From an uncultured Pelagibacteraceae bacterium (GTDB lineage Bacteria; Pseudomonadota; Alphaproteobacteria; Pelagibacterales; AG-422-B15): DNA of 64,000 bases. The DNA is taken from contig CACNXQ010000001.1 of the NCBI GenBank assembly GCA_902624455.1, forward strand, positions 1-64,000, read 5' to 3'. Each line of letters opens with the position of its first letter. Positions within the stretch are counted from its first letter, which is position 1. Shown here piece after piece: positions 1-64,000 of the stretch. The notes beneath the pieces were generated by a model that saw nothing but the letters and a program-made list of their open reading frames with translations, was not told the origin of the DNA and did no database searches. Both the position numbers and the translations under genes were made by a program.

Positions 1-1067
1 AAAATTCCTGCAAATAAGTGGACACTAACCGCATCAACTACATCGTCCAATCCGAATTTTTTCATTAAATTTGACCCAATAAACATGATGACTCCTGCCA
101 TTGCACCAAGCAACAAAGCAACACCTGGAGTTGGTGACAATGGATCAGCTGTTATACATACTAATCCTGCAAGTGCTCCATTTCCTAGCATAAGGACATC
201 TGTCTTGCCTGTTACTAATCTTGATACGATAGCACCAGATAAAACTCCACCACATCCAGCAAGATGAGTATTCATGAAAATGTTAGACATAGCAGTTGAG
301 TCTTCAAAACTACCGAGAGCTAATTGACTTCCTGCATTAAAAAAGTAAAAACCAAAAAATAAAATAAAAGTTCCGGCCATTGCTAAAGGAACTGACGAAG
401 GTAAGAATGGAGTTAAATTGGCTAGTTCTCCTTTTTGATTAAATCTACCTAGTCTTGGGCCAAGAAGCATAACTCCAGCTAAGGCAGCGGCTCCTCCACA
501 ACCATGAACGATCATTGCACCTGCAAAATCATAATAACCCAGAGAAGCCAGCCATCCGCCCCCCCACGTAGCAGCTCCCACAATGGGATAAATTATTCCT
601 GCAAGTATTGCAGCAAATAGAAAGAAAGGCCATATAAGGAATCTCTCCGCTACTGCACCAGATACAATTGAAACTGTTGCGCATACAAATAAAGCTTGAA
701 ATAGCCAATCAGAGGCATCTGCATAACCTGTTTCAATTGAAGATGCATCGCTCCATACAGAGAATACACCGATGTAACCTCCCTCAGGTACGCCATACAT
801 CACATTGTATCCAAATAGAAAAAATACAATTGAAGCAATTGAGAATTTTCCAATATTTTTTACAGCAATTGAAGTGACTGATCTTGTTGTAACAAGTCCA
901 GCTTCAAGTAGAAAGAAACCAAGTGCCATCGTTGCAACTGCGAAAGCACAAAAAAGAAAAGAAAATGTATTAAAAATATATTCGACTTCAGGGCTAACTT
1001 CAGCAAAAACTGAGCTACCGCTGAGACATAAAAATAATGATATTGAAGTGAGTTTAAAAAACTTCAT
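1..1067 (-). CDS. amt: Ammonium transporter (Amt), 3' end cut by the window edge
   Basis: Inner-membrane channel for ammonium uptake (Amt/MEP/Rh family). The 355 codons present begin at ATG 1067 and run off the left edge, so the last transmembrane helices and the cytoplasmic tail are not seen. A signal peptide is visible (residues 1-22, ending SSVFA), as expected for Amt proteins with a periplasmic N-terminus. Family marks are the gate region WLFQALF near residue 121, the first pore histidine in DFAGAMIVHG (H188) and the second in DAVSVHLFAG (H350), which give the twin-histidine pore. No glnK gene lies upstream in the window, so PII coupling cannot be judged. The gene is preceded by a 137-bp AT-rich promoter region. 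Family assignment is secure; the substrate is inferred from the family. Confidence 0.93.
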   Translation of the reverse strand, partial: MKFFKLTSISLFLCLSGSSVFAEVSPEVEYIFNTFSFLFCAFAVATMALGFFLLEAGLVTTRSVTSIAVKNIGKFSIASIVFFLFGYNVMYGVPEGGYIGVFSVWSDASSIETGYADASDWLFQALFVCATVSIVSGAVAERFLIWPFFLFAAILAGIIYPIVGAATWGGGWLASLGYYDFAGAMIVHGCGGAAALAGVMLLGPRLGRFNQKGELANLTPFLPSSVPLAMAGTFILFFGFYFFNAGSQLALGSFEDSTAMSNIFMNTHLAGCGGVLSGAIVSRLVTGKTDVLMLGNGALAGLVCITADPLSPTPGVALLLGAMAGVIMFIGSNLMKKFGLDDVVDAVSVHLFAGI

Positions 1068-1204
1068 ATTTACCCCTAGTTAAAAATTATAATTTAGAAA
1101 TATTAATTATAATTAATTTTTAACAATAATGGTTAGTTGCCAATTTGACATAAAGATGGAAACAATTGGATTCCTTGAATAAAATCTTCAGAAAATGCTG
1201 AGCT
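1068..1204. promoter_or_regulatory. Upstream region of amt with a 16-bp AT palindrome
   Basis: This 137-bp gap carries the amt promoter by position. A perfect palindrome, ATTAATTATAATTAAT, lies at 1102-1117, about 35 bp before the amt start codon. Because it is pure A/T in an AT-rich genome it may be chance. I found no convincing sigma-54 -24/-12 element on the amt strand. Confidence 0.3.
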
Positions 1205-1369
1205 TTATTTATTTCTGTTCCGCCAAGCACTAATCGAAATTAAAACCGCTCCAATTATCATTGATAAATATATTAAATATTCCAAAGAAAATTCGTTTGC
1301 GGTAAGAAAAGCCCAACTAAAAAGTGAGCCAACTACAAGCGATACCAAGACTGGGACTAAAAATCTCAT
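1205..1369 (-). CDS. Small membrane protein, 54 residues, unknown function
   Basis: I do not recognise this protein. The frame opens at ATG 1369 and ends with TAA at 1205-1207. It begins 12 bp after the stop codon of the DUF3604 gene on the same strand, so it is probably cotranscribed with it. The translation is MRFLVPVLVSLVVGSLFSWA followed by a second hydrophobic stretch (LIYLSMIIGAVLISIS) and a basic tail WRNRNK. This predicts a two-helix hairpin with a positively charged, probably cytoplasmic C-terminus. The hydrophobic pattern, an arginine at position 2 and the operon position argue for a real gene, but there is no homology evidence here. Confidence 0.55.
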   Translation of the reverse strand: MRFLVPVLVSLVVGSLFSWAFLTANEFSLEYLIYLSMIIGAVLISISAWRNRNK

Positions 1370-1381
1370 AATGGAATAGTT

Positions 1382-3787
1382 TTACAGCAAATAATCAACA
1401 TAAATTGGAGACGACCATGCTCTATGCTCATCTATTTCTGAACAAGTCTCAACATCTCTTGGATGTCTCCAATCTTGAGTACATAGCTTATATTCAACAC
1501 AATTTCCATCATCATCAAATGTACATACCCCACCCTTTACGTTAATCTGAGGTGTTGGAACCTCAATAGCTCTTACGTAATAACTGGCGTCTTTTTGATC
1601 TTTTGCAAAATCTTCATCTTGAAAAGTAAATCTACATCCATTTTCATTCGGATTACAATAATGAACTTTCCAAGGGTCCATGATTCTGTCGTCGACTTTT
1701 TGATCGTTAAATTCTTGAGGTAAAACTTTAATAACCTCAATTCTTTGAACAAATTTTCTTTTATCTGATGGATTATAACATTCATCAAAACACAATTCAC
1801 TTACTCTCTCTTCTCCCAGAGCATTATAAGCATCCTCAGGACAACCTTCTTTCTGTTCAAAAGATCCCATGGCTTTCACTTCAAAAGTTGGATTTTGTTT
1901 TAATTCAATGACTGAACCCATTGGTGTTTTTTTCTTATTTTCAATCAGATTAAACCATAAGAGCATCCTCGTCCCACTTGTAGCATAAGTTTCTTTTCTC
2001 TGTAATGCGTCCCAAATTTCTTCCTTCGATCTTCCTTCTGAATGTACTGCAGCTAAACCGCCTGTTGTAAAAAAACCTCTTTGTTTTTCCCATTCAATCG
2101 TATTGAACCCAAGTATTAATTCAGGTATGTCGTACTGTTGAGGATGAGCATCAGAGATATATGATTCAGAAATTGGATCAGAATTTTTACCTGTTGGACT
2201 TGTACTCGCTGGAAAATAGTATGGGTCCATGTGTAATAATCGGTCAAATAATTTATTCGGAGGTCCATTACCGTCTACATTGTTTCCAAATAATTCTTTG
2301 TAACCACTACCAGGTGCTGCAGAGTGGTTGTCGCTCGAACCAATAAAACCATACCTAAATCTGTGTTTTGAACCATCGTCCTTAAATTTCGTCAGAGCTA
2401 AACCATATTGAGCGCTTGCACCCGGTACATGGTTCATTGGTGGACTATAGCAATCTTGACACTGACCAGAAATGTTACGATCTAAAAAAGAGTTTCTTGG
2501 TACTACATTATATCCAGCTCTACCTCGGTTTGCTGCTGCTAATTCAGTAGCTTCTCGTCTAGCTTCGCACTCAGTAATGTCCTCACCTGAATTAATACAT
2601 CTTTCATAAATAACTTTTCCATGTTGCCAACACATAGGAATATAATTTTCTGATGGTTCTGGACAAACTTGTGTACCAATATCAATTACTTCTTCACCTC
2701 CATTAGGATTTTTAATTTTAAAAGTTCCTTTAGATAAATCAATTTCACCCATGGAGAAGGTAAACGGTCTTGACTCTTCTTGTCCATTTCTTACTACATC
2801 AACACCACGCCAAGAACGATACTCTTCGGCATTTCCGTGACCAGAATAAGTTTCAAGTAACTCAAACATTTTTGGAAATTTTTTTGAGTGTTCTAAACTT
2901 TTATCTAAAGTATAACCAGCGGGTGTATAAAGTCCCCACGACTGACCGTGTGGAATTACCATATATTCACTTTCATACATTTCTAATCTTGTAACTAAAT
3001 CCAAAGGTGTGATTGCTTGCTCATAACAATCAATAGGTAAATCTTTTGATGGTGTTTTTAAATCACAAATAGGGACTTTAACAGTTTCTTTAAAATAACG
3101 ATTGGTATCATTGTATCTTTTGAAATTTCCGAAATCAAAAAATGGATATAATGTGTTAGGCAACAAAGGTCTGTTTACCATTGCTTGTCTTGCAACAGAC
3201 AGTGATGCAATTGCACGAGGTGGAACAAGTTCGTCGTCTTCTTCTCTTAATATTACGTTATGATGTCCCCAGTGGTTCCCCCTTACTACTCCAACTTGTG
3301 TCCATTCCCACCCTAAAAATGCAACACAATCTGGATTAGAAGGATCGACATTTAGTGCATTGCATTTTCTAATTGTTTCTTTTGTTTCATTCCATCTCTT
3401 AGGTGTTGTTGCCTCAGCATGATCATTGATTGACCAAAAATCTAATGCTGAACAATGACGAGCAAAATCACAAGCATCTGCAACAGGATGAACGCCATGA
3501 CCACCCGTTATTGGTAAGCTCATTGCTTGAGCATCTGCCGAAAACGTGGAATGGACATGTAGATCACCAAAAAGAATTTGTTTTTCGTTATTTTCATTTA
3601 ACTCTTTAGCCGCAGCAAATTGTCTGATTTCCTTATCTTTAACAAAAAGTTCTGTATTCGGTTTTCCAGTGATTTCGCCAGGGCCAAGGTCTTCACTAAA
3701 AATGGAAAATTCAAGTACAACTAAACACGCAGCAATAAAAAGTATAGATAGGATGAAGAAGTATTTTATAATTCTAACTAAATTCAT
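1382..3787 (-). CDS. DUF3604 family putative metal-dependent hydrolase, membrane-anchored
   Basis: An 801-residue protein of the DUF3604 family, related to the PHP metallohydrolase fold; the substrate is unknown. A hydrophobic segment (about residues 9-29) suggests a secreted or membrane-anchored enzyme facing the periplasm. Likely metal-binding motifs are FGDLHVHS (about 73-80), SINDHAE (about 119-125), HWGHHN (about 172-177), IPHGQSWG (about 278-285), SGHG near 315 and GSSDNHSAAPG (about 483-493). A pattern typical of the family, ATSGTRMLLWF, follows later. Many cysteines (C243, C254, C375, C386 and others) would fit disulfides in an exported protein. It is divergent from the PpiC-like/HupE pair, with only 50 bp between starts, and is followed by the small membrane protein. 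Family is confident; function is open. Confidence 0.85.
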   Translation of the reverse strand: MNLVRIIKYFFILSILFIAACLVVLEFSIFSEDLGPGEITGKPNTELFVKDKEIRQFAAAKELNENNEKQILFGDLHVHSTFSADAQAMSLPITGGHGVHPVADACDFARHCSALDFWSINDHAEATTPKRWNETKETIRKCNALNVDPSNPDCVAFLGWEWTQVGVVRGNHWGHHNVILREEDDELVPPRAIASLSVARQAMVNRPLLPNTLYPFFDFGNFKRYNDTNRYFKETVKVPICDLKTPSKDLPIDCYEQAITPLDLVTRLEMYESEYMVIPHGQSWGLYTPAGYTLDKSLEHSKKFPKMFELLETYSGHGNAEEYRSWRGVDVVRNGQEESRPFTFSMGEIDLSKGTFKIKNPNGGEEVIDIGTQVCPEPSENYIPMCWQHGKVIYERCINSGEDITECEARREATELAAANRGRAGYNVVPRNSFLDRNISGQCQDCYSPPMNHVPGASAQYGLALTKFKDDGSKHRFRYGFIGSSDNHSAAPGSGYKELFGNNVDGNGPPNKLFDRLLHMDPYYFPASTSPTGKNSDPISESYISDAHPQQYDIPELILGFNTIEWEKQRGFFTTGGLAAVHSEGRSKEEIWDALQRKETYATSGTRMLLWFNLIENKKKTPMGSVIELKQNPTFEVKAMGSFEQKEGCPEDAYNALGEERVSELCFDECYNPSDKRKFVQRIEVIKVLPQEFNDQKVDDRIMDPWKVHYCNPNENGCRFTFQDEDFAKDQKDASYYVRAIEVPTPQINVKGGVCTFDDDGNCVEYKLCTQDWRHPRDVETCSEIDEHRAWSSPIYVDYLL

Positions 3788-3837
3788 TATCTTTGAAATA
3801 TTTGATACATTACAATTTAAAAATCACAATTTGTAAA

Positions 3838-4749
3838 ATGAAAAACAAAATAGACCGTAACTTTTTTCTTTTAATTATCGCAATTATTATAGGCATATCC
3901 TTAATTACTTACGAATTATTTAATGAAAGTTTTGAACAATTGACTTTAGAAAATAATAAGTCAGTTGCAACAGTAAATGGAGAGTCAATTAGTGAAGAGC
4001 AGTTTTTGAAATATGCCATTAATCTTGGTGCAAACTTAGATAATGGAGAAGATATTGATATTTTAGAATTGTTACTTGAAAGAATGATTGAAGAAGAGTT
4101 ACTCGTTCAAAGAGGTATTGAATTATCTCTTCACAAAAATGATATCGAGGTAAGAAAAAGTATAATTCAACAGGTAATTGCATTTATTATACAAGTTGAA
4201 AACTCTCAGCCTGATGAAGAAGAACTAATAAATTATTTTCAAAAAAATATTAATAAGTATGCGCCAACAGAGCTAATACATATTAACTCAATATTTGTAG
4301 AGTCAAAAAATGAAGATTCGGTATTGTTAGGCTCTGAATATGATTTTGAGTCACAGAAAGATTTATTTGATAAAATTTATAATCAATTAAATTTTAAAAA
4401 GTTTTCAGAAGTAAAAAATGAATTTAATCAACCTCAGATAGTGGAACTACCTAATAAAACCATCAATATGAAAGACTGTCGTTTATATCTTAATAATAAA
4501 GTATGTAATGAGATTATCTTGTTAGAAAATCAGGAAATCTCTCAACCTATATTTTATCAAAATGGATATTTCATATTTAAAATGATTGAGAAAAAACAAG
4601 CAGATATTGATGATAGTTTTTTTGAACAAGTTAGAGACAATGTATTATTTGATTACCTTAATCAAAAAGATGACCAAAAACTAAAAGATTACATTCAATA
4701 TCTTAAAAATAATGCAGATATTAAAAAATATTCTTTAAGTGATAAATGA
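3838..4749 (+). CDS. PpiC/SurA-like peptidyl-prolyl isomerase, membrane-anchored
   Basis: A 303-residue periplasmic foldase candidate. I chose ATG 3838 because the charged start MKNKIDR leads straight into a membrane anchor (about residues 8-26); an in-frame start at 3793 would add 15 residues with no anchor logic. After the anchor comes a SurA-like helical region starting VATVNGESISEEQF, the usual beginning of SurA/PpiC chaperones. The parvulin part is recognisable only at its edges (LIHINSIFVES near residue 140 and GYFIFKMIEKK near 240) and looks degenerate, so isomerase activity is uncertain. The stop codon overlaps the start of the HupE-like gene by 4 bp, implying translational coupling. 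A role in folding that partner or the divergent DUF3604 enzyme is inference. Confidence 0.75.
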   Translation: MKNKIDRNFFLLIIAIIIGISLITYELFNESFEQLTLENNKSVATVNGESISEEQFLKYAINLGANLDNGEDIDILELLLERMIEEELLVQRGIELSLHKNDIEVRKSIIQQVIAFIIQVENSQPDEEELINYFQKNINKYAPTELIHINSIFVESKNEDSVLLGSEYDFESQKDLFDKIYNQLNFKKFSEVKNEFNQPQIVELPNKTINMKDCRLYLNNKVCNEIILLENQEISQPIFYQNGYFIFKMIEKKQADIDDSFFEQVRDNVLFDYLNQKDDQKLKDYIQYLKNNADIKKYSLSDK

Positions 4750-5963
4750 TTATTTTGCGTTTCATTATTTTATTTATACTTTTCTCTATTAATTCAGGTC
4801 ATGCACATTATTTTAGTGAGTCATTTTCTAAATGGAATATTTCAAATCAAGATATAAAGGTAAATTTTAATTTATTAGAGTTAGAAGCAACACGTATTCT
4901 TAAAATTGATAAATACCAAAAGTTACTCAGTAATAATTTGTCAGAAAACGAAATTTTTAAAATTTATTTAGAAAAAAACTTATTTGTAGAAAGTGAAGGT
5001 ATAGGGTGTGATCTAAAAGATGATGCAAAAATACTCAGTTCAAAAGAGGGTTATTTAAGAGTTGAGTTAAATTATAAGTGTCCTTTTTCTTCAAACATAA
5101 AGATCGTGAACAACGCACTTTTTTATTTGATTGATAGTCACATTCATATAGCACGAATTTATCGTAATAATAGCATCCTCTTGGAAAAGGCTTTGTTTTT
5201 TAATGACCAATCAATTCATATCAATGAAGAAGCAAAAGAAAAAAAATTTTTTAGTCAGTTTTCAAATTTTATACACTCAGGATTTAATCATATTATAGGT
5301 GGGTATGATCACCTCATATTTGTATTGGGTCTTTTACTTTTAATTAACAACTTTAAATTATTATTCTTAGCAATTACAGGATTTACAATTGGTCATAGTA
5401 TTACCCTGGCTCTCACAGCCCTCGAGATTGTAATTCCAAACATAAGTCTTATTGAAGCTATAATTGGCTTTACCATAATGTTTGTAGCCCTTGAGTATTT
5501 TAACGAAAAACAAAACAGTCCTTATATATCTATCGCATTTCTAATTACTCTTTCAACAGCTTTGCTTATTTTATCGGTAATTAATATATTACATATTCCA
5601 GTTTTTCTTTTGACTGGCTTACTCATCATAAGCATTAGTTATATTCTTATAAAAAATTACTACTCAACTGGTGATAAATTGCTCATATCTCTTACAGTGA
5701 CTTTTGGACTTATACACGGTTTTGGATTTGGAAGTTTCTTAATGAGTACTAATTTTGACACAAGCCAAACTATTGTTTCATTACTAGGATTTAATTTAGG
5801 AGTTGAAATAGGACAACTAGTTTTTGTTGGCTTAATTTTACTAATCTATAAGATTTTGATGACTCTCAAAATGAATAATATAATAATATTTTCTAAAGAT
5901 TTATTTTTTATAATTACGTTAAGTATGGGAATGTTCTGGTACATTCAAAGATTATTCATTTAG
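4746..5963 (+). CDS. HupE/UreJ-2 family membrane protein with exported N-terminal domain
   Basis: A 405-residue protein. It has a signal peptide (residues 1 to about 20, ending SGHA), an extracytoplasmic domain of about 160 residues beginning with a histidine pair (HAHY), and a C-terminal membrane domain of about seven helices. The membrane part starts with HSGFNHIIGGYDHLIFVLGL and continues GFTIGHSITLALTAL, the signature histidine/aspartate pattern of the HupE/UreJ-2 family. Relatives include proposed nickel or cobalt permeases, but this exported-domain subfamily is not characterised, so transport of a metal is only a possibility. It overlaps the foldase gene by 4 bp and ends one base before the convergent DUF3429 gene, leaving no intergenic terminator. 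Confidence 0.8.
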   Translation: MIILRFIILFILFSINSGHAHYFSESFSKWNISNQDIKVNFNLLELEATRILKIDKYQKLLSNNLSENEIFKIYLEKNLFVESEGIGCDLKDDAKILSSKEGYLRVELNYKCPFSSNIKIVNNALFYLIDSHIHIARIYRNNSILLEKALFFNDQSIHINEEAKEKKFFSQFSNFIHSGFNHIIGGYDHLIFVLGLLLLINNFKLLFLAITGFTIGHSITLALTALEIVIPNISLIEAIIGFTIMFVALEYFNEKQNSPYISIAFLITLSTALLILSVINILHIPVFLLTGLLIISISYILIKNYYSTGDKLLISLTVTFGLIHGFGFGSFLMSTNFDTSQTIVSLLGFNLGVEIGQLVFVGLILLIYKILMTLKMNNIIIFSKDLFFIITLSMGMFWYIQRLFI

Positions 5964-6410
5964 TTACACAAAAATGTAAAGAGTGCTTGTTAGTAAAATT
6001 ACCAAGATACTCAAAGTAAGTCTCATTAAAATAAACCAAGAGCTAGTTATTTTTTCTCGGTAATGTAAATAACAATCATGCAAAATGCTTACGACATATG
6101 ATGCAGTAATAATTATTAGAGATATTGTTAAATTTTGAATTGTTAATAGTGAGATCCACGCAATCAACGGAGGTAAAACTGATACAACTAGTGGAAAGAA
6201 AGTGCTGTAAACTTTTTCAGCATGCGAAATAATTAATCCCCATTGAATACCACCTAAGAAGGAAGAAATAATTGCTGCATAGGCAATATAAATGTAAATT
6301 AAAAGAGAGTAGATTTCTTCATCTGGAGGTGACAAAAAACAAGAAAGTACGATTGCTACAAAAGGAATTAATCCAAGCCCGCCTAAAATGTATGATTGTA
6401 CTCGACCCAT
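5964..6410 (-). CDS. DUF3429 family membrane protein
   Basis: A 148-residue integral membrane protein with about five hydrophobic segments. The GLGLIPFVAI start and the FLGGIQWGL motif near residue 53 are typical of DUF3429, a family of unknown function common in marine proteobacteria. The start codon lies one base after the stop codon of the alkyl-sulfatase-like gene, so the two are almost certainly one transcript. Nothing in the sequence shows a catalytic site. The family call is fairly firm; the function is unknown. Confidence 0.8.
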   Translation of the reverse strand: MGRVQSYILGGLGLIPFVAIVLSCFLSPPDEEIYSLLIYIYIAYAAIISSFLGGIQWGLIISHAEKVYSTFFPLVVSVLPPLIAWISLLTIQNLTISLIIITASYVVSILHDCYLHYREKITSSWFILMRLTLSILVILLTSTLYIFV

Positions 6411-6411
6411 T

Positions 6412-8139
6412 TTAATCTGTAAATAAGCCTAAAAATTGTAGGAACTTAACTTTTCCACCTTTTACATCGATTGAACCATTTGTCATCGCAAGGGAAATTG
6501 ATGCAACATTTTTTAATCCAGCAAAAATTTCTTTCAGTTCTTGCTGATTTGTTTTAACCACTATGTCTGGATTTATAATTTGTTTGTTGATTAATTGAGC
6601 TACACCCTTTCTTACATGGATAGTGAATGTTTGATCTAAGTCATTAAATTCAAACATCACTGTTTTATTAACTTCAAGTGACTTTTCTGCATTTAGATTA
6701 ACTGGCAAAGATCTCATTATTGATTTAAGCGGTGTAGCTCTCAGCTGATCTGGTGTAACTTTATTATTTGTCGCTGAAACATCGAATGTATCTTTTAACT
6801 CACCTGCAATGGTTTTATAGAAATAGTAATCGTTTGAAGCTAATTGTTGCATTGATAATTTTTCAGCAGCATCAGACTTTATTTCTTTTGCTTTGTTATT
6901 GTTGCTATCTACTGCTAATAAAAGGTCTGATAGTTCCATGGCCCATTGAAACTCACCATTATTTAGAGCATTTACTGCCTCTACTTCTATGCTAGTTTGT
7001 TTTGATGCTAACTCACTAATTTTTTTTGCTCTTTGATGTGGTGATAAAGGATGAAGGTCTGTCACATTACCACTAAACCAGCCAATATATCCGCTAAAAA
7101 TTGATCTTACATATGAACTAATGGACCCATAAAATGGCTGAAGGTAAGGAGACTCTGCTAGATGATTTGGTAATTTTACTTTAGCTACAATCTCATCCGG
7201 TGTCAGTCCTTTGTTGATATACCTTATTGTCTGATCATGAATAAATTGAATACCATCCCTGTAGTCAGTAAGTGCACTTTTGATATTATCTTTTCCTTGA
7301 ATTGGCCGTGTATGACTAGGTATTAAATATTTAGCATCTAACTCAATAATTTTATCTAAGCTTTCAACCCATTCCATTGGATTTCTAAATTTAGTACCTC
7401 TTATTGCATACAGATTGGCAAAAGATCTGTAAAAATTATCTCCTACTAAAACAACTTCTTTTTCAGGTATCCAGACGTATAAATGATCATCTGTTTCTCC
7501 AGGAACGTGCACTAATTTTATTATTAAGCCGTCAACATTAATTTCAATTTCATCTTTAAAGAGTTTATTGGGCCTTACTAATCCAAGTGTAGATTGATCA
7601 TTTATTTCTAAGAATCCTCCAATGCCCTGATGAACAATCTCATCACTTGGAAGAGGTATACCAAATTGCCTTGCCGATCTTTCAAATATTATAGGTCTAA
7701 TTGTGGTTGCTATATTATCGAGATTATAAATTATATTTTCCTGAGCATAGATATCTGGGTTTGTATCTGCTGCAAAAATAGTTGCTCCTCCAAGATGATC
7801 TAAATGGTTGTGAGTGTAAACAATTACATTAACTGGCTTATTTGTAATTTTTCTAAAGTCAGCAAATAATTCTGATGCTCTTTCTTCAGATCCAAGAGTA
7901 TCGACAATGATGAGACTTTTAGATGTCTCAATCATTATTGAATTTGCTAATCCATATCCTACGCCAACAAAAATATCTTCTGTTACTTCAATGAGGTCTT
8001 TCCTAAATTCATTTTTGTGGTTAAGAGAGAGACCTTGATCCGATTCAAATGTACGGCTAGACTGATCTTCTTGTTCACTGCATGATATTGCAAATGTAAA
8101 AAAAACTACTATTGCCAAAAAATATTTGATACGGCTCAT
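6412..8139 (-). CDS. Alkyl-sulfatase-like metallo-beta-lactamase-fold lipoprotein
   Basis: A 575-residue SdsA/BDS1-type enzyme, expected to hydrolyse alkyl sulfate esters to alcohol and sulfate at two zinc ions. The signal sequence ends FAISC, with cysteine 20 as the likely lipidation site. Domains in order: metallo-beta-lactamase fold with THNHLDHLGG (109-118), HVPGETDDH and VLVGDNFYR; then the alkyl-sulfatase dimerisation domain (FYGSISSYVRSIFSGYIGWF, with LHPLSPHQR after it); then an SCP2-like C-terminal domain (about the last 120 residues). It is shorter than the roughly 650-residue secreted enzymes. The gene is divergent from the EamA transporter with only 31 bp between start codons and heads a pair with DUF3429. 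Real substrate untested. Confidence 0.87.
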   Translation of the reverse strand: MSRIKYFLAIVVFFTFAISCSEQEDQSSRTFESDQGLSLNHKNEFRKDLIEVTEDIFVGVGYGLANSIMIETSKSLIIVDTLGSEERASELFADFRKITNKPVNVIVYTHNHLDHLGGATIFAADTNPDIYAQENIIYNLDNIATTIRPIIFERSARQFGIPLPSDEIVHQGIGGFLEINDQSTLGLVRPNKLFKDEIEINVDGLIIKLVHVPGETDDHLYVWIPEKEVVLVGDNFYRSFANLYAIRGTKFRNPMEWVESLDKIIELDAKYLIPSHTRPIQGKDNIKSALTDYRDGIQFIHDQTIRYINKGLTPDEIVAKVKLPNHLAESPYLQPFYGSISSYVRSIFSGYIGWFSGNVTDLHPLSPHQRAKKISELASKQTSIEVEAVNALNNGEFQWAMELSDLLLAVDSNNNKAKEIKSDAAEKLSMQQLASNDYYFYKTIAGELKDTFDVSATNNKVTPDQLRATPLKSIMRSLPVNLNAEKSLEVNKTVMFEFNDLDQTFTIHVRKGVAQLINKQIINPDIVVKTNQQELKEIFAGLKNVASISLAMTNGSIDVKGGKVKFLQFLGLFTD

Positions 8140-8170
8140 GTGTACAACTTAAATAATGAATTAATTAATA

Positions 8171-9040
8171 ATGAAATACAACAATGAAATTTTTGGTGCA
8201 ATATGTTTACTTGCTGCTGGATTTTTCCTCAGTTTTGGAGGTCTACTAATAAGACTAATTGAAGATGCATCAACGATGCAAGTCACTTCTTATCGTTCGA
8301 TAACTTTTTCATTGATGGCACTATTATACATTGTCATAAAGTTTAAATCTAGAACAAGACAAGCTTTTATAAATATTGGATCGAGTGGGTTAATCTTAGC
8401 TTTAATAGTTGGCACTAGTAACATTTTTTTTGTTTATGGTATGTCAAATACTACGGTAACCAATGCAGTTTTTTTAATGTCAACTGGACCTCTTTGGGCT
8501 GCGCTTGCAAGTTATTTTTTTTTAAAAAAAATAGTTGGACTAAAAACAATAATAGCAATTACAGGATCTATGATTGGCATAGCAGTTATGTTTTCCCAGG
8601 GTTTGCAGTCGAGTAATTATTTAGGAAATATTATTATACTCGGTGTACCAATTTGTTTTGCTTTTCAACTAACACTTATTAACAAGCGTTCAGATATCGA
8701 CTATATGCCATCAACTTTTTTAGCAGGAATCTTTGTAGTAATGGTTGGTGTCTTTACTATTACAGATCACTCAATTAGCACAAGGGACCTGTCTATAATT
8801 TTATTTATGGGTGCATTTCAAGTTGGACTAGGATTTGTACTTATAACCATAGGCTCACGATACATACCACCGCATCGTGCAGCACTCTATATTTTACTTG
8901 AACCTGTTTTAGCTCCAATTTGGGCATGGGTAGGCGTCGGTGAAACTCCACAAATAATTGAGTTAATTGGAGGGCTAATTGTATTTGCTTTCGTAACATG
9001 GAGATTAATAGATCAATTGATAGAAATCGAAAGAAAGTAA
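8171..9040 (+). CDS. EamA/DMT-superfamily transporter
   Basis: A 289-residue inner-membrane protein with about ten hydrophobic helices in two EamA halves (about residues 10-140 and 150-280), the normal architecture of drug/metabolite transporters. The repeat marks are TSYRSITFSLMALLYI in the first half and PPHRAALYILLEPVLAPIWA in the second. Substrates in this superfamily are diverse (amino acids, nucleotide sugars, drugs), and no substrate can be read from the sequence. Its start lies 31 bp from the divergent alkyl-sulfatase-like gene and a TauD-family oxygenase follows 40 bp downstream, so a link to small organic compounds is possible but inferred. Confidence 0.88.
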   Translation: MKYNNEIFGAICLLAAGFFLSFGGLLIRLIEDASTMQVTSYRSITFSLMALLYIVIKFKSRTRQAFINIGSSGLILALIVGTSNIFFVYGMSNTTVTNAVFLMSTGPLWAALASYFFLKKIVGLKTIIAITGSMIGIAVMFSQGLQSSNYLGNIIILGVPICFAFQLTLINKRSDIDYMPSTFLAGIFVVMVGVFTITDHSISTRDLSIILFMGAFQVGLGFVLITIGSRYIPPHRAALYILLEPVLAPIWAWVGVGETPQIIELIGGLIVFAFVTWRLIDQLIEIERK

Positions 9041-9080
9041 AATATGTGACAAAATTTAATTTTCGTTCTAATCTTTTATT

Positions 9081-9911
9081 ATGAAAGTAAAACTTTGTTC
9101 AGGTGCTTTAGGTGCAGAGATTGAAGGAATAGACTTAAGAACTATAAATTCAGACAATTTTAAACTTATCAATGACCTATTGCTTGAGCATAAAGTTATT
9201 TTCTTTAGGGAACAAAATATGTCGCCTGAAGAACAAATAAATCTAGCTAAACTTTTTGGTCCAGTTGAAGAACATGCTTACGTTAAGGGCTTGGAAGGTT
9301 ATCCCGAAATTACTAGATTGATTAAAGATGCTGAAGAAAAAAATCAATGGGGTGAAGGATGGCATAGTGATGTTAGCTATAATGAGACTCCAACTAAAGC
9401 CGTTATATTAAAATCAGTCAAAATACCTCCTGTAGGGGGAGACACCGTTTTTTCAAATATGGAGCTAGCCTGGGAAACGTTGGATAAAGAATTAAAAAAG
9501 ATCGTAGAAAATAGAAGAGCTGAACATTTTTCTCTTGGTGCAGGTTTCTTTATTGACAGTTATAAACATTTTGAAAGCAATGGTAATGATGCGAAAGAGT
9601 ATTCAAACCATCACCCAATTGTTAGAACTCATCCAGAAACAGGAAAAAAGATATTATTTGTCAACTGGACGTATACAAAAAAAATTGAAGGTCTTGAGGA
9701 ACATGAAAGTAATGAAGTACTTTCAAAAATATTTGAACATCAATCACGACTGGATTTAACATGTCGTTACTCTTGGACTGAAGATAATATTGCAATTTGG
9801 GACAATAGATGTGTGATTCACTATGCCATTGCAGATTTTTTTCCAGGTAGAGGACTTGGGTACGAAAGAGTAATGGACCGAATAGCTGTACTTGGAGACA
9901 GACCTTATTGA
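9081..9911 (+). CDS. TauD/TfdA family 2-oxoglutarate-dependent dioxygenase
   Basis: A 276-residue non-haem iron oxygenase that would couple oxidation of an organic substrate to decarboxylation of 2-oxoglutarate. The iron-binding facial triad is visible: GWHSDVSYNETP near residue 93 gives the HxD pair and VIHYAIADFFPGRG near residue 252 gives the distal histidine, followed by the arginine expected to bind 2-oxoglutarate (YERVMDR). Length and motif spacing match TauD (taurine) and TfdA (aryloxyacetate) relatives; the substrate is not determined. The gene may be cotranscribed with the EamA transporter upstream (40-bp gap). Its last 7 bp overlap the end of the convergent yciB gene. Confidence 0.87.
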   Translation: MKVKLCSGALGAEIEGIDLRTINSDNFKLINDLLLEHKVIFFREQNMSPEEQINLAKLFGPVEEHAYVKGLEGYPEITRLIKDAEEKNQWGEGWHSDVSYNETPTKAVILKSVKIPPVGGDTVFSNMELAWETLDKELKKIVENRRAEHFSLGAGFFIDSYKHFESNGNDAKEYSNHHPIVRTHPETGKKILFVNWTYTKKIEGLEEHESNEVLSKIFEHQSRLDLTCRYSWTEDNIAIWDNRCVIHYAIADFFPGRGLGYERVMDRIAVLGDRPY

Positions 9912-10438
9912 TTATTAGAAAGATTTTTTTGAATAAAAAATACTTGAGAGAAAATAAAAATAAAAGTTATTCCCATAATACCAAAAAGCTTGAAGTTAAC
10001 CCACACAGCGTCTGAGAAGTTTCTATAAACAACTTCATTAGCTATCGCTAAAAATAGAAAAAAATAAGCCCATCTTTTGCTGAGTTGTATCCATCCATAA
10101 TCAGTAAGACTTAAAGCAGACCCCATTAAATTCTTCATTAATGGTTTTTTGAAATACAATCCGCCGAATAAAATAATTGCAAAAATTAGGTTCACGAGGG
10201 TAACTTTGAATTTTATAAAAAATGGATCATTAAAATAAATTGTCAGTGAACCAAATATTAGTATTAAAGCAGTACTGAAAATAAGCATAGGAGACACTTT
10301 TTTTTCAAATATATAAGATCCAATTATTGCAATAACAGCAGCAATCATAAGTGGCATAATTGCTTGTTGAATTTCTCCAGTTTTAACAAAAAAATAAAAG
10401 AAAACAACTAAAGGTCCTAGCTCAAAAATTTGTCTCAT
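9905..10438 (-). CDS. yciB: Inner membrane septation protein YciB/IspZ
   Basis: A 177-residue membrane protein of the YciB (IspZ, intracellular septation A) family with five to six helices. Family marks are ELGPLVVFFYFF at the N-terminus, the central GGLYFKKPLMKNLMGSAL, and WIQLSKRWAYFFLFLAIANE followed by VWVNFKLFG. In enterobacteria YciB helps maintain the cell envelope and division; the exact role here is inferred from the family. Its start is 30 bp after hspQ ends on the same strand. Confidence 0.9.
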   Translation of the reverse strand: MRQIFELGPLVVFFYFFVKTGEIQQAIMPLMIAAVIAIIGSYIFEKKVSPMLIFSTALILIFGSLTIYFNDPFFIKFKVTLVNLIFAIILFGGLYFKKPLMKNLMGSALSLTDYGWIQLSKRWAYFFLFLAIANEVVYRNFSDAVWVNFKLFGIMGITFIFIFSQVFFIQKNLSNNQ

Positions 10439-10468
10439 TTTTTATTTTAATAAAAATTCTTTGATAAC

Positions 10469-10795
10469 TTAATTGTGTTTAGCTTTTGAAATGTATTTTC
10501 CATTTTTTATACCTTCAAACATTTCTTCTACTAATGGATGAGCTACAGGATCATCAGTTTCGTCTGGCAATAAATTTTGTTGTGATACATAAGCAACGTA
10601 TGATGGCTGACTTGGTGCTTCAGCTAACAAATGATAGAATGGCTGATCTTTTCTTGGTCTTACTTGTAAAGGAATAGACTGATACCACTCTTCTGTATTA
10701 TTAAATTCTGGATCAACATCAAAAATTACACCACGAAAATCAAAATACTTGTGCTTTACAATCGAGCCTATCTGAAATTTGGCTTTATTTATCAT
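10469..10795 (-). CDS. hspQ: Heat-shock protein HspQ (YccV-like)
   Basis: A 108-residue small protein of the HspQ family, known in E. coli as a specificity factor that promotes Lon proteolysis and was also reported to bind hemimethylated DNA. Marks: KFQIGSIVKHKYFDFRGVIFDVDPEF, then WYQSIPLQVRPRKDQPFYHL and YVAYVSQQNLL; I list only pieces here. Full family length with no break. It is followed by yciB and preceded by 67 bp with no obvious heat-shock promoter that I could identify. Confidence 0.9.
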   Translation of the reverse strand: MINKAKFQIGSIVKHKYFDFRGVIFDVDPEFNNTEEWYQSIPLQVRPRKDQPFYHLLAEAPSQPSYVAYVSQQNLLPDETDDPVAHPLVEEMFEGIKNGKYISKAKHN

Positions 10796-10862
10796 CTTAA
10801 TTAAGAATAATAATATTCGTTACATTTGGCAAGTAACTTGGATTTTATATCAATGTGGATAA

Positions 10863-11453
10863 CTATTGACTGGTAAGGCTTTGCAGACTCTCATATTTAA
10901 CATAACCAGGATAAATAGAGTCATTTACAATTGATGCTGGTGTTCCTCGTAATCCAAGGCTTTTAGCTAATTTAAAATTACTTTCAATTGTAGTTTTATT
11001 AACTTCATCTTCGCCAGCTTGAAATAGTGATTCTCCGTCAAGTCCTAAATCATCAAGCAATGAAATAATATTATCTTTTTTCATTCTTGAGCCAAGTTTC
11101 ATTAATCCATTATGAACATCAAAGTATTTTTCTGGATGATTATTCCAAACAAGAATTGCAAGATTTGATGCTGTATTCGAAATATCACCAAAGATGGGCC
11201 ACTCAATATATATAATTTTAACATTATTGTTGTTATCTAAAAGTTTTTGATAATCTTTTGCCTGCTTAGAACAATAACCACATCTATAATCAAAAAACTC
11301 GACGATTGTGTATTCGGCATCATTATTTCCAACAACTGGGAGTTGATTTGATTCATAGTTTCTAAGAATAAAGCTTGCCAGGTTATCTTCTGAAATTGCC
11401 TTAAAAGGCAATAGAATGAAAATAAGACAAATAGGTAAAAAATATTTTTTCAT
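10863..11453 (-). CDS. DsbA-family periplasmic thiol-disulfide oxidoreductase
   Basis: A 196-residue thioredoxin-fold protein with a cleavable signal peptide (residues 1 to about 21) and the active site FFDYRCGYCSK (cysteines 58 and 61). The cis-proline loop RGTPAS is present near residue 166. The CGYC active site and the overall form resemble the DsbA/DsbG-like com1 group of alphaproteobacteria. It probably forms or shuffles disulfides in the periplasm; the cysteine-rich DUF3604 enzyme in this window could be one client, which is inference. The start overlaps the end of the nucleotidyltransferase gene by 4 bp, making it the last gene of the ahcY-tsaE operon. Confidence 0.85.
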   Translation of the reverse strand: MKKYFLPICLIFILLPFKAISEDNLASFILRNYESNQLPVVGNNDAEYTIVEFFDYRCGYCSKQAKDYQKLLDNNNNVKIIYIEWPIFGDISNTASNLAILVWNNHPEKYFDVHNGLMKLGSRMKKDNIISLLDDLGLDGESLFQAGEDEVNKTTIESNFKLAKSLGLRGTPASIVNDSIYPGYVKYESLQSLTSQ

Positions 11454-12136
11454 TTTAAATCTAACAATGTTTCCTTTGTACCAACATGTAATACATTTGT
11501 TTCGAATTTAAAGCCCTCTAGTTTTTTTTGAATAATAAGGTTGTCCCACACTTCATTAATAGAAAAAACCTGACTTTTTTGACCCTTAAAGGCATCTTTT
11601 GTTATTATTTGGGATCCAACGTAATTATATGGAGCTTTATCACCTGGAGAAAATCTCGAAATATGGTTAGTGTCATGAAAGACAAAATCGCCTTCACCAA
11701 TGTAACCTCTGTGCAACTTGGTTGAAACCAGGCCTAACAATGCTTCAGAATTTGGTTTAAAACTCTTAATCATTTTTCTTAGCACAGACACATAAGCATT
11801 ATCCCAAATTACATCGCTATTCAACACCAAGGCCTTATGAAGATTATGGTCTAAGAATATTTTTTTTATACCACCTCCTGTGTCTAAAAGTTTACTGGTT
11901 TCATCAGATATAATTATATTTGTATTATGTTTTAATTTTAAGTGTTGAGTAATAATTTCTGGCTTGAAGTGAATGTTTATATAAATATTCTTAATTTTTA
12001 AACATTCTAGAATATCAATAGCATAATCGATCATGGGCTTGCCATTTACTTTGATCAGTGATTTTGGTATTTCCTTCGTAAACTCTTTCATTCTAGTGCC
12101 GAGCCCAGCTGCTAATATGATTGCAGAGTCGATCAT
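11450..12136 (-). CDS. Sugar-1-phosphate nucleotidyltransferase, MurU-like
   Basis: A 228-residue nucleotidyltransferase with the N-terminal signature LAAGLGTRMKEFTKEIPKSL, a GKPMIDYAIDIL acceptor-site segment and NSDVIWD as the metal-binding aspartate motif near residue 107. In related alphaproteobacteria this position holds an enzyme that activates N-acetylmuramate-1-phosphate or a hexose-1-phosphate. Together with the AmgK-like kinase immediately upstream (4-bp overlap) it would form the peptidoglycan sugar recycling route known from Pseudomonas (AmgK-MurU). The pairing supports that reading, but mannose-1-phosphate guanylyltransferase activity is an alternative. Confidence 0.82.
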   Translation of the reverse strand: MIDSAIILAAGLGTRMKEFTKEIPKSLIKVNGKPMIDYAIDILECLKIKNIYINIHFKPEIITQHLKLKHNTNIIISDETSKLLDTGGGIKKIFLDHNLHKALVLNSDVIWDNAYVSVLRKMIKSFKPNSEALLGLVSTKLHRGYIGEGDFVFHDTNHISRFSPGDKAPYNYVGSQIITKDAFKGQKSQVFSINEVWDNLIIQKKLEGFKFETNVLHVGTKETLLDLK

Positions 12137-13113
12137 GTTTTAGAAATCATGTTAAAAGATGACATCCATTTATTTAATTCTGAGTAAGGTTCCTTTTTAA
12201 TATGCTTTTGAATGAACTCCAAGCTTCTTGGCAACATAGACAAATAATGATTTTTATTATCTCTATAGTTTAGTCTGCAAAATATACCCAAAATTTTTAA
12301 ATTTCTTTGAATTGAAAAAAATTCTGTTTCTAAAAAGATTTGTTCTCTATTTTCAGCTACTTCTTCAATATAATAATTAATCATTTCTTTTTTTAATTCA
12401 GACGATATTGGTCTTCTTACATCTTCTAGAATTGAAATTAAATCGTATGAAGTTGATCCACAGAGAGCATCCTGAAAATCAATAATACCCACTGACTGAA
12501 TGTAATTTCTTTCATTAAGATAAAACAGATTATCAACGTGGTAATCCCTCAACACCAGTGTATTCTCTATAGGCAAGATTTTTTCAAAAATATTTTCAAG
12601 AATTTTAGAGAAATCTTTTATTGATGCATCATCAATTTCTATCTTCATATGTCTTTGCATATACCATAAAATAAATAAGTTACTTTCTTGCAACAGCACT
12701 TCAATTGAATACTTTTCAATATTTTTTATTATCGATTTATTTTCACTTACTTTCTTATTTATTTCAGAAAGAACTTTAACTGCTCTTTTTAATAAATCTT
12801 TTTCATTTTCTACATTTAAAATTTTAGTAAATACTTTGTTTCCAAAATCTTCGATGAGCATAAAGCCATTTTCCTCATCAACTGAGATTATTTCTGGCAC
12901 ACTAAATCCAAGAGTTTTTAGTATTTTATTAATTTTTTTAAAATTTATGACTGACTCACCTTTTTTTGGATCAGCATCCATAATAATTAAGTCACGATTT
13001 AACAAACGATAATATTTTCTAAAGGAGGCATCATTCTTGATTTCGTGTAATTCATCTTCTCTATAACCACATTGATTAATAAAGTTGATTAGCTCATTCT
13101 TCCTATTTCTCAT
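12133..13113 (-). CDS. AmgK-like sugar kinase (aminoglycoside phosphotransferase fold)
   Basis: A 326-residue kinase-fold protein. The catalytic loop LRDYHVDNLFYL carries the HxDxxN pattern and is followed by the metal-binding VGIIDFQDALCGS. The C-terminal part is alpha-helical with RNLKILGIFCRL, typical of the family that phosphorylates N-acetylmuramate/N-acetylglucosamine at the anomeric position. It overlaps tsaE and the MurU-like gene by 4 bp each, so the three are translationally coupled. Recycling of cell-wall sugars is inferred from the gene pair. Confidence 0.83.
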   Translation of the reverse strand: MRNRKNELINFINQCGYREDELHEIKNDASFRKYYRLLNRDLIIMDADPKKGESVINFKKINKILKTLGFSVPEIISVDEENGFMLIEDFGNKVFTKILNVENEKDLLKRAVKVLSEINKKVSENKSIIKNIEKYSIEVLLQESNLFILWYMQRHMKIEIDDASIKDFSKILENIFEKILPIENTLVLRDYHVDNLFYLNERNYIQSVGIIDFQDALCGSTSYDLISILEDVRRPISSELKKEMINYYIEEVAENREQIFLETEFFSIQRNLKILGIFCRLNYRDNKNHYLSMLPRSLEFIQKHIKKEPYSELNKWMSSFNMISKT

Positions 13114-13553
13114 TTATTTAGATTTTTTGCAGCTCCTAAAAATTTAATATCTATCTTCCTTTTATTTTTAATTTTAATATTAAATGTAATTTCGATCCTA
13201 TTATGCGGCAATACATGCTCAAATCTGTCAGCCCACTCTACTAAAGAAACACCATCTAACAAATTTTCTTCAAAGTTAAGTTCTACTAGCTCGTCAGGTG
13301 AATTCAATCGGTAAAAGTCATAATGGTAAACACTTTTTCCAAGATGTTCATAAATTTGCATTAGGGTAAATGTAGGGCTTGGTATTTCAGTTTTTATAGC
13401 ATTCGAAAAATATGACCTTATAAAGTATCTACTAAATGTGGTCTTTCCAGATCCAAGTGGTCCATTGAGACATATTAATATTGGATTTTTTTTTACAATC
13501 TTTACGACACGTTGCGCAAATTTCTTTGTTTCATCTTCGCCATTGACTAGCAT
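13110..13553 (-). CDS. tsaE: tRNA t6A threonylcarbamoyl transferase ATPase subunit TsaE
   Basis: A 147-residue P-loop protein needed with TsaB and TsaD to make N6-threonylcarbamoyladenosine at position 37 of ANN-decoding tRNAs. The Walker A motif GPLGSGKTTFSR lies near residue 35; PSPTFTLMQIY and YHYDFYRL follow, then VSLVEWADRF, all standard for the family. It lies 28 bp after ahcY and overlaps the AmgK-like kinase by 4 bp. A TsaB-like C-terminus is seen at the right edge of the window. Confidence 0.93.
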   Translation of the reverse strand: MLVNGEDETKKFAQRVVKIVKKNPILICLNGPLGSGKTTFSRYFIRSYFSNAIKTEIPSPTFTLMQIYEHLGKSVYHYDFYRLNSPDELVELNFEENLLDGVSLVEWADRFEHVLPHNRIEITFNIKIKNKRKIDIKFLGAAKNLNK

Positions 13554-13581
13554 GACAACAACAATAGCACTTTATTGGAAT

Positions 13582-14874
13582 TTAGTATCTATAAGCTTCA
13601 GGCTTATAAGGTCCTTCTGGAGTAACACTAATATAATCGGCTTGATCCTTTGATAGTTTTGTTAATTTAGCACCAACTTTCTCAAGATGAAGTCTTGCTA
13701 CTTTTTCATCAAGATGTTTTGGAAGAACATAAACTTTTTTTTCATAATTATCTGAATTATTCCAAAGTTCAATTTGGGCTGTCACCTGATTAGTGAAAGA
13801 AGCACTCATAACAAAACTTGGATGGCCAGTAGCACATCCTAGGTTCACCAATCTACCTTCGGCAAGAAGAATAATTCTTTTATCGTTTGGAAGTGTAATT
13901 TCATGAACTTGGGGTTTGATTTCATCCCATTTATAATTTCTAAGAGCATCAACTTGTATTTCATTATCAAAGTGACCAATATTACACAAAATTGCTCTAT
14001 CTTTCATATCTCTCATATGATCGGCAGTTACAATGTCTTTGTTGCCGGTTGCAGTGACAACAATGTCGGCCTCACTTATCATTTCATCCATAATAACCAC
14101 TTCATAACCTTCCATTGCAGCTTGAAGTGCGCATATTGGATCAGTTTCTGTAACCATTACTCTCGCCCCACTTTGTCTTAACGATGCAGCACTGCCTTTG
14201 CCAACATCACCAAAACCTGCAACGATGGCAACCTTACCTGACATCATGACATCGGTTGCTCTTTTAATGCCGTCAACTAAACTTTCTCTACAGCCATACA
14301 AATTATCAAACTTAGATTTTGTAACAGAGTCATTAACGTTAATTGCTGGAACCATCAATGTCTTATCATTTTCCATTTTCTTAAGTGCAAGGACACCTGT
14401 CGTCGTTTCCTCGGAAAGACCTTTTACATTTTCTAATAGTGGTTTGTATTCTTTATGCATGAGGGCTGTTAGATCACCACCATCATCCAATATCATATTT
14501 GGTTTCCAACCATCTTTGCCTTCAATAGTTTGTCTGACACACCACCAATACTCTTCCTCTGTTTCACCTTTCCAGGCAAAAACTGGTATTCCAGCCTTCG
14601 CAATTGCCGCAGCAGCATGATCTTGAGTGGAAAATATATTACATGACGACCATCTAATATCTGCACCTAACTCAGCGAGGGTTTCGATTAATACGGCAGT
14701 TTGGATTGTCATATGAAGACATCCAACAATTCTAGCTCCATCAAGAGGTTTTTTTCCTTTATACTCCTCTCTTAATGCCATTAATCCAGGCATTTCTGTT
14801 TCAGCAAGAGAAATTTCTTTTCTTCCAAAATCTGCAAGAGAGATGTCTGCTACTTTAAAATCATTTTCACTCAT
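13582..14874 (-). CDS. ahcY: Adenosylhomocysteinase
   Basis: S-adenosylhomocysteine hydrolase (430 residues), which splits SAH to adenosine and homocysteine in the methyl cycle with bound NAD. I chose ATG 14874 ([20 protein letters not shown]) over an upstream TTG at 14886 because it matches the usual family start. Visible are the NAD-binding [14 protein letters not shown], the substrate region [13 protein letters not shown] and the hallmark C-terminus [12 protein letters not shown]. It pairs functionally with metK at 56-57 kb. It begins only about 57 bp after chvG ends, so no SAM or SAH riboswitch fits between them; I looked and saw none. Confidence 0.96.
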
Positions 14875-14931
14875 AACATTGGGCAATATAGAACATATTA
14901 AATTCTAATCAATAATAATTATTAAACGAGC

Positions 14932-16458
14932 TTAATCAGATAAAGGCAAATTAATAATGAATTTTGCTCCTTTTACCTCGCTGTTTTCAATAACATTATC
15001 GGCAGAAATAGAGCCACCATGTGCAGCTATGATGTTTTGTGAGATACTTAGACCCAATCCTGAGTGTATATTTTTTTTTGATGACTCATCTCTTAATGAA
15101 TAAAATCTCTCAAAAATTCTTTTCGTATCTTGTTCTTTTATACCCGGACCATTGTCGATAACTGATATACTTAAATATTTTTTTGCTGATGATAGTATTA
15201 TATCTATATTTTCATGTTCTTTAGAAAAAGAGAGAGCATTTTCAATAATATTTTTGATCGCCTGAGAAAGAAATCTTTTTTGTCCTGTTACAGTAAGACT
15301 TTCCATATTTGAATTATTTTTAAATTTTATATTGATTGATTTTTTTGAAGCTTTTTTTACTTCTGCTATGGTTTCAGTTACTGTTTGAACAATATCAAGC
15401 TTTGATGAATTACTTTTAGACAATAGAGACTCATCCTTCATCATGCCTGAATAATCAGTAATAATATTTTCAATTCTAGAAATATCAGTACGAATTAAAT
15501 CAATAAATTTTTCCTTATTTTTTGAGTCATCTCCAATAACATCTGTTGCCATTTTTATTGAAGCAAGTGGATTTCTGATCTCGTGCATTAAGTCAGCTGA
15601 GTATTTTTCCGTGTTATCAATTCGTCTGTATAGAGAATCCAACATTGTATTCAAAATTTTAGATAATTGCCCAATCTCATCATTTCGCTTATCCGTATCT
15701 TTAATAAAAGGTTTTGATTTGAAATTTTTATCTATTTTCTCGGCAGATCTAGCTAGTAACTTTATTGGATTAAGAATTGCAGAGTTAAGAAAAAAAGAAA
15801 ACAAAATCAAAAATAATGCTATTGCTGCCATACAAAGCAAAATAATTAAACTGGCCTGATTCAATGTCTTGCTAATTTGAGTATTGTCTTCATAAGCAAC
15901 AATAAAGTAATTTTGAATAGCTGATTTTAATGGATAGATAGAAATTAATACAAGCTTATCATCTGTTTCTTTTACTGAGAAAGAAACTTGATCACCTGAC
16001 TTAGATTTATTATATTTTTTTAAAAATATCTCTGAGTCTAAAAAAAGTCTTGATGAATTATAGTCATTAAAATTTGCAGAGCTCAAATCTCTATTTTGAG
16101 ATTCACTATCTATTTTATCAATCTCTACATTATCAATAGGCGATATATCATTGTACTCAAGGTCATACCCTTTAGTATCAAACAAAACATTTTTAAAATC
16201 ATCAAGAATTAAAATTGACACATTTTGGATTTCAATTTTTTCTAAAATAGTATTTGGATCTATATCAAAATTATCATTTTGAATAAAACTTGATGATGTC
16301 AAAAAATTATTAATGATGAGTGATTGGTTTTCTATTTGCTTTATTCTTTTATTAATCTGGATGTTATTGATTATCGATATAGTAATAGATGTTAAAAAGG
16401 CTAAAATTACTAAGCCTAGTAAATTATAAAGAAGAAATTTTTTGTTTAAACTGTTCAA
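14932..16458 (-). CDS. chvG: Sensor histidine kinase ChvG (ExoS-like)
   Basis: A 508-residue membrane kinase. TTG 16458 is the apparent start. Order: first membrane helix (about 9-30), periplasmic sensor domain (about 31-195), second helix (about 200-225), HAMP region, dimerisation box DLMHEIRNPLASIK with the phospho-accepting histidine near 290, then N box NIIENALSFSK, DNGPGI and GLGLSIS of the ATPase domain. It lies 27 bp after chvI, next to pckA, the arrangement of ChvG/ChvI in rhizobia and Agrobacterium, where it answers acid and envelope stress. The signal sensed here is unknown. Confidence 0.88.
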   Translation of the reverse strand: MNSLNKKFLLYNLLGLVILAFLTSITISIINNIQINKRIKQIENQSLIINNFLTSSSFIQNDNFDIDPNTILEKIEIQNVSILILDDFKNVLFDTKGYDLEYNDISPIDNVEIDKIDSESQNRDLSSANFNDYNSSRLFLDSEIFLKKYNKSKSGDQVSFSVKETDDKLVLISIYPLKSAIQNYFIVAYEDNTQISKTLNQASLIILLCMAAIALFLILFSFFLNSAILNPIKLLARSAEKIDKNFKSKPFIKDTDKRNDEIGQLSKILNTMLDSLYRRIDNTEKYSADLMHEIRNPLASIKMATDVIGDDSKNKEKFIDLIRTDISRIENIITDYSGMMKDESLLSKSNSSKLDIVQTVTETIAEVKKASKKSINIKFKNNSNMESLTVTGQKRFLSQAIKNIIENALSFSKEHENIDIILSSAKKYLSISVIDNGPGIKEQDTKRIFERFYSLRDESSKKNIHSGLGLSISQNIIAAHGGSISADNVIENSEVKGAKFIINLPLSD

Positions 16459-16485
16459 GATAAATCATTTTAATCAGATTTATTT

Positions 16486-17184
16486 CTATTTCCATTGATA
16501 TCCTGATCCATAAAGAGTAAAAATTGCATTAAATTCTGGATCAACTTTCCTGAATTTCTTCCTGATTCTCTTTATATGACTATCAATAGTTCTGTCATCA
16601 ACGTCTAATTCGTCTCTATAGGCAATTTCCATAAGTCTCTCACGAGATTTTACAACTCCAGGTCTTTCAACTAACTCTTTTATGATTTTAAATTCTGTAG
16701 AAGTAAGTGGATCTGCTAATAATTTATTTTTCCATTCACAGACATGTCTCATGCAGTCCAGCCTTAGATCTTCGTGAACTATAATTTGGTCACTTTCATT
16801 CTGATCTGTATCAATTTTAACTCTGTTCAAAGTATTTTTGATTGTTTCAATGAGTATCTCTTTTGAAAAATTACCACTTTTCGTTACATAACTATCAACA
16901 CCTTGCATTAGACCTTTTAGACGATCTGAGTCCTTATCTTTTGAAGTTAAGAAAATTACTGGTATTTGAAGTTTTTCTCTAATCTTTCTGAAAAGCTCAT
17001 AGCCATCCATTTTTGGCATTTTTATATCAATCACAGCTATTGCTGGCGGATTCCTGAAAATACCAGCTAGTGCTGATTGACCGTCAGGATAGGTCTGAAT
17101 ATCAAAATCCTCTTTGATCAGTAGGTGCTCTAGAGAAATTAGAATATTTCTATCATCATCTACCAGGGCTACTCGCGTTTTCAT
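16486..17184 (-). CDS. chvI: Response regulator ChvI (OmpR/PhoB family)
   Basis: A 232-residue regulator: receiver domain with acidic pocket DDDR at the N-terminus, phospho-acceptor in AVIDIKMPKMDGYELF and conserved lysine in FLTSKDKD; then a winged-helix DNA-binding domain (LTSTEFKIIKELVERPG, ERLMEIAY, DDRTIDSHIKRIRKKF). It is first in the chvI-chvG operon and divergent from pckA across about 124 bp. In rhizobia pckA and central-carbon or envelope genes belong to this regulon; the shared promoter region makes control of pckA plausible here. Confidence 0.9.
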   Translation of the reverse strand: MKTRVALVDDDRNILISLEHLLIKEDFDIQTYPDGQSALAGIFRNPPAIAVIDIKMPKMDGYELFRKIREKLQIPVIFLTSKDKDSDRLKGLMQGVDSYVTKSGNFSKEILIETIKNTLNRVKIDTDQNESDQIIVHEDLRLDCMRHVCEWKNKLLADPLTSTEFKIIKELVERPGVVKSRERLMEIAYRDELDVDDRTIDSHIKRIRKKFRKVDPEFNAIFTLYGSGYQWK

Positions 17185-17244
17185 TTTATCAGTTTAACCA
17201 TTTTGATGTGTCATTTATATGGCAAATATTATTATATTTGTGCA

Positions 17245-17278
17245 TATGATGTTACAAATATTAAGTCTTAACATCATA
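17245..17278. promoter_or_regulatory. Perfect 10-bp inverted repeat in the chvI-pckA promoter region
   Basis: Arms TATGATGTTA (17245-17254) and TAACATCATA (17269-17278) are perfect reverse complements with a 14-base spacer. It ends 30 bp before the chosen pckA ATG. It could be an operator for a dimeric regulator or a hairpin in the pckA leader. Which protein binds it cannot be told from the sequence. Confidence 0.5.
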
Positions 17279-17308
17279 CTAATAATATGTTCTTATCGGT
17301 CCTTTAAA

Positions 17309-18889
17309 ATGGAAAATCCAAAAAAAATAGAAATATTAAATAAGGCGGTTGAGGTAAACTCAAACTTATCTTCCAGTGAATTATATGAGATTTCAATAGA
17401 TAAATCAGAGGGCAAGACTACTAATGACGGTGCACTTGTTGTATTAACTGGGAAACATACAGGTAGATCTGTGAATGATAAATTTATTGTAAAAGACGGT
17501 GAGAATGACGAAAAAATTGATTGGGGTAAAATTAATGCACCAATAAGCATTAGCAACTTTAATAAAATATATGAGTCTTTTCTAAATTATGCTCAAAATA
17601 AAATTTTGTATAATCATGACTTGTTAGGTGGTGCTGATAGAAATCATTCAATAGGCGTAAGTATTATTACAGAATATGCTTGGCATGGTCTTTTTGCTAG
17701 ACATCTACTAATCAAACCAAAAGAAAATGAGTTAAAAAATTTTAGAGGAGATTACACAATAATTAATTTTCCAGGGCTTAAATTAGATCCAAAGATACAC
17801 GGTACAAGAAGTGAAACTGTAATAGCTGTGAATTTAAAGGAGAAAATTATCCTTATAGCGGGAACAGAATATGCCGGTGAAACAAAAAAATCTGTTTTTA
17901 CACTCCTTAATTTTTTACTTCCTGAGAAAAATATCATGCCAATGCACTGTTCTGTAAACGTTGGAAAAAATGGTGACTCAGCTGTTTTTTTTGGTCTATC
18001 TGGAACAGGAAAGACAACACTTAGTGCTGACCCTAATAGATCTTTACTTGGCGATGACGAGCATGGCTGGTCAGATGAAGGATTATTTAATTTTGAAGGC
18101 GGTTGTTATGCAAAGCTAATACGTCTTTCTAAAACTGCTGAACCAGAAATCTATGCAACTACAAAAATGAAAACATCAGTCATCGAAAATGCAATTTTAA
18201 AAGATAATGGTGAGCTTGATTTAGACGATGGCACTATTACAGAAAATACAAGAGGCGCTTATCCTCTAGAATTTATTCCAAATGTTACTATTGAAGAAAG
18301 AGTAAACCATCCAAAAAATATAATTATGCTTACAGCAGATGCTTTTGGAGTTATGCCACCGATTGCTAAATTAAGTCCTGATCAAGCTATGTATCATTTC
18401 CTATCCGGATACACTGCTAAAGTGGCTGGAACTGAAATGGGACTATCAAAAGATCCAACTGCAACATTTTCTACATGTTTTGGTGCTCCATTCATGCCGA
18501 GAAGACCTATTGAATATGGAAATTTATTAAAAGAAAAGATATCTGAACACAAGGCTGATTGTTGGATAGTCAATACAGGTTGGTCAGGAGGACCTTATGG
18601 AGTTGGTCATAGAATTTCTCTCAGTGATACAAGGAAATTAGTTTCACTTGCGCTAGACGGTAACCTAAAAGACATCGAAATGAGAAAAGATCCTAATTTT
18701 GGTTTTGAGGTGCCAATGCATATTGAAGGAATAAATCAAAACTTACTCAACCCAAAAGAGTCTTGGAAAGATAGAGAAGCCTATGATCAACAAGCAAATA
18801 AACTTGTAAAAATGTTTATTGATAATTTTAAGCAATTTGAAATGTATGTTGAAGCCTCTGTAACTGACTCCGGGCCCACTATTCAGTAA
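17309..18889 (+). CDS. pckA: Phosphoenolpyruvate carboxykinase (ATP)
   Basis: Converts oxaloacetate and ATP to phosphoenolpyruvate, CO2 and ADP, the entry step of gluconeogenesis. I chose ATG 17309 (MENPKKIEILNKAVEV; 526 residues, close to the usual 530-540) over an upstream in-frame start at 17219 that would run through the promoter region and its inverted repeat. Visible marks: the kinase P-loop GLSGTGKTTLSADP, LLGDDEHGW metal site, RGAYPLEFIPN and the late GWSGGPYGVGHRISL. The presence of pckA suggests growth on organic acids or amino acids. Its last 11 bp overlap the end of the convergent MFS gene. Confidence 0.96.
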   Translation: MENPKKIEILNKAVEVNSNLSSSELYEISIDKSEGKTTNDGALVVLTGKHTGRSVNDKFIVKDGENDEKIDWGKINAPISISNFNKIYESFLNYAQNKILYNHDLLGGADRNHSIGVSIITEYAWHGLFARHLLIKPKENELKNFRGDYTIINFPGLKLDPKIHGTRSETVIAVNLKEKIILIAGTEYAGETKKSVFTLLNFLLPEKNIMPMHCSVNVGKNGDSAVFFGLSGTGKTTLSADPNRSLLGDDEHGWSDEGLFNFEGGCYAKLIRLSKTAEPEIYATTKMKTSVIENAILKDNGELDLDDGTITENTRGAYPLEFIPNVTIEERVNHPKNIIMLTADAFGVMPPIAKLSPDQAMYHFLSGYTAKVAGTEMGLSKDPTATFSTCFGAPFMPRRPIEYGNLLKEKISEHKADCWIVNTGWSGGPYGVGHRISLSDTRKLVSLALDGNLKDIEMRKDPNFGFEVPMHIEGINQNLLNPKESWKDREAYDQQANKLVKMFIDNFKQFEMYVEASVTDSGPTIQ

Positions 18890-20153
18890 GTCTTCTAGCT
18901 AATTCAATATCTCGCGCATAAGTAAAACTAGCCAAATAATAACATATTATTGCTATAAAGCCTGAGGATCCCATTGTAAGCAAAGAATAAGTATAAGGTG
19001 TAGCAGTGGTATCAAATATATAATCAGATAAAAACCCTGTTGCAAAGCTTCCAAAACCCATTCCAATTATATTTACACCCAATATAAAAACTGCAACCAT
19101 CGTTGTCCTCACTTTGAAAGGAGTCAGTTCTTGAACAGCTGCAAAAACTGGTCCATAGAAAAATGTAACATTCATAGATATAAAAAATAAGGTGAAATAA
19201 AAAAATAAACTATCTGGTGAAGCGAATCTATAACCTAAAACCAAAGGTGTTAAAATGAGGTAAGAGATAGTTAGAAATGTCATCGAACCACCTTTAAAAT
19301 TTTTACTAAACTTATCAGAAAGGACTCCTCCTAAAATGCCCCCAATCGATCCTCCTATGATGAAAAAGACTCCAAAAATTGTATTATAAGAAGAGGCGGT
19401 AAATTCTCTTTCTTGAACCGCCCAGAGAACTTCAAAGTTTCCAGCTCCAAGAGGAATGTGTAGAAAAATACTACCTATAATAACGAGTGTGAGAGATCTT
19501 GACTTAAAAAGTGTCGATTTAGTAAGTTTAAGAATGTCCCCTATCGTTAAAGACTGATCATCATTTTTTTGAGCAACATCCATAACGCCTCTTTTAGGCT
19601 CAAATAAAAAAAATGCAAAAATTGCAAGTATCGCACCTAAAACACCTAAAAAAATAAATACATTTCTCCAGCCATATAAAGGTCCAAAGTAAGCTGAAAC
19701 AATAAAGCCAAACCCTACACCTAAAGGTATGCCGAGATAATATATAGCTGAAGCTGTGCCTCTTTTGTCTTGTTTATATAAATCTGATAAAATCGATATT
19801 GAGTTTGGAGATAAAGCAGATTCGCCAATTCCAATAAATGCTCTTGCGATAATTAAGTGATAAAAATTTTTCGCAACGCCCGTGAAAGCAGTCATAATAC
19901 TCCAAAGAAAAACACCTACAGCAATTATTTTTACTCTATTGAATTTGTCCCCAAGCAAACCCATAAAAATGCCAAAAATAGAATAAAAGAATAAAAAATA
20001 TAAACCTGTTAAGAGACCCCATTCAACATTTGTCAGATTAAACTCAGCCTTTATTTCGTTTGAAAAGGCCATTAGTAAATTTCTGTCTACGAAATTAAAA
20101 ATATTTAAAATTAAAAGGAATGTAAGATAGAGATGAGGAATGTATTTGTTCAA
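18879..20153 (-). CDS. MFS transporter, Spinster-like
   Basis: A 424-residue inner-membrane protein with 12 predicted helices. The loop 2-3 signature appears as GLLGDKFNRVKI, and NFVDRNLLMAF in the first helix with IGIGESALSPNS in helix 4 is typical of the Spinster-like branch of the major facilitator superfamily. The substrate is unknown. It starts at TTG two bases after the cytidylyltransferase-cupin gene, so it belongs to the polA transcript. The 3' end overlaps pckA by 11 bp tail to tail. Confidence 0.87.
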   Translation of the reverse strand: MNKYIPHLYLTFLLILNIFNFVDRNLLMAFSNEIKAEFNLTNVEWGLLTGLYFLFFYSIFGIFMGLLGDKFNRVKIIAVGVFLWSIMTAFTGVAKNFYHLIIARAFIGIGESALSPNSISILSDLYKQDKRGTASAIYYLGIPLGVGFGFIVSAYFGPLYGWRNVFIFLGVLGAILAIFAFFLFEPKRGVMDVAQKNDDQSLTIGDILKLTKSTLFKSRSLTLVIIGSIFLHIPLGAGNFEVLWAVQEREFTASSYNTIFGVFFIIGGSIGGILGGVLSDKFSKNFKGGSMTFLTISYLILTPLVLGYRFASPDSLFFYFTLFFISMNVTFFYGPVFAAVQELTPFKVRTTMVAVFILGVNIIGMGFGSFATGFLSDYIFDTTATPYTYSLLTMGSSGFIAIICYYLASFTYARDIELARRLTE

Positions 20154-20155
20154 AA

Positions 20156-20932
20156 TTAAACCCTATTAAAATCATCTTCATATCTAGTAATATCATCTTC
20201 GCCAAAATATGATCCTGTTTGAATTTCAATAATATTAAGCATTTGTTCAGTTTTATTTTCAAGTCTGTGTTTTGATCCAACAGGTATAAAGATTGACTGA
20301 TTTATTTTAAGGGTAGTTTCTTTCTCATTTATGACTACAACAGCTTCTCCCTTTATTACAGTCCAAGTCTCAGATCTTTTTTTATGTGATTGAAGACTTA
20401 ATCTTGAATTGGGGTTAACTTGTATTTCCTTTATTTTATGATCATCACTGTCATCAATAACCCTGTACCAACCCCAAGGCCTAAACTCTTTGACGCCTTT
20501 CCAATTATTTAGAATCCAACTTGACGAGTTCATTTTAAAATCACCACCCACACCAAATTCAAAGATCACATTATCATTTGAAGCAAATTTATCCATTTCG
20601 GGAGTATTTTTTGACCCTCGATCTCCTCCGTTTGCAAAAACTATTTTATTATTCGGGTAACGTTGAATAGTTTGACTAATTGCATCAGCTGCTGAGTTTA
20701 ATTCATCATCTTCAAAGCCTATTGCCTCATCAACAACATCAATATTAGAGACTATCTCAAGTCTTTCATTAAAAGGTAAAAACGGACTTCCTTTTTTCTT
20801 TGTCAACCAAGCGTCAGAGTTGATGCCTACAATAAGTTTATTACCTAACTTTTTGGCTTCCTTAAAATAGGCAATATGTCCACTATGCAGTGGATCAAAG
20901 CCACCAGTTACAACGACTATAATATCATTCAT
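20156..20932 (-). CDS. Cytidylyltransferase-like domain fused to a phosphomannose-isomerase-type cupin
   Basis: A 258-residue two-domain protein. Residues 1 to about 140 form a nucleotidyltransferase of the glycerol-3-phosphate cytidylyltransferase / RfaE C-terminal type: TGGFDPLHSGHIAYFKEA holds the HxGH motif and FANGGDRGSKNTPE a late nucleotide-binding segment. Residues about 150-258 form a cupin like the isomerase end of type II mannose-6-phosphate isomerases (RPWGWYRVI, LQSHKKRSETW, IPVGSKHRLEN, EIQTGSYFGEDDI). The two suggest synthesis of an activated sugar or polyol for surface glycan. The reaction is not known. It overlaps the polA stop by one base and is followed two bases later by an MFS gene. 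Confidence 0.78.
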   Translation of the reverse strand: MNDIIVVVTGGFDPLHSGHIAYFKEAKKLGNKLIVGINSDAWLTKKKGSPFLPFNERLEIVSNIDVVDEAIGFEDDELNSAADAISQTIQRYPNNKIVFANGGDRGSKNTPEMDKFASNDNVIFEFGVGGDFKMNSSSWILNNWKGVKEFRPWGWYRVIDDSDDHKIKEIQVNPNSRLSLQSHKKRSETWTVIKGEAVVVINEKETTLKINQSIFIPVGSKHRLENKTEQMLNIIEIQTGSYFGEDDITRYEDDFNRV

Positions 20933-23736
20933 TAATGCGCCTCATTCCAGTTACCAGCATAATTGCTATCAACTGATAATGGAACAGATATTTTGAAAAT
21001 GGGTTCTAATGCAGCTTCCATCTCTTGGATTATCATTTTTTTGTAATCTTCAATTTTTGTTTTTTTAATTTCAAAAACTAATTCATCATGTACCTGTAAT
21101 AACATTTTACACTCGTCAGATTTACCCTTCAGTCTTTGTTCAATTTTGATCATTGCAAATTTAATTATATCTGCTGCAGTTCCTTGTATCGGTGCATTAA
21201 TAGCGGCTCTTTCTTGAAAAGATCTTAGGGCAAAATTTTTATCTTTTATTCTTGGAAAGAAACACTTTCTTCCACAAAGTGTCTCAACAAATCCATTTTC
21301 TCTGCAAAGATTTTTTGTATTTTCCATATAATCTCTAATACCTGAAAATTTACTAAAATATCTTTTTATAAATTCATTGGCTTCGTGATTACTAATCGAA
21401 AGTTGCTTAGCAAGACCGAAAGCTGATATGCCATATATAATTCCAAAATTAACCGCTTTTGCTTTTCGTCGCAGGTCTGCAGTTACTTTGTTGAGTGAAA
21501 CATTAAATATCTCTGATGCAGTCAACTGATGTATGTCCTCGTTATTATTGAAAGCTTGCTTGAGTTGACCAACATCAGCAATGTGGGCTAGTACCCTCAA
21601 TTCTATTTGGCTGTAATCAGCAGAAAATATTAAATTACCTTTATCTGCTACAAATGCTTCTCTGATTAATCTTCCTTCGTTTGTTCGGATTGGAATATTT
21701 TGTAAGTTTGGGTCAGATGAAGCTAGTCTACCTGTACTCGTCGATGCCATAGCATAAGAAGTATGTATTCTTCCAGTTTCTTTTGCTATATGATTAGGTA
21801 AAGAGTCTGCATATGTATTTTTAAGTTTTGATAGCTGGCGCCATTCAATTATCAATTGTGCAATCTCATGTCCTTCGTATGATAAATCTTCTAATACTTC
21901 AATACCTGTTGACCTTTCGCCCGTTTTTGTTTTCTTAGATAAAGTCAAACCCATGTTGTCAAAAAGTACTTCTGAAAGCTGCTTAGGTGAACCAATATTG
22001 AATTCGGATCCAGAAATTTTGAAAATTTTATTCTCCAACTTATTCACTCTATCTGAGAAATTTCTAGATAAACTACTTAAGTTATCAGAATCAACTTTGA
22101 TACCATTCATTTCCATTTTCAAGATAGCTTTGATCAATGGTTTTTCTATTGACTCATAAACAAATTTGTTTTTTTCGTGGAAAACTCTTTTAGATAAAAT
22201 TTTAAATAGTTTATAAGTAATTTCAGCATCTTCAGCTGCATACTTTGTTGCATGATCAATATTAACCCTGTCAAAAGTTATTTGAGATTTTCCTGAGCCA
22301 ACAACTTCTTTAAATTTTATAGTTTCAGTATTTAGATGAATTTTAGCCAAATCATCCATATTGTGTCGATGTACATTTGCATCACAAATATAAGACATGA
22401 GCATTGTATCTTCATATGTAACAGTTTCAATTTCGTACTTTTTTAGTATAGCAATATCATACTTTATATTGTGACCAATTTTGACGATAGACTCATCTTC
22501 CATGACAGGTTTGATTTTTTTTATAAAAATTTTAAAGTCTATTTGATCTTTTATTGTCATATTATCCTCACCTATGTGTCGGAGTGGAATGTAATATGAT
22601 GTTTTTGTGTTATTACAAATAGAGATACCAATAAGGTTCGCTTCAATGATATTTAGAGAGTCTGTTTCAACATCAAAGACAAAATTTCCAGTTTCATAAA
22701 TATCACTGATGATTTTATCAAGCTCATCTTTTGAAGTGATTTTTTTATATTCAGTATTCTGATTAGTCTCCGTAATAGTTGCTAATTTTTTTTTATCTTG
22801 AGGTTTTTTATTTATAACTTTAATAGTTATTGACTTATTATTTTCAATTTTTATCTCGGGATTCTTTTTTCTTATGCGATCAGATAATTTTTTTAATTCT
22901 AAGTTTTCTAAAAATGGAACGAGTTTATCTAATGTCAGATCTTTTCTCTTCAAATCTTCAAGCTTAGGAATATTTGATACGTCTTTCTTAAGAGTTACTA
23001 GTTCTTTGCTAATCTTGATTTGATCTTTGAAATCTCTGATGGTTTCTCTTCGTTTTTGCTGTTTAATTTTCTCAAAATTTTTAATAAGGTTTTCAATGCT
23101 TCCATATTCATTAATTAGTTGAGCGGCAGTTTTAATACCTATACCGGGAGCTCCTGGAACATTATCTGAAGAGTCTCCCGCAAGCGCTTGAACATCTATT
23201 ACACCATCAGGACCAACTCCAAACTTTTCAATTACCTCATCGGGCCCGATAACTTTATTTTTCATCGTGTCCAGCATATTTATGTTTTTTGTTACAATTT
23301 GCATGAGATCTTTGTCAGATGATATTATTGAAACTTTCCAATTCTTTTTTTCAGCCTGAGTTGCATAAGTTGCAATAATATCATCAGCTTCAAAACCACT
23401 TAATTCTATTGAAGGTATGCCAAATGCTTTTACAGATTCTTTTATAATCTTGAATTGCGGTATTAAATCCTCCGGCGGATCACCCCTGTTGGCCTTATAA
23501 TCTTTGTAAATATCGTTTCTAAAAGTTTTTCTTGCACTATCAAAAACAACAGCCAAATGTGATGGAACATTAGATGATTTAGTGTCCTCTAAAAGCTTAT
23601 AAAGCATATTACAAAAGCCATTTACTGCTCCTGTTGGCAGTCCATCACTTTTCCTATAAAGAGGAGGTAAAGCATAATAAGCTCTAAAAATATAACCAGA
23701 GCCATCGATTAACAGTAAGCGGTTTTTATCTGACAT
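20932..23736 (-). CDS. polA: DNA polymerase I
   Basis: A 934-residue complete polymerase I for Okazaki fragment processing and repair. N-terminal 5' nuclease: LLIDGSGYIFRAYYAL, EADDIIATYA, SSDKDLMQIV and GDSSDNVPGAPGIGIKTA. The 3'-5' proofreading domain looks active: FDVETDSL, GHNIKYDIAI and YAAEDAEITY all keep their acidic residues. Polymerase motifs A (SADYSQIELRVLAHIA), B (RRKAKAVNFGIIYGIS) and C (QVHDELVFEI) are intact. It lies 7 bp after the zf-CHCC gene and overlaps the next gene by one base, so it sits in a four-gene transcript. Confidence 0.97.
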   Translation of the reverse strand: MSDKNRLLLIDGSGYIFRAYYALPPLYRKSDGLPTGAVNGFCNMLYKLLEDTKSSNVPSHLAVVFDSARKTFRNDIYKDYKANRGDPPEDLIPQFKIIKESVKAFGIPSIELSGFEADDIIATYATQAEKKNWKVSIISSDKDLMQIVTKNINMLDTMKNKVIGPDEVIEKFGVGPDGVIDVQALAGDSSDNVPGAPGIGIKTAAQLINEYGSIENLIKNFEKIKQQKRRETIRDFKDQIKISKELVTLKKDVSNIPKLEDLKRKDLTLDKLVPFLENLELKKLSDRIRKKNPEIKIENNKSITIKVINKKPQDKKKLATITETNQNTEYKKITSKDELDKIISDIYETGNFVFDVETDSLNIIEANLIGISICNNTKTSYYIPLRHIGEDNMTIKDQIDFKIFIKKIKPVMEDESIVKIGHNIKYDIAILKKYEIETVTYEDTMLMSYICDANVHRHNMDDLAKIHLNTETIKFKEVVGSGKSQITFDRVNIDHATKYAAEDAEITYKLFKILSKRVFHEKNKFVYESIEKPLIKAILKMEMNGIKVDSDNLSSLSRNFSDRVNKLENKIFKISGSEFNIGSPKQLSEVLFDNMGLTLSKKTKTGERSTGIEVLEDLSYEGHEIAQLIIEWRQLSKLKNTYADSLPNHIAKETGRIHTSYAMASTSTGRLASSDPNLQNIPIRTNEGRLIREAFVADKGNLIFSADYSQIELRVLAHIADVGQLKQAFNNNEDIHQLTASEIFNVSLNKVTADLRRKAKAVNFGIIYGISAFGLAKQLSISNHEANEFIKRYFSKFSGIRDYMENTKNLCRENGFVETLCGRKCFFPRIKDKNFALRSFQERAAINAPIQGTAADIIKFAMIKIEQRLKGKSDECKMLLQVHDELVFEIKKTKIEDYKKMIIQEMEAALEPIFKISVPLSVDSNYAGNWNEAH

Positions 23737-23743
23737 TATAATT

Positions 23744-23920
23744 TCAAATTATTTTAAATAATTTACTACAATACGGACATACGATTTCATTTTCATCGCC
23801 CATTTCTAGATAAACTTTAGGGTGACCTAATGCGCCTCCACCACCATCACAACTTACTTTTTTTGACTTTACAAATTCAACATCTGAATTTAATTCATCT
23901 TTTATATCTGGTGGTTCCAT
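23744..23920 (-). CDS. Zinc-finger protein of the zf-CHCC family
   Basis: A 58-residue protein from ATG 23920 (MEPPDIKDELNSDVEFVKSK). The signature is CDGGGGALGHPKVYLEMGDE followed by VCPYCSKLF, giving the C-H-C-C zinc site. This family matches the bacterial counterpart of mitochondrial complex I subunit NDUFS6, and the alphaproteobacterial version is thought to accompany NADH dehydrogenase; that role is from family knowledge only. An upstream in-frame extension to 23995 would overlap the divergent ABC gene and lacks the family pattern. It is first in the polA transcript. Confidence 0.87.
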   Translation of the reverse strand: MEPPDIKDELNSDVEFVKSKKVSCDGGGGALGHPKVYLEMGDENEIVCPYCSKLFKII

Positions 23921-23976
23921 TAGGTTAATGATACAAGAAATAAAAATTAAAAACATAAAATTTTCAAAGCATCGCA

Positions 23977-24909
23977 ATGGTAAACCAACCTGCAATATCT
24001 GTTAAAAATTTAAATAAAATATACGGAAAAAATTCATTATCTGAAAAGGTAGCACTTAATAATATAAATTTAGACATTCCTAAGGGATCGATATTTGGTT
24101 TGCTAGGCCCTAATGGTGCGGGTAAGAGTACTTTTATTAATATTCTTGCAGACTTAGTAAAAAAAACTTCTGGTAAAGTTAATGTTCTTGGAGTTGATCA
24201 CGAAAAAGATTTAAAAACAGTTAAATCGTCAATGGGTATTGTTCCACAAGAGTTAAATATTGATCCTTTTTTTACACCTTACGAACTTCTTGAAATTCAA
24301 GCAGGTTTGTACGGTGTCTCAAGAAAAAATAGAAAAACTAATCAAATACTAGAAATGCTTGCTTTATCAGATAAGTCGCAAGCTTATGCGAGAACATTAT
24401 CTGGAGGTATGAGAAGAAGACTTTTAATTGCCAAGGCAATGGTACATGACCCTGAAATATTAATTTTAGATGAGCCTACAGCAGGAGTGGATGTCGAGCT
24501 GCGTTCTAATTTATGGGATAGTATACATTTACTGAACAATAAAGGTAAAACAATTATTCTGACAACTCATTATTTACATGAGGCTGAAGAATTGTGCGAT
24601 ACCATTGCAATCATTGACAGAGGTAAGTTAGTGGCTTGCGATACTAAAGAGAATATAAAATCTTTTATAAATAACAAAAAAATAACTATAAATTATAAAC
24701 CAAAATATAATTTCGATATTTCGGAATTAAAAAAGATGGGTTTGAACATTGAGTATAACGCAAATTGTATTGTGATTAATTATACTCCTAATGAAATTAA
24801 TTTTGATAAAATTTTGCAAAAAATACAAGAAATAGGAATAGAAGTTATAGATATGAATATAAAAGAGTCTAATTTAGAAGATGTTTTTCTAAAGTTAACT
24901 AAGAACTAG
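23977..24909 (+). CDS. ABC transporter ATP-binding protein (ABC-2 exporter type), no permease beside it
   Basis: A 310-residue ATPase. Walker A GLLGPNGAGKSTFINIL near residue 42, Q loop GIVPQELNID, signature LSGGMRRRLLIAKAM, Walker B ILILDEPTAGVD and switch histidine TTHYLHEAEEL are all intact, so it should be active. It resembles YadG/CcmA-type exporters that normally work with an ABC-2 permease encoded next door. None is present: the next gene is a convergent RND exporter whose end overlaps this gene by 11 bp. The membrane partner must lie elsewhere or has been lost. Confidence 0.88.
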   Translation: MVNQPAISVKNLNKIYGKNSLSEKVALNNINLDIPKGSIFGLLGPNGAGKSTFINILADLVKKTSGKVNVLGVDHEKDLKTVKSSMGIVPQELNIDPFFTPYELLEIQAGLYGVSRKNRKTNQILEMLALSDKSQAYARTLSGGMRRRLLIAKAMVHDPEILILDEPTAGVDVELRSNLWDSIHLLNNKGKTIILTTHYLHEAEELCDTIAIIDRGKLVACDTKENIKSFINNKKITINYKPKYNFDISELKKMGLNIEYNANCIVINYTPNEINFDKILQKIQEIGIEVIDMNIKESNLEDVFLKLTKN

Positions 24910-27577
24910 ATTTCCTTGGAAATAATTTGTCAAGTATTACTGCTAATGCAGGTAAGGTTGTCATTGCGCATATCATGTTAACAAAAAACATAAATGTAAG
25001 TAATGATCCCATATCAGCTTGGAATTTCAATGCCGAAAAAGACCAAGTAGATACGCCCACGGCAAGTGTTATCGCTGTGAATACTACCGCTGCACCTGTA
25101 TTTGCAAAAGTATGTTCAAATGCCTCCGTAATGTTCATTCCCTCATTTAACCTTAATTGCGTTCTATTATATATATAAAATGCATAATCCACACCTACTC
25201 CAACTGCTAGAACCATTACTGGAAGAGTTGAAACTTTTAATCCAATTTGAGCTAAATCCATAAATGCATAACCAAGCATAGTTGCAAATGTCAGTGGCAC
25301 CGTGCAACATATCGTTGCTCTCCAATCAAAATATGTAATAAAAACAAGAATAATAATTACTGCGTACACTATTAGCATCATAGGCAGCTCACCTTTTTCA
25401 ATTACTTCATTTGTAGCATGTTGAATGCCGACTGATCCACTAGCTAATCGATATTTTATTTCATCAGCCTCAAATACTAGATGAGAGTATTCTTCGTTAT
25501 TATTAAAAAAATCTTTAAAAGCTGCATCCGATTGTTTTATATCTTTTACTTTGAAATCAACATTTTCGTCAAAAGACTCTATATCAGTGTAATAATTTAA
25601 TAAATTTTGAGTTTGTAAATTACGAGAATTAAATCCATTGTTATATGCGAAGTCAGTAAATTCATCATCGCTAAATACAATTGGATTTTGAGCACCAAGG
25701 CTATCAATTGGAAGTTCCGTGTTACCGACGCCAGATGCATATGGAATAATGGATGTTCCTTCTGCTGGCTTTTGTATCATATACCTGAATGTAAAAGTTT
25801 CATCAGAGTTTCTAAAGTTTTCGTTATATTTTTCTATTGAGTCTATAACTGTACTGATAGTTGTAGCTTTGTGGTCTTCAGTAAAAACATATATAGGTAA
25901 AATAGAGCAAGCCTCATTAAGCAACCCTGTAGTGGGATCAACAACACTGGTTGCGAAAGCAAGAGCTCGTTCATCATGAGGAAGATAGGTCCATTTTAAA
26001 TTACCTTCGGCATAACCACTTAATGCTCTTTTAGCTACACTTGAGAGTGAGATAACTTTTGTTATTCCTGGAATATTTTCCAAATACCAGTGTAGATTGT
26101 CTTGTGCCTCAACTGTATAGGTTGATCTACAAGGATTGATACCTCCTGAAGCCGTTGCTTCAGCAATTACAACTAAAACGTCAGTTGTTACGTTATATCT
26201 TTTTGTTATTTCTGTAATATCTCTATTAAATCTTGCTTCTGGACGTAGCTCTGGCGCTCCTGCATGCAGATCTCCTACATGTCTTTCACTTGCTAAATAT
26301 GCCGCTCCGATAAATAAAACAGCACTTATTGAAAGTGTAATAACTGCTTGTCTCGGTCTGGCTAATTTACCAAAAAAACCCATAAGATTTTGTCTATAAG
26401 TTATTGCTGATTGAGCTGATATTGCAAAGTTGTCATTATATCTAGCGTAAGAGGCAGCAAGTGGTAGCATCACTAAATTAGTCACAATTTTGAATGCAAC
26501 TCCAATTGATGCAGTTATTGCTAGCTCTTTAATCATTGTAATAGGTAATAAAATAAGTGTTCCAAATCCTACTAAGTCTGTGATTAATGCCATTGATCCT
26601 GGAATAATTAATCGCGAGAAGCTCGCTCTCGCTGCAAACTCGGCACTTTTACCGTCTATAACTTCTTTGGTAATCTGATTTACCTGTTGAATTCCATGTG
26701 AGACACCTATTGCAAAAACTAAAAAGGGAACTAGTATCGCCAAAGGATCAAGACCGTAACCAAGAATTTCTAACATTCCGAACTGCCATACCAGTGATGT
26801 TAAAGAACAGATAAGGGGGAGAAATGTTAATGTCCAGGATCGGGAATACCAATAAACAGCAAGCACGGTAAGAATGAAGGCGATTATAAAAAATATAACA
26901 ACGTTAGTCGCTTGAGAAGCAATATCGGATATCATTTTTGCAAATCCAATTATTTCAACTTTATATTTGCCTTGTTCAAATTGATCTCTGATTGTTTCAA
27001 TCTCTTTACCCAGCTCAATATAATCAAGTTTTTCACCTGTACTTCTGTTGTACTCAGTTAATTCGACTTTAATTAGTGAGGAAGTGAAGTCATTTGAAAC
27101 TATACTTCCAACATGACCTCCGGTTAAGATTCTCTCTCTTATTTTATCTATTTTATTCTTATCAAGTTTTTCTGGTACTATATTGCCAGGAATGACTTCT
27201 GTTCTCTCAAATCCTTCTTCGGTAACTCTCATAACAGTAACATTTGAAGTCCATAATGACTGCATTGAACCCTGATTAACACCAGGTAAATATCTGATCG
27301 TTTGATTTAGTTGATATAACTTTTCTAAGTACTCTTTATTAAAAATATCACCCTGAGTAGTACGCAAAGCAACAGTTACACTGTTAGTACCACTTAAATC
27401 ATCAGAATATTGAAAGTATGTTTTTACAAAACTATGGTTTTGAGGGAGTTGTTTTAAAAAACCAGCATCCATTTTTATCTGGACTGCAAAATAACCCATG
27501 ATTAATGTGAGCAGTACAAAACCTGATAATACAATTAAGCGGAATTTGAAAAAAAAATCTTCTATCTTTTGAAGCAT
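24899..27577 (-). CDS. RND-family (MMPL/patched-like) exporter
   Basis: An 892-residue inner-membrane pump with the duplicated RND plan: one helix, a large periplasmic loop, a five- to six-helix block (about 225-420), a second loop (about 440-725) and a final block (about 730-880). Motifs such as FAIGVSHGIQQVNQI and AVGVGVDYAFYIYNRTQLRL mark the two MMPL domains. Relatives move lipids, hopanoids or other hydrophobic molecules rather than classic drugs, and need no AcrA partner in the same operon; none is seen here. It is divergent from the diiron protein across 227 bp rich in palindromes. Substrate unknown. Confidence 0.85.
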   Translation of the reverse strand: MLQKIEDFFFKFRLIVLSGFVLLTLIMGYFAVQIKMDAGFLKQLPQNHSFVKTYFQYSDDLSGTNSVTVALRTTQGDIFNKEYLEKLYQLNQTIRYLPGVNQGSMQSLWTSNVTVMRVTEEGFERTEVIPGNIVPEKLDKNKIDKIRERILTGGHVGSIVSNDFTSSLIKVELTEYNRSTGEKLDYIELGKEIETIRDQFEQGKYKVEIIGFAKMISDIASQATNVVIFFIIAFILTVLAVYWYSRSWTLTFLPLICSLTSLVWQFGMLEILGYGLDPLAILVPFLVFAIGVSHGIQQVNQITKEVIDGKSAEFAARASFSRLIIPGSMALITDLVGFGTLILLPITMIKELAITASIGVAFKIVTNLVMLPLAASYARYNDNFAISAQSAITYRQNLMGFFGKLARPRQAVITLSISAVLFIGAAYLASERHVGDLHAGAPELRPEARFNRDITEITKRYNVTTDVLVVIAEATASGGINPCRSTYTVEAQDNLHWYLENIPGITKVISLSSVAKRALSGYAEGNLKWTYLPHDERALAFATSVVDPTTGLLNEACSILPIYVFTEDHKATTISTVIDSIEKYNENFRNSDETFTFRYMIQKPAEGTSIIPYASGVGNTELPIDSLGAQNPIVFSDDEFTDFAYNNGFNSRNLQTQNLLNYYTDIESFDENVDFKVKDIKQSDAAFKDFFNNNEEYSHLVFEADEIKYRLASGSVGIQHATNEVIEKGELPMMLIVYAVIIILVFITYFDWRATICCTVPLTFATMLGYAFMDLAQIGLKVSTLPVMVLAVGVGVDYAFYIYNRTQLRLNEGMNITEAFEHTFANTGAAVVFTAITLAVGVSTWSFSALKFQADMGSLLTFMFFVNMICAMTTLPALAVILDKLFPRKSSS

Positions 27578-27617
27578 CGTCTCTTTTGTTGTCGTTTAGT
27601 AAAAAATTACGGGAACT

Positions 27618-27642
27618 TAACATTTTTGATTGATAAATGTTA
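27618..27642. promoter_or_regulatory. Inverted repeat TAACATTT-N9-AAATGTTA upstream of the RND gene
   Basis: Perfect 8-bp arms at 27618-27625 and 27635-27642, about 40 bp before the RND start codon on the minus strand. A separate 12-bp palindrome ACTATTAATAGT lies at 27690-27701. Either may be an operator, but AT-rich palindromes arise easily by chance here. Confidence 0.4.
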
Positions 27643-27743
27643 GTCTATATATACATATTTGATTGTAAGTTAAAATCAATAACAGCATGACTATTAATAG
27701 TAATTATACTAATCTATTGATATTGTTTATAAAATAAGGATAA

Positions 27744-27765
27744 AAAATGAACGCCTGTTCATTTT
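27744..27765. promoter_or_regulatory. TetR-type operator-like palindrome AAAATGAAC-GCCT-GTTCATTTT
   Basis: A perfect inverted repeat with 9-bp arms and a 4-base centre, ending 39 bp before the diiron protein start at 27805. A possible -35 (TTGATA, 27717-27722) and an A-rich -10 region run directly into it, so a bound repressor would block transcription. The size and spacing resemble TetR/AcrR operators. No such regulator is encoded in the window. Confidence 0.6.
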
Positions 27766-27804
27766 AAATCTTTGAATATAACAAATATTATATATAATGG
27801 TCTT

Positions 27805-29001
27805 ATGGTTGAACTTAAACAAAGATTGGACTTCGCGAGAATAGTTGCTAAAGACCAACTGTTTAAAATTAAGAGAAAATGGCAGCTTACCCGTAGTGGC
27901 AAGAACTCCATGAATAAAGACCCTGCATATAATGCGGCAAATCCTAGTCACTTCATTCCAATGATTGAAGAAGATAGATACATTGAGCGTGTAGATAGTT
28001 TTGATAAAATGATATCTGCTACTCATAAACATTTTTGGGACCCAAATGATAAAGCTTACATTGATTTTGATGAGCCTTTTGATATGGAAAATGAATATAT
28101 TGTTGACCCAAGAGTTTTTTGTATGGAATTACGTGTTCCGTCAGTTGCGAATAAATTAAATGAACAACAAAAAATCAAATTGAATAATGAAAGTTTCAGA
28201 TGGGTTCTATCTCAAATTTTACATGGTGAACAAGGTGCATTATCACTCAGTGCTAGTCTGTGTCATATTTTGAAGGATCCAGGCGCTCAAGAATACGCTG
28301 CAAATCAAACTCGTGAAGAAGCAAGACATGTAACAGGCTTTACAAACTATATTAAAGCTCGATGGGGCTCGCCGTATCCTGTTGGCCCTACACTTGGAAG
28401 AATACTTGAACAGATAGTTTCATCAGATGTTGTATATAAAAAAATTGTAGGTATGCAGATGATGATTGAAGGTCTCGCAATGGGTGCATTTGGGATGGCT
28501 CATCAAGACACAAATGATCCTCTTTTAAAAACTCTCTTAAAATATACTATGAGTGACGAAGCCTTTCATCATAAATTCGGAAAGATATGGGCGGATAGAA
28601 CAGTTCCAAAACTCTCTGAGTCAGAGAGATACAAAGTCGAAGATTGGTCTGCCTCAATATTTAAGGATTTGTTATTCAATCTAGTTAATCCGTGGGAGAA
28701 AAAACCAATATATGAAAGTGTGGGCTTGGATCATAAGTTCGTAGCGGACGCATTTTTGAATGAGTTTGATCGTGACTCAGTTATCAAAGAAGAAATGCTT
28801 CAAAGTAATAATATCTTCAGAGTTCTATGTAAAACTCTACTAAAGGCTAACATAATCACAAAAAGAACGAAAAAGATGTATGCTGAATTTGTCGATATGG
28901 AGGAACTAAATGCTGAAGATGACGAAGTTGCTGGTATTGAAATCGCAAATGAGGGTATAGCAACTTTAGAAAAAATTAATCAAGCAAAAAAAGTAGCTTA
29001 A
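27805..29001 (+). CDS. Ferritin-like diiron protein (R2-like fold), unknown substrate
   Basis: A 398-residue helical protein. I chose ATG 27805 (MVELKQRLDFARIVAKDQ) over a TTG at 27772. The four-helix diiron pattern is visible: LHGEQGALSL (first glutamate), REEARHVTGF (ExxH), MMIEGLAMGAF (third glutamate) and SDEAFHHKFG (second ExxH). This is the ligand set of ferritin-like oxygenases or desaturases such as AurF or acyl desaturases, though I cannot place it in one named family. An N-terminal extension of about 90 residues and a C-terminal tail of about 110 residues flank the core. It is divergent from the RND exporter with a shared operator-like palindrome, so both may respond to one hydrophobic compound; that is inference. 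Confidence 0.78.
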   Translation: MVELKQRLDFARIVAKDQLFKIKRKWQLTRSGKNSMNKDPAYNAANPSHFIPMIEEDRYIERVDSFDKMISATHKHFWDPNDKAYIDFDEPFDMENEYIVDPRVFCMELRVPSVANKLNEQQKIKLNNESFRWVLSQILHGEQGALSLSASLCHILKDPGAQEYAANQTREEARHVTGFTNYIKARWGSPYPVGPTLGRILEQIVSSDVVYKKIVGMQMMIEGLAMGAFGMAHQDTNDPLLKTLLKYTMSDEAFHHKFGKIWADRTVPKLSESERYKVEDWSASIFKDLLFNLVNPWEKKPIYESVGLDHKFVADAFLNEFDRDSVIKEEMLQSNNIFRVLCKTLLKANIITKRTKKMYAEFVDMEELNAEDDEVAGIEIANEGIATLEKINQAKKVA

Positions 29002-29008
29002 GTATTTA

Positions 29009-29572
29009 CTATTTAGGAGATCTTTTCTGAAGTATTCTTTGTAGTGTCCTACGATGCATTTTCAACCTTCTTGCTGTCTCGGAAACATTTCTATTACATA
29101 ATTCATAGACTCTCAAAATATGTTCCCACTTAACTCTATCAGCCGACATTGGATTAACAGGAGGTTCTGGATTTGAGTCATAAGGAGCGAGCAAAGCTGA
29201 CTCAATATCATCAGCATTAGCTGGTTTAGCTAGATAATCACAAGCACCTTCTTTAACTGCTGCAACAGCTGTAGGTATATTACCATATCCAGTGAGCATA
29301 ACAATTTTACTGTCTGATCTGTTACTTGAAATCATAGATACAATCTGTAGACCATTACCGTCGTTTAGCCTTAAATCTATTACAGCATATTTTGGTACAC
29401 TTTTTTTTAACAAAGACTCTGCTTCTGCAACTGAAGCTGCTCCAAAAGGCTTAAAACCTTTTCTTTCCATTGCTGTAATCAATCTATTCCTGAAAATATC
29501 GTCATCATCGAGAACCAGCAAACTCTTATCGCCGCTTTCGTAAGATTTTAAGTCATTCATATTGTTAATCAT
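29009..29572 (-). CDS. regA: Redox response regulator RegA (PrrA/ActR)
   Basis: A 187-residue regulator with receiver domain (LLVLDDDDIFRNRL, phospho-acceptor in YAVIDLRLNDGNG, KMVMLTGYG-like VMLTGYGNIPTA) and a short Fis-like DNA-binding domain whose C-terminus RRLKMHRRTLQRILQKRSPK is nearly invariant in RegA proteins. It partners RegB, whose gene overlaps it by 8 bp upstream. RegA controls respiration and other redox-linked genes in alphaproteobacteria. Its end lies 7 bp from the convergent diiron gene. Confidence 0.95.
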   Translation of the reverse strand: MINNMNDLKSYESGDKSLLVLDDDDIFRNRLITAMERKGFKPFGAASVAEAESLLKKSVPKYAVIDLRLNDGNGLQIVSMISSNRSDSKIVMLTGYGNIPTAVAAVKEGACDYLAKPANADDIESALLAPYDSNPEPPVNPMSADRVKWEHILRVYELCNRNVSETARRLKMHRRTLQRILQKRSPK

Positions 29573-30863
29573 TTATACCAATGGCTTTTTTTTGAAGTTT
29601 TATCTGCACATGGCCACCTAAGTTGCTTTCTTTTATAAAAGTAATTTCACTAGAGAATTTGGCAAGTAGATTTTTTGAAATAAATAAGCCAAGTCCAAGA
29701 CCAGGATTTTCTGCCTCATTATTATTTCTCAAATAGGGTTCACCTAGAAGAGGAAAGATTTCACTAGGAAATCCTGGTCCATCATCTATCACCTCAATCA
29801 AGATAAATTGATCATCATCTAAAAGATTAATAGTAATTTTTTTCTTTGAAAATTTGACTGCATTATCAATGATGTTGGTTAAGGATTGAATAAGTTCAGG
29901 AGATCTTGTGACAGTAATATTCTTATCATCAAAATAACTATCACAATTCACATCAAAAATTATATCAACTTTCTGGTAATAACTTACAATTTCATTTATC
30001 AACCTTTTAAAATCTAGCTGATTTATAAATTCATTGCTATTATTTGAAAGTTTATTTGTCCTTAATCTCTCAAGTATTTCGCTACATCTTTTTACTTGAG
30101 ATTGAATGACTTCTAAATCATTTTGTATATTTTGATCTAAATTTTTATTTATTGTTAATTCTTTAGAGATTATTGAAATAGTTGACAGTGGAGTGCCAAG
30201 TTCGTGCACTGCTGCTGCAGTGAGGCTCATTATTGCCGAAACTTTCTCTTCATTAGATAATGAAAGTTGTGTTTGTTGTAAAGCCTTTCTTGTTTTTCTA
30301 GACTCATGAGCTACTCTAAAACAATAGGCTGTGATAAAAACAGATGCAATTATAAGTGCATCCCATATCAAAAAGATTTCAAACTTTGAGAAATTATTTC
30401 TACTTATACCAAGTGAACTACTCTCTAAAGGATAGTAATAAATTGAAAGAATAGAGAATGATAGAATTGCAATTAATGTAATTAAAATTGTTCTCCTCAA
30501 ATCTAAATATGTTGCCGATATAACGAGTGGTGCCAAAATAAGTACACTAAAAGGGTTAGTTAGACCTCCAGTAAAATATAGAAGCAAAATTAATTGCACT
30601 AGATCATAAACTAAATAAAAAAATGTTTCATTAAAGTTTAATATTTTTGTTACCGGGTATCGAATTGATACTGTTATATTTAGTAAAACACTGCCAAAGA
30701 TAAGAAGAAGGGCCAAAAAAATGTTAAAGGATATTTCAAAATAGAAGAAAGCAATTAGGACCGCAAATAATTGTCCAAAAATTGCTATCCAACGAATTAA
30801 ATTTAATGTTCTTAGTTTAAGATTTTCTTCTTGTTCAACAGCTTCTTTTAAATAATCAATCAA
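29565..30863 (-). CDS. regB: Redox sensor histidine kinase RegB (PrrB/ActS)
   Basis: A 432-residue membrane kinase with six N-terminal helices. The quinone-sensing heptapeptide GGLTNPF is at 99-105, the H box AAVHELGTPLSTIS places the phospho-accepting histidine at 220, and the redox cysteine in KRCSEIL is at 260. The 40-residue distance between these two equals that between H225 and C265 of Rhodobacter RegB. ATPase motifs DNAVKFSK, DDGPGF and GLGLGLFISK are intact. It starts at TTG and is divergent from the YgjP-like gene by about 49 bp. It should sense quinone redox state. Confidence 0.95.
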   Translation of the reverse strand: MIDYLKEAVEQEENLKLRTLNLIRWIAIFGQLFAVLIAFFYFEISFNIFLALLLIFGSVLLNITVSIRYPVTKILNFNETFFYLVYDLVQLILLLYFTGGLTNPFSVLILAPLVISATYLDLRRTILITLIAILSFSILSIYYYPLESSSLGISRNNFSKFEIFLIWDALIIASVFITAYCFRVAHESRKTRKALQQTQLSLSNEEKVSAIMSLTAAAVHELGTPLSTISIISKELTINKNLDQNIQNDLEVIQSQVKRCSEILERLRTNKLSNNSNEFINQLDFKRLINEIVSYYQKVDIIFDVNCDSYFDDKNITVTRSPELIQSLTNIIDNAVKFSKKKITINLLDDDQFILIEVIDDGPGFPSEIFPLLGEPYLRNNNEAENPGLGLGLFISKNLLAKFSSEITFIKESNLGGHVQIKLQKKAIGIND

Positions 30864-30912
30864 AATAATCTTTATTTATATTTTTTTATACTTATATAAT
30901 TAATTATTGATA

Positions 30913-34043
<3,131 letters not shown>

Positions 34044-34050
34044 TCAGTAA

Positions 34051-35166
34051 CTATATAGTATTTTTTATATCAAAGAAAACTGTTTGCTGTTTAAACCCTG
34101 TAAACAAATCACTTGAAACTCCTGTTAGCCATACATGACTATTAAGGTGTCTTATTTCCTCGTAGAGCTTTTTTTTATGCTCATCATCTAAGTGCGCCAT
34201 CGCTTCATCAATTAGCAATATGACATGATTCTTGTTGCCACGTTCCTTTATCAATGTAGCAACAGCAAAAATAATTGAAATAAGCATAGATTTTTGCTCA
34301 CCAGACGAACAATATTTGGCCTCAACTTTGTCATCCTCCCCCATTTGAATACTAACATTTAGAGAATTTACACCTAGATTAAGTCGGTTTGATTTTAAAT
34401 CAATTTCTCTATTTTTATAAAGTTCTTGAATATATAATTGAACAAATTCGTCTTTCTCAATTTTATTGCTAAATAAATTATTTTTATAGTCTAATTCAAT
34501 TTGGCACTGTGTAATTAGTTGAAATTTATTTTTTAATTTTTCATTAATCAGTTCAGTATATTTTTGCCTAGATATAAAGAGATAATAAGATAATTCAGCA
34601 ATTTTTTTTTCGATGCTGGAAATCCATTGTTGATCTATATTATCTAGTTTTAATAATTTTATTCTTTCTCTGATTAATCTTTGCAAATTTGAATATAATT
34701 TCAAATGCTCTTTATTCAGATTAAATATCAGCCGATCGATAAAATTTCTTTTTTCTGAATTACTTTGAATCATTACCTTTTCCATAATTGGCGTTACCCA
34801 TAGAATATTTAAGTAGTCAAGAATTTCTACATTCTTAATTTTTTCATTATCAACTTTAAAACAATTAATTGATTTATTTTCTTTATTGAATGTTTTTGAA
34901 AGATTGATTGATCCATTTTTATATTTCAAGGAAATGATAATTTCAAAGCACCCATCAGTTGACTTCTTATTTATTAAATCCTCCTGATTTGAACTTCTCA
35001 ATCCTTTTCCAGGAGAAAATAACGAAATGGCTTCGAGAATATTTGTTTTCCCAACACCATTGTCTCCATTTAGTACAACAATTGCCTCGCTATTATTTAA
35101 TTTATATTGAGTGTGATTTCTAAAATTTTTAATTGTTATTTGTTCAACTAATATTTCTGGATGCAT
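34051..35166 (-). CDS. recF: DNA replication and repair protein RecF
   Basis: A 371-residue SMC-like ATPase that helps load RecA at gaps and restart forks. Walker A LNGDNGVGKTNILEAIS is near residue 32; the ABC-type signature CSSGEQKSMLISIIFA and Walker B ILLIDEAMAHLD are in the C-terminal third. The start codon directly follows the dnaN stop codon with no spacer, and gyrB begins 7 bp after the end, so the cluster is one transcript. Confidence 0.95.
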   Translation of the reverse strand: MHPEILVEQITIKNFRNHTQYKLNNSEAIVVLNGDNGVGKTNILEAISLFSPGKGLRSSNQEDLINKKSTDGCFEIIISLKYKNGSINLSKTFNKENKSINCFKVDNEKIKNVEILDYLNILWVTPIMEKVMIQSNSEKRNFIDRLIFNLNKEHLKLYSNLQRLIRERIKLLKLDNIDQQWISSIEKKIAELSYYLFISRQKYTELINEKLKNKFQLITQCQIELDYKNNLFSNKIEKDEFVQLYIQELYKNREIDLKSNRLNLGVNSLNVSIQMGEDDKVEAKYCSSGEQKSMLISIIFAVATLIKERGNKNHVILLIDEAMAHLDDEHKKKLYEEIRHLNSHVWLTGVSSDLFTGFKQQTVFFDIKNTI

Positions 35167-36294
35167 TTATATACGCATTGGCATTAAAACGAAGAATGAG
35201 TTTTCATCACTTTTATCCACAATAATAGCTGGCGATATTGAGTCTAAAATACTTACATTTATATCTTCACCATCTACTTCATTACATATGTCGATTAGGT
35301 ACTTAGAATTAAAACCAATTTCTACATCATCTTGATTGTAATTTACATCAAGTTCTTCGTCAGCAAATCCTTTAGTTTGACTTTCAACACTCAGGAGAAG
35401 TTTATTTTGATTTAATATTAATTTAATTGCTTTTGATTTCATTTCTTCATTTATTGCTACTGCTGATACTCTGTCAATTGCACTTTTGAGATCATCTGTT
35501 TTAGTAGAAAAATTTTTGTCATTATTTTTAGGAACAACTTTTGTGTAGTCGGGAAATGTTCCGTCTATTACTTTTGATATAATCTTAAAGTTTCCAAACG
35601 AGACTTTAATCTTGTTTTCATTAAGTGAAATATTTATATCTCCCTCGGCATCATCAAGTGATTTTCTTAGTTCGAAGATCGTTTTCTTTGGTATAATTAG
35701 GCCCTTTATGTCATCTGCTCCCTGAGGTAATGGTATATCGTATTGAGCTAATCTGTGACCATCAGTTGCAACTGCTCTCAATAGAGAAATATTATCTTTT
35801 TCGGCTTTATGAAAAAAAATACCATTTAAATAATATCTTGCTTCTTCATTTGAAATCGCAAATTTTGTTTTATCAATCATTCTGCTCAATTCTTGGGCAG
35901 TCAAAACAAAATTGATATTTAAATCACTATCATTAATTATAGGAAAATCGTCAGTTTTTATTGTAGATAATTTAAATTTAGAACGACCACAATTTATCAG
36001 CAGTAAGGAGTCATCTTCATTATGTGAAATATGTACATCTGATCCACCCGGTAACCTTTTAACAATTTCATATAATGTAGCTGCCGATACTGATGTTTCA
36101 CCGCCAATATTAATATCTGCACTAATGCTTTCCGAACAATATATATCAAGATTTGTTGAAGATAGATTAACTAAATCATCTGATGATCTTATTATGATGT
36201 TAGATAAAATTGGTAAAGTATGTCTCACTTCTATTATTCCGTAAATATGATTAAGACATTTAAGTAAATCAGTACTATTTAATTTAAATTCCAT
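35167..36294 (-). CDS. dnaN: DNA polymerase III sliding clamp (beta subunit)
   Basis: A 375-residue clamp with the usual three repeated domains of about 120 residues. Typical segments are LNHIYGIIEVRHTLPILSNI at the start, VATDGHRLAQYDIPLP in the middle and the C-terminus SPAIIVDKSDENSFFVLMPM, whose final hydrophobic residues form the partner-binding pocket. Lies 18 bp after dnaA and abuts recF. Confidence 0.96.
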   Translation of the reverse strand: MEFKLNSTDLLKCLNHIYGIIEVRHTLPILSNIIIRSSDDLVNLSSTNLDIYCSESISADINIGGETSVSAATLYEIVKRLPGGSDVHISHNEDDSLLLINCGRSKFKLSTIKTDDFPIINDSDLNINFVLTAQELSRMIDKTKFAISNEEARYYLNGIFFHKAEKDNISLLRAVATDGHRLAQYDIPLPQGADDIKGLIIPKKTIFELRKSLDDAEGDINISLNENKIKVSFGNFKIISKVIDGTFPDYTKVVPKNNDKNFSTKTDDLKSAIDRVSAVAINEEMKSKAIKLILNQNKLLLSVESQTKGFADEELDVNYNQDDVEIGFNSKYLIDICNEVDGEDINVSILDSISPAIIVDKSDENSFFVLMPMRI

Positions 36295-36312
36295 AATATA
36301 TAGCTAATAATT

Positions 36313-37725
36313 TTAAATAGATGTCAGCATCTGCGTAATTAAATTGATATCCTCGTCGAACTTTACATTACTACTTTTGAGCTCATCAATTTTTTTAACA
36401 GCATGAATTACAGTTGTGTGATCTCTACCACCAAACTTTCTACCAATCTCAGGCAAAGATCGCGTTGTCAATTTTTTTGATAGGTACATAGCAATCTGCC
36501 TAGGCCTTGCAAATGATCGAATTCGCTTACTTGAAATTAAATCCTCATTTTTAATATTATAGTAACTTGCAACTTTGTTTTGTATTTCATCAATTGTAAT
36601 TCTTTTTACATTAGATTTTAATAAATCTTTTAAAACTGACTTAGTTATTTCAAGATCAATTTTTTTGCCAAGAATATTTGAGAACGCAAAAACCTTATTT
36701 AAAGCACCTTCTAATTCACGTATATTTGCTGTGATTGTTTTTGCCAAAAATTCAAGAATACTATTTTCTAGTCCAAAACTACTTGGATTTTTGATTTTTA
36801 ATTCATTGTATTTTTGCTTAAGAATTGAGTATCGTAACTCAAAAGCTGAAGGCATTATATCCACCACCAATCCTCCACCAAGTCTTGATTTCATTCTATC
36901 ATCAAAACTTGATAGGTCATTTGGTGACCTGTCTGCAGATACAACAATTTTTTTATTCAAATCTAATAAAGAGTTGAATGTATGGAAAAACTCTTCTTGA
37001 GTTGACACTTTCCCAATCATAAATTGAACATCATCTAAAATTAAAATATCTGCTGAACGAATTTTGTGTTTAAAAGACATTGTGTCTTTTTGGCGTAGAG
37101 ATTTTATAAATTGAAACATAAATCTTTCAGCAGATAAATAAATTACTTTTAATTCTGGATTATTATTTCTTACATGCCACGCAATTGCATGCATAAGATG
37201 GGTTTTTCCAAGGCCCACTCCTCCGTAAATATACAGTGGATTGTACTCATAATTATTTATTGAATTTGCCATAGATTTTGCTGAAGCAAATGCTAATTCA
37301 TTAGAAGAACCAACAACAAATTTTTCAAAAGTAAATCTTTCATCCAACGGCCAGTCTTCTTTGAGTTTATTTAATTTAGAAATATCATTTAAGTTATTCT
37401 GAGATAGATCAGAACTATCAATAGAATGCATATTTGCTGATAAAGAATTATCTATATTAATTTTAACTCTTCTTATCTCTGAATTTTCGTTATTAAGAAA
37501 ATATATAATCTTATCCAAGTAATGTGATGTTATCCAATCTCTGGTGAACCTTGAAGGAACTATAAAATGAATGGTATCTCCTTCAAGATGTCTAATTGAA
37601 ATATTTTTTATCCAACTATTGAAAACTTCGTTTCCATATTCTGTATTAAGTTTTTTTAGAACATTTCCCCATTGTTCTTTTAAACTTATATCAGGTAATT
37701 TTTTTTGATTTATATCTTGATACAT
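36313..37725 (-). CDS. dnaA: Chromosomal replication initiator DnaA
   Basis: A 470-residue AAA+ initiator. Domain I (WGNVLKKLNTEYGNEVFNSW) begins about residue 20; Walker A YGGVGLGKTHLMHAIAWHV about 168; Walker B ILILDDVQFM; sensor region DDRMKSRLGGGLVVDI; and the C-terminal DNA-binding signature FGGRDHTTVIHAVKKI about residue 435. All functional parts are present. It leads the dnaA-dnaN-recF-gyrB series, the order thought ancestral in bacteria. The upstream 319-bp gap separates it from rpsT. Confidence 0.97.
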   Translation of the reverse strand: MYQDINQKKLPDISLKEQWGNVLKKLNTEYGNEVFNSWIKNISIRHLEGDTIHFIVPSRFTRDWITSHYLDKIIYFLNNENSEIRRVKINIDNSLSANMHSIDSSDLSQNNLNDISKLNKLKEDWPLDERFTFEKFVVGSSNELAFASAKSMANSINNYEYNPLYIYGGVGLGKTHLMHAIAWHVRNNNPELKVIYLSAERFMFQFIKSLRQKDTMSFKHKIRSADILILDDVQFMIGKVSTQEEFFHTFNSLLDLNKKIVVSADRSPNDLSSFDDRMKSRLGGGLVVDIMPSAFELRYSILKQKYNELKIKNPSSFGLENSILEFLAKTITANIRELEGALNKVFAFSNILGKKIDLEITKSVLKDLLKSNVKRITIDEIQNKVASYYNIKNEDLISSKRIRSFARPRQIAMYLSKKLTTRSLPEIGRKFGGRDHTTVIHAVKKIDELKSSNVKFDEDINLITQMLTSI

Positions 37726-38044
37726 TTAATTAAAGCCCCGTTATCTATAAAAATCTTAACTAATTTAAAAAAAAAACATAATGAAATATTAAATTATTTT
37801 GACATTTAAATTTACGCCAAAAGTAATTGTCCAATTTATCAAAACATAAATTGGGTCGTTCATTAAATTTTATTTGAGTAATTAAAAAAAGATTTTTTAA
37901 TCAGAAATAAGTTATCGTTAATAAAAATGAATCGCAATAACTAAAACTATTTTTTTACAGATATAATTTATTCATAATTTAAAAGACAGTGCTGGCACGC
38001 GACTTCCATTATATGACTTAACTAACGGATAATATTTAACGAAT
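37726..38044. promoter_or_regulatory. Gene-free region between rpsT and dnaA: dnaA promoter region with an inverted repeat
   Basis: This 319-bp gap is the longest in the window and very AT-rich. It contains a perfect 9-bp inverted repeat CCAATTTAT-N6-ATAAATTGG at 37831-37854 and AT tracts. I searched for DnaA boxes (TTATNCACA) and found only weak matches, the best being TTATTCATA near 37968 with one mismatch and TTATCTATA at 37741 with two. It most likely holds the dnaA promoter. No open reading frame of note and no RNA gene were seen. Confidence 0.5.
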
Positions 38045-38308
38045 CTATTTGAGTGATTTTATTTTACCAGCTAAACGTGATATTTTTCTGGAAGCAGTGT
38101 TTTTATGAAGGATATTTTTTGACACTGCTGACATTATTTCAGACTCGGCTAAACTTAAGGCACTTTTGGCCTCTTTTGCATCCTTATTCTCGATGAGCTG
38201 CTCTACTTTTTTAATATAAGTTCTATATCTGTTTTTGACAGATTTGTTTATAAGTGTTTTGTTTCTTATCTCTCTAACTTTAGCTTTTGCAGACTTAGTA
38301 TTTGCCAT
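38045..38308 (-). CDS. rpsT: 30S ribosomal protein S20
   Basis: An 87-residue basic, helical ribosomal protein. The start MANTKSAKAKVREIRNK and the late HKNTASRKISRLAGKIKSL match S20. It is 27 bp downstream of mutM on the same strand and upstream of dnaA, an arrangement common in alphaproteobacteria. Confidence 0.95.
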   Translation of the reverse strand: MANTKSAKAKVREIRNKTLINKSVKNRYRTYIKKVEQLIENKDAKEAKSALSLAESEIMSAVSKNILHKNTASRKISRLAGKIKSLK

Positions 38309-38335
38309 AGTAATTATATTTTAGTTTTTAAATCT

Positions 38336-39166
38336 CTATTTTTGACATTTTGGACACATAAATGTCGATCTGTTCGATATTACTATTCTGATTATGAGAG
38401 AGTTACAAGATTTATTTAAACATTTTAAGCCATCTCTTCCATAAACTTTGACATTATTTTGATAATTTCCCAAATTACCACTTACAAGAGCGTAATCATT
38501 TATACTGGAACCGCCTAATTTGATTGATTTCTTCAAAACAAATTTAATCGCTTTGACAAGAAGGTTGAGTTGTAAACTTGTCAGCCTACAACCCTCTTTA
38601 AGAGGATCAATTTTTGAAATAAAAAGTGCTTCAGAAGCATAAATATTTCCAACCCCAACAAGATATTTTTGGTTCATTATTATTGATTTAATATTTGATT
38701 TTTTTTTATTGCAAATTAACTTCAATGCAGTTGAGTTAAAATTTTTTGTTAATGGCTCAATACCTAAATTTTTGACAAATTTAAGATCGAGAAACTCTTC
38801 AGTTTTTACTATTTGTATCAAACCAAATTTCCTTGGATCAAAATATTTCAAAAAACAATTTTCTGTAAAACAAATAATGAAATGGTTATGTTTAGATTCT
38901 TTTTTTTCATTATTTTTATTTAAGATTATTCTTCCTGACATACCAAGATGTATAATGAGGGTATTATTATTAGATAAATTAATAATTATATACTTTGCAA
39001 CTCTCTTTATATTTAGAACATGTGAATCTTTAATTTTCTGATTGATTTTAGTATCGATTGGATATCGTAATTTAGTTGTAAATTTTTTAAATTTTATGAT
39101 TTTTTTACCGATTAATATGTCTTTAATCCCATTAACAACAGTCTGAACTTCAGGTAATTCGGGCAT
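38336..39166 (-). CDS. mutM: Formamidopyrimidine-DNA glycosylase
   Basis: A 276-residue repair enzyme that removes 8-oxoguanine and cuts the strand. The N-terminus MPELPEVQTVVNG carries the catalytic proline 2 and glutamate 3; the lesion-loop region KYLVGVGNIYASEALF and the C-terminal zinc finger (CLNKSC ... FMCPKC) are intact. It is divergent from ubiE across 66 bp and followed by rpsT. Confidence 0.96.
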   Translation of the reverse strand: MPELPEVQTVVNGIKDILIGKKIIKFKKFTTKLRYPIDTKINQKIKDSHVLNIKRVAKYIIINLSNNNTLIIHLGMSGRIILNKNNEKKESKHNHFIICFTENCFLKYFDPRKFGLIQIVKTEEFLDLKFVKNLGIEPLTKNFNSTALKLICNKKKSNIKSIIMNQKYLVGVGNIYASEALFISKIDPLKEGCRLTSLQLNLLVKAIKFVLKKSIKLGGSSINDYALVSGNLGNYQNNVKVYGRDGLKCLNKSCNSLIIRIVISNRSTFMCPKCQK

Positions 39167-39232
39167 CTTTTTTTCTATTTGTTTTTTATTCTCTTTAAGA
39201 TAATTAATACATTCTATTAATAAAATAATGAA

Positions 39233-39907
39233 ATGAAAACACAGGAAGTATTTAATAAAGTTGCCAACAAATATGACTTAATGAATGATGTTATGTCATT
39301 TGGTGCTCATAGATTTTGGAAAGAACTTTTAATTGATTGGCTCTCACCAAAAAATAAAATGAATATAGTGGATGTTGCAGGTGGAACAGGAGATATTGCG
39401 AGAAGAATTCTTAAAAGATTAGACGGTAACAGTATGATTACTGTATGTGACCCTAACAAAGAAATGATCAATGAAGGAAAAAAAATAAAAAAATATAAAG
39501 ATAAAATTAAATGGATCGTCGCACCCGCTGAAAAGCTACCATTTGAAGATAATTCATTTGATGTATACATTGTTTCATTTGGTGTAAGAAATTTTTCAAA
39601 TATCGATAAAGCTTTGAGTGAAGCATATCGAATTTTAAAACCTGGAGGAAGATTTCTTTGTTTAGAATTTTCAAAAATTCAAAATAAAAACATTAATCAG
39701 TTATATCAATACTATTCTAAAACTATACCTGTCTTTGGCAAAATCATTGTTGGTGATGAAAAACCTTATGAATATTTAACTAGAACAATAAAAAAATTTC
39801 ATGGACAAAATGAATTTAAATCTATTTTAGAAAAAATAAATTTTGAAAAAGTTGAATACCGGAACATATTTAATGGAGTAGTAGCAATACATTCTGCTTA
39901 TAAATGA
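39233..39907 (+). CDS. ubiE: Ubiquinone/menaquinone biosynthesis C-methyltransferase UbiE
   Basis: A 224-residue SAM-dependent enzyme that C-methylates the quinone ring. Marks: KVANKYDLMNDVMSFGAHRF at the start, SAM-binding VDVAGGTGDIARRIL near residue 45, and IVSFGVRNFSNIDKALSEA. Its stop codon overlaps the ubiB start by 4 bp (ATGA), so the pair is translationally coupled. With RegB (quinone sensing) the window indicates a ubiquinone-based respiratory chain. Confidence 0.95.
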   Translation: MKTQEVFNKVANKYDLMNDVMSFGAHRFWKELLIDWLSPKNKMNIVDVAGGTGDIARRILKRLDGNSMITVCDPNKEMINEGKKIKKYKDKIKWIVAPAEKLPFEDNSFDVYIVSFGVRNFSNIDKALSEAYRILKPGGRFLCLEFSKIQNKNINQLYQYYSKTIPVFGKIIVGDEKPYEYLTRTIKKFHGQNEFKSILEKINFEKVEYRNIFNGVVAIHSAYK

Positions 39908-41430
39908 TAAATAACTTTTTCTTCTTAATAAAAATTATAAGGGTCTTTAAAAGACATGCATTATTAAATTTAATTAGTAGCTCTATTAGATTTAAAATAT
40001 TATTTAGAATATTCACAGAAATTATTGCGATTGGCACTTTTAAGGATCAAACAATAAGTAAAGAAAAGAACGGCATTAGAATTGCAAAAGCTCTTAATGA
40101 ATTAGGTCCTTCATTCGTTAAACTAGGTCAACTTATCTCAACGAGACCTGATATTGTCGGCAATGAAATAGCTGAAGATTTATCTCTCCTGAGAGATAAC
40201 TTACCACCATTTAGCCAGTCTGAAGCCATAAAAATTATTGAGAGTGAACTAGGCAATAAGATTGAGGCTATATTTCAGAATTTTTCAAAACCAATAGCTG
40301 CGGCATCAATAGCTCAAGTTCATTACGGAGAAATAGTTGAAGGAGGTAAAACTATCTCAGTTGCAGTAAAAGTTTTAAGGCCAAATATTGACACTATAAT
40401 TTACCAAGAAATGGAAAGGCTAGAATGGCTTACATCATTCATGGAAAATTTTAGTGAGTTCAAAAGATTAAGGCCAAAATCAATCATTCAGAAAGCCAAA
40501 GAAGTTATAAAATTCGAATTAGATTTAAGATATGAAGCGGCTGCTGCTTCTGAACTTTCAGAAAACACCAAAATTGATGAAACATTCTATGTACCAAAAA
40601 TTTACTGGGAAAAAGTCTCAAAGAGAGTGCTTACAATGGAAAAAGTTAACGGTACACCTGCTGATAAGATCAAAAAATTAATAGATAATAATTTCAATAT
40701 TAAAAAATCCGCATCAAACCTAATTGTAAATTTTTTAAGGCAAGCGATAAGAGATGGTTATTTTCATGCAGATCTTCATCAAGGCAACTTATTTTTAAAT
40801 AAAGAAGGTAATTTACTTGCTGTTGATTTTGGAATAATGGGTCGCCTAGATAAGAAGAATAGAAAATATTTAGCAGAAATTATTTATGGTTTTATTCGTC
40901 AAGATTATTTGCATATTGCAAAAATACATAAAGAGGCGGGATTGATTGATAATAATGTTTCAACTGAGGACTTCTCGCAAGCACTTAGGTCGATAGGTGA
41001 GCCAATAATAAATCAAAAAGCAAAAAATATATCAATGGGGAATGTTTTAGTTCAGTTGTTTGATATTACAAAGCAGTTCAATATGTCTCTTCAACCACAA
41101 TTACTATTATTACAAAAAACTATGATCACTGTTGAAGGAGTAGCAAGAAAATTGGATCCAGAAATTAACTTTTGGGATGTATCGAAACCTGAAATAGAAA
41201 AATGGCTTAAAGATGAACTTGGAATAAAAAATCGACTGAAACAAACACAAGAAGCACTGGAAGCATTATCACGAACTATGCCTGATATTCCGGATTTCAT
41301 ATCACGAGCTGATCTTGCTTTTGAAACGATTGTTAATAATGACCAAGGTAAGCATGGTTCAATTTCATCACTAAAATATTATGTTTTACTATCTGCAGTT
41401 GCAATCTTTGGCCTTATATACTTTTTATGA
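39904..41430 (+). CDS. ubiB: Ubiquinone biosynthesis protein UbiB (ABC1/ADCK family)
   Basis: A 508-residue atypical kinase-like protein required for ubiquinone assembly. The family KxGQ motif appears in FVKLGQLISTRPDIVG, followed by AAASIAQVHYGE (A-rich nucleotide loop), GYFHADLHQGNLFL and LLAVDFGIMGRL. Two hydrophobic segments close to the C-terminus anchor it to the membrane. It overlaps ubiE by 4 bp and is followed 57 bp later by coaBC. Confidence 0.94.
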   Translation: MINNFFFLIKIIRVFKRHALLNLISSSIRFKILFRIFTEIIAIGTFKDQTISKEKNGIRIAKALNELGPSFVKLGQLISTRPDIVGNEIAEDLSLLRDNLPPFSQSEAIKIIESELGNKIEAIFQNFSKPIAAASIAQVHYGEIVEGGKTISVAVKVLRPNIDTIIYQEMERLEWLTSFMENFSEFKRLRPKSIIQKAKEVIKFELDLRYEAAAASELSENTKIDETFYVPKIYWEKVSKRVLTMEKVNGTPADKIKKLIDNNFNIKKSASNLIVNFLRQAIRDGYFHADLHQGNLFLNKEGNLLAVDFGIMGRLDKKNRKYLAEIIYGFIRQDYLHIAKIHKEAGLIDNNVSTEDFSQALRSIGEPIINQKAKNISMGNVLVQLFDITKQFNMSLQPQLLLLQKTMITVEGVARKLDPEINFWDVSKPEIEKWLKDELGIKNRLKQTQEALEALSRTMPDIPDFISRADLAFETIVNNDQGKHGSISSLKYYVLLSAVAIFGLIYFL

Positions 41431-41487
41431 TGCTAATTTGAATTAAATATCTTTTAATTATGATAAAAAAGGTGTAGTTGACTTTTC

Positions 41488-42687
41488 ATGAATAAATCAA
41501 AAAATATTCTGTTGATTATCACAGGGGGTATAGCGGCCTATAAATCTCTTGATCTTATTCGTCGTTTAAAAGAACAAGATTATAATATCAATTGTATTTT
41601 AACCGAGTCTGGTAAAAACTTTGTTACACCCTTATCGATAGAAAGTCTCTCAGGAAATAAAGTCTATAGCGAGTTATTTAATCTTACTGATGAGAAAGAA
41701 ATGGGACATATACAACTTTCAAGAATTTCTGATTTAATTTTAGTTGCCCCAGCAACAGCCAACATAATGTCTAAAATGGCTTATGGTATTTGTGATGATT
41801 TGGCTTCAACGGTTCTCATGGCTACCAATAAACCTGTAATGTTAGCACCATCTATGAATGTTCGTATGTGGATTAACAAATCGACACAGCGAAATATAAA
41901 TACCCTCAAGACCGATGGTATAAAATTTATTGGACCCGAAAATGGTGAAATGGCATGCGGTGAATATGGGGAAGGTCGTCTAAGTGATGTTAGTGAAATC
42001 ATAAATCACGTGAAAGATTTTTTTGAAAATTTACATTTTAAACCATTAAAAGATTTTACTGCTCTAGTTACTTCTGGACCAACCAGAGAATACATAGATC
42101 CGGTAAGATATATTTCAAATGAGTCATCTGGTAAACAAGGTATAGCCATTGCAAATAGACTTCAAAACTTAGGTGCTAAGACAACTTTGATTACAGGACC
42201 AACTAATCAGGATGATGCTCAAGTCTCAAAAATATATAAAGTTACCTCAGCTCATGAAATGTTTAATGCATGTAAGGAAATGTTGCCAGTTGATATAGCC
42301 ATATGTGCTGCAGCAGTGGCAGATTACTCAGTAAAAAATCAATCTTTAGACAAGATTAAAAAAACATCGTTTGAAAAAGATCTTAAACTTTCTGAAAATC
42401 CTGACATTTTGAAATTTATAAGTCAAAAAAGGAATACAAGGCCGAGGCTGGTCGTTGGCTTTGCCGCAGAAACTAACGATTTAGAAAAAAATGCATTAAA
42501 AAAACTATCTGAAAAAGGATGTGATTGGATACTTGCAAATGATATTGGGAAAGACAATATAATTGGTGGTGACCAAAACAGAATAAGATTTATTTCTCAG
42601 AATGAGAACGAACAATGGCCCATGACATCAAAAGATCAAGTAGCAAATATACTATCATCTAAGATTATTAATTATTTTACTAATTGA
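41488..42687 (+). CDS. coaBC: Bifunctional phosphopantothenoylcysteine decarboxylase / synthetase
   Basis: A 399-residue fusion of CoaC (FMN-dependent decarboxylase, about 1-185) and CoaB (CTP-dependent ligase, about 190-399), two steps of coenzyme A synthesis. Marks: IITGGIAAYKSLDLIRRL, APSMNVRMW and GEMACGEYGEGRL in the first half; VTSGPTREYIDPVRYISN, AAAVADYSVKN and VVGFAAETND in the second. dut follows after 4 bp. Confidence 0.96.
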   Translation: MNKSKNILLIITGGIAAYKSLDLIRRLKEQDYNINCILTESGKNFVTPLSIESLSGNKVYSELFNLTDEKEMGHIQLSRISDLILVAPATANIMSKMAYGICDDLASTVLMATNKPVMLAPSMNVRMWINKSTQRNINTLKTDGIKFIGPENGEMACGEYGEGRLSDVSEIINHVKDFFENLHFKPLKDFTALVTSGPTREYIDPVRYISNESSGKQGIAIANRLQNLGAKTTLITGPTNQDDAQVSKIYKVTSAHEMFNACKEMLPVDIAICAAAVADYSVKNQSLDKIKKTSFEKDLKLSENPDILKFISQKRNTRPRLVVGFAAETNDLEKNALKKLSEKGCDWILANDIGKDNIIGGDQNRIRFISQNENEQWPMTSKDQVANILSSKIINYFTN

Positions 42688-42691
42688 TAAA

Positions 42692-43150
42692 TTGTCTATT
42701 CTTTCCAAACAAACAGTATTAGTAAAAAAATTATCAAAATTTGATGATTTTGAATTACCAAGATACCAAACAGACCAGGCATCTGGTGTAGATCTAAAGG
42801 CTTCAATTGAGAGTAGTATTTTAATTAAACCATGGGAAAAGGCTCTAATTCCAGCAGGAATATCAATTTCGATGCCAAAAGGAATGGAAGCTCAGATTCG
42901 GCCTAGATCTGGTCTTGCTCTGAAGCATGGTATTACAGTGCTCAATTCACCAGGAACTATAGATAGTGATTACAGGGGTGAAATTAAAATTATTTTAATT
43001 AACTTAAGTAATAATAAATTTGAAATAAATCGGAATGATCGCATTGCGCAGATGGTATTTGCTGAAATATCTCAAGTAAATTTCAAAGAAGTAAATGATC
43101 TCGATGATACTCTAAGAGGTGGAGGGGGATTTGGCTCAACTGGTAATTAA
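42692..43150 (+). CDS. dut: dUTP diphosphatase
   Basis: A 152-residue trimeric enzyme that hydrolyses dUTP to dUMP, keeping uracil out of DNA. The five motifs are present: ASGVDLKAS, PRSGLALKHG, NSPGTIDSDYRGEI, NRNDRIAQMVFAE and the C-terminal RGGGGFGSTG. The start is a TTG at 42692, four bases after coaBC; no ATG fits the family start. Its end is 4 bp from the convergent DUF2061 gene. Confidence 0.95.
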   Translation: MSILSKQTVLVKKLSKFDDFELPRYQTDQASGVDLKASIESSILIKPWEKALIPAGISISMPKGMEAQIRPRSGLALKHGITVLNSPGTIDSDYRGEIKIILINLSNNKFEINRNDRIAQMVFAEISQVNFKEVNDLDDTLRGGGGFGSTGN

Positions 43151-43154
43151 TAAT

Positions 43155-43412
43155 TTATGAAGTGACAGTCTTTTTTTGAACTTTACTTGCCCACCACTTA
43201 TCTAAAACAAAATACCATACTGAATTAGCTAGTGGTTCTATTATAGCATCGGTTAATGCTATCCAAAAAGATACATCTGCTATAATCATAAGACAAATTA
43301 TTGCTATTGCAAAATGTCCTATTGTATAAACTATGGTTCTTAATATAGATCCTTGATTATCTTTGTAGATTCTTTTAGCTGAATTGATAATACCTCTAGA
43401 AAATTCAGTCAT
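43155..43412 (-). CDS. DUF2061 family small membrane protein
   Basis: An 85-residue protein with two hydrophobic segments. The pattern SILRTIVYTIGHFAIAI, FWIALTDAIIEPLANSVWYF and a WWAS tail fits DUF2061, a family of unknown function widespread in proteobacteria. It begins 23 bp after the 67-residue protein on the same strand, so both probably come from the iron-box promoter upstream. The function is unknown. Confidence 0.8.
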   Translation of the reverse strand: MTEFSRGIINSAKRIYKDNQGSILRTIVYTIGHFAIAIICLMIIADVSFWIALTDAIIEPLANSVWYFVLDKWWASKVQKKTVTS

Positions 43413-43435
43413 TACTTTTTTTTATTGAATATAAG

Positions 43436-43639
43436 TTATTTAGAAAAATACTTTTCTATCACTTCAAGCTGTTCTTCAAAATGACCAATCATATCCATTT
43501 CTTTTTCTATTGTTTCAAGTGTATTAATATGTTCCCCCACACCTACTGCATTATCTAAAAAAATACTTACATTCATTTTATGTTTTTCTATTTGACCAAG
43601 TGCGTGAGCTTTCATTGATTTTAAAATTTGTTCTCTCAT
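43436..43639 (-). CDS. Unknown 67-residue protein, likely iron-regulated
   Basis: I do not know the function. Reality is supported by a strong ribosome binding site (GGAG at 43647-43650, 7 bases before ATG) and a full promoter upstream. The protein is helical and acidic towards the C-terminus (ETIEKEMDMIGHFEEQLEVI), probably coiled, with histidines at MKAHALGQIEKHK, GEH and GHF that could bind metal. I have an impression that similar short proteins occur in marine bacteria and their phages, but cannot verify this. The exact Irr-type box and near-exact Fur box just upstream imply control by iron. DUF2061 follows 23 bp downstream. Confidence 0.75.
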   Translation of the reverse strand: MREQILKSMKAHALGQIEKHKMNVSIFLDNAVGVGEHINTLETIEKEMDMIGHFEEQLEVIEKYFSK

Positions 43640-43662
43640 TTATTTTCTCCTATTTTAATTTC

Positions 43663-43692
43663 ATAATATTATAAGAATTAACAGCCTGTCAA
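43663..43692 (-). promoter_or_regulatory. Promoter of the 67-residue protein gene
   Basis: On the minus strand a perfect -35 TTGACA (43692-43687) is followed after 18 bases by TATTAT (43668-43663). A TATAAT also occurs within this stretch at a shorter spacing of 13. The promoter is 24 bp from the start codon and directly downstream of the Irr-type box. Confidence 0.65.
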
Positions 43693-43695
43693 TAA

Positions 43696-43712
43696 TTTAG
43701 AATTATTCTAAA
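43696..43712. promoter_or_regulatory. Irr-type iron control element
   Basis: The sequence TTTAGAATTATTCTAAA matches the described alphaproteobacterial Irr box TTTAGAA-N3-TTCTAAA at every defined position. It sits 3 bp upstream of the -35 of the 67-residue gene, a position from which a regulator could activate or repress. Irr is a haem-responsive Fur-family protein; no irr gene is in the window. Confidence 0.75.
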
Positions 43713-43714
43713 CT

Positions 43715-43733
43715 AATAATGATTATCATTATC
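43715..43733. promoter_or_regulatory. Fur box
   Basis: AATAATGATTATCATTATC differs from the 19-bp Fur consensus GATAATGATWATCATTATC only at the first base. It lies two bases beyond the Irr-type box and about 76 bp upstream of the 67-residue gene start. A Fur-family gene is at the right end of this window. Confidence 0.8.
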
Positions 43734-43915
43734 GAAATCAAGGGTGCATGTGAATGAGGGACAGTTCAATTAATAATATTTTTTTTGAATAAAAGACAAC
43801 ACAACAATTGGGAGAAAATCTTGGATTTTTATTAGCTTCAGTATTATTTAAAATTTGTTTTTTATTATTTTAATTATAAACTAACTCCGATATCTATAAG
43901 TAATCAGTCAATATT

Positions 43916-44416
43916 GTGGATCAAAAATCAAATTATACCAAAGAAGATTTATTAGATTGTGCTCACGGTACTATGTTCGGAATTGGTAATGCTCGCTTGC
44001 CATTACCACCAATGCTCATGTTTGATCGAATTACAAGAATTACAAGTGATACTGGGAAATACGGCAAGGGTGAAATTAAAGCTGAGCTAGATATCAACCC
44101 TGAGCTGTGGTTTTTTGATTGTCACTTTGAAATGGATCCTGTCATGCCAGGTTGTTTGGGGCTAGACGCAATGTGGCAACTAGTAGGATTTTTTTTAGGC
44201 TGGATTGGTGAGCCTGGGCGTGGAAGGGCATTAGGTTCCTCATCCGTAAAGTTTGGTGGTGAAATTTTAAAAGACTCTAAACTAGTAGAATATCAAATCG
44301 ATATGAAAAAGATCATTAAGAGGGGTGTAATTGTTGGCGTAGGTGATGGAGTTGTTAAAGTAGATGGAAAAGAAATTTATACTGCTGAGGGATTAAAGGT
44401 AGGTTTGATCAAATAA
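43916..44416 (+). CDS. fabA: 3-hydroxydecanoyl-ACP dehydratase/isomerase FabA
   Basis: A 166-residue enzyme that makes and isomerises the trans-2 double bond, the branch point to unsaturated fatty acids. The catalytic segment [20 protein letters not shown] contains the active histidine and is diagnostic for FabA over FabZ. The start is GTG 43916, matching the family N-terminus ([12 protein letters not shown]). The stop codon overlaps the fabB start by one base (TAATG). The upstream gap is 276 bp. Confidence 0.96.
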
Positions 44417-45627
44417 TGAACAGAGTTGTAGTCACAGGAATAGGAATTGTATCTTCACTTGGAAATAATCAACAAGAAGTAAAAGACTCACTTTATAATA
44501 CAAAGTCGGGTATTTCATTTGATGAAGACCAAAAGAAAATGGGCTTTCGAAGCTGTGTTAGTGGCCAAATTAAAATAGATTTGGAAAATAGTATTGAGCG
44601 AAAGTTTCTAAGATTTATGGGTGATGGAGCAAGTTATAACTATTTATCAATGCTTGAAGCTATTAAAGACTCAAATCTTAGTGAAGATGAAATATCAAAT
44701 AATAAAACAGGTTTAATTATGGGCTCTGGGGGTCCATCAACTAAAAGTTTATTAAGAGCATTTGATATAACAAGAGAAAAAGGTCCAAAAAAAATAGGAC
44801 CAACAAGTGTTCCGAAGGTTATGTGTAGCACTAATTCTGCAACTTTATCTACATACTTTAAGATCAAAGGTGTGAACTATTCAATTAGCTCAGCTTGTTC
44901 AACAAGTGCACATTGTATTGGTAACGCATACGAACTTATTCAAATGGGAAAACAAAATCGAGTTTTCGCCGGAGGTGGGGAAGAATTAGATTGGACTCTA
45001 TCTGCTTTGTTTGATGCAATGCCTGCCCTATCATCAAAATATAACGAGTATCCAGATAGGGCTTCACGAGCTTTTGATAAAAATAGAGATGGATTTGTTA
45101 TAGCTGGAGGTGGTGGAGTTATTGTTCTAGAAGATCTCAATACAGCGCTTTCAAGAAATGCTAAAATCTACGCTGAGATAGTTGGTTATGGAGCAACCTC
45201 TGACGGTCATGACATGGTACAACCGTCTGGGGAGGGAGCAGCCCGCTGTATGAAAATGGCATCTGAAACTGTTGAAAAAATAGATTATATTAATGCTCAT
45301 GGAACATCAACGCCCGTAGGTGACTCTGCTGAATTGAAAGCGATAAAAGAGGTGTTTAAAGATTATAAACCTTTTGTAAGCTCAACAAAATCTCTAAGTG
45401 GTCATTCCCTAGGCGCCGCGGGAGTTCAAGAATCCATATATTCACTTATTATGCTCAATAATAGTTTCCTTTCCGAGTCTGCAAATATAGAAGATATAGA
45501 TGATGAAGGAACAGATATGAATATCCTAACTAAACGATTAGATCAGCAGGTAGATACAGTTATGAGCAACAGTTTTGGTTTTGGTGGTACAAATGCATCT
45601 CTAGTTTTCAAAAGGTTCGTGTCTTGA
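44416..45627 (+). CDS. fabB: 3-oxoacyl-ACP synthase I FabB
   Basis: A 403-residue condensing enzyme that elongates unsaturated acyl chains made by FabA. Catalytic residues: cysteine in [14 protein letters not shown], histidines in [12 protein letters not shown] and [11 protein letters not shown], and the C-terminal [14 protein letters not shown]. It is coupled to fabA (1-base overlap) and fabI (1-base overlap, TGATG). Confidence 0.96.
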
Positions 45628-46403
45628 TGAATTTGGAGGGGAAAAAAGGTGTTATCATGGGCGTTGCAAATGATCATTCTATTGCATGGGGTATAGCTGA
45701 TCAACTACACAAAAATGGTGCAGATTTATGTTTTACTTATCAAGGCGAAGCTCTTCAAAGAAGAGTTGGGCCTCTTGCTGAAAGTATTGGAAATGATTTT
45801 TTACTGGAGTGTAATGTACTTGAAGAAGGTTCGGTCAAAAATGCATTCTCAATAATCAAAAATAAATGGTCAACTATTGATTTTGTCTTACATTCAATTG
45901 CCTTTTCTAATAAAGATGAATTAAAGGGAAAGTACTTAGATACGTCCAGGAATAATTTTATTGATACAATGTTGATTTCCTGTTTCTCTTTTACAGAAGT
46001 TGCTAATGAAGCAAGTAAAATAATGAATTCTGGAGGCTCAATGCTTACTCTTACATATGACGGCTCCCAAAAATATATAAGAAACTATAACGTGATGGGT
46101 GTTGCAAAAGCAGCATTAGAATCAAGTGTAAGATATCTAGCTGCTGATCTTGGCGAATTAAATATTAGAGTAAACGCCTTATCAGCTGGGCCAATGAAAA
46201 CTCTTGCAATGGCGGGTATTTCAGGTGGAAAAGATATGATGAAATGGTCGGAGAAAAATTCAATGCTACAAAGAAATATTAATTTAGAAGATGTAGGCAA
46301 ATCAGGATTATATTTATTGAGTAATTTATCTTCGGGAGTGACAGGTGAGATCCACTATGTAGACAGTGGCTATAGTAAAGTAGGTGTTCCTAAAGAAATT
46401 TAA
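45627..46403 (+). CDS. fabI: Enoyl-ACP reductase (NADH) FabI
   Basis: A 258-residue short-chain dehydrogenase-type reductase ending each fatty-acid elongation cycle; the target of triclosan-type inhibitors. NAD-binding GVANDHSIAWGIADQL, the active-site pattern YNVMGVAKAALE (Y-x6-K) and ALSAGPMKTLA are present. I chose ATG 45627 overlapping the fabB stop; a TTG three bases earlier is possible. It overlaps the end of the convergent purF by 4 bp. Confidence 0.95.
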   Translation: MNLEGKKGVIMGVANDHSIAWGIADQLHKNGADLCFTYQGEALQRRVGPLAESIGNDFLLECNVLEEGSVKNAFSIIKNKWSTIDFVLHSIAFSNKDELKGKYLDTSRNNFIDTMLISCFSFTEVANEASKIMNSGGSMLTLTYDGSQKYIRNYNVMGVAKAALESSVRYLAADLGELNIRVNALSAGPMKTLAMAGISGGKDMMKWSEKNSMLQRNINLEDVGKSGLYLLSNLSSGVTGEIHYVDSGYSKVGVPKEI

Positions 46404-47848
46404 TTTGACTCTGATAAGAGTGAAAATTGATTTGATACAGTTCCCTTATCTTTGTCATCAAGTGGTGTAGGGTATTCGCCTGTAAAACAATGATCTGTAA
46501 ATTGAGGATTTGAGTCATTTCTATATTCTTCACCTAAAGCTTTATAAGTCCCATTCAGGGACAAGAAAAATAATGAAGTAGAACCAATTTCATTATTTAT
46601 TTCTTCGATGCTTTTTTTCGCTGCAATCAGCTCGTCTAAATTCGGTGTGTCTATACCATAAAAATCAGGATTAGTGATTGGAGGACACGCTATTCCCAGG
46701 TGTACTTCTATTGCTCCAGCATCATATATCATTTTTATGATTTTTTTCGCTGTTGTTCCTCTCACAATTGAGTCGTCAATTAAAATTACTCTTTTTCCTT
46801 TAATGACCGATGAATTGGCATTATGTTTCAATTTTACACCAAACTGTCTGATACTTTGTGCAGGTTCAATGAATGTCCTACCCACATAGTGATTTCTGAT
46901 AATGCCAAACTCAAAAGGAATATCAGCTTGCTGAGAAAAACCTAATGCAGCAGGTACTCCTGAGTCAGGAACTGGAACAACAACATCTGCGCCAATAGAG
47001 TTCTCCCTAGCTAGCTGGGCACCAAGCTCTTTTCTATATGCATAAACTGATTTATTTCCAACAATACTGTCAGGTCTTGCAAAGTAAATTCTTTCAAAAA
47101 TGCACGGTCTACAATCTAGCTTTGGGAAAGGTTTAATGCTTTCGACACCCTCATCAGATATGATAATTATTTCTCCATTCTCTACATCTCTAACGTATCT
47201 AGCACCAATAATATCAAATGCACAAGTCTCTGATGCCAATACAGGAGCGCCATTTAGGTCTCCCAAAACTAACGGTCTTATACCTAGGGGGTCTCTAACT
47301 CCAATTAATTTCTTATTTGTTAAAATAACTAGAGAGTAAGCTCCTTGTATTTGAAATAAAGCTTCGATTAGCCTGTCGATGATTAATTTTCTTTTAGATC
47401 TAGATACTAATTGCAAAATTGTCTCTGTATCTGATGTTGTTTGAAAAATCGAACCATCCTGAACGAGAGCATTTCTGAGACTATTTGCGTTAGTGAGGTT
47501 ACCATTATGTGCGCACGCAAAGCCACCTGAAGAGAGATCAGCGTATAATGGTTGAATATTTTTTAAAATTGAGTTGCCTGTTGTAGAGTATCTTACATGG
47601 CCGATAGCGTTATGACCTTTCAATCTTGAAATTACCTTTTGCTTGTTGAAATGATCTCCCACTAATCCAGGTCTTCTTACACCATGGAATTTGTCACCAT
47701 CAAAGGTTACAATACCTGCGCCTTCCTGTCCTCTATGTTGTAGAGAGTGCAAGCCGAGAGCTGTCAATGCTGAAGCATCAGGGCTTCCAAAAATACCAAA
47801 TACACCACATTCTTCGTGAAGTTTATCTTCAGAAGGGTCTATGTTCAT
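46400..47848 (-). CDS. purF: Amidophosphoribosyltransferase PurF
   Basis: A 482-residue enzyme for the first committed step of purine synthesis: PRPP plus glutamine to phosphoribosylamine. A short N-terminal stretch precedes the nucleophile in HEECGVFGIFG, so removal of a leader peptide is expected. Glutaminase segments SLQHRGQEGAG and GHVRYSTTG, the PRPP-binding loop VILIDDSIVRGTTAKKI and iron-sulfur-type cysteines (CRPCIF, YTCF-like CFTGEYP) are visible. It lies 13 bp after pnp. Confidence 0.95.
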   Translation of the reverse strand: MNIDPSEDKLHEECGVFGIFGSPDASALTALGLHSLQHRGQEGAGIVTFDGDKFHGVRRPGLVGDHFNKQKVISRLKGHNAIGHVRYSTTGNSILKNIQPLYADLSSGGFACAHNGNLTNANSLRNALVQDGSIFQTTSDTETILQLVSRSKRKLIIDRLIEALFQIQGAYSLVILTNKKLIGVRDPLGIRPLVLGDLNGAPVLASETCAFDIIGARYVRDVENGEIIIISDEGVESIKPFPKLDCRPCIFERIYFARPDSIVGNKSVYAYRKELGAQLARENSIGADVVVPVPDSGVPAALGFSQQADIPFEFGIIRNHYVGRTFIEPAQSIRQFGVKLKHNANSSVIKGKRVILIDDSIVRGTTAKKIIKMIYDAGAIEVHLGIACPPITNPDFYGIDTPNLDELIAAKKSIEEINNEIGSTSLFFLSLNGTYKALGEEYRNDSNPQFTDHCFTGEYPTPLDDKDKGTVSNQFSLLSESN

Positions 47849-47861
47849 ATATAATTACTGT

Positions 47862-49931
47862 TTAGTTTGCTGCGTCTTTGATTGATAATTTGACTTTACC
47901 CTTATCAAAACCAATGACCTTAACATTGACTATATCACCCTCGTTTACCACGTCAGTAACTTTTTCTACTCTTTCATCAGATAGTTGAGAAATATGCACT
48001 AAGCCATCTCTTTTACCAAAAAAGTTAACAAAAGCTCCAAACTCCATAATCTTTACTACTTTACCTTCGTAAGTTTTGCCAACTTCTGGTTCTTCAATTA
48101 TGGAATTGATAAGGTCGATAGCTGACTGAATGGACTCTTGACTTGTTCCAGCAATTTTTACATTACCGCTATCACTAATGTCAATCTTTGCTCCTGATTT
48201 TTCTATTATATCTTTTATTGTGGCTCCACCTTTTCCAATGATTTCACCAATGTTATCTCTTTTCACTTTTATCATCTCGATTCTTGGAGTGTATGGCCCA
48301 AGCTCTTTTCTAGGCTCAGGAAGTACGTTGTTCATTTCTGACAATATATATTCTCTTCCCCCTTTTGCTTGCTCAAGAGCTTTTTCCATTATTTCAAAAG
48401 TTATACCCGTAATTTTAATATCCATTTGCAGTGAAGTTACGCCATCTTTTGTTCCAGCAACTTTAAAATCCATATCTCCAAGGTGATCCTCATCGCCCAA
48501 TATATCGGATAAAACAGCAAAATTATCGCCATCTTTTATTAAGCCCATTGCTATTCCTGAAACAGAATTTTTAATTGGAACTCCTGCATCCATTAACGCA
48601 AGAGATGAACCACATACAGTTGCCATCGAAGATGAGCCATTGGACTCGGTAATGTCAGACACTAGCCTAATGGTATAATCAAAGTCTTCTTTATTTGGTA
48701 AGACTGACTTCAGTGCACGCCAAGCAAGTTTCCCATGACCAATTTCTCTTCTTCCTGTAGCCCCCATTCTTCCAACTTCACCCACTGAATAAGGAGGAAA
48801 GTTATAATGAAGCATAAAATTCTCTTTATATGAGCCTTGGAGAGCTTCTATTCTTTGCTCATCCTCGCCAAATCCAAGTGTTGCAACAACAATTGCCTGG
48901 GTTTCACCTCTTGTAAAAAGTGCTGATCCGTGAGTTCTAGGTAACCATGATACTTCCGAAGATATTTTTCTGACCTCATCAAGTTTTCTGCCATCAATTC
49001 TTGTTTTATCATTGAGAATTTGACTTCTAACAATATTTTTTTCAATTTTCTTAAAATAGGACATTGCTTCATTAACACTGACCTCATCATCTTCTTTATA
49101 GAATTCTTCAATTTCAGATTTGATTTCACTAAGAGAAGTATGTCTTTCCATTTTGTCAGTAATTGAATAAGACTTTGATATCCTATCGCCATACTTGCTT
49201 TTTAAGTCATTATGAAGGACAGTGTTGTCATTACTTTCAAACTCCCAAGGATCTTTTGCGCATTCTTCAGCAAGATTTATAATCATCTTTATTACTTCCT
49301 GAAATGAGTCATGACCAAATTTAACTGCTCCAAGCATGATCTCTTCAGATAATTGGTCTGCTTCAGACTCAACCATTAGAACTGCACTACTGGTTCCAGC
49401 AACGACTAAATCTAATTGTGACTCACTGTTCATTTTAGGATTTAAAGTATAGTCTTTGCCATCATAACCTACTCTACATCCTCCAATCGGACCCATAAAT
49501 GGAATACCAGATAAGGTTAATGCACTAGATGCAGCTATCATTGCCACGATATCAGCATTTGTTTCACCATCATGAGATAGAACTGTTAAAACTACTTGAG
49601 TTTCATTTTTAAATCCGTCAGGAAATAACGGCCTGATAGGTCTATCAATTAGTCTTGATGTAAGAGTTTCAAACTCAGTGGGTCTACCTTCTCGTTTAAA
49701 AAAACCACCAGGTATTTTACCAGCTGCATAAAACTTTTCTTGATAACTTACAGTTAATGGAAAAAAATCTATATCAGGTTTTGCTTCTTTTGCTGCAACG
49801 ACGTTTGCCATCACAACTGTTTCTCCGTAACTAACTAACGTAGATGCTGTCGCTTGTTTTGCTATTTTTCCTGTTTCGATGGTTAGTTTTTGGTCTCCCC
49901 ATTGCATTTCTCTTGAAACTAAATTGCTCAT
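47862..49931 (-). CDS. pnp: Polyribonucleotide nucleotidyltransferase (PNPase)
   Basis: A 689-residue 3'-5' phosphorolytic RNase. Two RNase PH domains (first with [20 protein letters not shown]; second with [17 protein letters not shown] and [17 protein letters not shown]), then a KH domain ([15 protein letters not shown]) and an S1 domain ([20 protein letters not shown]). The C-terminus stops shortly after S1 with SIKDAAN, without the long tail that carries the RNase E-binding GWW motif in Caulobacter. It follows rpsO by 39 bp, the usual rpsO-pnp pair. Confidence 0.96.
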
Positions 49932-49970
49932 TTTTATCTATTCCTTCTAAAATTCTTAAATGTTTATTCA

Positions 49971-50240
49971 TTATTTTCTCAATCCAAGTTTATCAATTAG
50001 TTTATCATACGAATCTTTTTTACTTCTCTTTAAGTAAGCCAATAGACTTCTTCTTTGATTAATTAAACGCATTAAACCTGTTTTTGAATGATTATCTTTA
50101 TTGTGGGATTGAAAATGTTCAGTTAAGTTTTCAATCCTTTGAGTTAATATTGCGATCTGTACTTCTGGTGAACCAGTATCAGTTTTAGATCTTGAATATT
50201 CTTCAATTAACTCTGTTTTTTTCTCTTTATCTATCGACAT
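49971..50240 (-). CDS. rpsO: 30S ribosomal protein S15
   Basis: An 89-residue ribosomal protein binding 16S rRNA early in 30S assembly. The typical KTDTGSPEVQIAILTQRIENL, HNKDNHSKTGLMRLINQRRS and final KLIDKLGLRK segments are intact. It sits between truB (9-bp gap) and pnp. No strong hairpin was seen in the 39 bp before pnp. Confidence 0.96.
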   Translation of the reverse strand: MSIDKEKKTELIEEYSRSKTDTGSPEVQIAILTQRIENLTEHFQSHNKDNHSKTGLMRLINQRRSLLAYLKRSKKDSYDKLIDKLGLRK

Positions 50241-50249
50241 CTCGTTTCC

Positions 50250-51137
50250 TTAATTTAGGTTAAAACCCCTTTTTGGACTCATAAGTCCTTTAATTATTTT
50301 TCCAACTCCTATTAAATTGCCATTTGCAAAAACTAGTAAGTTCTCTAAAGATAAATCTTTACTAAAAAATTTTATCTCTAAACCATTTTTAAAACGCATA
50401 CCATCTTGTGTTTTTAAATTTACTGCAGGGATGTCGTCCAGTACATCTTCAACAGGATGAATTGTTTTAAAATGATCGCCAATATGTACTAAATTGGATA
50501 ATTTATCTAGTAAAATAATATCTTTTTCACCAAACTTCCCTATTTCTGTTCGCCTCAATTTTGAGACATATGCATATGTATTTAGCCTTTTTGCAAGATC
50601 TCTAGCAAAAGACCTCACGTAGGTTCCAGAAGAGCAGGACATTAAAAAAGAGAAGGTGTGCTTTTTTTTGTTTTCAAAGCAGTCAATTGAATGTATTAGG
50701 ATTTTCTTTGCTTTAAGGTCAAAATTTTTATCTTTCCTTGCAAGTTTATACGCCCTGACTCCATTAACTTTAACCGCTGAGAATTTAGGGGGTATTTGCT
50801 CAATTTGACCTAAAAACTCTGGTAATACTTTTTTAATTTCTTCTAAATCAGGAATAAGATCAGAACTTTTTATTGTTTTGCCTTTTATATCATCTGTATC
50901 TTTTGACTCACCAAAAGTTATATCGAAATCATATGTTTTTTTAGAGTTAAAGTATTTTATACTCTTCGTAGCTTCACCAAGGGCAATAGCTAAAACACCT
51001 GTTGCAAATGGGTCGAGAGTTCCAGAATGACCTAACTTATTTATCTTAAGTATTTTTTTAACAATCTTTATAACATCAAATGAAGATATATCAGGTGGTT
51101 TATCGATAAAAATCCATCCATTTAGTTTTTTAATCAC
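50250..51137 (-). CDS. truB: tRNA pseudouridine(55) synthase TruB
   Basis: A 295-residue enzyme that makes pseudouridine 55 in the T-loop of tRNAs. N-terminal GWIFIDKPPDISSFDVIKIV, then GHSGTLDPFATGVLAIALGEATK with the catalytic aspartate, and SSGTYVRSFARDLAKRL are present. Starts at GTG 51137, overlapping rbfA by 8 bp. Confidence 0.95.
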   Translation of the reverse strand: MIKKLNGWIFIDKPPDISSFDVIKIVKKILKINKLGHSGTLDPFATGVLAIALGEATKSIKYFNSKKTYDFDITFGESKDTDDIKGKTIKSSDLIPDLEEIKKVLPEFLGQIEQIPPKFSAVKVNGVRAYKLARKDKNFDLKAKKILIHSIDCFENKKKHTFSFLMSCSSGTYVRSFARDLAKRLNTYAYVSKLRRTEIGKFGEKDIILLDKLSNLVHIGDHFKTIHPVEDVLDDIPAVNLKTQDGMRFKNGLEIKFFSKDLSLENLLVFANGNLIGVGKIIKGLMSPKRGFNLN

Positions 51138-51522
51138 TAATTTTCTTCAAATCGTTCTGTACTTTATCTGTCATTAGTAAATTATTTATCTTATCAAAAT
51201 TATCCATTGAGTCATCCAATCTGAATATAAGTTTAGGAGAAAATTTTAATTCAATTAATTTTACAACTTCTTTTGCAATAAAATCTTTAGACCGCTCAAT
51301 TCTATCAAGCACTTCTTCTTTGGATATTTTTTCGTAAGAAGATACATACACATATGCAATTTTTAAATCAGGAGACATTTCGAGCTTGATTACACTGAGT
51401 GGTATTTTAAAAAATGATGCTGTGGGAAAGTCATTTCTTATTAAGACTTCACTTACAGCTTTTTTAATGGTTTCACAAACTTTTAGATATCTGTTGTTAT
51501 TTTTTTTAATTTTTAATATCAC
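51130..51522 (-). CDS. rbfA: Ribosome-binding factor A
   Basis: A 130-residue 30S maturation factor with the KH-like pattern VIKLEMSPDLKIAYVYVS and the family C-terminus FSPKLIFRLDDSMDNFDKIN. It starts at GTG and overlaps infB by 4 bp and truB by 8 bp, so the three are tightly coupled. RimP, the factor that usually acts before it, is not in this cluster. Confidence 0.93.
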   Translation of the reverse strand: MILKIKKNNNRYLKVCETIKKAVSEVLIRNDFPTASFFKIPLSVIKLEMSPDLKIAYVYVSSYEKISKEEVLDRIERSKDFIAKEVVKLIELKFSPKLIFRLDDSMDNFDKINNLLMTDKVQNDLKKISD

Positions 51523-53921
51523 AGTGATTGTGCAATTTCTTCCACACTAAAGATTTCTATTTGGTCACCAACCTCAAATTCATTGAACTCCTTTAAACCA
51601 ATGCCACATTCAGTACCTGCCTTTACTTCATTGGCTTCATTTTTTTCCCTTTTAAGACTCGTGATATCTCCATCAAAAACAGTTTCGGAATTTCTCATGA
51701 CTCTTGCTTTAGAATTTTTATTTATACTTCCTTCCTGAACGATGCATCCAGCAATACTTCCTAATTTAGAAATTTTGAAAACCTTTAGAACTTCAGCTTT
51801 TCCAATAAAATTCTCTTTAAACGTAGGTTTTAATTTACCGCTAGCAAAATTTGAAACATATTCAATTAACTCGTAAATAATATTGAAATTTTGAATATTA
51901 ACCTTGCTTGTTTTAGCTTTTTGTTTAGCTTCTTTTGTCGTTGATGAATTAAATGATAGCAACAGAGCATTTGAAGCACTTGCGAGAGCAACATCACTCT
52001 CATTTATAAAACCAACACCTGAGTGAATTACTTTAATGTTGATTTTTTCACTTTGTATATTTTCAATTTGATTAACTATAGCTTCAGCTGATCCCTTGGC
52101 ATCTGATTTTACAACAACTTCTAAAATTTCTTTATTTTGGTTAATCATGCCAAAAGAGTTGTTTTCGTCAAAACTTTGTGCTCTTTTTGATGATTTGATA
52201 TTTTGTTTCTTCTGGCTTCTTAAATCACATAATTCTCGTGCTTTTTCTTCATTGTCAACAGTAACAAAACTGTCACCAGCTTCTGGTGGGTTGTTAAGAC
52301 CTAGAACCTGCACTGGCATTGAAGCCTTAGCTTCTTTTAAGTTATTACCTTTGTCATCAAGTATAGCTCTTACTTTTCCATATGCACTGCCAGCAACAGC
52401 AATATCTCCAATACTTAATTTTCCATTTGTGACTATTATATTGCTTACTGGTCCCCTGCCTTTATCAATAAATGCCTCAACAATAGTGGCTTCAGCAAAA
52501 GTTTCATTATTAGTTTTTAACTCCGATAATTCAGATTGTAGTATTATAGACTCCAAAAGTTTGTCGATATTTTCTCCCGTTTCAGCTGATAATTCAATAC
52601 ACTGTATTTCACCAGAAAGATCTTCAACAATTAAATCTTCTGATAAAAGCTGTTCTTTTACCTTATGTGGTTGCGCGTCTTGTTTGTCACATTTATTTAT
52701 TGCGACAATGATTGGAACGTTCGCTGACTTAGCATGAGATATTGCTTCTTTTGTTTGTGGCATTACTCCGTCGTCAGCAGCAACAATTAATACAACTATA
52801 TCTGTAACATTTGCACCCCTTTCTCTCATCTCAGTGAATGCTGCGTGACCTGGAGTATCAATGAAAGTTATTTTATTATCGTTATTATATAGAACTTCAT
52901 AAGCTCCAATGTGTTGTGTGATACCCCCACTTTCTCCAGAGACAACGTTGGTGTTTCTTATTTTATCCAATAAAGAAGTTTTACCATGATCAACATGACC
53001 CATTATTGTGACGATGGGTGATCTAGAATCATTTTTTTCCGCGAGATTATCCTTTGATATTAAATCTTTTTCGACAGCATCAAGATTCTCACGCTTAAAA
53101 TTATGTCCAAATTCAGTGACTAAAAGCTCGGCAGTGTCGGCATCGAGAGATTCATTTATGGTAGCCATCATGCCCATTTTCATTAGTGACTTGATAACAT
53201 CACCTGATTTTTCAGCCATACGTATAGCAAGTTCTTTAACAGTTATACTTTCAGGAATATAAACGTCTCTTACCAACTTTTTAGTGCTTTCGCCTTCATT
53301 TTTAATTTTTTTAGTTTTCTGTTTAGCTCTTTTATAAGCAGCTAAGCTTCTTGTTCTTTCATCATTGTCACTTAAGGCTGTAACAATTGTAACTTTTCGT
53401 TCTCTAATTTTTTTTCTACCAAAATTAACTTGAGGCTTTTTTTTCTCACTAAAATCATTTTCTTCATCTGCCTGTTTTCTTTTAAAGCTATCTTTAGTTA
53501 TATCTTTTGTAGTATTGATGTTGTTTTGAATTTCTTGTTTTTCTTCATTGGTAGGCTTTTGAGTTTCTTCTTGCTTTGATCCACGTATTTTATCAATTGC
53601 TTCAATCTTTTCTTCTTTTGTATCTGCTTCTAATAGTTTTTTTTGCTCAGCCTTAGAAAGAGGTTTAAGTACAACGCCTGATTTTTTTTGTTTTTGCTGA
53701 TTTTCTGAGGTATCTTTTGAAGTTAATTGTATACTTTCTTTATTTACAATGGCTTTGTCAGAGCTCTTTTTTGAAGTATCTGAAGTACGTTTAACTCTTT
53801 TTTTTTCTACAATTACAGTTTTACCAGCTTCAATTCCCCTAGATTGGGGGATAACTGGCTTAGATCCAAGCTTAAGACTAAGCGTTTTTTTACCTTTAGT
53901 TTCTGTTTTCTTTTCTGACAT
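51519..53921 (-). CDS. infB: Translation initiation factor IF-2
   Basis: An 800-residue GTPase that brings initiator tRNA to the 30S subunit. The N-terminal 200 residues are low-complexity and rich in lysine and glutamate, with the KKTLSLKLG start common in alphaproteobacteria; an IF2_N domain follows (SITVKELAIRMAEKSGDVIK). G motifs GHVDHGKTSLLDKI, DTPGHAAF and NKCDK are intact, and C-terminal domains end at AQSL. It lies 18 bp after nusA; the small ylxR gene often found between is missing. Confidence 0.97.
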   Translation of the reverse strand: MSEKKTETKGKKTLSLKLGSKPVIPQSRGIEAGKTVIVEKKRVKRTSDTSKKSSDKAIVNKESIQLTSKDTSENQQKQKKSGVVLKPLSKAEQKKLLEADTKEEKIEAIDKIRGSKQEETQKPTNEEKQEIQNNINTTKDITKDSFKRKQADEENDFSEKKKPQVNFGRKKIRERKVTIVTALSDNDERTRSLAAYKRAKQKTKKIKNEGESTKKLVRDVYIPESITVKELAIRMAEKSGDVIKSLMKMGMMATINESLDADTAELLVTEFGHNFKRENLDAVEKDLISKDNLAEKNDSRSPIVTIMGHVDHGKTSLLDKIRNTNVVSGESGGITQHIGAYEVLYNNDNKITFIDTPGHAAFTEMRERGANVTDIVVLIVAADDGVMPQTKEAISHAKSANVPIIVAINKCDKQDAQPHKVKEQLLSEDLIVEDLSGEIQCIELSAETGENIDKLLESIILQSELSELKTNNETFAEATIVEAFIDKGRGPVSNIIVTNGKLSIGDIAVAGSAYGKVRAILDDKGNNLKEAKASMPVQVLGLNNPPEAGDSFVTVDNEEKARELCDLRSQKKQNIKSSKRAQSFDENNSFGMINQNKEILEVVVKSDAKGSAEAIVNQIENIQSEKINIKVIHSGVGFINESDVALASASNALLLSFNSSTTKEAKQKAKTSKVNIQNFNIIYELIEYVSNFASGKLKPTFKENFIGKAEVLKVFKISKLGSIAGCIVQEGSINKNSKARVMRNSETVFDGDITSLKREKNEANEVKAGTECGIGLKEFNEFEVGDQIEIFSVEEIAQSL

Positions 53922-53939
53922 AAAAACAATTTCATACGG

Positions 53940-55475
53940 TTAATCTAACCATATCTTGCGTGCCTCCATTATCAATTGATCACCTTCATCTTTTGATATG
54001 TTAAAATTCTCCAAAAGACCTTTTACTCTAGAATTTTTATCATTTTTGTCTTCTTGATAACCCAATAAATCATCAGTCGTCAGACCTGCAAAATCATCGA
54101 GATTTCTGATATCATTTTCAGCTAAAGCTACAAGCATCGCCCTTGAAAGGGGTTTGAATTCCATTAAGTCCTGCGAAACATTCATTTCTGTAAGTTTTTT
54201 ATTATTTTCTATTTCCTTATCAGATAAATATTTATTTGATCGATCTACCAATTCATTAACAATATCCTCATCAAATCCCTCTATCGATAATAATTCTGAT
54301 TTATCAGTTTCAATTATCTCTTCAATTGTACTAAAGCCTTCACTTACTAAAAGTTGCGCAAGTGTTTCATCAACGTCTAAAGACTCTATGAAAATGTTAG
54401 TTTTAATCAGAAAATCTTCTTGTCTTTTTGAAGACTCCTCATCTTCAGTCAGTATATCTATTTCGTATCCAGTTAATTCTGTTGCAAGCTTAACATTTTG
54501 TCCTCGTCTTCCAATTGCTAGACTCAAATGCTCTTCAGAGACTACGACCTCGATCTTACTTTGATCTTCGTCAAGCACAACTTTAAGGACTTCAGCAGGT
54601 GACAAAGAAGATATTGCAAGGTTCGCAACATTGGATGACCAATTTATAATATCTATTTTTTCACCCTGTAGTTCATTCACAACAGCCTGTACTCTGCTAC
54701 CTCTCATTCCAACACAAGCTCCAACAGGGTCTATACCACTATCTTCGGTAAAAACAGCTATCTTAGCTCTGCTACCTGGATCTCTTGCAACACTTTTTAT
54801 TTGAATTATACCGTCATAAATTTCTGGCACTTCCTGAGTAAACAACATAGCCATGAATTGTGGATGAGATCTTGATAAAAATATTTGAGGTCCTTTAGTT
54901 TCTGATCTTACTTCATAAATATAAGCTCTAACTCTATCTCCATTTCTAAGATTTTCTCTCGGAATTGTCTGGTCTTTTCTAATTACACCTTCCGCCTTGC
55001 CTAAGTCTAAAATCACATTTCCAAACTCAGTTCTTTTTACAATTCCGTTAACTATTTCTCCAACACGGTCTTTATATTCGTTATATTGGCGCTCTCTCTC
55101 AGCCTCTCTGACTTTAGAGTTAATAACCTGTTTCGCAGCTTGAGCTGCAATTCTTCCAAAATCCATAGGGGGAAGTGGGTCAAGCAGTTCATCTCCAATT
55201 TGAGCTGCGCCATTTATTTTCTTTGCAGCTTTCAAATTTATTTCAAGAAACTTATTTTTTACCTCATCAACAACAAGCATTTTTCTTGAAATTGAGATAT
55301 CACCGTTTTCTTGATTGATCTCAACAATTACTTCATTTTCTTCACCATAATTGCTTTTTGCAGCTTTTGAGATTGCTTCTTCAAGAGCGGAAATAACGAT
55401 TTCCTTTCCTATCATTTTCTCCTGAGCAATTGTCTCAGCAATTCTAAGAATTTCTATTTTGTTTGCGCTTACCAT
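53940..55475 (-). CDS. nusA: Transcription termination/antitermination factor NusA
   Basis: A 511-residue RNA polymerase partner controlling pausing, termination and rRNA antitermination. N-terminal domain (VIVEINQENGDISISRKMLV), S1 domain (GEIVNGIVKRTEFGNVILDL), KH1 and KH2 (CVGMRGSRVQAVVNELQGEK; LAIGRRGQNVKLATELTGYE), and C-terminal helix-hairpin repeats (LVSEGFSTIEEIIE; SIEGFDEDIVNELVDR; DDFAGLTTDDLLGY). The start is supported by AAGGA five bases upstream. A strong terminator hairpin stands immediately before that site, and rimP does not precede the gene. Confidence 0.96.
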   Translation of the reverse strand: MVSANKIEILRIAETIAQEKMIGKEIVISALEEAISKAAKSNYGEENEVIVEINQENGDISISRKMLVVDEVKNKFLEINLKAAKKINGAAQIGDELLDPLPPMDFGRIAAQAAKQVINSKVREAERERQYNEYKDRVGEIVNGIVKRTEFGNVILDLGKAEGVIRKDQTIPRENLRNGDRVRAYIYEVRSETKGPQIFLSRSHPQFMAMLFTQEVPEIYDGIIQIKSVARDPGSRAKIAVFTEDSGIDPVGACVGMRGSRVQAVVNELQGEKIDIINWSSNVANLAISSLSPAEVLKVVLDEDQSKIEVVVSEEHLSLAIGRRGQNVKLATELTGYEIDILTEDEESSKRQEDFLIKTNIFIESLDVDETLAQLLVSEGFSTIEEIIETDKSELLSIEGFDEDIVNELVDRSNKYLSDKEIENNKKLTEMNVSQDLMEFKPLSRAMLVALAENDIRNLDDFAGLTTDDLLGYQEDKNDKNSRVKGLLENFNISKDEGDQLIMEARKIWLD

Positions 55476-55528
55476 TTAGTTCCTTGTAAAAAAAAAGTGG
55501 GTTTAACCCACTTTTGATAGATTACCAT
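55469..55528 (-). CDS. Possible 19-codon leader reading frame before nusA
   Basis: An ATG at 55528 opens a frame through the terminator hairpin and stops at TAA 55469-55471, overlapping the nusA start. The translation is MVIYQKWVKPTFFLQGTKW. No good ribosome binding site precedes it. If translated, ribosomes would open the hairpin, which would favour read-through. It may equally be chance. Confidence 0.2.
   Translation of the reverse strand: MVIYQKWVKPTFFLQGTKW
55488..55515 (-). terminator. Intrinsic terminator in the nusA leader
   Basis: On the minus strand a perfect stem AAAAGTGGGT / ACCCACTTTT closes on a 3-base loop and is followed by an unbroken run of U (55496-55488). The U run ends 12 bases before the nusA ATG. 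It can end trmB/metK transcripts, and because no promoter fits between it and nusA it must also be read through to express nusA-infB. Confidence 0.85.
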
Positions 55529-55542
55529 TTAATATTACACTT

Positions 55543-55571
55543 TCTATACACCTCTAAAATTTATAAATCAA
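55543..55571 (-). promoter_or_regulatory. Candidate nusA operon promoter
   Basis: On the minus strand TTGATT (55571-55566) and TATAGA (55548-55543) are separated by 17 bases. Transcription would start near 55536 and meet the terminator hairpin within about 20 bases. Confidence 0.45.
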
Positions 55572-55600
55572 GCATGTAAAAAGTTATTTATATCAATAGT

Positions 55601-56314
55601 TTAGTTCTTGGAAATGTGAATTTTATATATTTTTTTTTTATTAGCTATTGCTTTTCTTTGATAATTCGTAGACCCATATAAAGGATCTTCTGCTTTCATT
55701 TCTTGTATTTGAATAAAGTCAAAACTGCCTGAGTTGAGAGTTATCAATAATTCAATCTGATTAAGGTAACTATCAGAGTCAGTTGTGATTGTTATAGATC
55801 CCTCTTTTTTGAGAGTTCTATAAATTTTTATTATATTTTCCCTGTTTAATAGTCGTCTTTTATGATGACGTTTTTTTTCCCATGGATCAGGGTTTAAAAT
55901 ATAATAATTATCAATTGTTCCTGGCTTAATTATATCTAATAAAAAAGAGAAATTTAATTGACTTAAATTTACATTTTTTAAGTCATTATTTTTTATCTCG
56001 TTTAAAACATTTATAATACCATTTACAAATACTTCTGATCCTAAGTAAAAAAAATCAGGATTTAACTTAGCCTGCTTAATTAAATTTTCTCCATTTCCAA
56101 AACCGACTTCAATAATAGTTTTTTTAAGGTTGTGTTTATTTTTTAAATCGAAATCACTTTTTTTTGATTCTAAGTATTGGATGATCTCATCATCAAATGA
56201 ATATTGATAAAAAAGTTTTTTATATAATTCAACTTTTGTCGGTGACAGTTTTTTTGATATTCTACGACCTTGAAAGCGGTAATATTTTGCAAAATCAATT
56301 TTTTTAAAAAACAA
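55601..56314 (-). CDS. trmB: tRNA (guanine-N7)-methyltransferase TrmB
   Basis: A 237-residue SAM-dependent methyltransferase forming m7G46 in tRNA. SAM-binding IIEVGFGNGENLIKQA near residue 65, NPDPWEKKRHHKRRLLN and late TTDSDSYLNQI are diagnostic. It starts at TTG 56314, 3 bp after metK. The intrinsic terminator at 55488-55515 lies about 85 bp beyond its stop codon. Confidence 0.92.
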   Translation of the reverse strand: MFFKKIDFAKYYRFQGRRISKKLSPTKVELYKKLFYQYSFDDEIIQYLESKKSDFDLKNKHNLKKTIIEVGFGNGENLIKQAKLNPDFFYLGSEVFVNGIINVLNEIKNNDLKNVNLSQLNFSFLLDIIKPGTIDNYYILNPDPWEKKRHHKRRLLNRENIIKIYRTLKKEGSITITTDSDSYLNQIELLITLNSGSFDFIQIQEMKAEDPLYGSTNYQRKAIANKKKIYKIHISKN

Positions 56315-56317
56315 CTA

Positions 56318-57481
56318 TCAAATATTTTTTAATTGATCAGCTAAATCAGTTCTTTCCCATGAAAACGATCCATCGTTTTCATGTTGTCTTCCAAAATGAC
56401 CATAAGCCGCAGAACTTTTATAAATTGGTTTGTGAAGCTCTAAATGATCTCTAATTCCTCTTGGTGTCAAATCTACAATGCTATTAATTTTTTTTATTAA
56501 AGTTTCATTATCGACTCTTCCTGTACCGTGAGTATTTATATAAAAAGATAATGGTCTCGATACACCGATCGCATAAGCAAGCTGGATTGTACAGTTTTCT
56601 GCCAAGTCAGCTGCAACTACATTTTTGGCAATATATCTCGCAATATAAGCTGCCGATCTATCAACTTTTGTTGGATCCTTACCAGAAAAAGCTCCACCGC
56701 CATGTGGTGCTGCACCACCGTAGGTATCAACAATAATTTTTCTCCCAGTCAGTCCAGTATCACCATCAGGGCCGCCTGTTTCAAATCTTCCAGTAGGATT
56801 TATGTGAAACTTTGTATCCTGAAGCCACTCATCTGGAAGGGCTTCTTTTATAAATGGCGTAACAATTTCTTCTACATCAGATAGTTCTAGTTCTTTATCG
56901 TGCTGAGTAGAAACAACTACCTCAGTACAATTTATAGGCTTTGAGCCTTCATACTGTAATGTAACTTGGCTTTTTGAGTCTGGTTGTATGCCAGGAATTG
57001 TCTTTTCTTTTCTAGCTTTTGCTAAATTTTGCAAAATTAAGTGTGAATAATAAATAGGAGCAGGCATGAGTACTGGAGTTTCTTTGCAAGCATAACCAAA
57101 CATAATCCCTTGATCACCAGCGCCTTGATCTTTATTATCTTTTGCGTCAACACCCATAGCGATATCACTAGATTGTCCATGCACAAATGATGTAAAATTA
57201 AAATTTTCCCAATGAAACTTTTCTTGTTCGTATCCAATCCATTTAACTGCTTCTCTAGCTAATTTTTCATAATTACATTCAAAGCCCTCTGGACCCCTGA
57301 CCTCACCAGATACAACAACTTGATTGGTAGTTACAAGAGTTTCGAGTGCCACACGATTATTTTCTGGTTCGGATTGCGATAAAAAATCGTCGACTATGTA
57401 GTCAGATATGATATCACACACTTTATCTGGATGACCTTCTGATACTGACTCACTAGTAAATAAATATTTTTTGTCTGTCAT
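56318..57481 (-). CDS. metK: S-adenosylmethionine synthetase
   Basis: A 387-residue enzyme making SAM from methionine and ATP. I chose ATG 57481 ([20 protein letters not shown]) rather than an upstream in-frame start at 57520 that would overlap lnt. Signatures: [30 protein letters not shown] and [20 protein letters not shown]. One base separates it from the lnt stop. I saw no SAM riboswitch. It supplies SAM for TrmB, UbiE and MiaB, which are also in this window. Confidence 0.96.
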
Positions 57482-57482
57482 A

Positions 57483-58919
57483 CTAATTATTTCGGTTGAT
57501 AATTGAATTAGCATAACCAATAACTAAAAATATGACTATTAAAAAATAAACAAATGACTCACCATATTTTGTATAAGCAGTTTGACTGAGTTTTTTTGGT
57601 ACCTTAACATCTAGATAGGCAATATGATCTGACTCAATCACGTGATTAACTTTACCAATTGGATTAACTAAAGCTGAAATACCTTTATTGGCCGATCTAA
57701 TAAGTGATATTCCGTGTTCAATTGATCTAAACCTGGTATGTGTGAAATGTTGTTGGGGCCCTGTACCTTCGCCGAACCATGCATCATTAGATATATTTAT
57801 GATAAGTTCTGTTTCTTTTTTTAGGGATTTCCTAACAAAATTTGGAAAAACAGACTCATAACAAATTAAAGGTAAAAAATTATCAACAAAATCTTGTTGT
57901 TCTTTACCACTTCTCATTGACCCCATAAATATAAGATTTTTTAAACCTAATATTTCTAATTGTCTTTCGTAAGGTATGTATTCACCAAAAGGAACTAACT
58001 TTTTTTTGTCGTAAATTTTATTACTGAAACCTATTGAATTAAAGTAATTGCCGTTTTCCTCTCTTATATGTCCAACAAACCAATTTGAGTTTCTTTCATT
58101 ATACATACCGAAAGCGGTTTCAGGAAAAATAGTAATTAGATCAGAAGATCCGTTTGATACCATTTTTTCTATATTTTCTTTTTTCCATTTTTCTTTTTGG
58201 TCAAAGTTTGTATGAACAATTCTGTATTGATTATCATGGTAGCTGTTAGAATAATTTTTAATTCTCATATGACCATAAGAAAATAAAAGTATCAAAATTA
58301 GAGTTGATATAATTAAAAAAATAAAATTTTCTTTCTTGATAAATGATAATCCAATTAAAGCAGAACATAAAATTGTTAGGAAGCTTAAACCATATACTCC
58401 TATTACAGAAACAATCTGGACAAATTGAATAGACCACGACCATGTGTATGCAATTAGTCCCCAAGGGAATCCCGTGAAAAGAAAACTACGCAATAGTTCA
58501 AAGATTATCCATGAAGAGGTAAAAAATAAGACTCTGAGTTTTGAATTATTCCAATGAAGTGAATTGTACATTTGCATTACTCCATAGAATAACGCCAGTA
58601 CTGCTGGCAATAAAATTAACGGTATAGGTGTAAGAAAAGCTAATTCTTCATTAAATTCTGATATCGAGTTTGAAATCCAGTAAATACTTGTTAAAAAAAA
58701 ACTGAATCCAAAAATAAATCCCGTGATAAAAAAAAATTTTAAACTTTTTTTATAATTTTTATATATGTAATCATTTTTTAAAAAAAAGAATGTAATAATA
58801 AGGATTGGAAGAAATGGAATATTATACGGATCAAAACTCAAAGCCAGGAGTAAACCTAGAATGGAAGGTATTATAAATAATAGAGTTATATTCTTAAATG
58901 GAACATTAACACTATTCAT
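57483..58919 (-). CDS. lnt: Apolipoprotein N-acyltransferase
   Basis: A 478-residue inner-membrane enzyme that adds the third acyl chain to lipoproteins. N-terminal membrane helices, then a nitrilase-type periplasmic domain with catalytic glutamate in [11 protein letters not shown], lysine in [13 protein letters not shown] and cysteine in [10 protein letters not shown]; a last helix near the C-terminus. It overlaps corC by 8 bp. Its substrates include the alkyl-sulfatase-like lipoprotein here, by inference. Confidence 0.95.
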
Positions 58920-59760
58920 TCAATTTTCTTGGTATTCTTATCGTTATAAGCTTTATCTTTTTTGGATCAGCGTCTTTGATTTCAAATGTTATACCAGAAT
59001 CATGTTTTATCACTTCGCCTCTCTGTGGGACTCTTCCAGCAAGAGCAAATACAAGTCCACCAAGGGTTTCTATGTCGTCATTTTTTGGATCACTATTTAT
59101 GTTTGTTTTTATAATTTTTTCTAGCTCATCCACTTCTAAACGTGCGCTTGCCTCATAGGTATAATTTGATGTTTTAAGAAGCATTGGTAAAGTATCCTTG
59201 TCATGTTCATCTTCTATCTCACCTGTTATTTCCTCAATTACATCCTCAATAGTAATTAAACCGTCTGTACAACCATACTCATCAATCACAATTCCCATGT
59301 GTAGTCTCGTAAGTTGCATCTTTATTAATAAGTCTAAGACTGGCATTGACTGAGGCATCTCCAAAACATCACGTTTAATTGCTTTGAGAAAACCTTCTTT
59401 ATATTCTTTATTTTCATTTTGATATTTCACAAGATCCTTTATGTGTATCATACCAATTATATTGTCTAAGTTGCCCTCATAAACTGGAACTCTAGAATGA
59501 GACTCTTTTATAAATGCATCTAAAACTTTTTCGAAATTATCATTGATTTCTACAGCTCTTATATCGGCTCTTGGTATCATAATATCGTTAGATTTGATTT
59601 GATCAATTTTGAGTATGTTTAAAAGCATCAAACGTTCTTGTTTTGTAATACTTTCAGTTCCTTTTTGTGCAGACTCTAATACAGTTTCTAAATCTTCTTT
59701 AAGAGAAATATCTCGATTTTTCTTAAATGGAATAATTTTTGAAATAATTTTGTTTAACAT
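58912..59760 (-). CDS. corC: CorC/HlyC-type CBS-domain protein
   Basis: A 282-residue soluble protein with two CBS domains (IMIPRADIRAVEIND; MPVLDLLIKMQLTRLHMGIV) and a C-terminal CorC_HlyC domain (DDIETLGGLVFALAGRVPQRGE). The DUF21 membrane domain of the longer relatives is absent, so this is the CorC form linked to magnesium/cobalt homeostasis; the exact role is uncertain. It sits between ybeY and lnt, as in many proteobacteria. Confidence 0.9.
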   Translation of the reverse strand: MLNKIISKIIPFKKNRDISLKEDLETVLESAQKGTESITKQERLMLLNILKIDQIKSNDIMIPRADIRAVEINDNFEKVLDAFIKESHSRVPVYEGNLDNIIGMIHIKDLVKYQNENKEYKEGFLKAIKRDVLEMPQSMPVLDLLIKMQLTRLHMGIVIDEYGCTDGLITIEDVIEEITGEIEDEHDKDTLPMLLKTSNYTYEASARLEVDELEKIIKTNINSDPKNDDIETLGGLVFALAGRVPQRGEVIKHDSGITFEIKDADPKKIKLITIRIPRKLNE

Positions 59761-60210
59761 TTAATTACAGTAAAGTTCTTTAATTATTCTATCTTCTATT
59801 TTGTTCATAATCTCATAATCATCGTCATTTATATGATCATATCCAAGTAAGTGCAGTATCCCATGAATAGTAATTTGAGACAGATATTTATCTTTCTTAA
59901 TTTTGTATTTATTTGACTCAAATATTATTTTCTCAAGTGAAATTGCTAAATCTCCAATATAGTTCTTTTTTTCAATTGACTCATGAATTGGGAACGCAAG
60001 CACATTAGTGGCCTTATTTTTGTTTCTATATTTAAGATTAAGTTCTTTAATATTATCATCAGAGGTAAGAAAAACTGAAATATGATTGTTTTGACTTTCA
60101 ACATTTTCACTCTTAAATGTTTTTTTAACTGCATCAGAAATAATTGTCTTGTATGCTGGAAATTCTTTTTTCCATTGAGGATTATCTAAATTAAAACTTA
60201 TTCTTTGCAT
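59761..60210 (-). CDS. ybeY: Endoribonuclease YbeY
   Basis: A 149-residue zinc endoribonuclease for 16S rRNA 3'-end maturation and ribosome quality control. The zinc motif is TIHGILHLLGYDH (three histidines); NKATNVLAFP precedes it. The start is 3 bp after phoH, and corC follows directly. Confidence 0.94.
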   Translation of the reverse strand: MQRISFNLDNPQWKKEFPAYKTIISDAVKKTFKSENVESQNNHISVFLTSDDNIKELNLKYRNKNKATNVLAFPIHESIEKKNYIGDLAISLEKIIFESNKYKIKKDKYLSQITIHGILHLLGYDHINDDDYEIMNKIEDRIIKELYCN

Positions 60211-60213
60211 TAA

Positions 60214-61236
60214 TTATTCTTGAGAAAACTCATCGATAAAGTTCTTATTCCTATCATTCTCTTCATAAGAATTGATTATTTTTGTAACCATTTCATCTCT
60301 CACGATATCCTTGGAATTAAATTTTATATTTTCAATATCATTAATATTTTTAAGTATGTTGATTGAATCAACTAATCCTGAGTCTTCTCGTTTAACAAGA
60401 TCTGTTTGAGATGGATCACCTGTGACCACCATCCTAGAATTTTTACCAAACCTCGTAAGAAACATTTTTATTTGAGTGTGGGTTGCATTTTGAGCCTCAT
60501 CTAAAATTACGAATGCATTATTTAGCGTTCTACCCCTCATAAATGCCAATGGAGCAATTTCTATTTCATTATTAAAAATCATGCGATCAACAGTCTCTGA
60601 TGAAAGTAGATCATAAAGACTATCGAATAGTGGTCTTAAATAAGGATCAACCTTTTCTTTTAAATCGCCAGGTAAGAAGCCTAATCTTTCACCGGCTTCA
60701 ATTGCAGGCCTAGATAATATTATTTTATTAAATTTATTTTTCATAAGTTGGCTTACAGCTGCTGCAACAGCTAAAAATGTTTTACCAGTTCCTGCAGGTC
60801 CAGTTGCAAAAATTATTTTGTTTTTGTTCATTGCTCCAATGTAATGATTTTGCATTATACTCTTACCAATGACATTCTGCTTTTCTGTTTCTAATACTGA
60901 AAATTTTTGATTTGTACTTTCAGATTGTAGAATTTGAGTATCTAAATTTTCAATCATCTGATTTTTGGTATCTTTATTTAAATCCTTTTTTTGATCATTA
61001 ATAGTTTTTGAAATAGCATCAAAGAGTATTTTTCTATATCTTTTGTCGCCCTTAACAATAAGTTGATTTCCTTTTTGATAAACTTGAATTGGAAGCCTGT
61101 CCTCAAACAATTGCAAATTTTTATTATTAATTCCAAAAATATCTATTGCTTGGAAATTATCTATCTCAAATACCTCTGTATTTTGTGTAGTATTTTCTTG
61201 TAATGAAGAGACTAATTTAATTTTTTTATTACTCAA
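60214..61236 (-). CDS. ybeZ: PhoH-like ATPase (YbeZ)
   Basis: A 340-residue P-loop protein, partner of YbeY in ribosome maturation. Walker A FATGPAGTGKTFLAVAAAVS near residue 145, Walker B AFVILDEAQNAT, and MVVTGDPSQTDL follow. An N-terminal KH-like part (DIFGINNKNLQLFED) precedes. The start is a TTG at 61236, 18 bp after miaB. Confidence 0.93.
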   Translation of the reverse strand: MSNKKIKLVSSLQENTTQNTEVFEIDNFQAIDIFGINNKNLQLFEDRLPIQVYQKGNQLIVKGDKRYRKILFDAISKTINDQKKDLNKDTKNQMIENLDTQILQSESTNQKFSVLETEKQNVIGKSIMQNHYIGAMNKNKIIFATGPAGTGKTFLAVAAAVSQLMKNKFNKIILSRPAIEAGERLGFLPGDLKEKVDPYLRPLFDSLYDLLSSETVDRMIFNNEIEIAPLAFMRGRTLNNAFVILDEAQNATHTQIKMFLTRFGKNSRMVVTGDPSQTDLVKREDSGLVDSINILKNINDIENIKFNSKDIVRDEMVTKIINSYEENDRNKNFIDEFSQE

Positions 61237-61254
61237 TTTTTTATAAATTAATAT

Positions 61255-62565
61255 TTAACAAGTACCATACAAGCTCTTGTGATTGCAAGATGTTATTTTT
61301 ATATCTTTTTCTTCACCGTTTATAAGATTATTTGATTTTATATAAACTGACTGCATATATGGTGTTCTCCCAAAATAATATTCAGGATTAGTAGCGCTCT
61401 GATTTTCTATTAACACACTAGTTTTTTTGCCCACGTGGGTCTTATTAAAGTCATGCTGTATTTCAGTGAGTTTTGATTGTAATATTTTTAATCTCTCACT
61501 CTTAACTTTTTTTGTAAGATTGTCCTCTATCATAGCAGATTTAGTTCCTGGTCTAGCGCTGTAAATAAATGAATATGACTGAGTAAATTTAATATCATTT
61601 ATTAAATCTAAGGTATTAATAAAGTCTTGTTCACTTTCTCCAGGATATCCAATTATAAAATCTGAGGAAATTTCAATATTTGGACTCTTATCTCTAATTT
61701 TAAAAATTATATCTCTATAGAATTCTACATCGTACTTCCTATTCATCATCTTTAATATCTTAGAAGAGCCAGACTGAACTGGTAAATGCAAAAAAGGCAT
61801 GAGTTTTTTATTATTGCTATGTAAGTCAATAAGCTCATCGTCCATATTTATAGGATGAGATGTTGTGTATCTTATCCTTTTCAGATCTTTAATTGTAGTA
61901 AGTTTATCAATTAGATCGGACAGTCTATAAATCTTATTACCATTTTTAAACTGATAAGCATTTACATTTTGTCCGAGAAGTACAATTTCCCTTGCTCCAT
62001 TACTCACCATAGAATTAACCTCATCTATTATGGAATTATAGTTTCTAGAATATTCAGGTCCACGAGTATAAGGAACAACACAAAACGAACAAAATTTGTC
62101 ACAACCTTCTTGTATAGTTACAAAAGATGAAACACCTTTAGGTTTACCTTGTTCGGATAAATAATCAAATTTTTCATTTACAATAAATTCAGTGTTTATA
62201 GATCTAACTTTACGATCTCTTACATCATCTAACATTGTAGGTAACAAATGATAACTCTGAGGTCCCAATACTATATCAATAGATTGGTTTTTTTTTAACA
62301 TTTCTGAGTTCTCAGCTTGCGCCACACAACCTACAACTGCAATAACTCTATCTTTGTTTGAATGATTTATGCGTCCAATGTCAGAATAAACTTTGTGAGC
62401 TGCCTTCTCGCGAATATTACAAGTATTTAAAATAACAACATCAGCATCGTCATAGCTCTCTTGATGTTCAAGACCTTTATTTTGAAGCAATGATTTGATT
62501 TTTTCACTATCATAAACATTCATTTGACAGCCATACGATTTGATAAAAAAAGATTTATGTTCCAT
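61255..62565 (-). CDS. miaB: tRNA-2-methylthio-N6-dimethylallyladenosine synthase MiaB
   Basis: A 436-residue radical-SAM methylthiotransferase acting on i6A37 of tRNA. N-terminal cluster cysteines in KSYGCQMNVYDSE, LNTCNIREKAA and VVGCVAQAE; radical-SAM CxxxCxxC in GCDKFCSFCVVPYTRG; a TRAM domain at the C-terminus. It begins on the last base of the plsC stop codon (1-base overlap). Confidence 0.96.
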   Translation of the reverse strand: MEHKSFFIKSYGCQMNVYDSEKIKSLLQNKGLEHQESYDDADVVILNTCNIREKAAHKVYSDIGRINHSNKDRVIAVVGCVAQAENSEMLKKNQSIDIVLGPQSYHLLPTMLDDVRDRKVRSINTEFIVNEKFDYLSEQGKPKGVSSFVTIQEGCDKFCSFCVVPYTRGPEYSRNYNSIIDEVNSMVSNGAREIVLLGQNVNAYQFKNGNKIYRLSDLIDKLTTIKDLKRIRYTTSHPINMDDELIDLHSNNKKLMPFLHLPVQSGSSKILKMMNRKYDVEFYRDIIFKIRDKSPNIEISSDFIIGYPGESEQDFINTLDLINDIKFTQSYSFIYSARPGTKSAMIEDNLTKKVKSERLKILQSKLTEIQHDFNKTHVGKKTSVLIENQSATNPEYYFGRTPYMQSVYIKSNNLINGEEKDIKITSCNHKSLYGTC

Positions 62566-63347
62566 TAAATTTTTATGACCTTATTCAGCCCTTCGAGGAT
62601 TGTTTCTTGGCAATATTTTGTAATAGTTTTTCTACTACTTAAAATTTCTTCACTTACAAATGAATGAAGTAAAATAGTAACAGTAACGGGGCCAGTTAAA
62701 AGAAAATTTTGCATCGCTTGAACCATATTAGTATCGCCAACCCAAGAGACAAATCTTCTCTCGTAAATGCCCATTTTAATGTTGTTTTTGTGAGAATAAC
62801 AAATTGAGATCGGTCTAACTTTGATTGAATTAGTGTCTTCAATTGCACATTGTAATAAAGATGATTTAAAATGAATCACTCCATTGCCATCGGAGGTGGT
62901 TCCCTCAGGAAAGATAATAAAATTTTCACCATTTTTTAATTTTTCATTTAAGAGTTTGTTATATTCTACGATTCTATTTTTATTCTCATTATCTATGTAG
63001 AGTGTATTGCTTAATGTGGATAGAAGTCCAAAAATTCCCATGCTAGCAACTTCTTTTTTCGCAATAAATCTCGCATTAAGTATACTACCTAAACATATAA
63101 TATCAAACCATGACACGTGATTCGCTACATATAAAATACCGTGACTTGCATCACTTTCTTGGCTTTTATCTAAATCTTTTTTTATAATATGAAGACCAAT
63201 AATTGCTTTAACAGATTTATAAAAAAATAGGGGAAACTCTCTTTTATATTTTGTATTTGTAAAATTTAGAAAGACTTGAATAGGAATTGAAGCAATTATA
63301 AAAAAAGTTAAAGAGATAATGATAAGAATTGCTCTTACAGTTGACAC
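62565..63347 (-). CDS. plsC: 1-acyl-sn-glycerol-3-phosphate acyltransferase (PlsC-like)
   Basis: A 260-residue membrane enzyme for phosphatidic acid synthesis. The Hx4D motif is in YVANHVSWFDIICL near residue 77 and the substrate motif is FIIFPEGTTSDG near 143. One N-terminal hydrophobic segment anchors it. It starts at GTG, 6 bp after fur. A lyso-ornithine lipid acyltransferase (OlsA) is a possible alternative in this family. Confidence 0.87.
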   Translation of the reverse strand: MSTVRAILIIISLTFFIIASIPIQVFLNFTNTKYKREFPLFFYKSVKAIIGLHIIKKDLDKSQESDASHGILYVANHVSWFDIICLGSILNARFIAKKEVASMGIFGLLSTLSNTLYIDNENKNRIVEYNKLLNEKLKNGENFIIFPEGTTSDGNGVIHFKSSLLQCAIEDTNSIKVRPISICYSHKNNIKMGIYERRFVSWVGDTNMVQAMQNFLLTGPVTVTILLHSFVSEEILSSRKTITKYCQETILEGLNKVIKI

Positions 63348-63353
63348 GATAAA

Positions 63354-63767
63354 TTATTTTTTTATTTTGACCCCATAAAGTTCTAAACGATGATCAACTA
63401 ACTTATAACCTAATTCTCTAGCAATAGTTTCTTTAATCTTTTCAAATTCATCATTAGTAAATTCATGAACTTCACCACTTTCAACATCAATCATGTGGTC
63501 GTGATGTTGTTCTTCGAAAGTATCATATCGAACACGACCATCTTTAAAGTAATGTTTTTCAATTGCGCCATACTCTTCAAATAAATTTACCGTTCTATAT
63601 ACTGTAGCAATACTTATATTTTTATCTTTCTCATTAACTTTCAAAAATATTTCGTTAACATCTGGATGACCATCTGTAATCATAGAACTTAGAACATCAG
63701 CAATAGTATTTCTTTGCTCTGTCATTCTAAGACCTTTGTCTTTACATATAGTTTTTATGTCGATCAT
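63354..63767 (-). CDS. fur: Fur-family metal-dependent regulator (Fur/Mur)
   Basis: A 137-residue regulator: winged helix (GLRMTEQRNTIADVLSS; SIATVYRTVNLFEEYGAIEK) and dimerisation domain with the metal-binding stretch EQHHDHMIDVESGEVHEF. The CxxC zinc sites of E. coli Fur are absent, as usual in alphaproteobacterial Fur/Mur, which may answer iron or manganese. The place before miaB is standard for this lineage. It begins 4 bp after the stop of the truncated gene at the edge. It is a candidate for binding the Fur box at 43715-43733. Confidence 0.92.
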   Translation of the reverse strand: MIDIKTICKDKGLRMTEQRNTIADVLSSMITDGHPDVNEIFLKVNEKDKNISIATVYRTVNLFEEYGAIEKHYFKDGRVRYDTFEEQHHDHMIDVESGEVHEFTNDEFEKIKETIARELGYKLVDHRLELYGVKIKK

Positions 63768-63771
63768 ATAT

Positions 63772-64000
63772 TTATCTAGTATAGAAATCTTTTATATAAA
63801 CTGGACGAATAATTTCATCACTTTTTTTCATTTTTTTTGAAATTTTTTTAAAGTCATCAAAATTATATGAGTAAAATATAGCTTTTTCCTGAAAATTTTT
63901 AATTTCACTGCTGGGAACATTTTCTAAAAATTTCATATTATCGTAAATAAAATCATTACTTGAATAAAACTTAAACTCGTGATTATCAAAATCAATAAGT
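63772..64000 (-). CDS. C-terminal end of a gene cut by the window edge, possibly TsaB
   Basis: An open frame enters from the right edge and ends with TAA at 63772-63774, giving 76 codons with the stop. The visible C-terminus ends with IIRPVYIKDFYTR, which resembles the usual PxYxR ending of TsaB (t6A biosynthesis partner of TsaE). In relatives tsaB and rimI lie beside fur, which supports the guess, but the fragment is too short and divergent to be sure. Confidence 0.6.
   Translation of the reverse strand, partial: LIDFDNHEFKFYSSNDFIYDNMKFLENVPSSEIKNFQEKAIFYSYNFDDFKKISKKMKKSDEIIRPVYIKDFYTR

Follow-up and report, generated by a model that had tools for sequence, protein, structure and literature searches.

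The locus raises the question of what reads a short palindrome lying between two divergent genes, a transporter and a putative diiron enzyme, and which of the two genes it serves. The evidence assembled below indicates that the palindrome is a regulator-binding site whose position is shared between SAR11-like bacteria and distant relatives that degrade hydrocarbons. Its probable reader is a TetR-type regulator encoded at an unlinked location. The host genome (1.32 Mb, 15 contigs) belongs to the genus AG-422-B15 (Pelagibacterales), a group of SAR11 relatives represented in the analysis by 43 genomes. The window, that is the whole stretch of DNA analysed, comprises 64,000 nucleotides and contains the following features:

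24899..27577, reverse strand: MMPL/HAE3-type RND transporter, divergent from the diiron gene and retained beside it by the genus and at many outgroup loci
27618..27642, no strand: second repeat, TAACATTT-N9-AAATGTTA, present, not conserved and outside the system
27744..27765, no strand: operator-like 22-bp palindrome, AAAATGAACGCCTGTTCATTTT, with perfect arms, conserved in the genus and with a counterpart of like geometry in outgroups
27748-27761: 14-bp core of the palindrome, TGAACGCCTGTTCA, the segment used for column identity over 27 genomes
27793..27798, forward strand: -10 box TATAAT of the diiron gene, conserved, here 31 nt after the 14-bp core
27805..29001, forward strand: AurF-like (ferritin-like) diiron protein of 398 aa, with a weak PF11583 match and the ligand residues
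29009..30863, reverse strand: RegA/ActR response regulator and RegB/ActS kinase, convergent with the diiron gene and syntenic with the pair

The palindrome and the diiron promoter

As the initial annotation had it, the palindrome is a perfect 9-4-9 repeat, AAAATGAAC-GCCT-GTTCATTTT, and it sits between the reverse-strand RND gene and the diiron gene, whose start is the ATG at 27805 rather than the upstream TTG of the ORF call. The perfection of the arms, which had been taken to make a background origin unlikely, is by itself nothing unusual here: with arms of at least 9 and spacers of at most 8 nucleotides, perfect inverted repeats number 10 in the window, against 6.0 expected in Markov sequence. 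Thus, the bare palindrome is not exceptional and the case for it rests on comparison across genomes. Near-matches elsewhere in its own genome lie inside long open frames (two loci). The second repeat is indeed present upstream of the RND gene, but the role once proposed for it falls away, as it has no counterpart among 26 aligned genus relatives. The edges of the site are A..T in the outgroups described below and AAAA...TTTT here, so that the 9-4-9 repeat can be read as a 22-bp operator, laid out in this genome as AA-nn-TGAAC-N4-GTTCA-nn-TT. With its two half-sites it falls within the size range of TetR-family operators (approximately 14-22 bp).

The palindrome had also been placed over the -10/start region; instead, the conserved TATAAT lies 31 nt downstream of the core, and the palindrome abuts the -35 element on its upstream side, with its center at about -50 from the inferred transcription start. 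The ATG follows the TATAAT by only 6 nt, which suggests that the diiron mRNA is probably leaderless. A TATAAT placed just 5-10 nt before the ATG, without a Shine-Dalgarno sequence, is seen both here (27793-27805) and at the aminotransferase promoters discussed below, and leaderless transcripts may be common in the genus.

Homologues of the diiron protein (72-88% identical) were recovered from 29 of the 59 genomes searched, many of which are incomplete, and only from the genus itself; in these relatives the RND gene lies beside the diiron gene in the same divergent layout. Both the pair and the dyad are kept in all 27 genus genomes having the full upstream region, bearing out the earlier expectations that the two genes stay together and that the palindrome is conserved where they do. 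The dyad follows the consensus TGAACA-N2-TGTTCA at a single position, 30-31 nt before the TATAAT. Core and TATAAT are separated by 30 nt in 25 of these genomes and by 31 nt in the other two, one of them being the present genome, and this distance is fixed despite differing sequence between the two elements. Across these 27 genomes the twelve outer columns of the dyad, its center excluded, are 95% identical, as against 68% for the whole intergenic region. No conserved dyad was recovered at the RND end of the aligned genus genomes, and the site spacing is fixed to the diiron promoter only. The proposed shared control of exporter and enzyme is therefore unsupported, and the exporter may or may not be under the same control as the diiron gene.

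The diiron protein itself matches PF11583 with an E-value of 5e-6 and a score of 26.3 bits, under the 29.6-bit cut-off, while weak matches were also found to the aldehyde-deformylating oxygenase and to RNR R2. It possesses the ligand pattern of ferritin-like four-helix diiron proteins (E, EExxH, E, DExxHH), with the invariant residues E142, E171/E172, H175, E222, D251/E252 and H255/H256. Its structural model is all-helical, at moderate confidence, and the fold matches in the PDB are weak (again RNR R2 and the aldehyde-deformylating oxygenase). The RND/diiron pair is an ancient one, and the gene order RND - diiron - RegA - RegB (24899-30863 in the window) is shared by SAR11-like bacteria with Parvibaculum and Tepidicaulis. 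This synteny prompted consideration of RegA/PrrA as the reader of the palindrome, which was rejected since several loci (L127-L129, L146, L148, L149) keep RegA with the same HTH and are without the palindrome.

A counterpart motif and regulon in distant Alphaproteobacteria

Diiron homologues that are 56-61% identical to the present one occur in Parvibaculum, Tepidicaulis, SO-S41 and other Alphaproteobacteria (39 loci), and the divergent RND gene is kept in 15 of these, mostly together with RegA/RegB. In 32 of the 39 loci the region from -300 to +20 of the diiron gene contains the motif TGAC(A/G/T)-N4-(C/T/A)GTCA, at 98 times the density seen over the remainder of these loci. Those without it include the second genes of tandem diiron pairs, in which the site precedes the first gene. 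When the best -35/-10 pair was chosen with no distance assumed, 29 of the 32 loci had their -10 at 28-32 nt from the palindrome; when the sequence downstream was shuffled 500 times, that number averaged 5.5 and never exceeded 14. The outgroup sites are laid out over 22 bp as AA-nn-TGAC-N6-GTCA-nn-TT, a geometry that they share with the genus site. Conservation of the palindrome alongside the gene pair extends to these distant Alphaproteobacteria in the form of a related motif. At the promoters of some outgroup diiron genes (L163, L178, L179, L181, L184) the operator is doubled, with a distance of 23-24 bp between the copies, and it is usually the second copy that covers the -35 element.

A strict form of the motif, TGACGNNNNCGTCA, is present in 18, 12, 16 and 21 copies in four genomes, as against 1, 0, 2 and 3 copies of the reversed control. 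Besides diiron genes, the intergenic outgroup sites precede two P450 genes, ferredoxin reductases of the Pyr_redox/Reductase_C type, GMC oxidoreductases, one FMO, a zinc alcohol dehydrogenase and a thiolase, and the nature of these genes suggests that the motif marks an aliphatic-oxidation regulon. The idea that exporter and enzyme act on a common hydrophobic molecule finds its only hint in the P450, GMC and FMO genes of this distant regulon and is otherwise unsupported. Some of the TGACG-N4-CGTCA sites have TAA(G)/(C)TTA centers and adjoin a MerR-type regulator, a lipoprotein gene or a thiolase (L216, L224, L238, L243); this subset may serve as operator for another regulator, one of the MerR type. 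In certain Pelagibacterales (L126-L129, with the absence of TetR2, introduced below, checked in L126 and L127) the region before the diiron gene has a different dyad, TATATCA-N3-TGATATA, whose distance to the -10 is much the same, as though the slot had passed to another regulator.

Candidate regulators of the site

The present genome encodes two TetR proteins above the PF00440 cut-off, TetR1 and TetR2. TetR2 lies elsewhere in the genome, on contig C3, in the context pyrD-TetR2-SDR and unlinked to the palindrome; pyrD is found on the same strand approximately 1-5 kb from TetR2 in 14 of 18 TetR2 loci with wider flanks. A TetR2 profile recovered one clear orthologue in each of 19 outgroup genomes (E 1e-48 to 1e-84; next best 1e-17). 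The same profile search detected none in three Pelagibacterales genomes (G085-G087) whose diiron upstream region lacks the dyad, so that TetR2 is absent where the site is absent. It speaks against TetR2 that its recognition helix, LxSGTFYNYF, is nearly invariant across lineages although the half-site differs (TGACG versus TGAAC). In SO-S41 the interval between the TetR2 orthologue and a thiolase contains a TGACG-N4-CGTCA site; the other 18 orthologues have no such site within approximately 3-6 kb, which suggests that TetR2 autoregulation is not general. Moreover, the SO-S41 site, with a CTTA center, has the same sequence as a site next to a MerR-type gene (L238), and the MerR-type regulator could be its reader. 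Given that TetR2 tracks the operator and TetR1 shows the opposite distribution, TetR2 is the better of the two and an unlinked TetR regulator the best reading; it is our best candidate for the reader of the palindrome, on a correlation drawn from few independent losses (three genomes, perhaps two lineages). The unlinked TetR-type repressor of the initial annotation is thus retained as far as the family and its location go, through this co-occurrence, whereas the word repressor is not, the position of the site being equally compatible with activation.

TetR1 was at first favored because its own cluster carries the same 14-mer. The cluster (L107, at 205.5-219 kb of contig C1) comprises TetR1, FAD oxidoreductases, a GcvT-like protein, an aminotransferase, a Rieske oxygenase and an ABC importer, and looks like one for quaternary-amine or polyamine catabolism. 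If TetR1, as a BetI-like repressor of this cluster, also read the diiron palindrome, the diiron gene would belong to its regulon. No genus genome has more than two exact sites, and the ones inspected precede the diiron and aminotransferase genes; in most genus genomes the 14-mer TGAACANNTGTTCA recurs before the aminotransferase, 4.6 kb from TetR1. A genus-wide search with TTGAA-N6-TTCAA was too unspecific. The aminotransferase promoter has TTGAACAGCTGTTCAA in most of the genus, TTGAACGCTCATTCAA in the present genome and TTGAATAGCTATTCAA in G086; the first of these has the core of the diiron site, so TetR1 may read both, and in the present genome the diiron core and the site of the TetR1 cluster, TGAACGCTCATTCA, are alike. 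This site before the aminotransferase-Rieske-ABC importer genes varies in its half-site by lineage (T/A to C/G), and an invariant TTGAATGATTATTCAA lies between TetR1 and the divergent flavin oxidoreductase. Yet the distribution of the diiron palindrome does not follow TetR1: G085-G087 have TetR1 and no palindrome, whereas all eight outgroup genomes tested have the palindrome and no TetR1. Furthermore, the TetR1 sites keep an outer T..A (TTGAAY-N4-RTTCAA, as also in the G086 site), where the diiron sites mostly have A or G, and the aminotransferase site overlaps the -35 element at 8 nt from the -10, as against 30 nt at the diiron promoter. Control by TetR1 is consequently rather unlikely.

About equally doubtful is that some other dimeric regulator, e.g. 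of the MerR/LiuR, GntR, LysR or Crp/Fnr type, reads the site, and that TetR2 merely co-occurs with it through the many genes that these genomes share. The few independent lineages spanned by the TetR2 co-occurrence, which make it weak evidence, and the presence of TGACGCTTACGTCA at the MerR-type gene of the Mf 1.05b.01 genome (L238) speak for this alternative. MerR sites sit inside the promoter spacer and Crp/Fnr sites are 14-mers at -41.5, and the 22-bp geometry of the present site with its center at about -50 is ill-suited to either. ArsR/SmtB, which the TGAACA-N2-TGTTCA core had brought to mind, is rejected: PF01022 is absent from 12 of 12 genus genomes and was recovered in 14 of 14 controls. 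The TetR genes near the outgroup diiron paralogues were likewise discarded as readers, being of several unrelated types.

It is very improbable that the site serves no protein at all, being a chance palindrome, an RNA hairpin or a leader mini-ORF (ATGAACGCCTGTTCATTTTAA), even if such perfect repeats turn up repeatedly in the AT-rich window and the site reads as a 6-codon ORF in this genome. Shuffles alone are insufficient to exclude chance, which is instead excluded by conservation above the surroundings, together with the fixed -10 spacing and the presence of counterparts in genomes of high GC content. Being located upstream of the -10, the site would be untranscribed from the diiron promoter, and several relatives lack the early stop codon of the mini-ORF or have a GTG start. 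Least probable of all is LexA, whose Gram-positive-type box GAAC-N4-GTTC matches the core of the palindrome, for the alphaproteobacterial LexA box differs and is 7-spaced, the outgroup counterpart is TGACG-N4-CGTCA, and none of the exact sites read in genus genomes precedes an SOS gene.

Proposed mechanism and its implications

The proposal builds on what can be read from the genomes themselves, namely a conserved site at a fixed distance from the -10, the TGACG-N4-CGTCA counterpart and the co-occurrence with TetR2. We consider it somewhat better than even (a probability of roughly 0.55) that the palindrome is the operator of the diiron promoter, with TetR2 as the most likely binder and an effector that is probably aliphatic or lipid-like. 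Under this proposal a TetR2 dimer would bind the 22-bp site next to the -35 element and act on the promoter from about -50 by contact with RNA polymerase, resulting in either activation or steric repression; the strict spacing fits polymerase contact in activation about as well as it fits steric repression. TetR2 would thereby set the transcription of the AurF-like oxygenase in response to its effector. In terms of occupancy, TetR2 would be expected at the ATGAACGCCTGTTCAT and TGACGCNNGCGTCA promoters and TetR1 at TTGAATGATTATTCAA. A more speculative extension, which we consider rather unlikely, is that AG-422-B15, a streamlined SAR11 relative, retains one or two genes of what was once a larger alphaproteobacterial regulon for aliphatic oxidation, of ancient origin, in which a TetR-family activator at about -50 has kept its spacing to the -10 since the split from Parvibaculum-type bacteria, and that in sister Pelagibacterales another regulator, reading TATATCA-N3-TGATATA, came to occupy the slot.

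SAR11-like bacteria have few transcription factors and hence their regulation is hardly known. The above observations offer a candidate regulator, operator and promoter for a widespread, uncharacterised AurF-like diiron family found beside an RND transporter across Alphaproteobacteria, and point to a role of the diiron enzyme in oxidising aliphatic compounds or lipids in SAR11-like ocean bacteria. They also present a case in which the half-site of an operator has drifted, from TGACG to TGAAC, while its position in the promoter stayed fixed.

Comparison with known systems

The diiron protein shares the ferritin-like ligand pattern of the AurF p-aminobenzoate N-oxygenase family, but differs in scoring below the Pfam cut-off of that family. 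Its RND neighbour matches MMPL (PF03176) and the HAE3 model TIGR00921, and scores well under the cut-offs of both HAE3 and the hopanoid transporter HpnN. BetI, the choline-responsive TetR repressor, resembles TetR1 in its C-terminal domain (PF13977; TIGR03384 at 105 bits), and the TetR1 sites are similar to the diiron palindrome; nevertheless, the 105 bits are below the 201-bit equivalog cut-off and TetR1 does not track the palindrome in its distribution. The literature searched yielded no papers on the genus AG-422-B15 or on this operator and regulon. Also among the closest known systems, compared at the family level, are the PsrA, FabR and FadP operators of TetR-family regulators that control fatty-acid metabolism regulons (Leyn et al. 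2016, PMC5343134), FadP being unique to betaproteobacteria in that survey. The likeness lies in the distant TGACG-N4-CGTCA sites, which precede thiolase, P450, alcohol-oxidising and diiron genes, whereas the diiron site is distinguished from these operators by abutting the -35 element at a fixed spacing. Thus, in conclusion the operator and its regulon are new and undescribed, while being of a general kind that is known.
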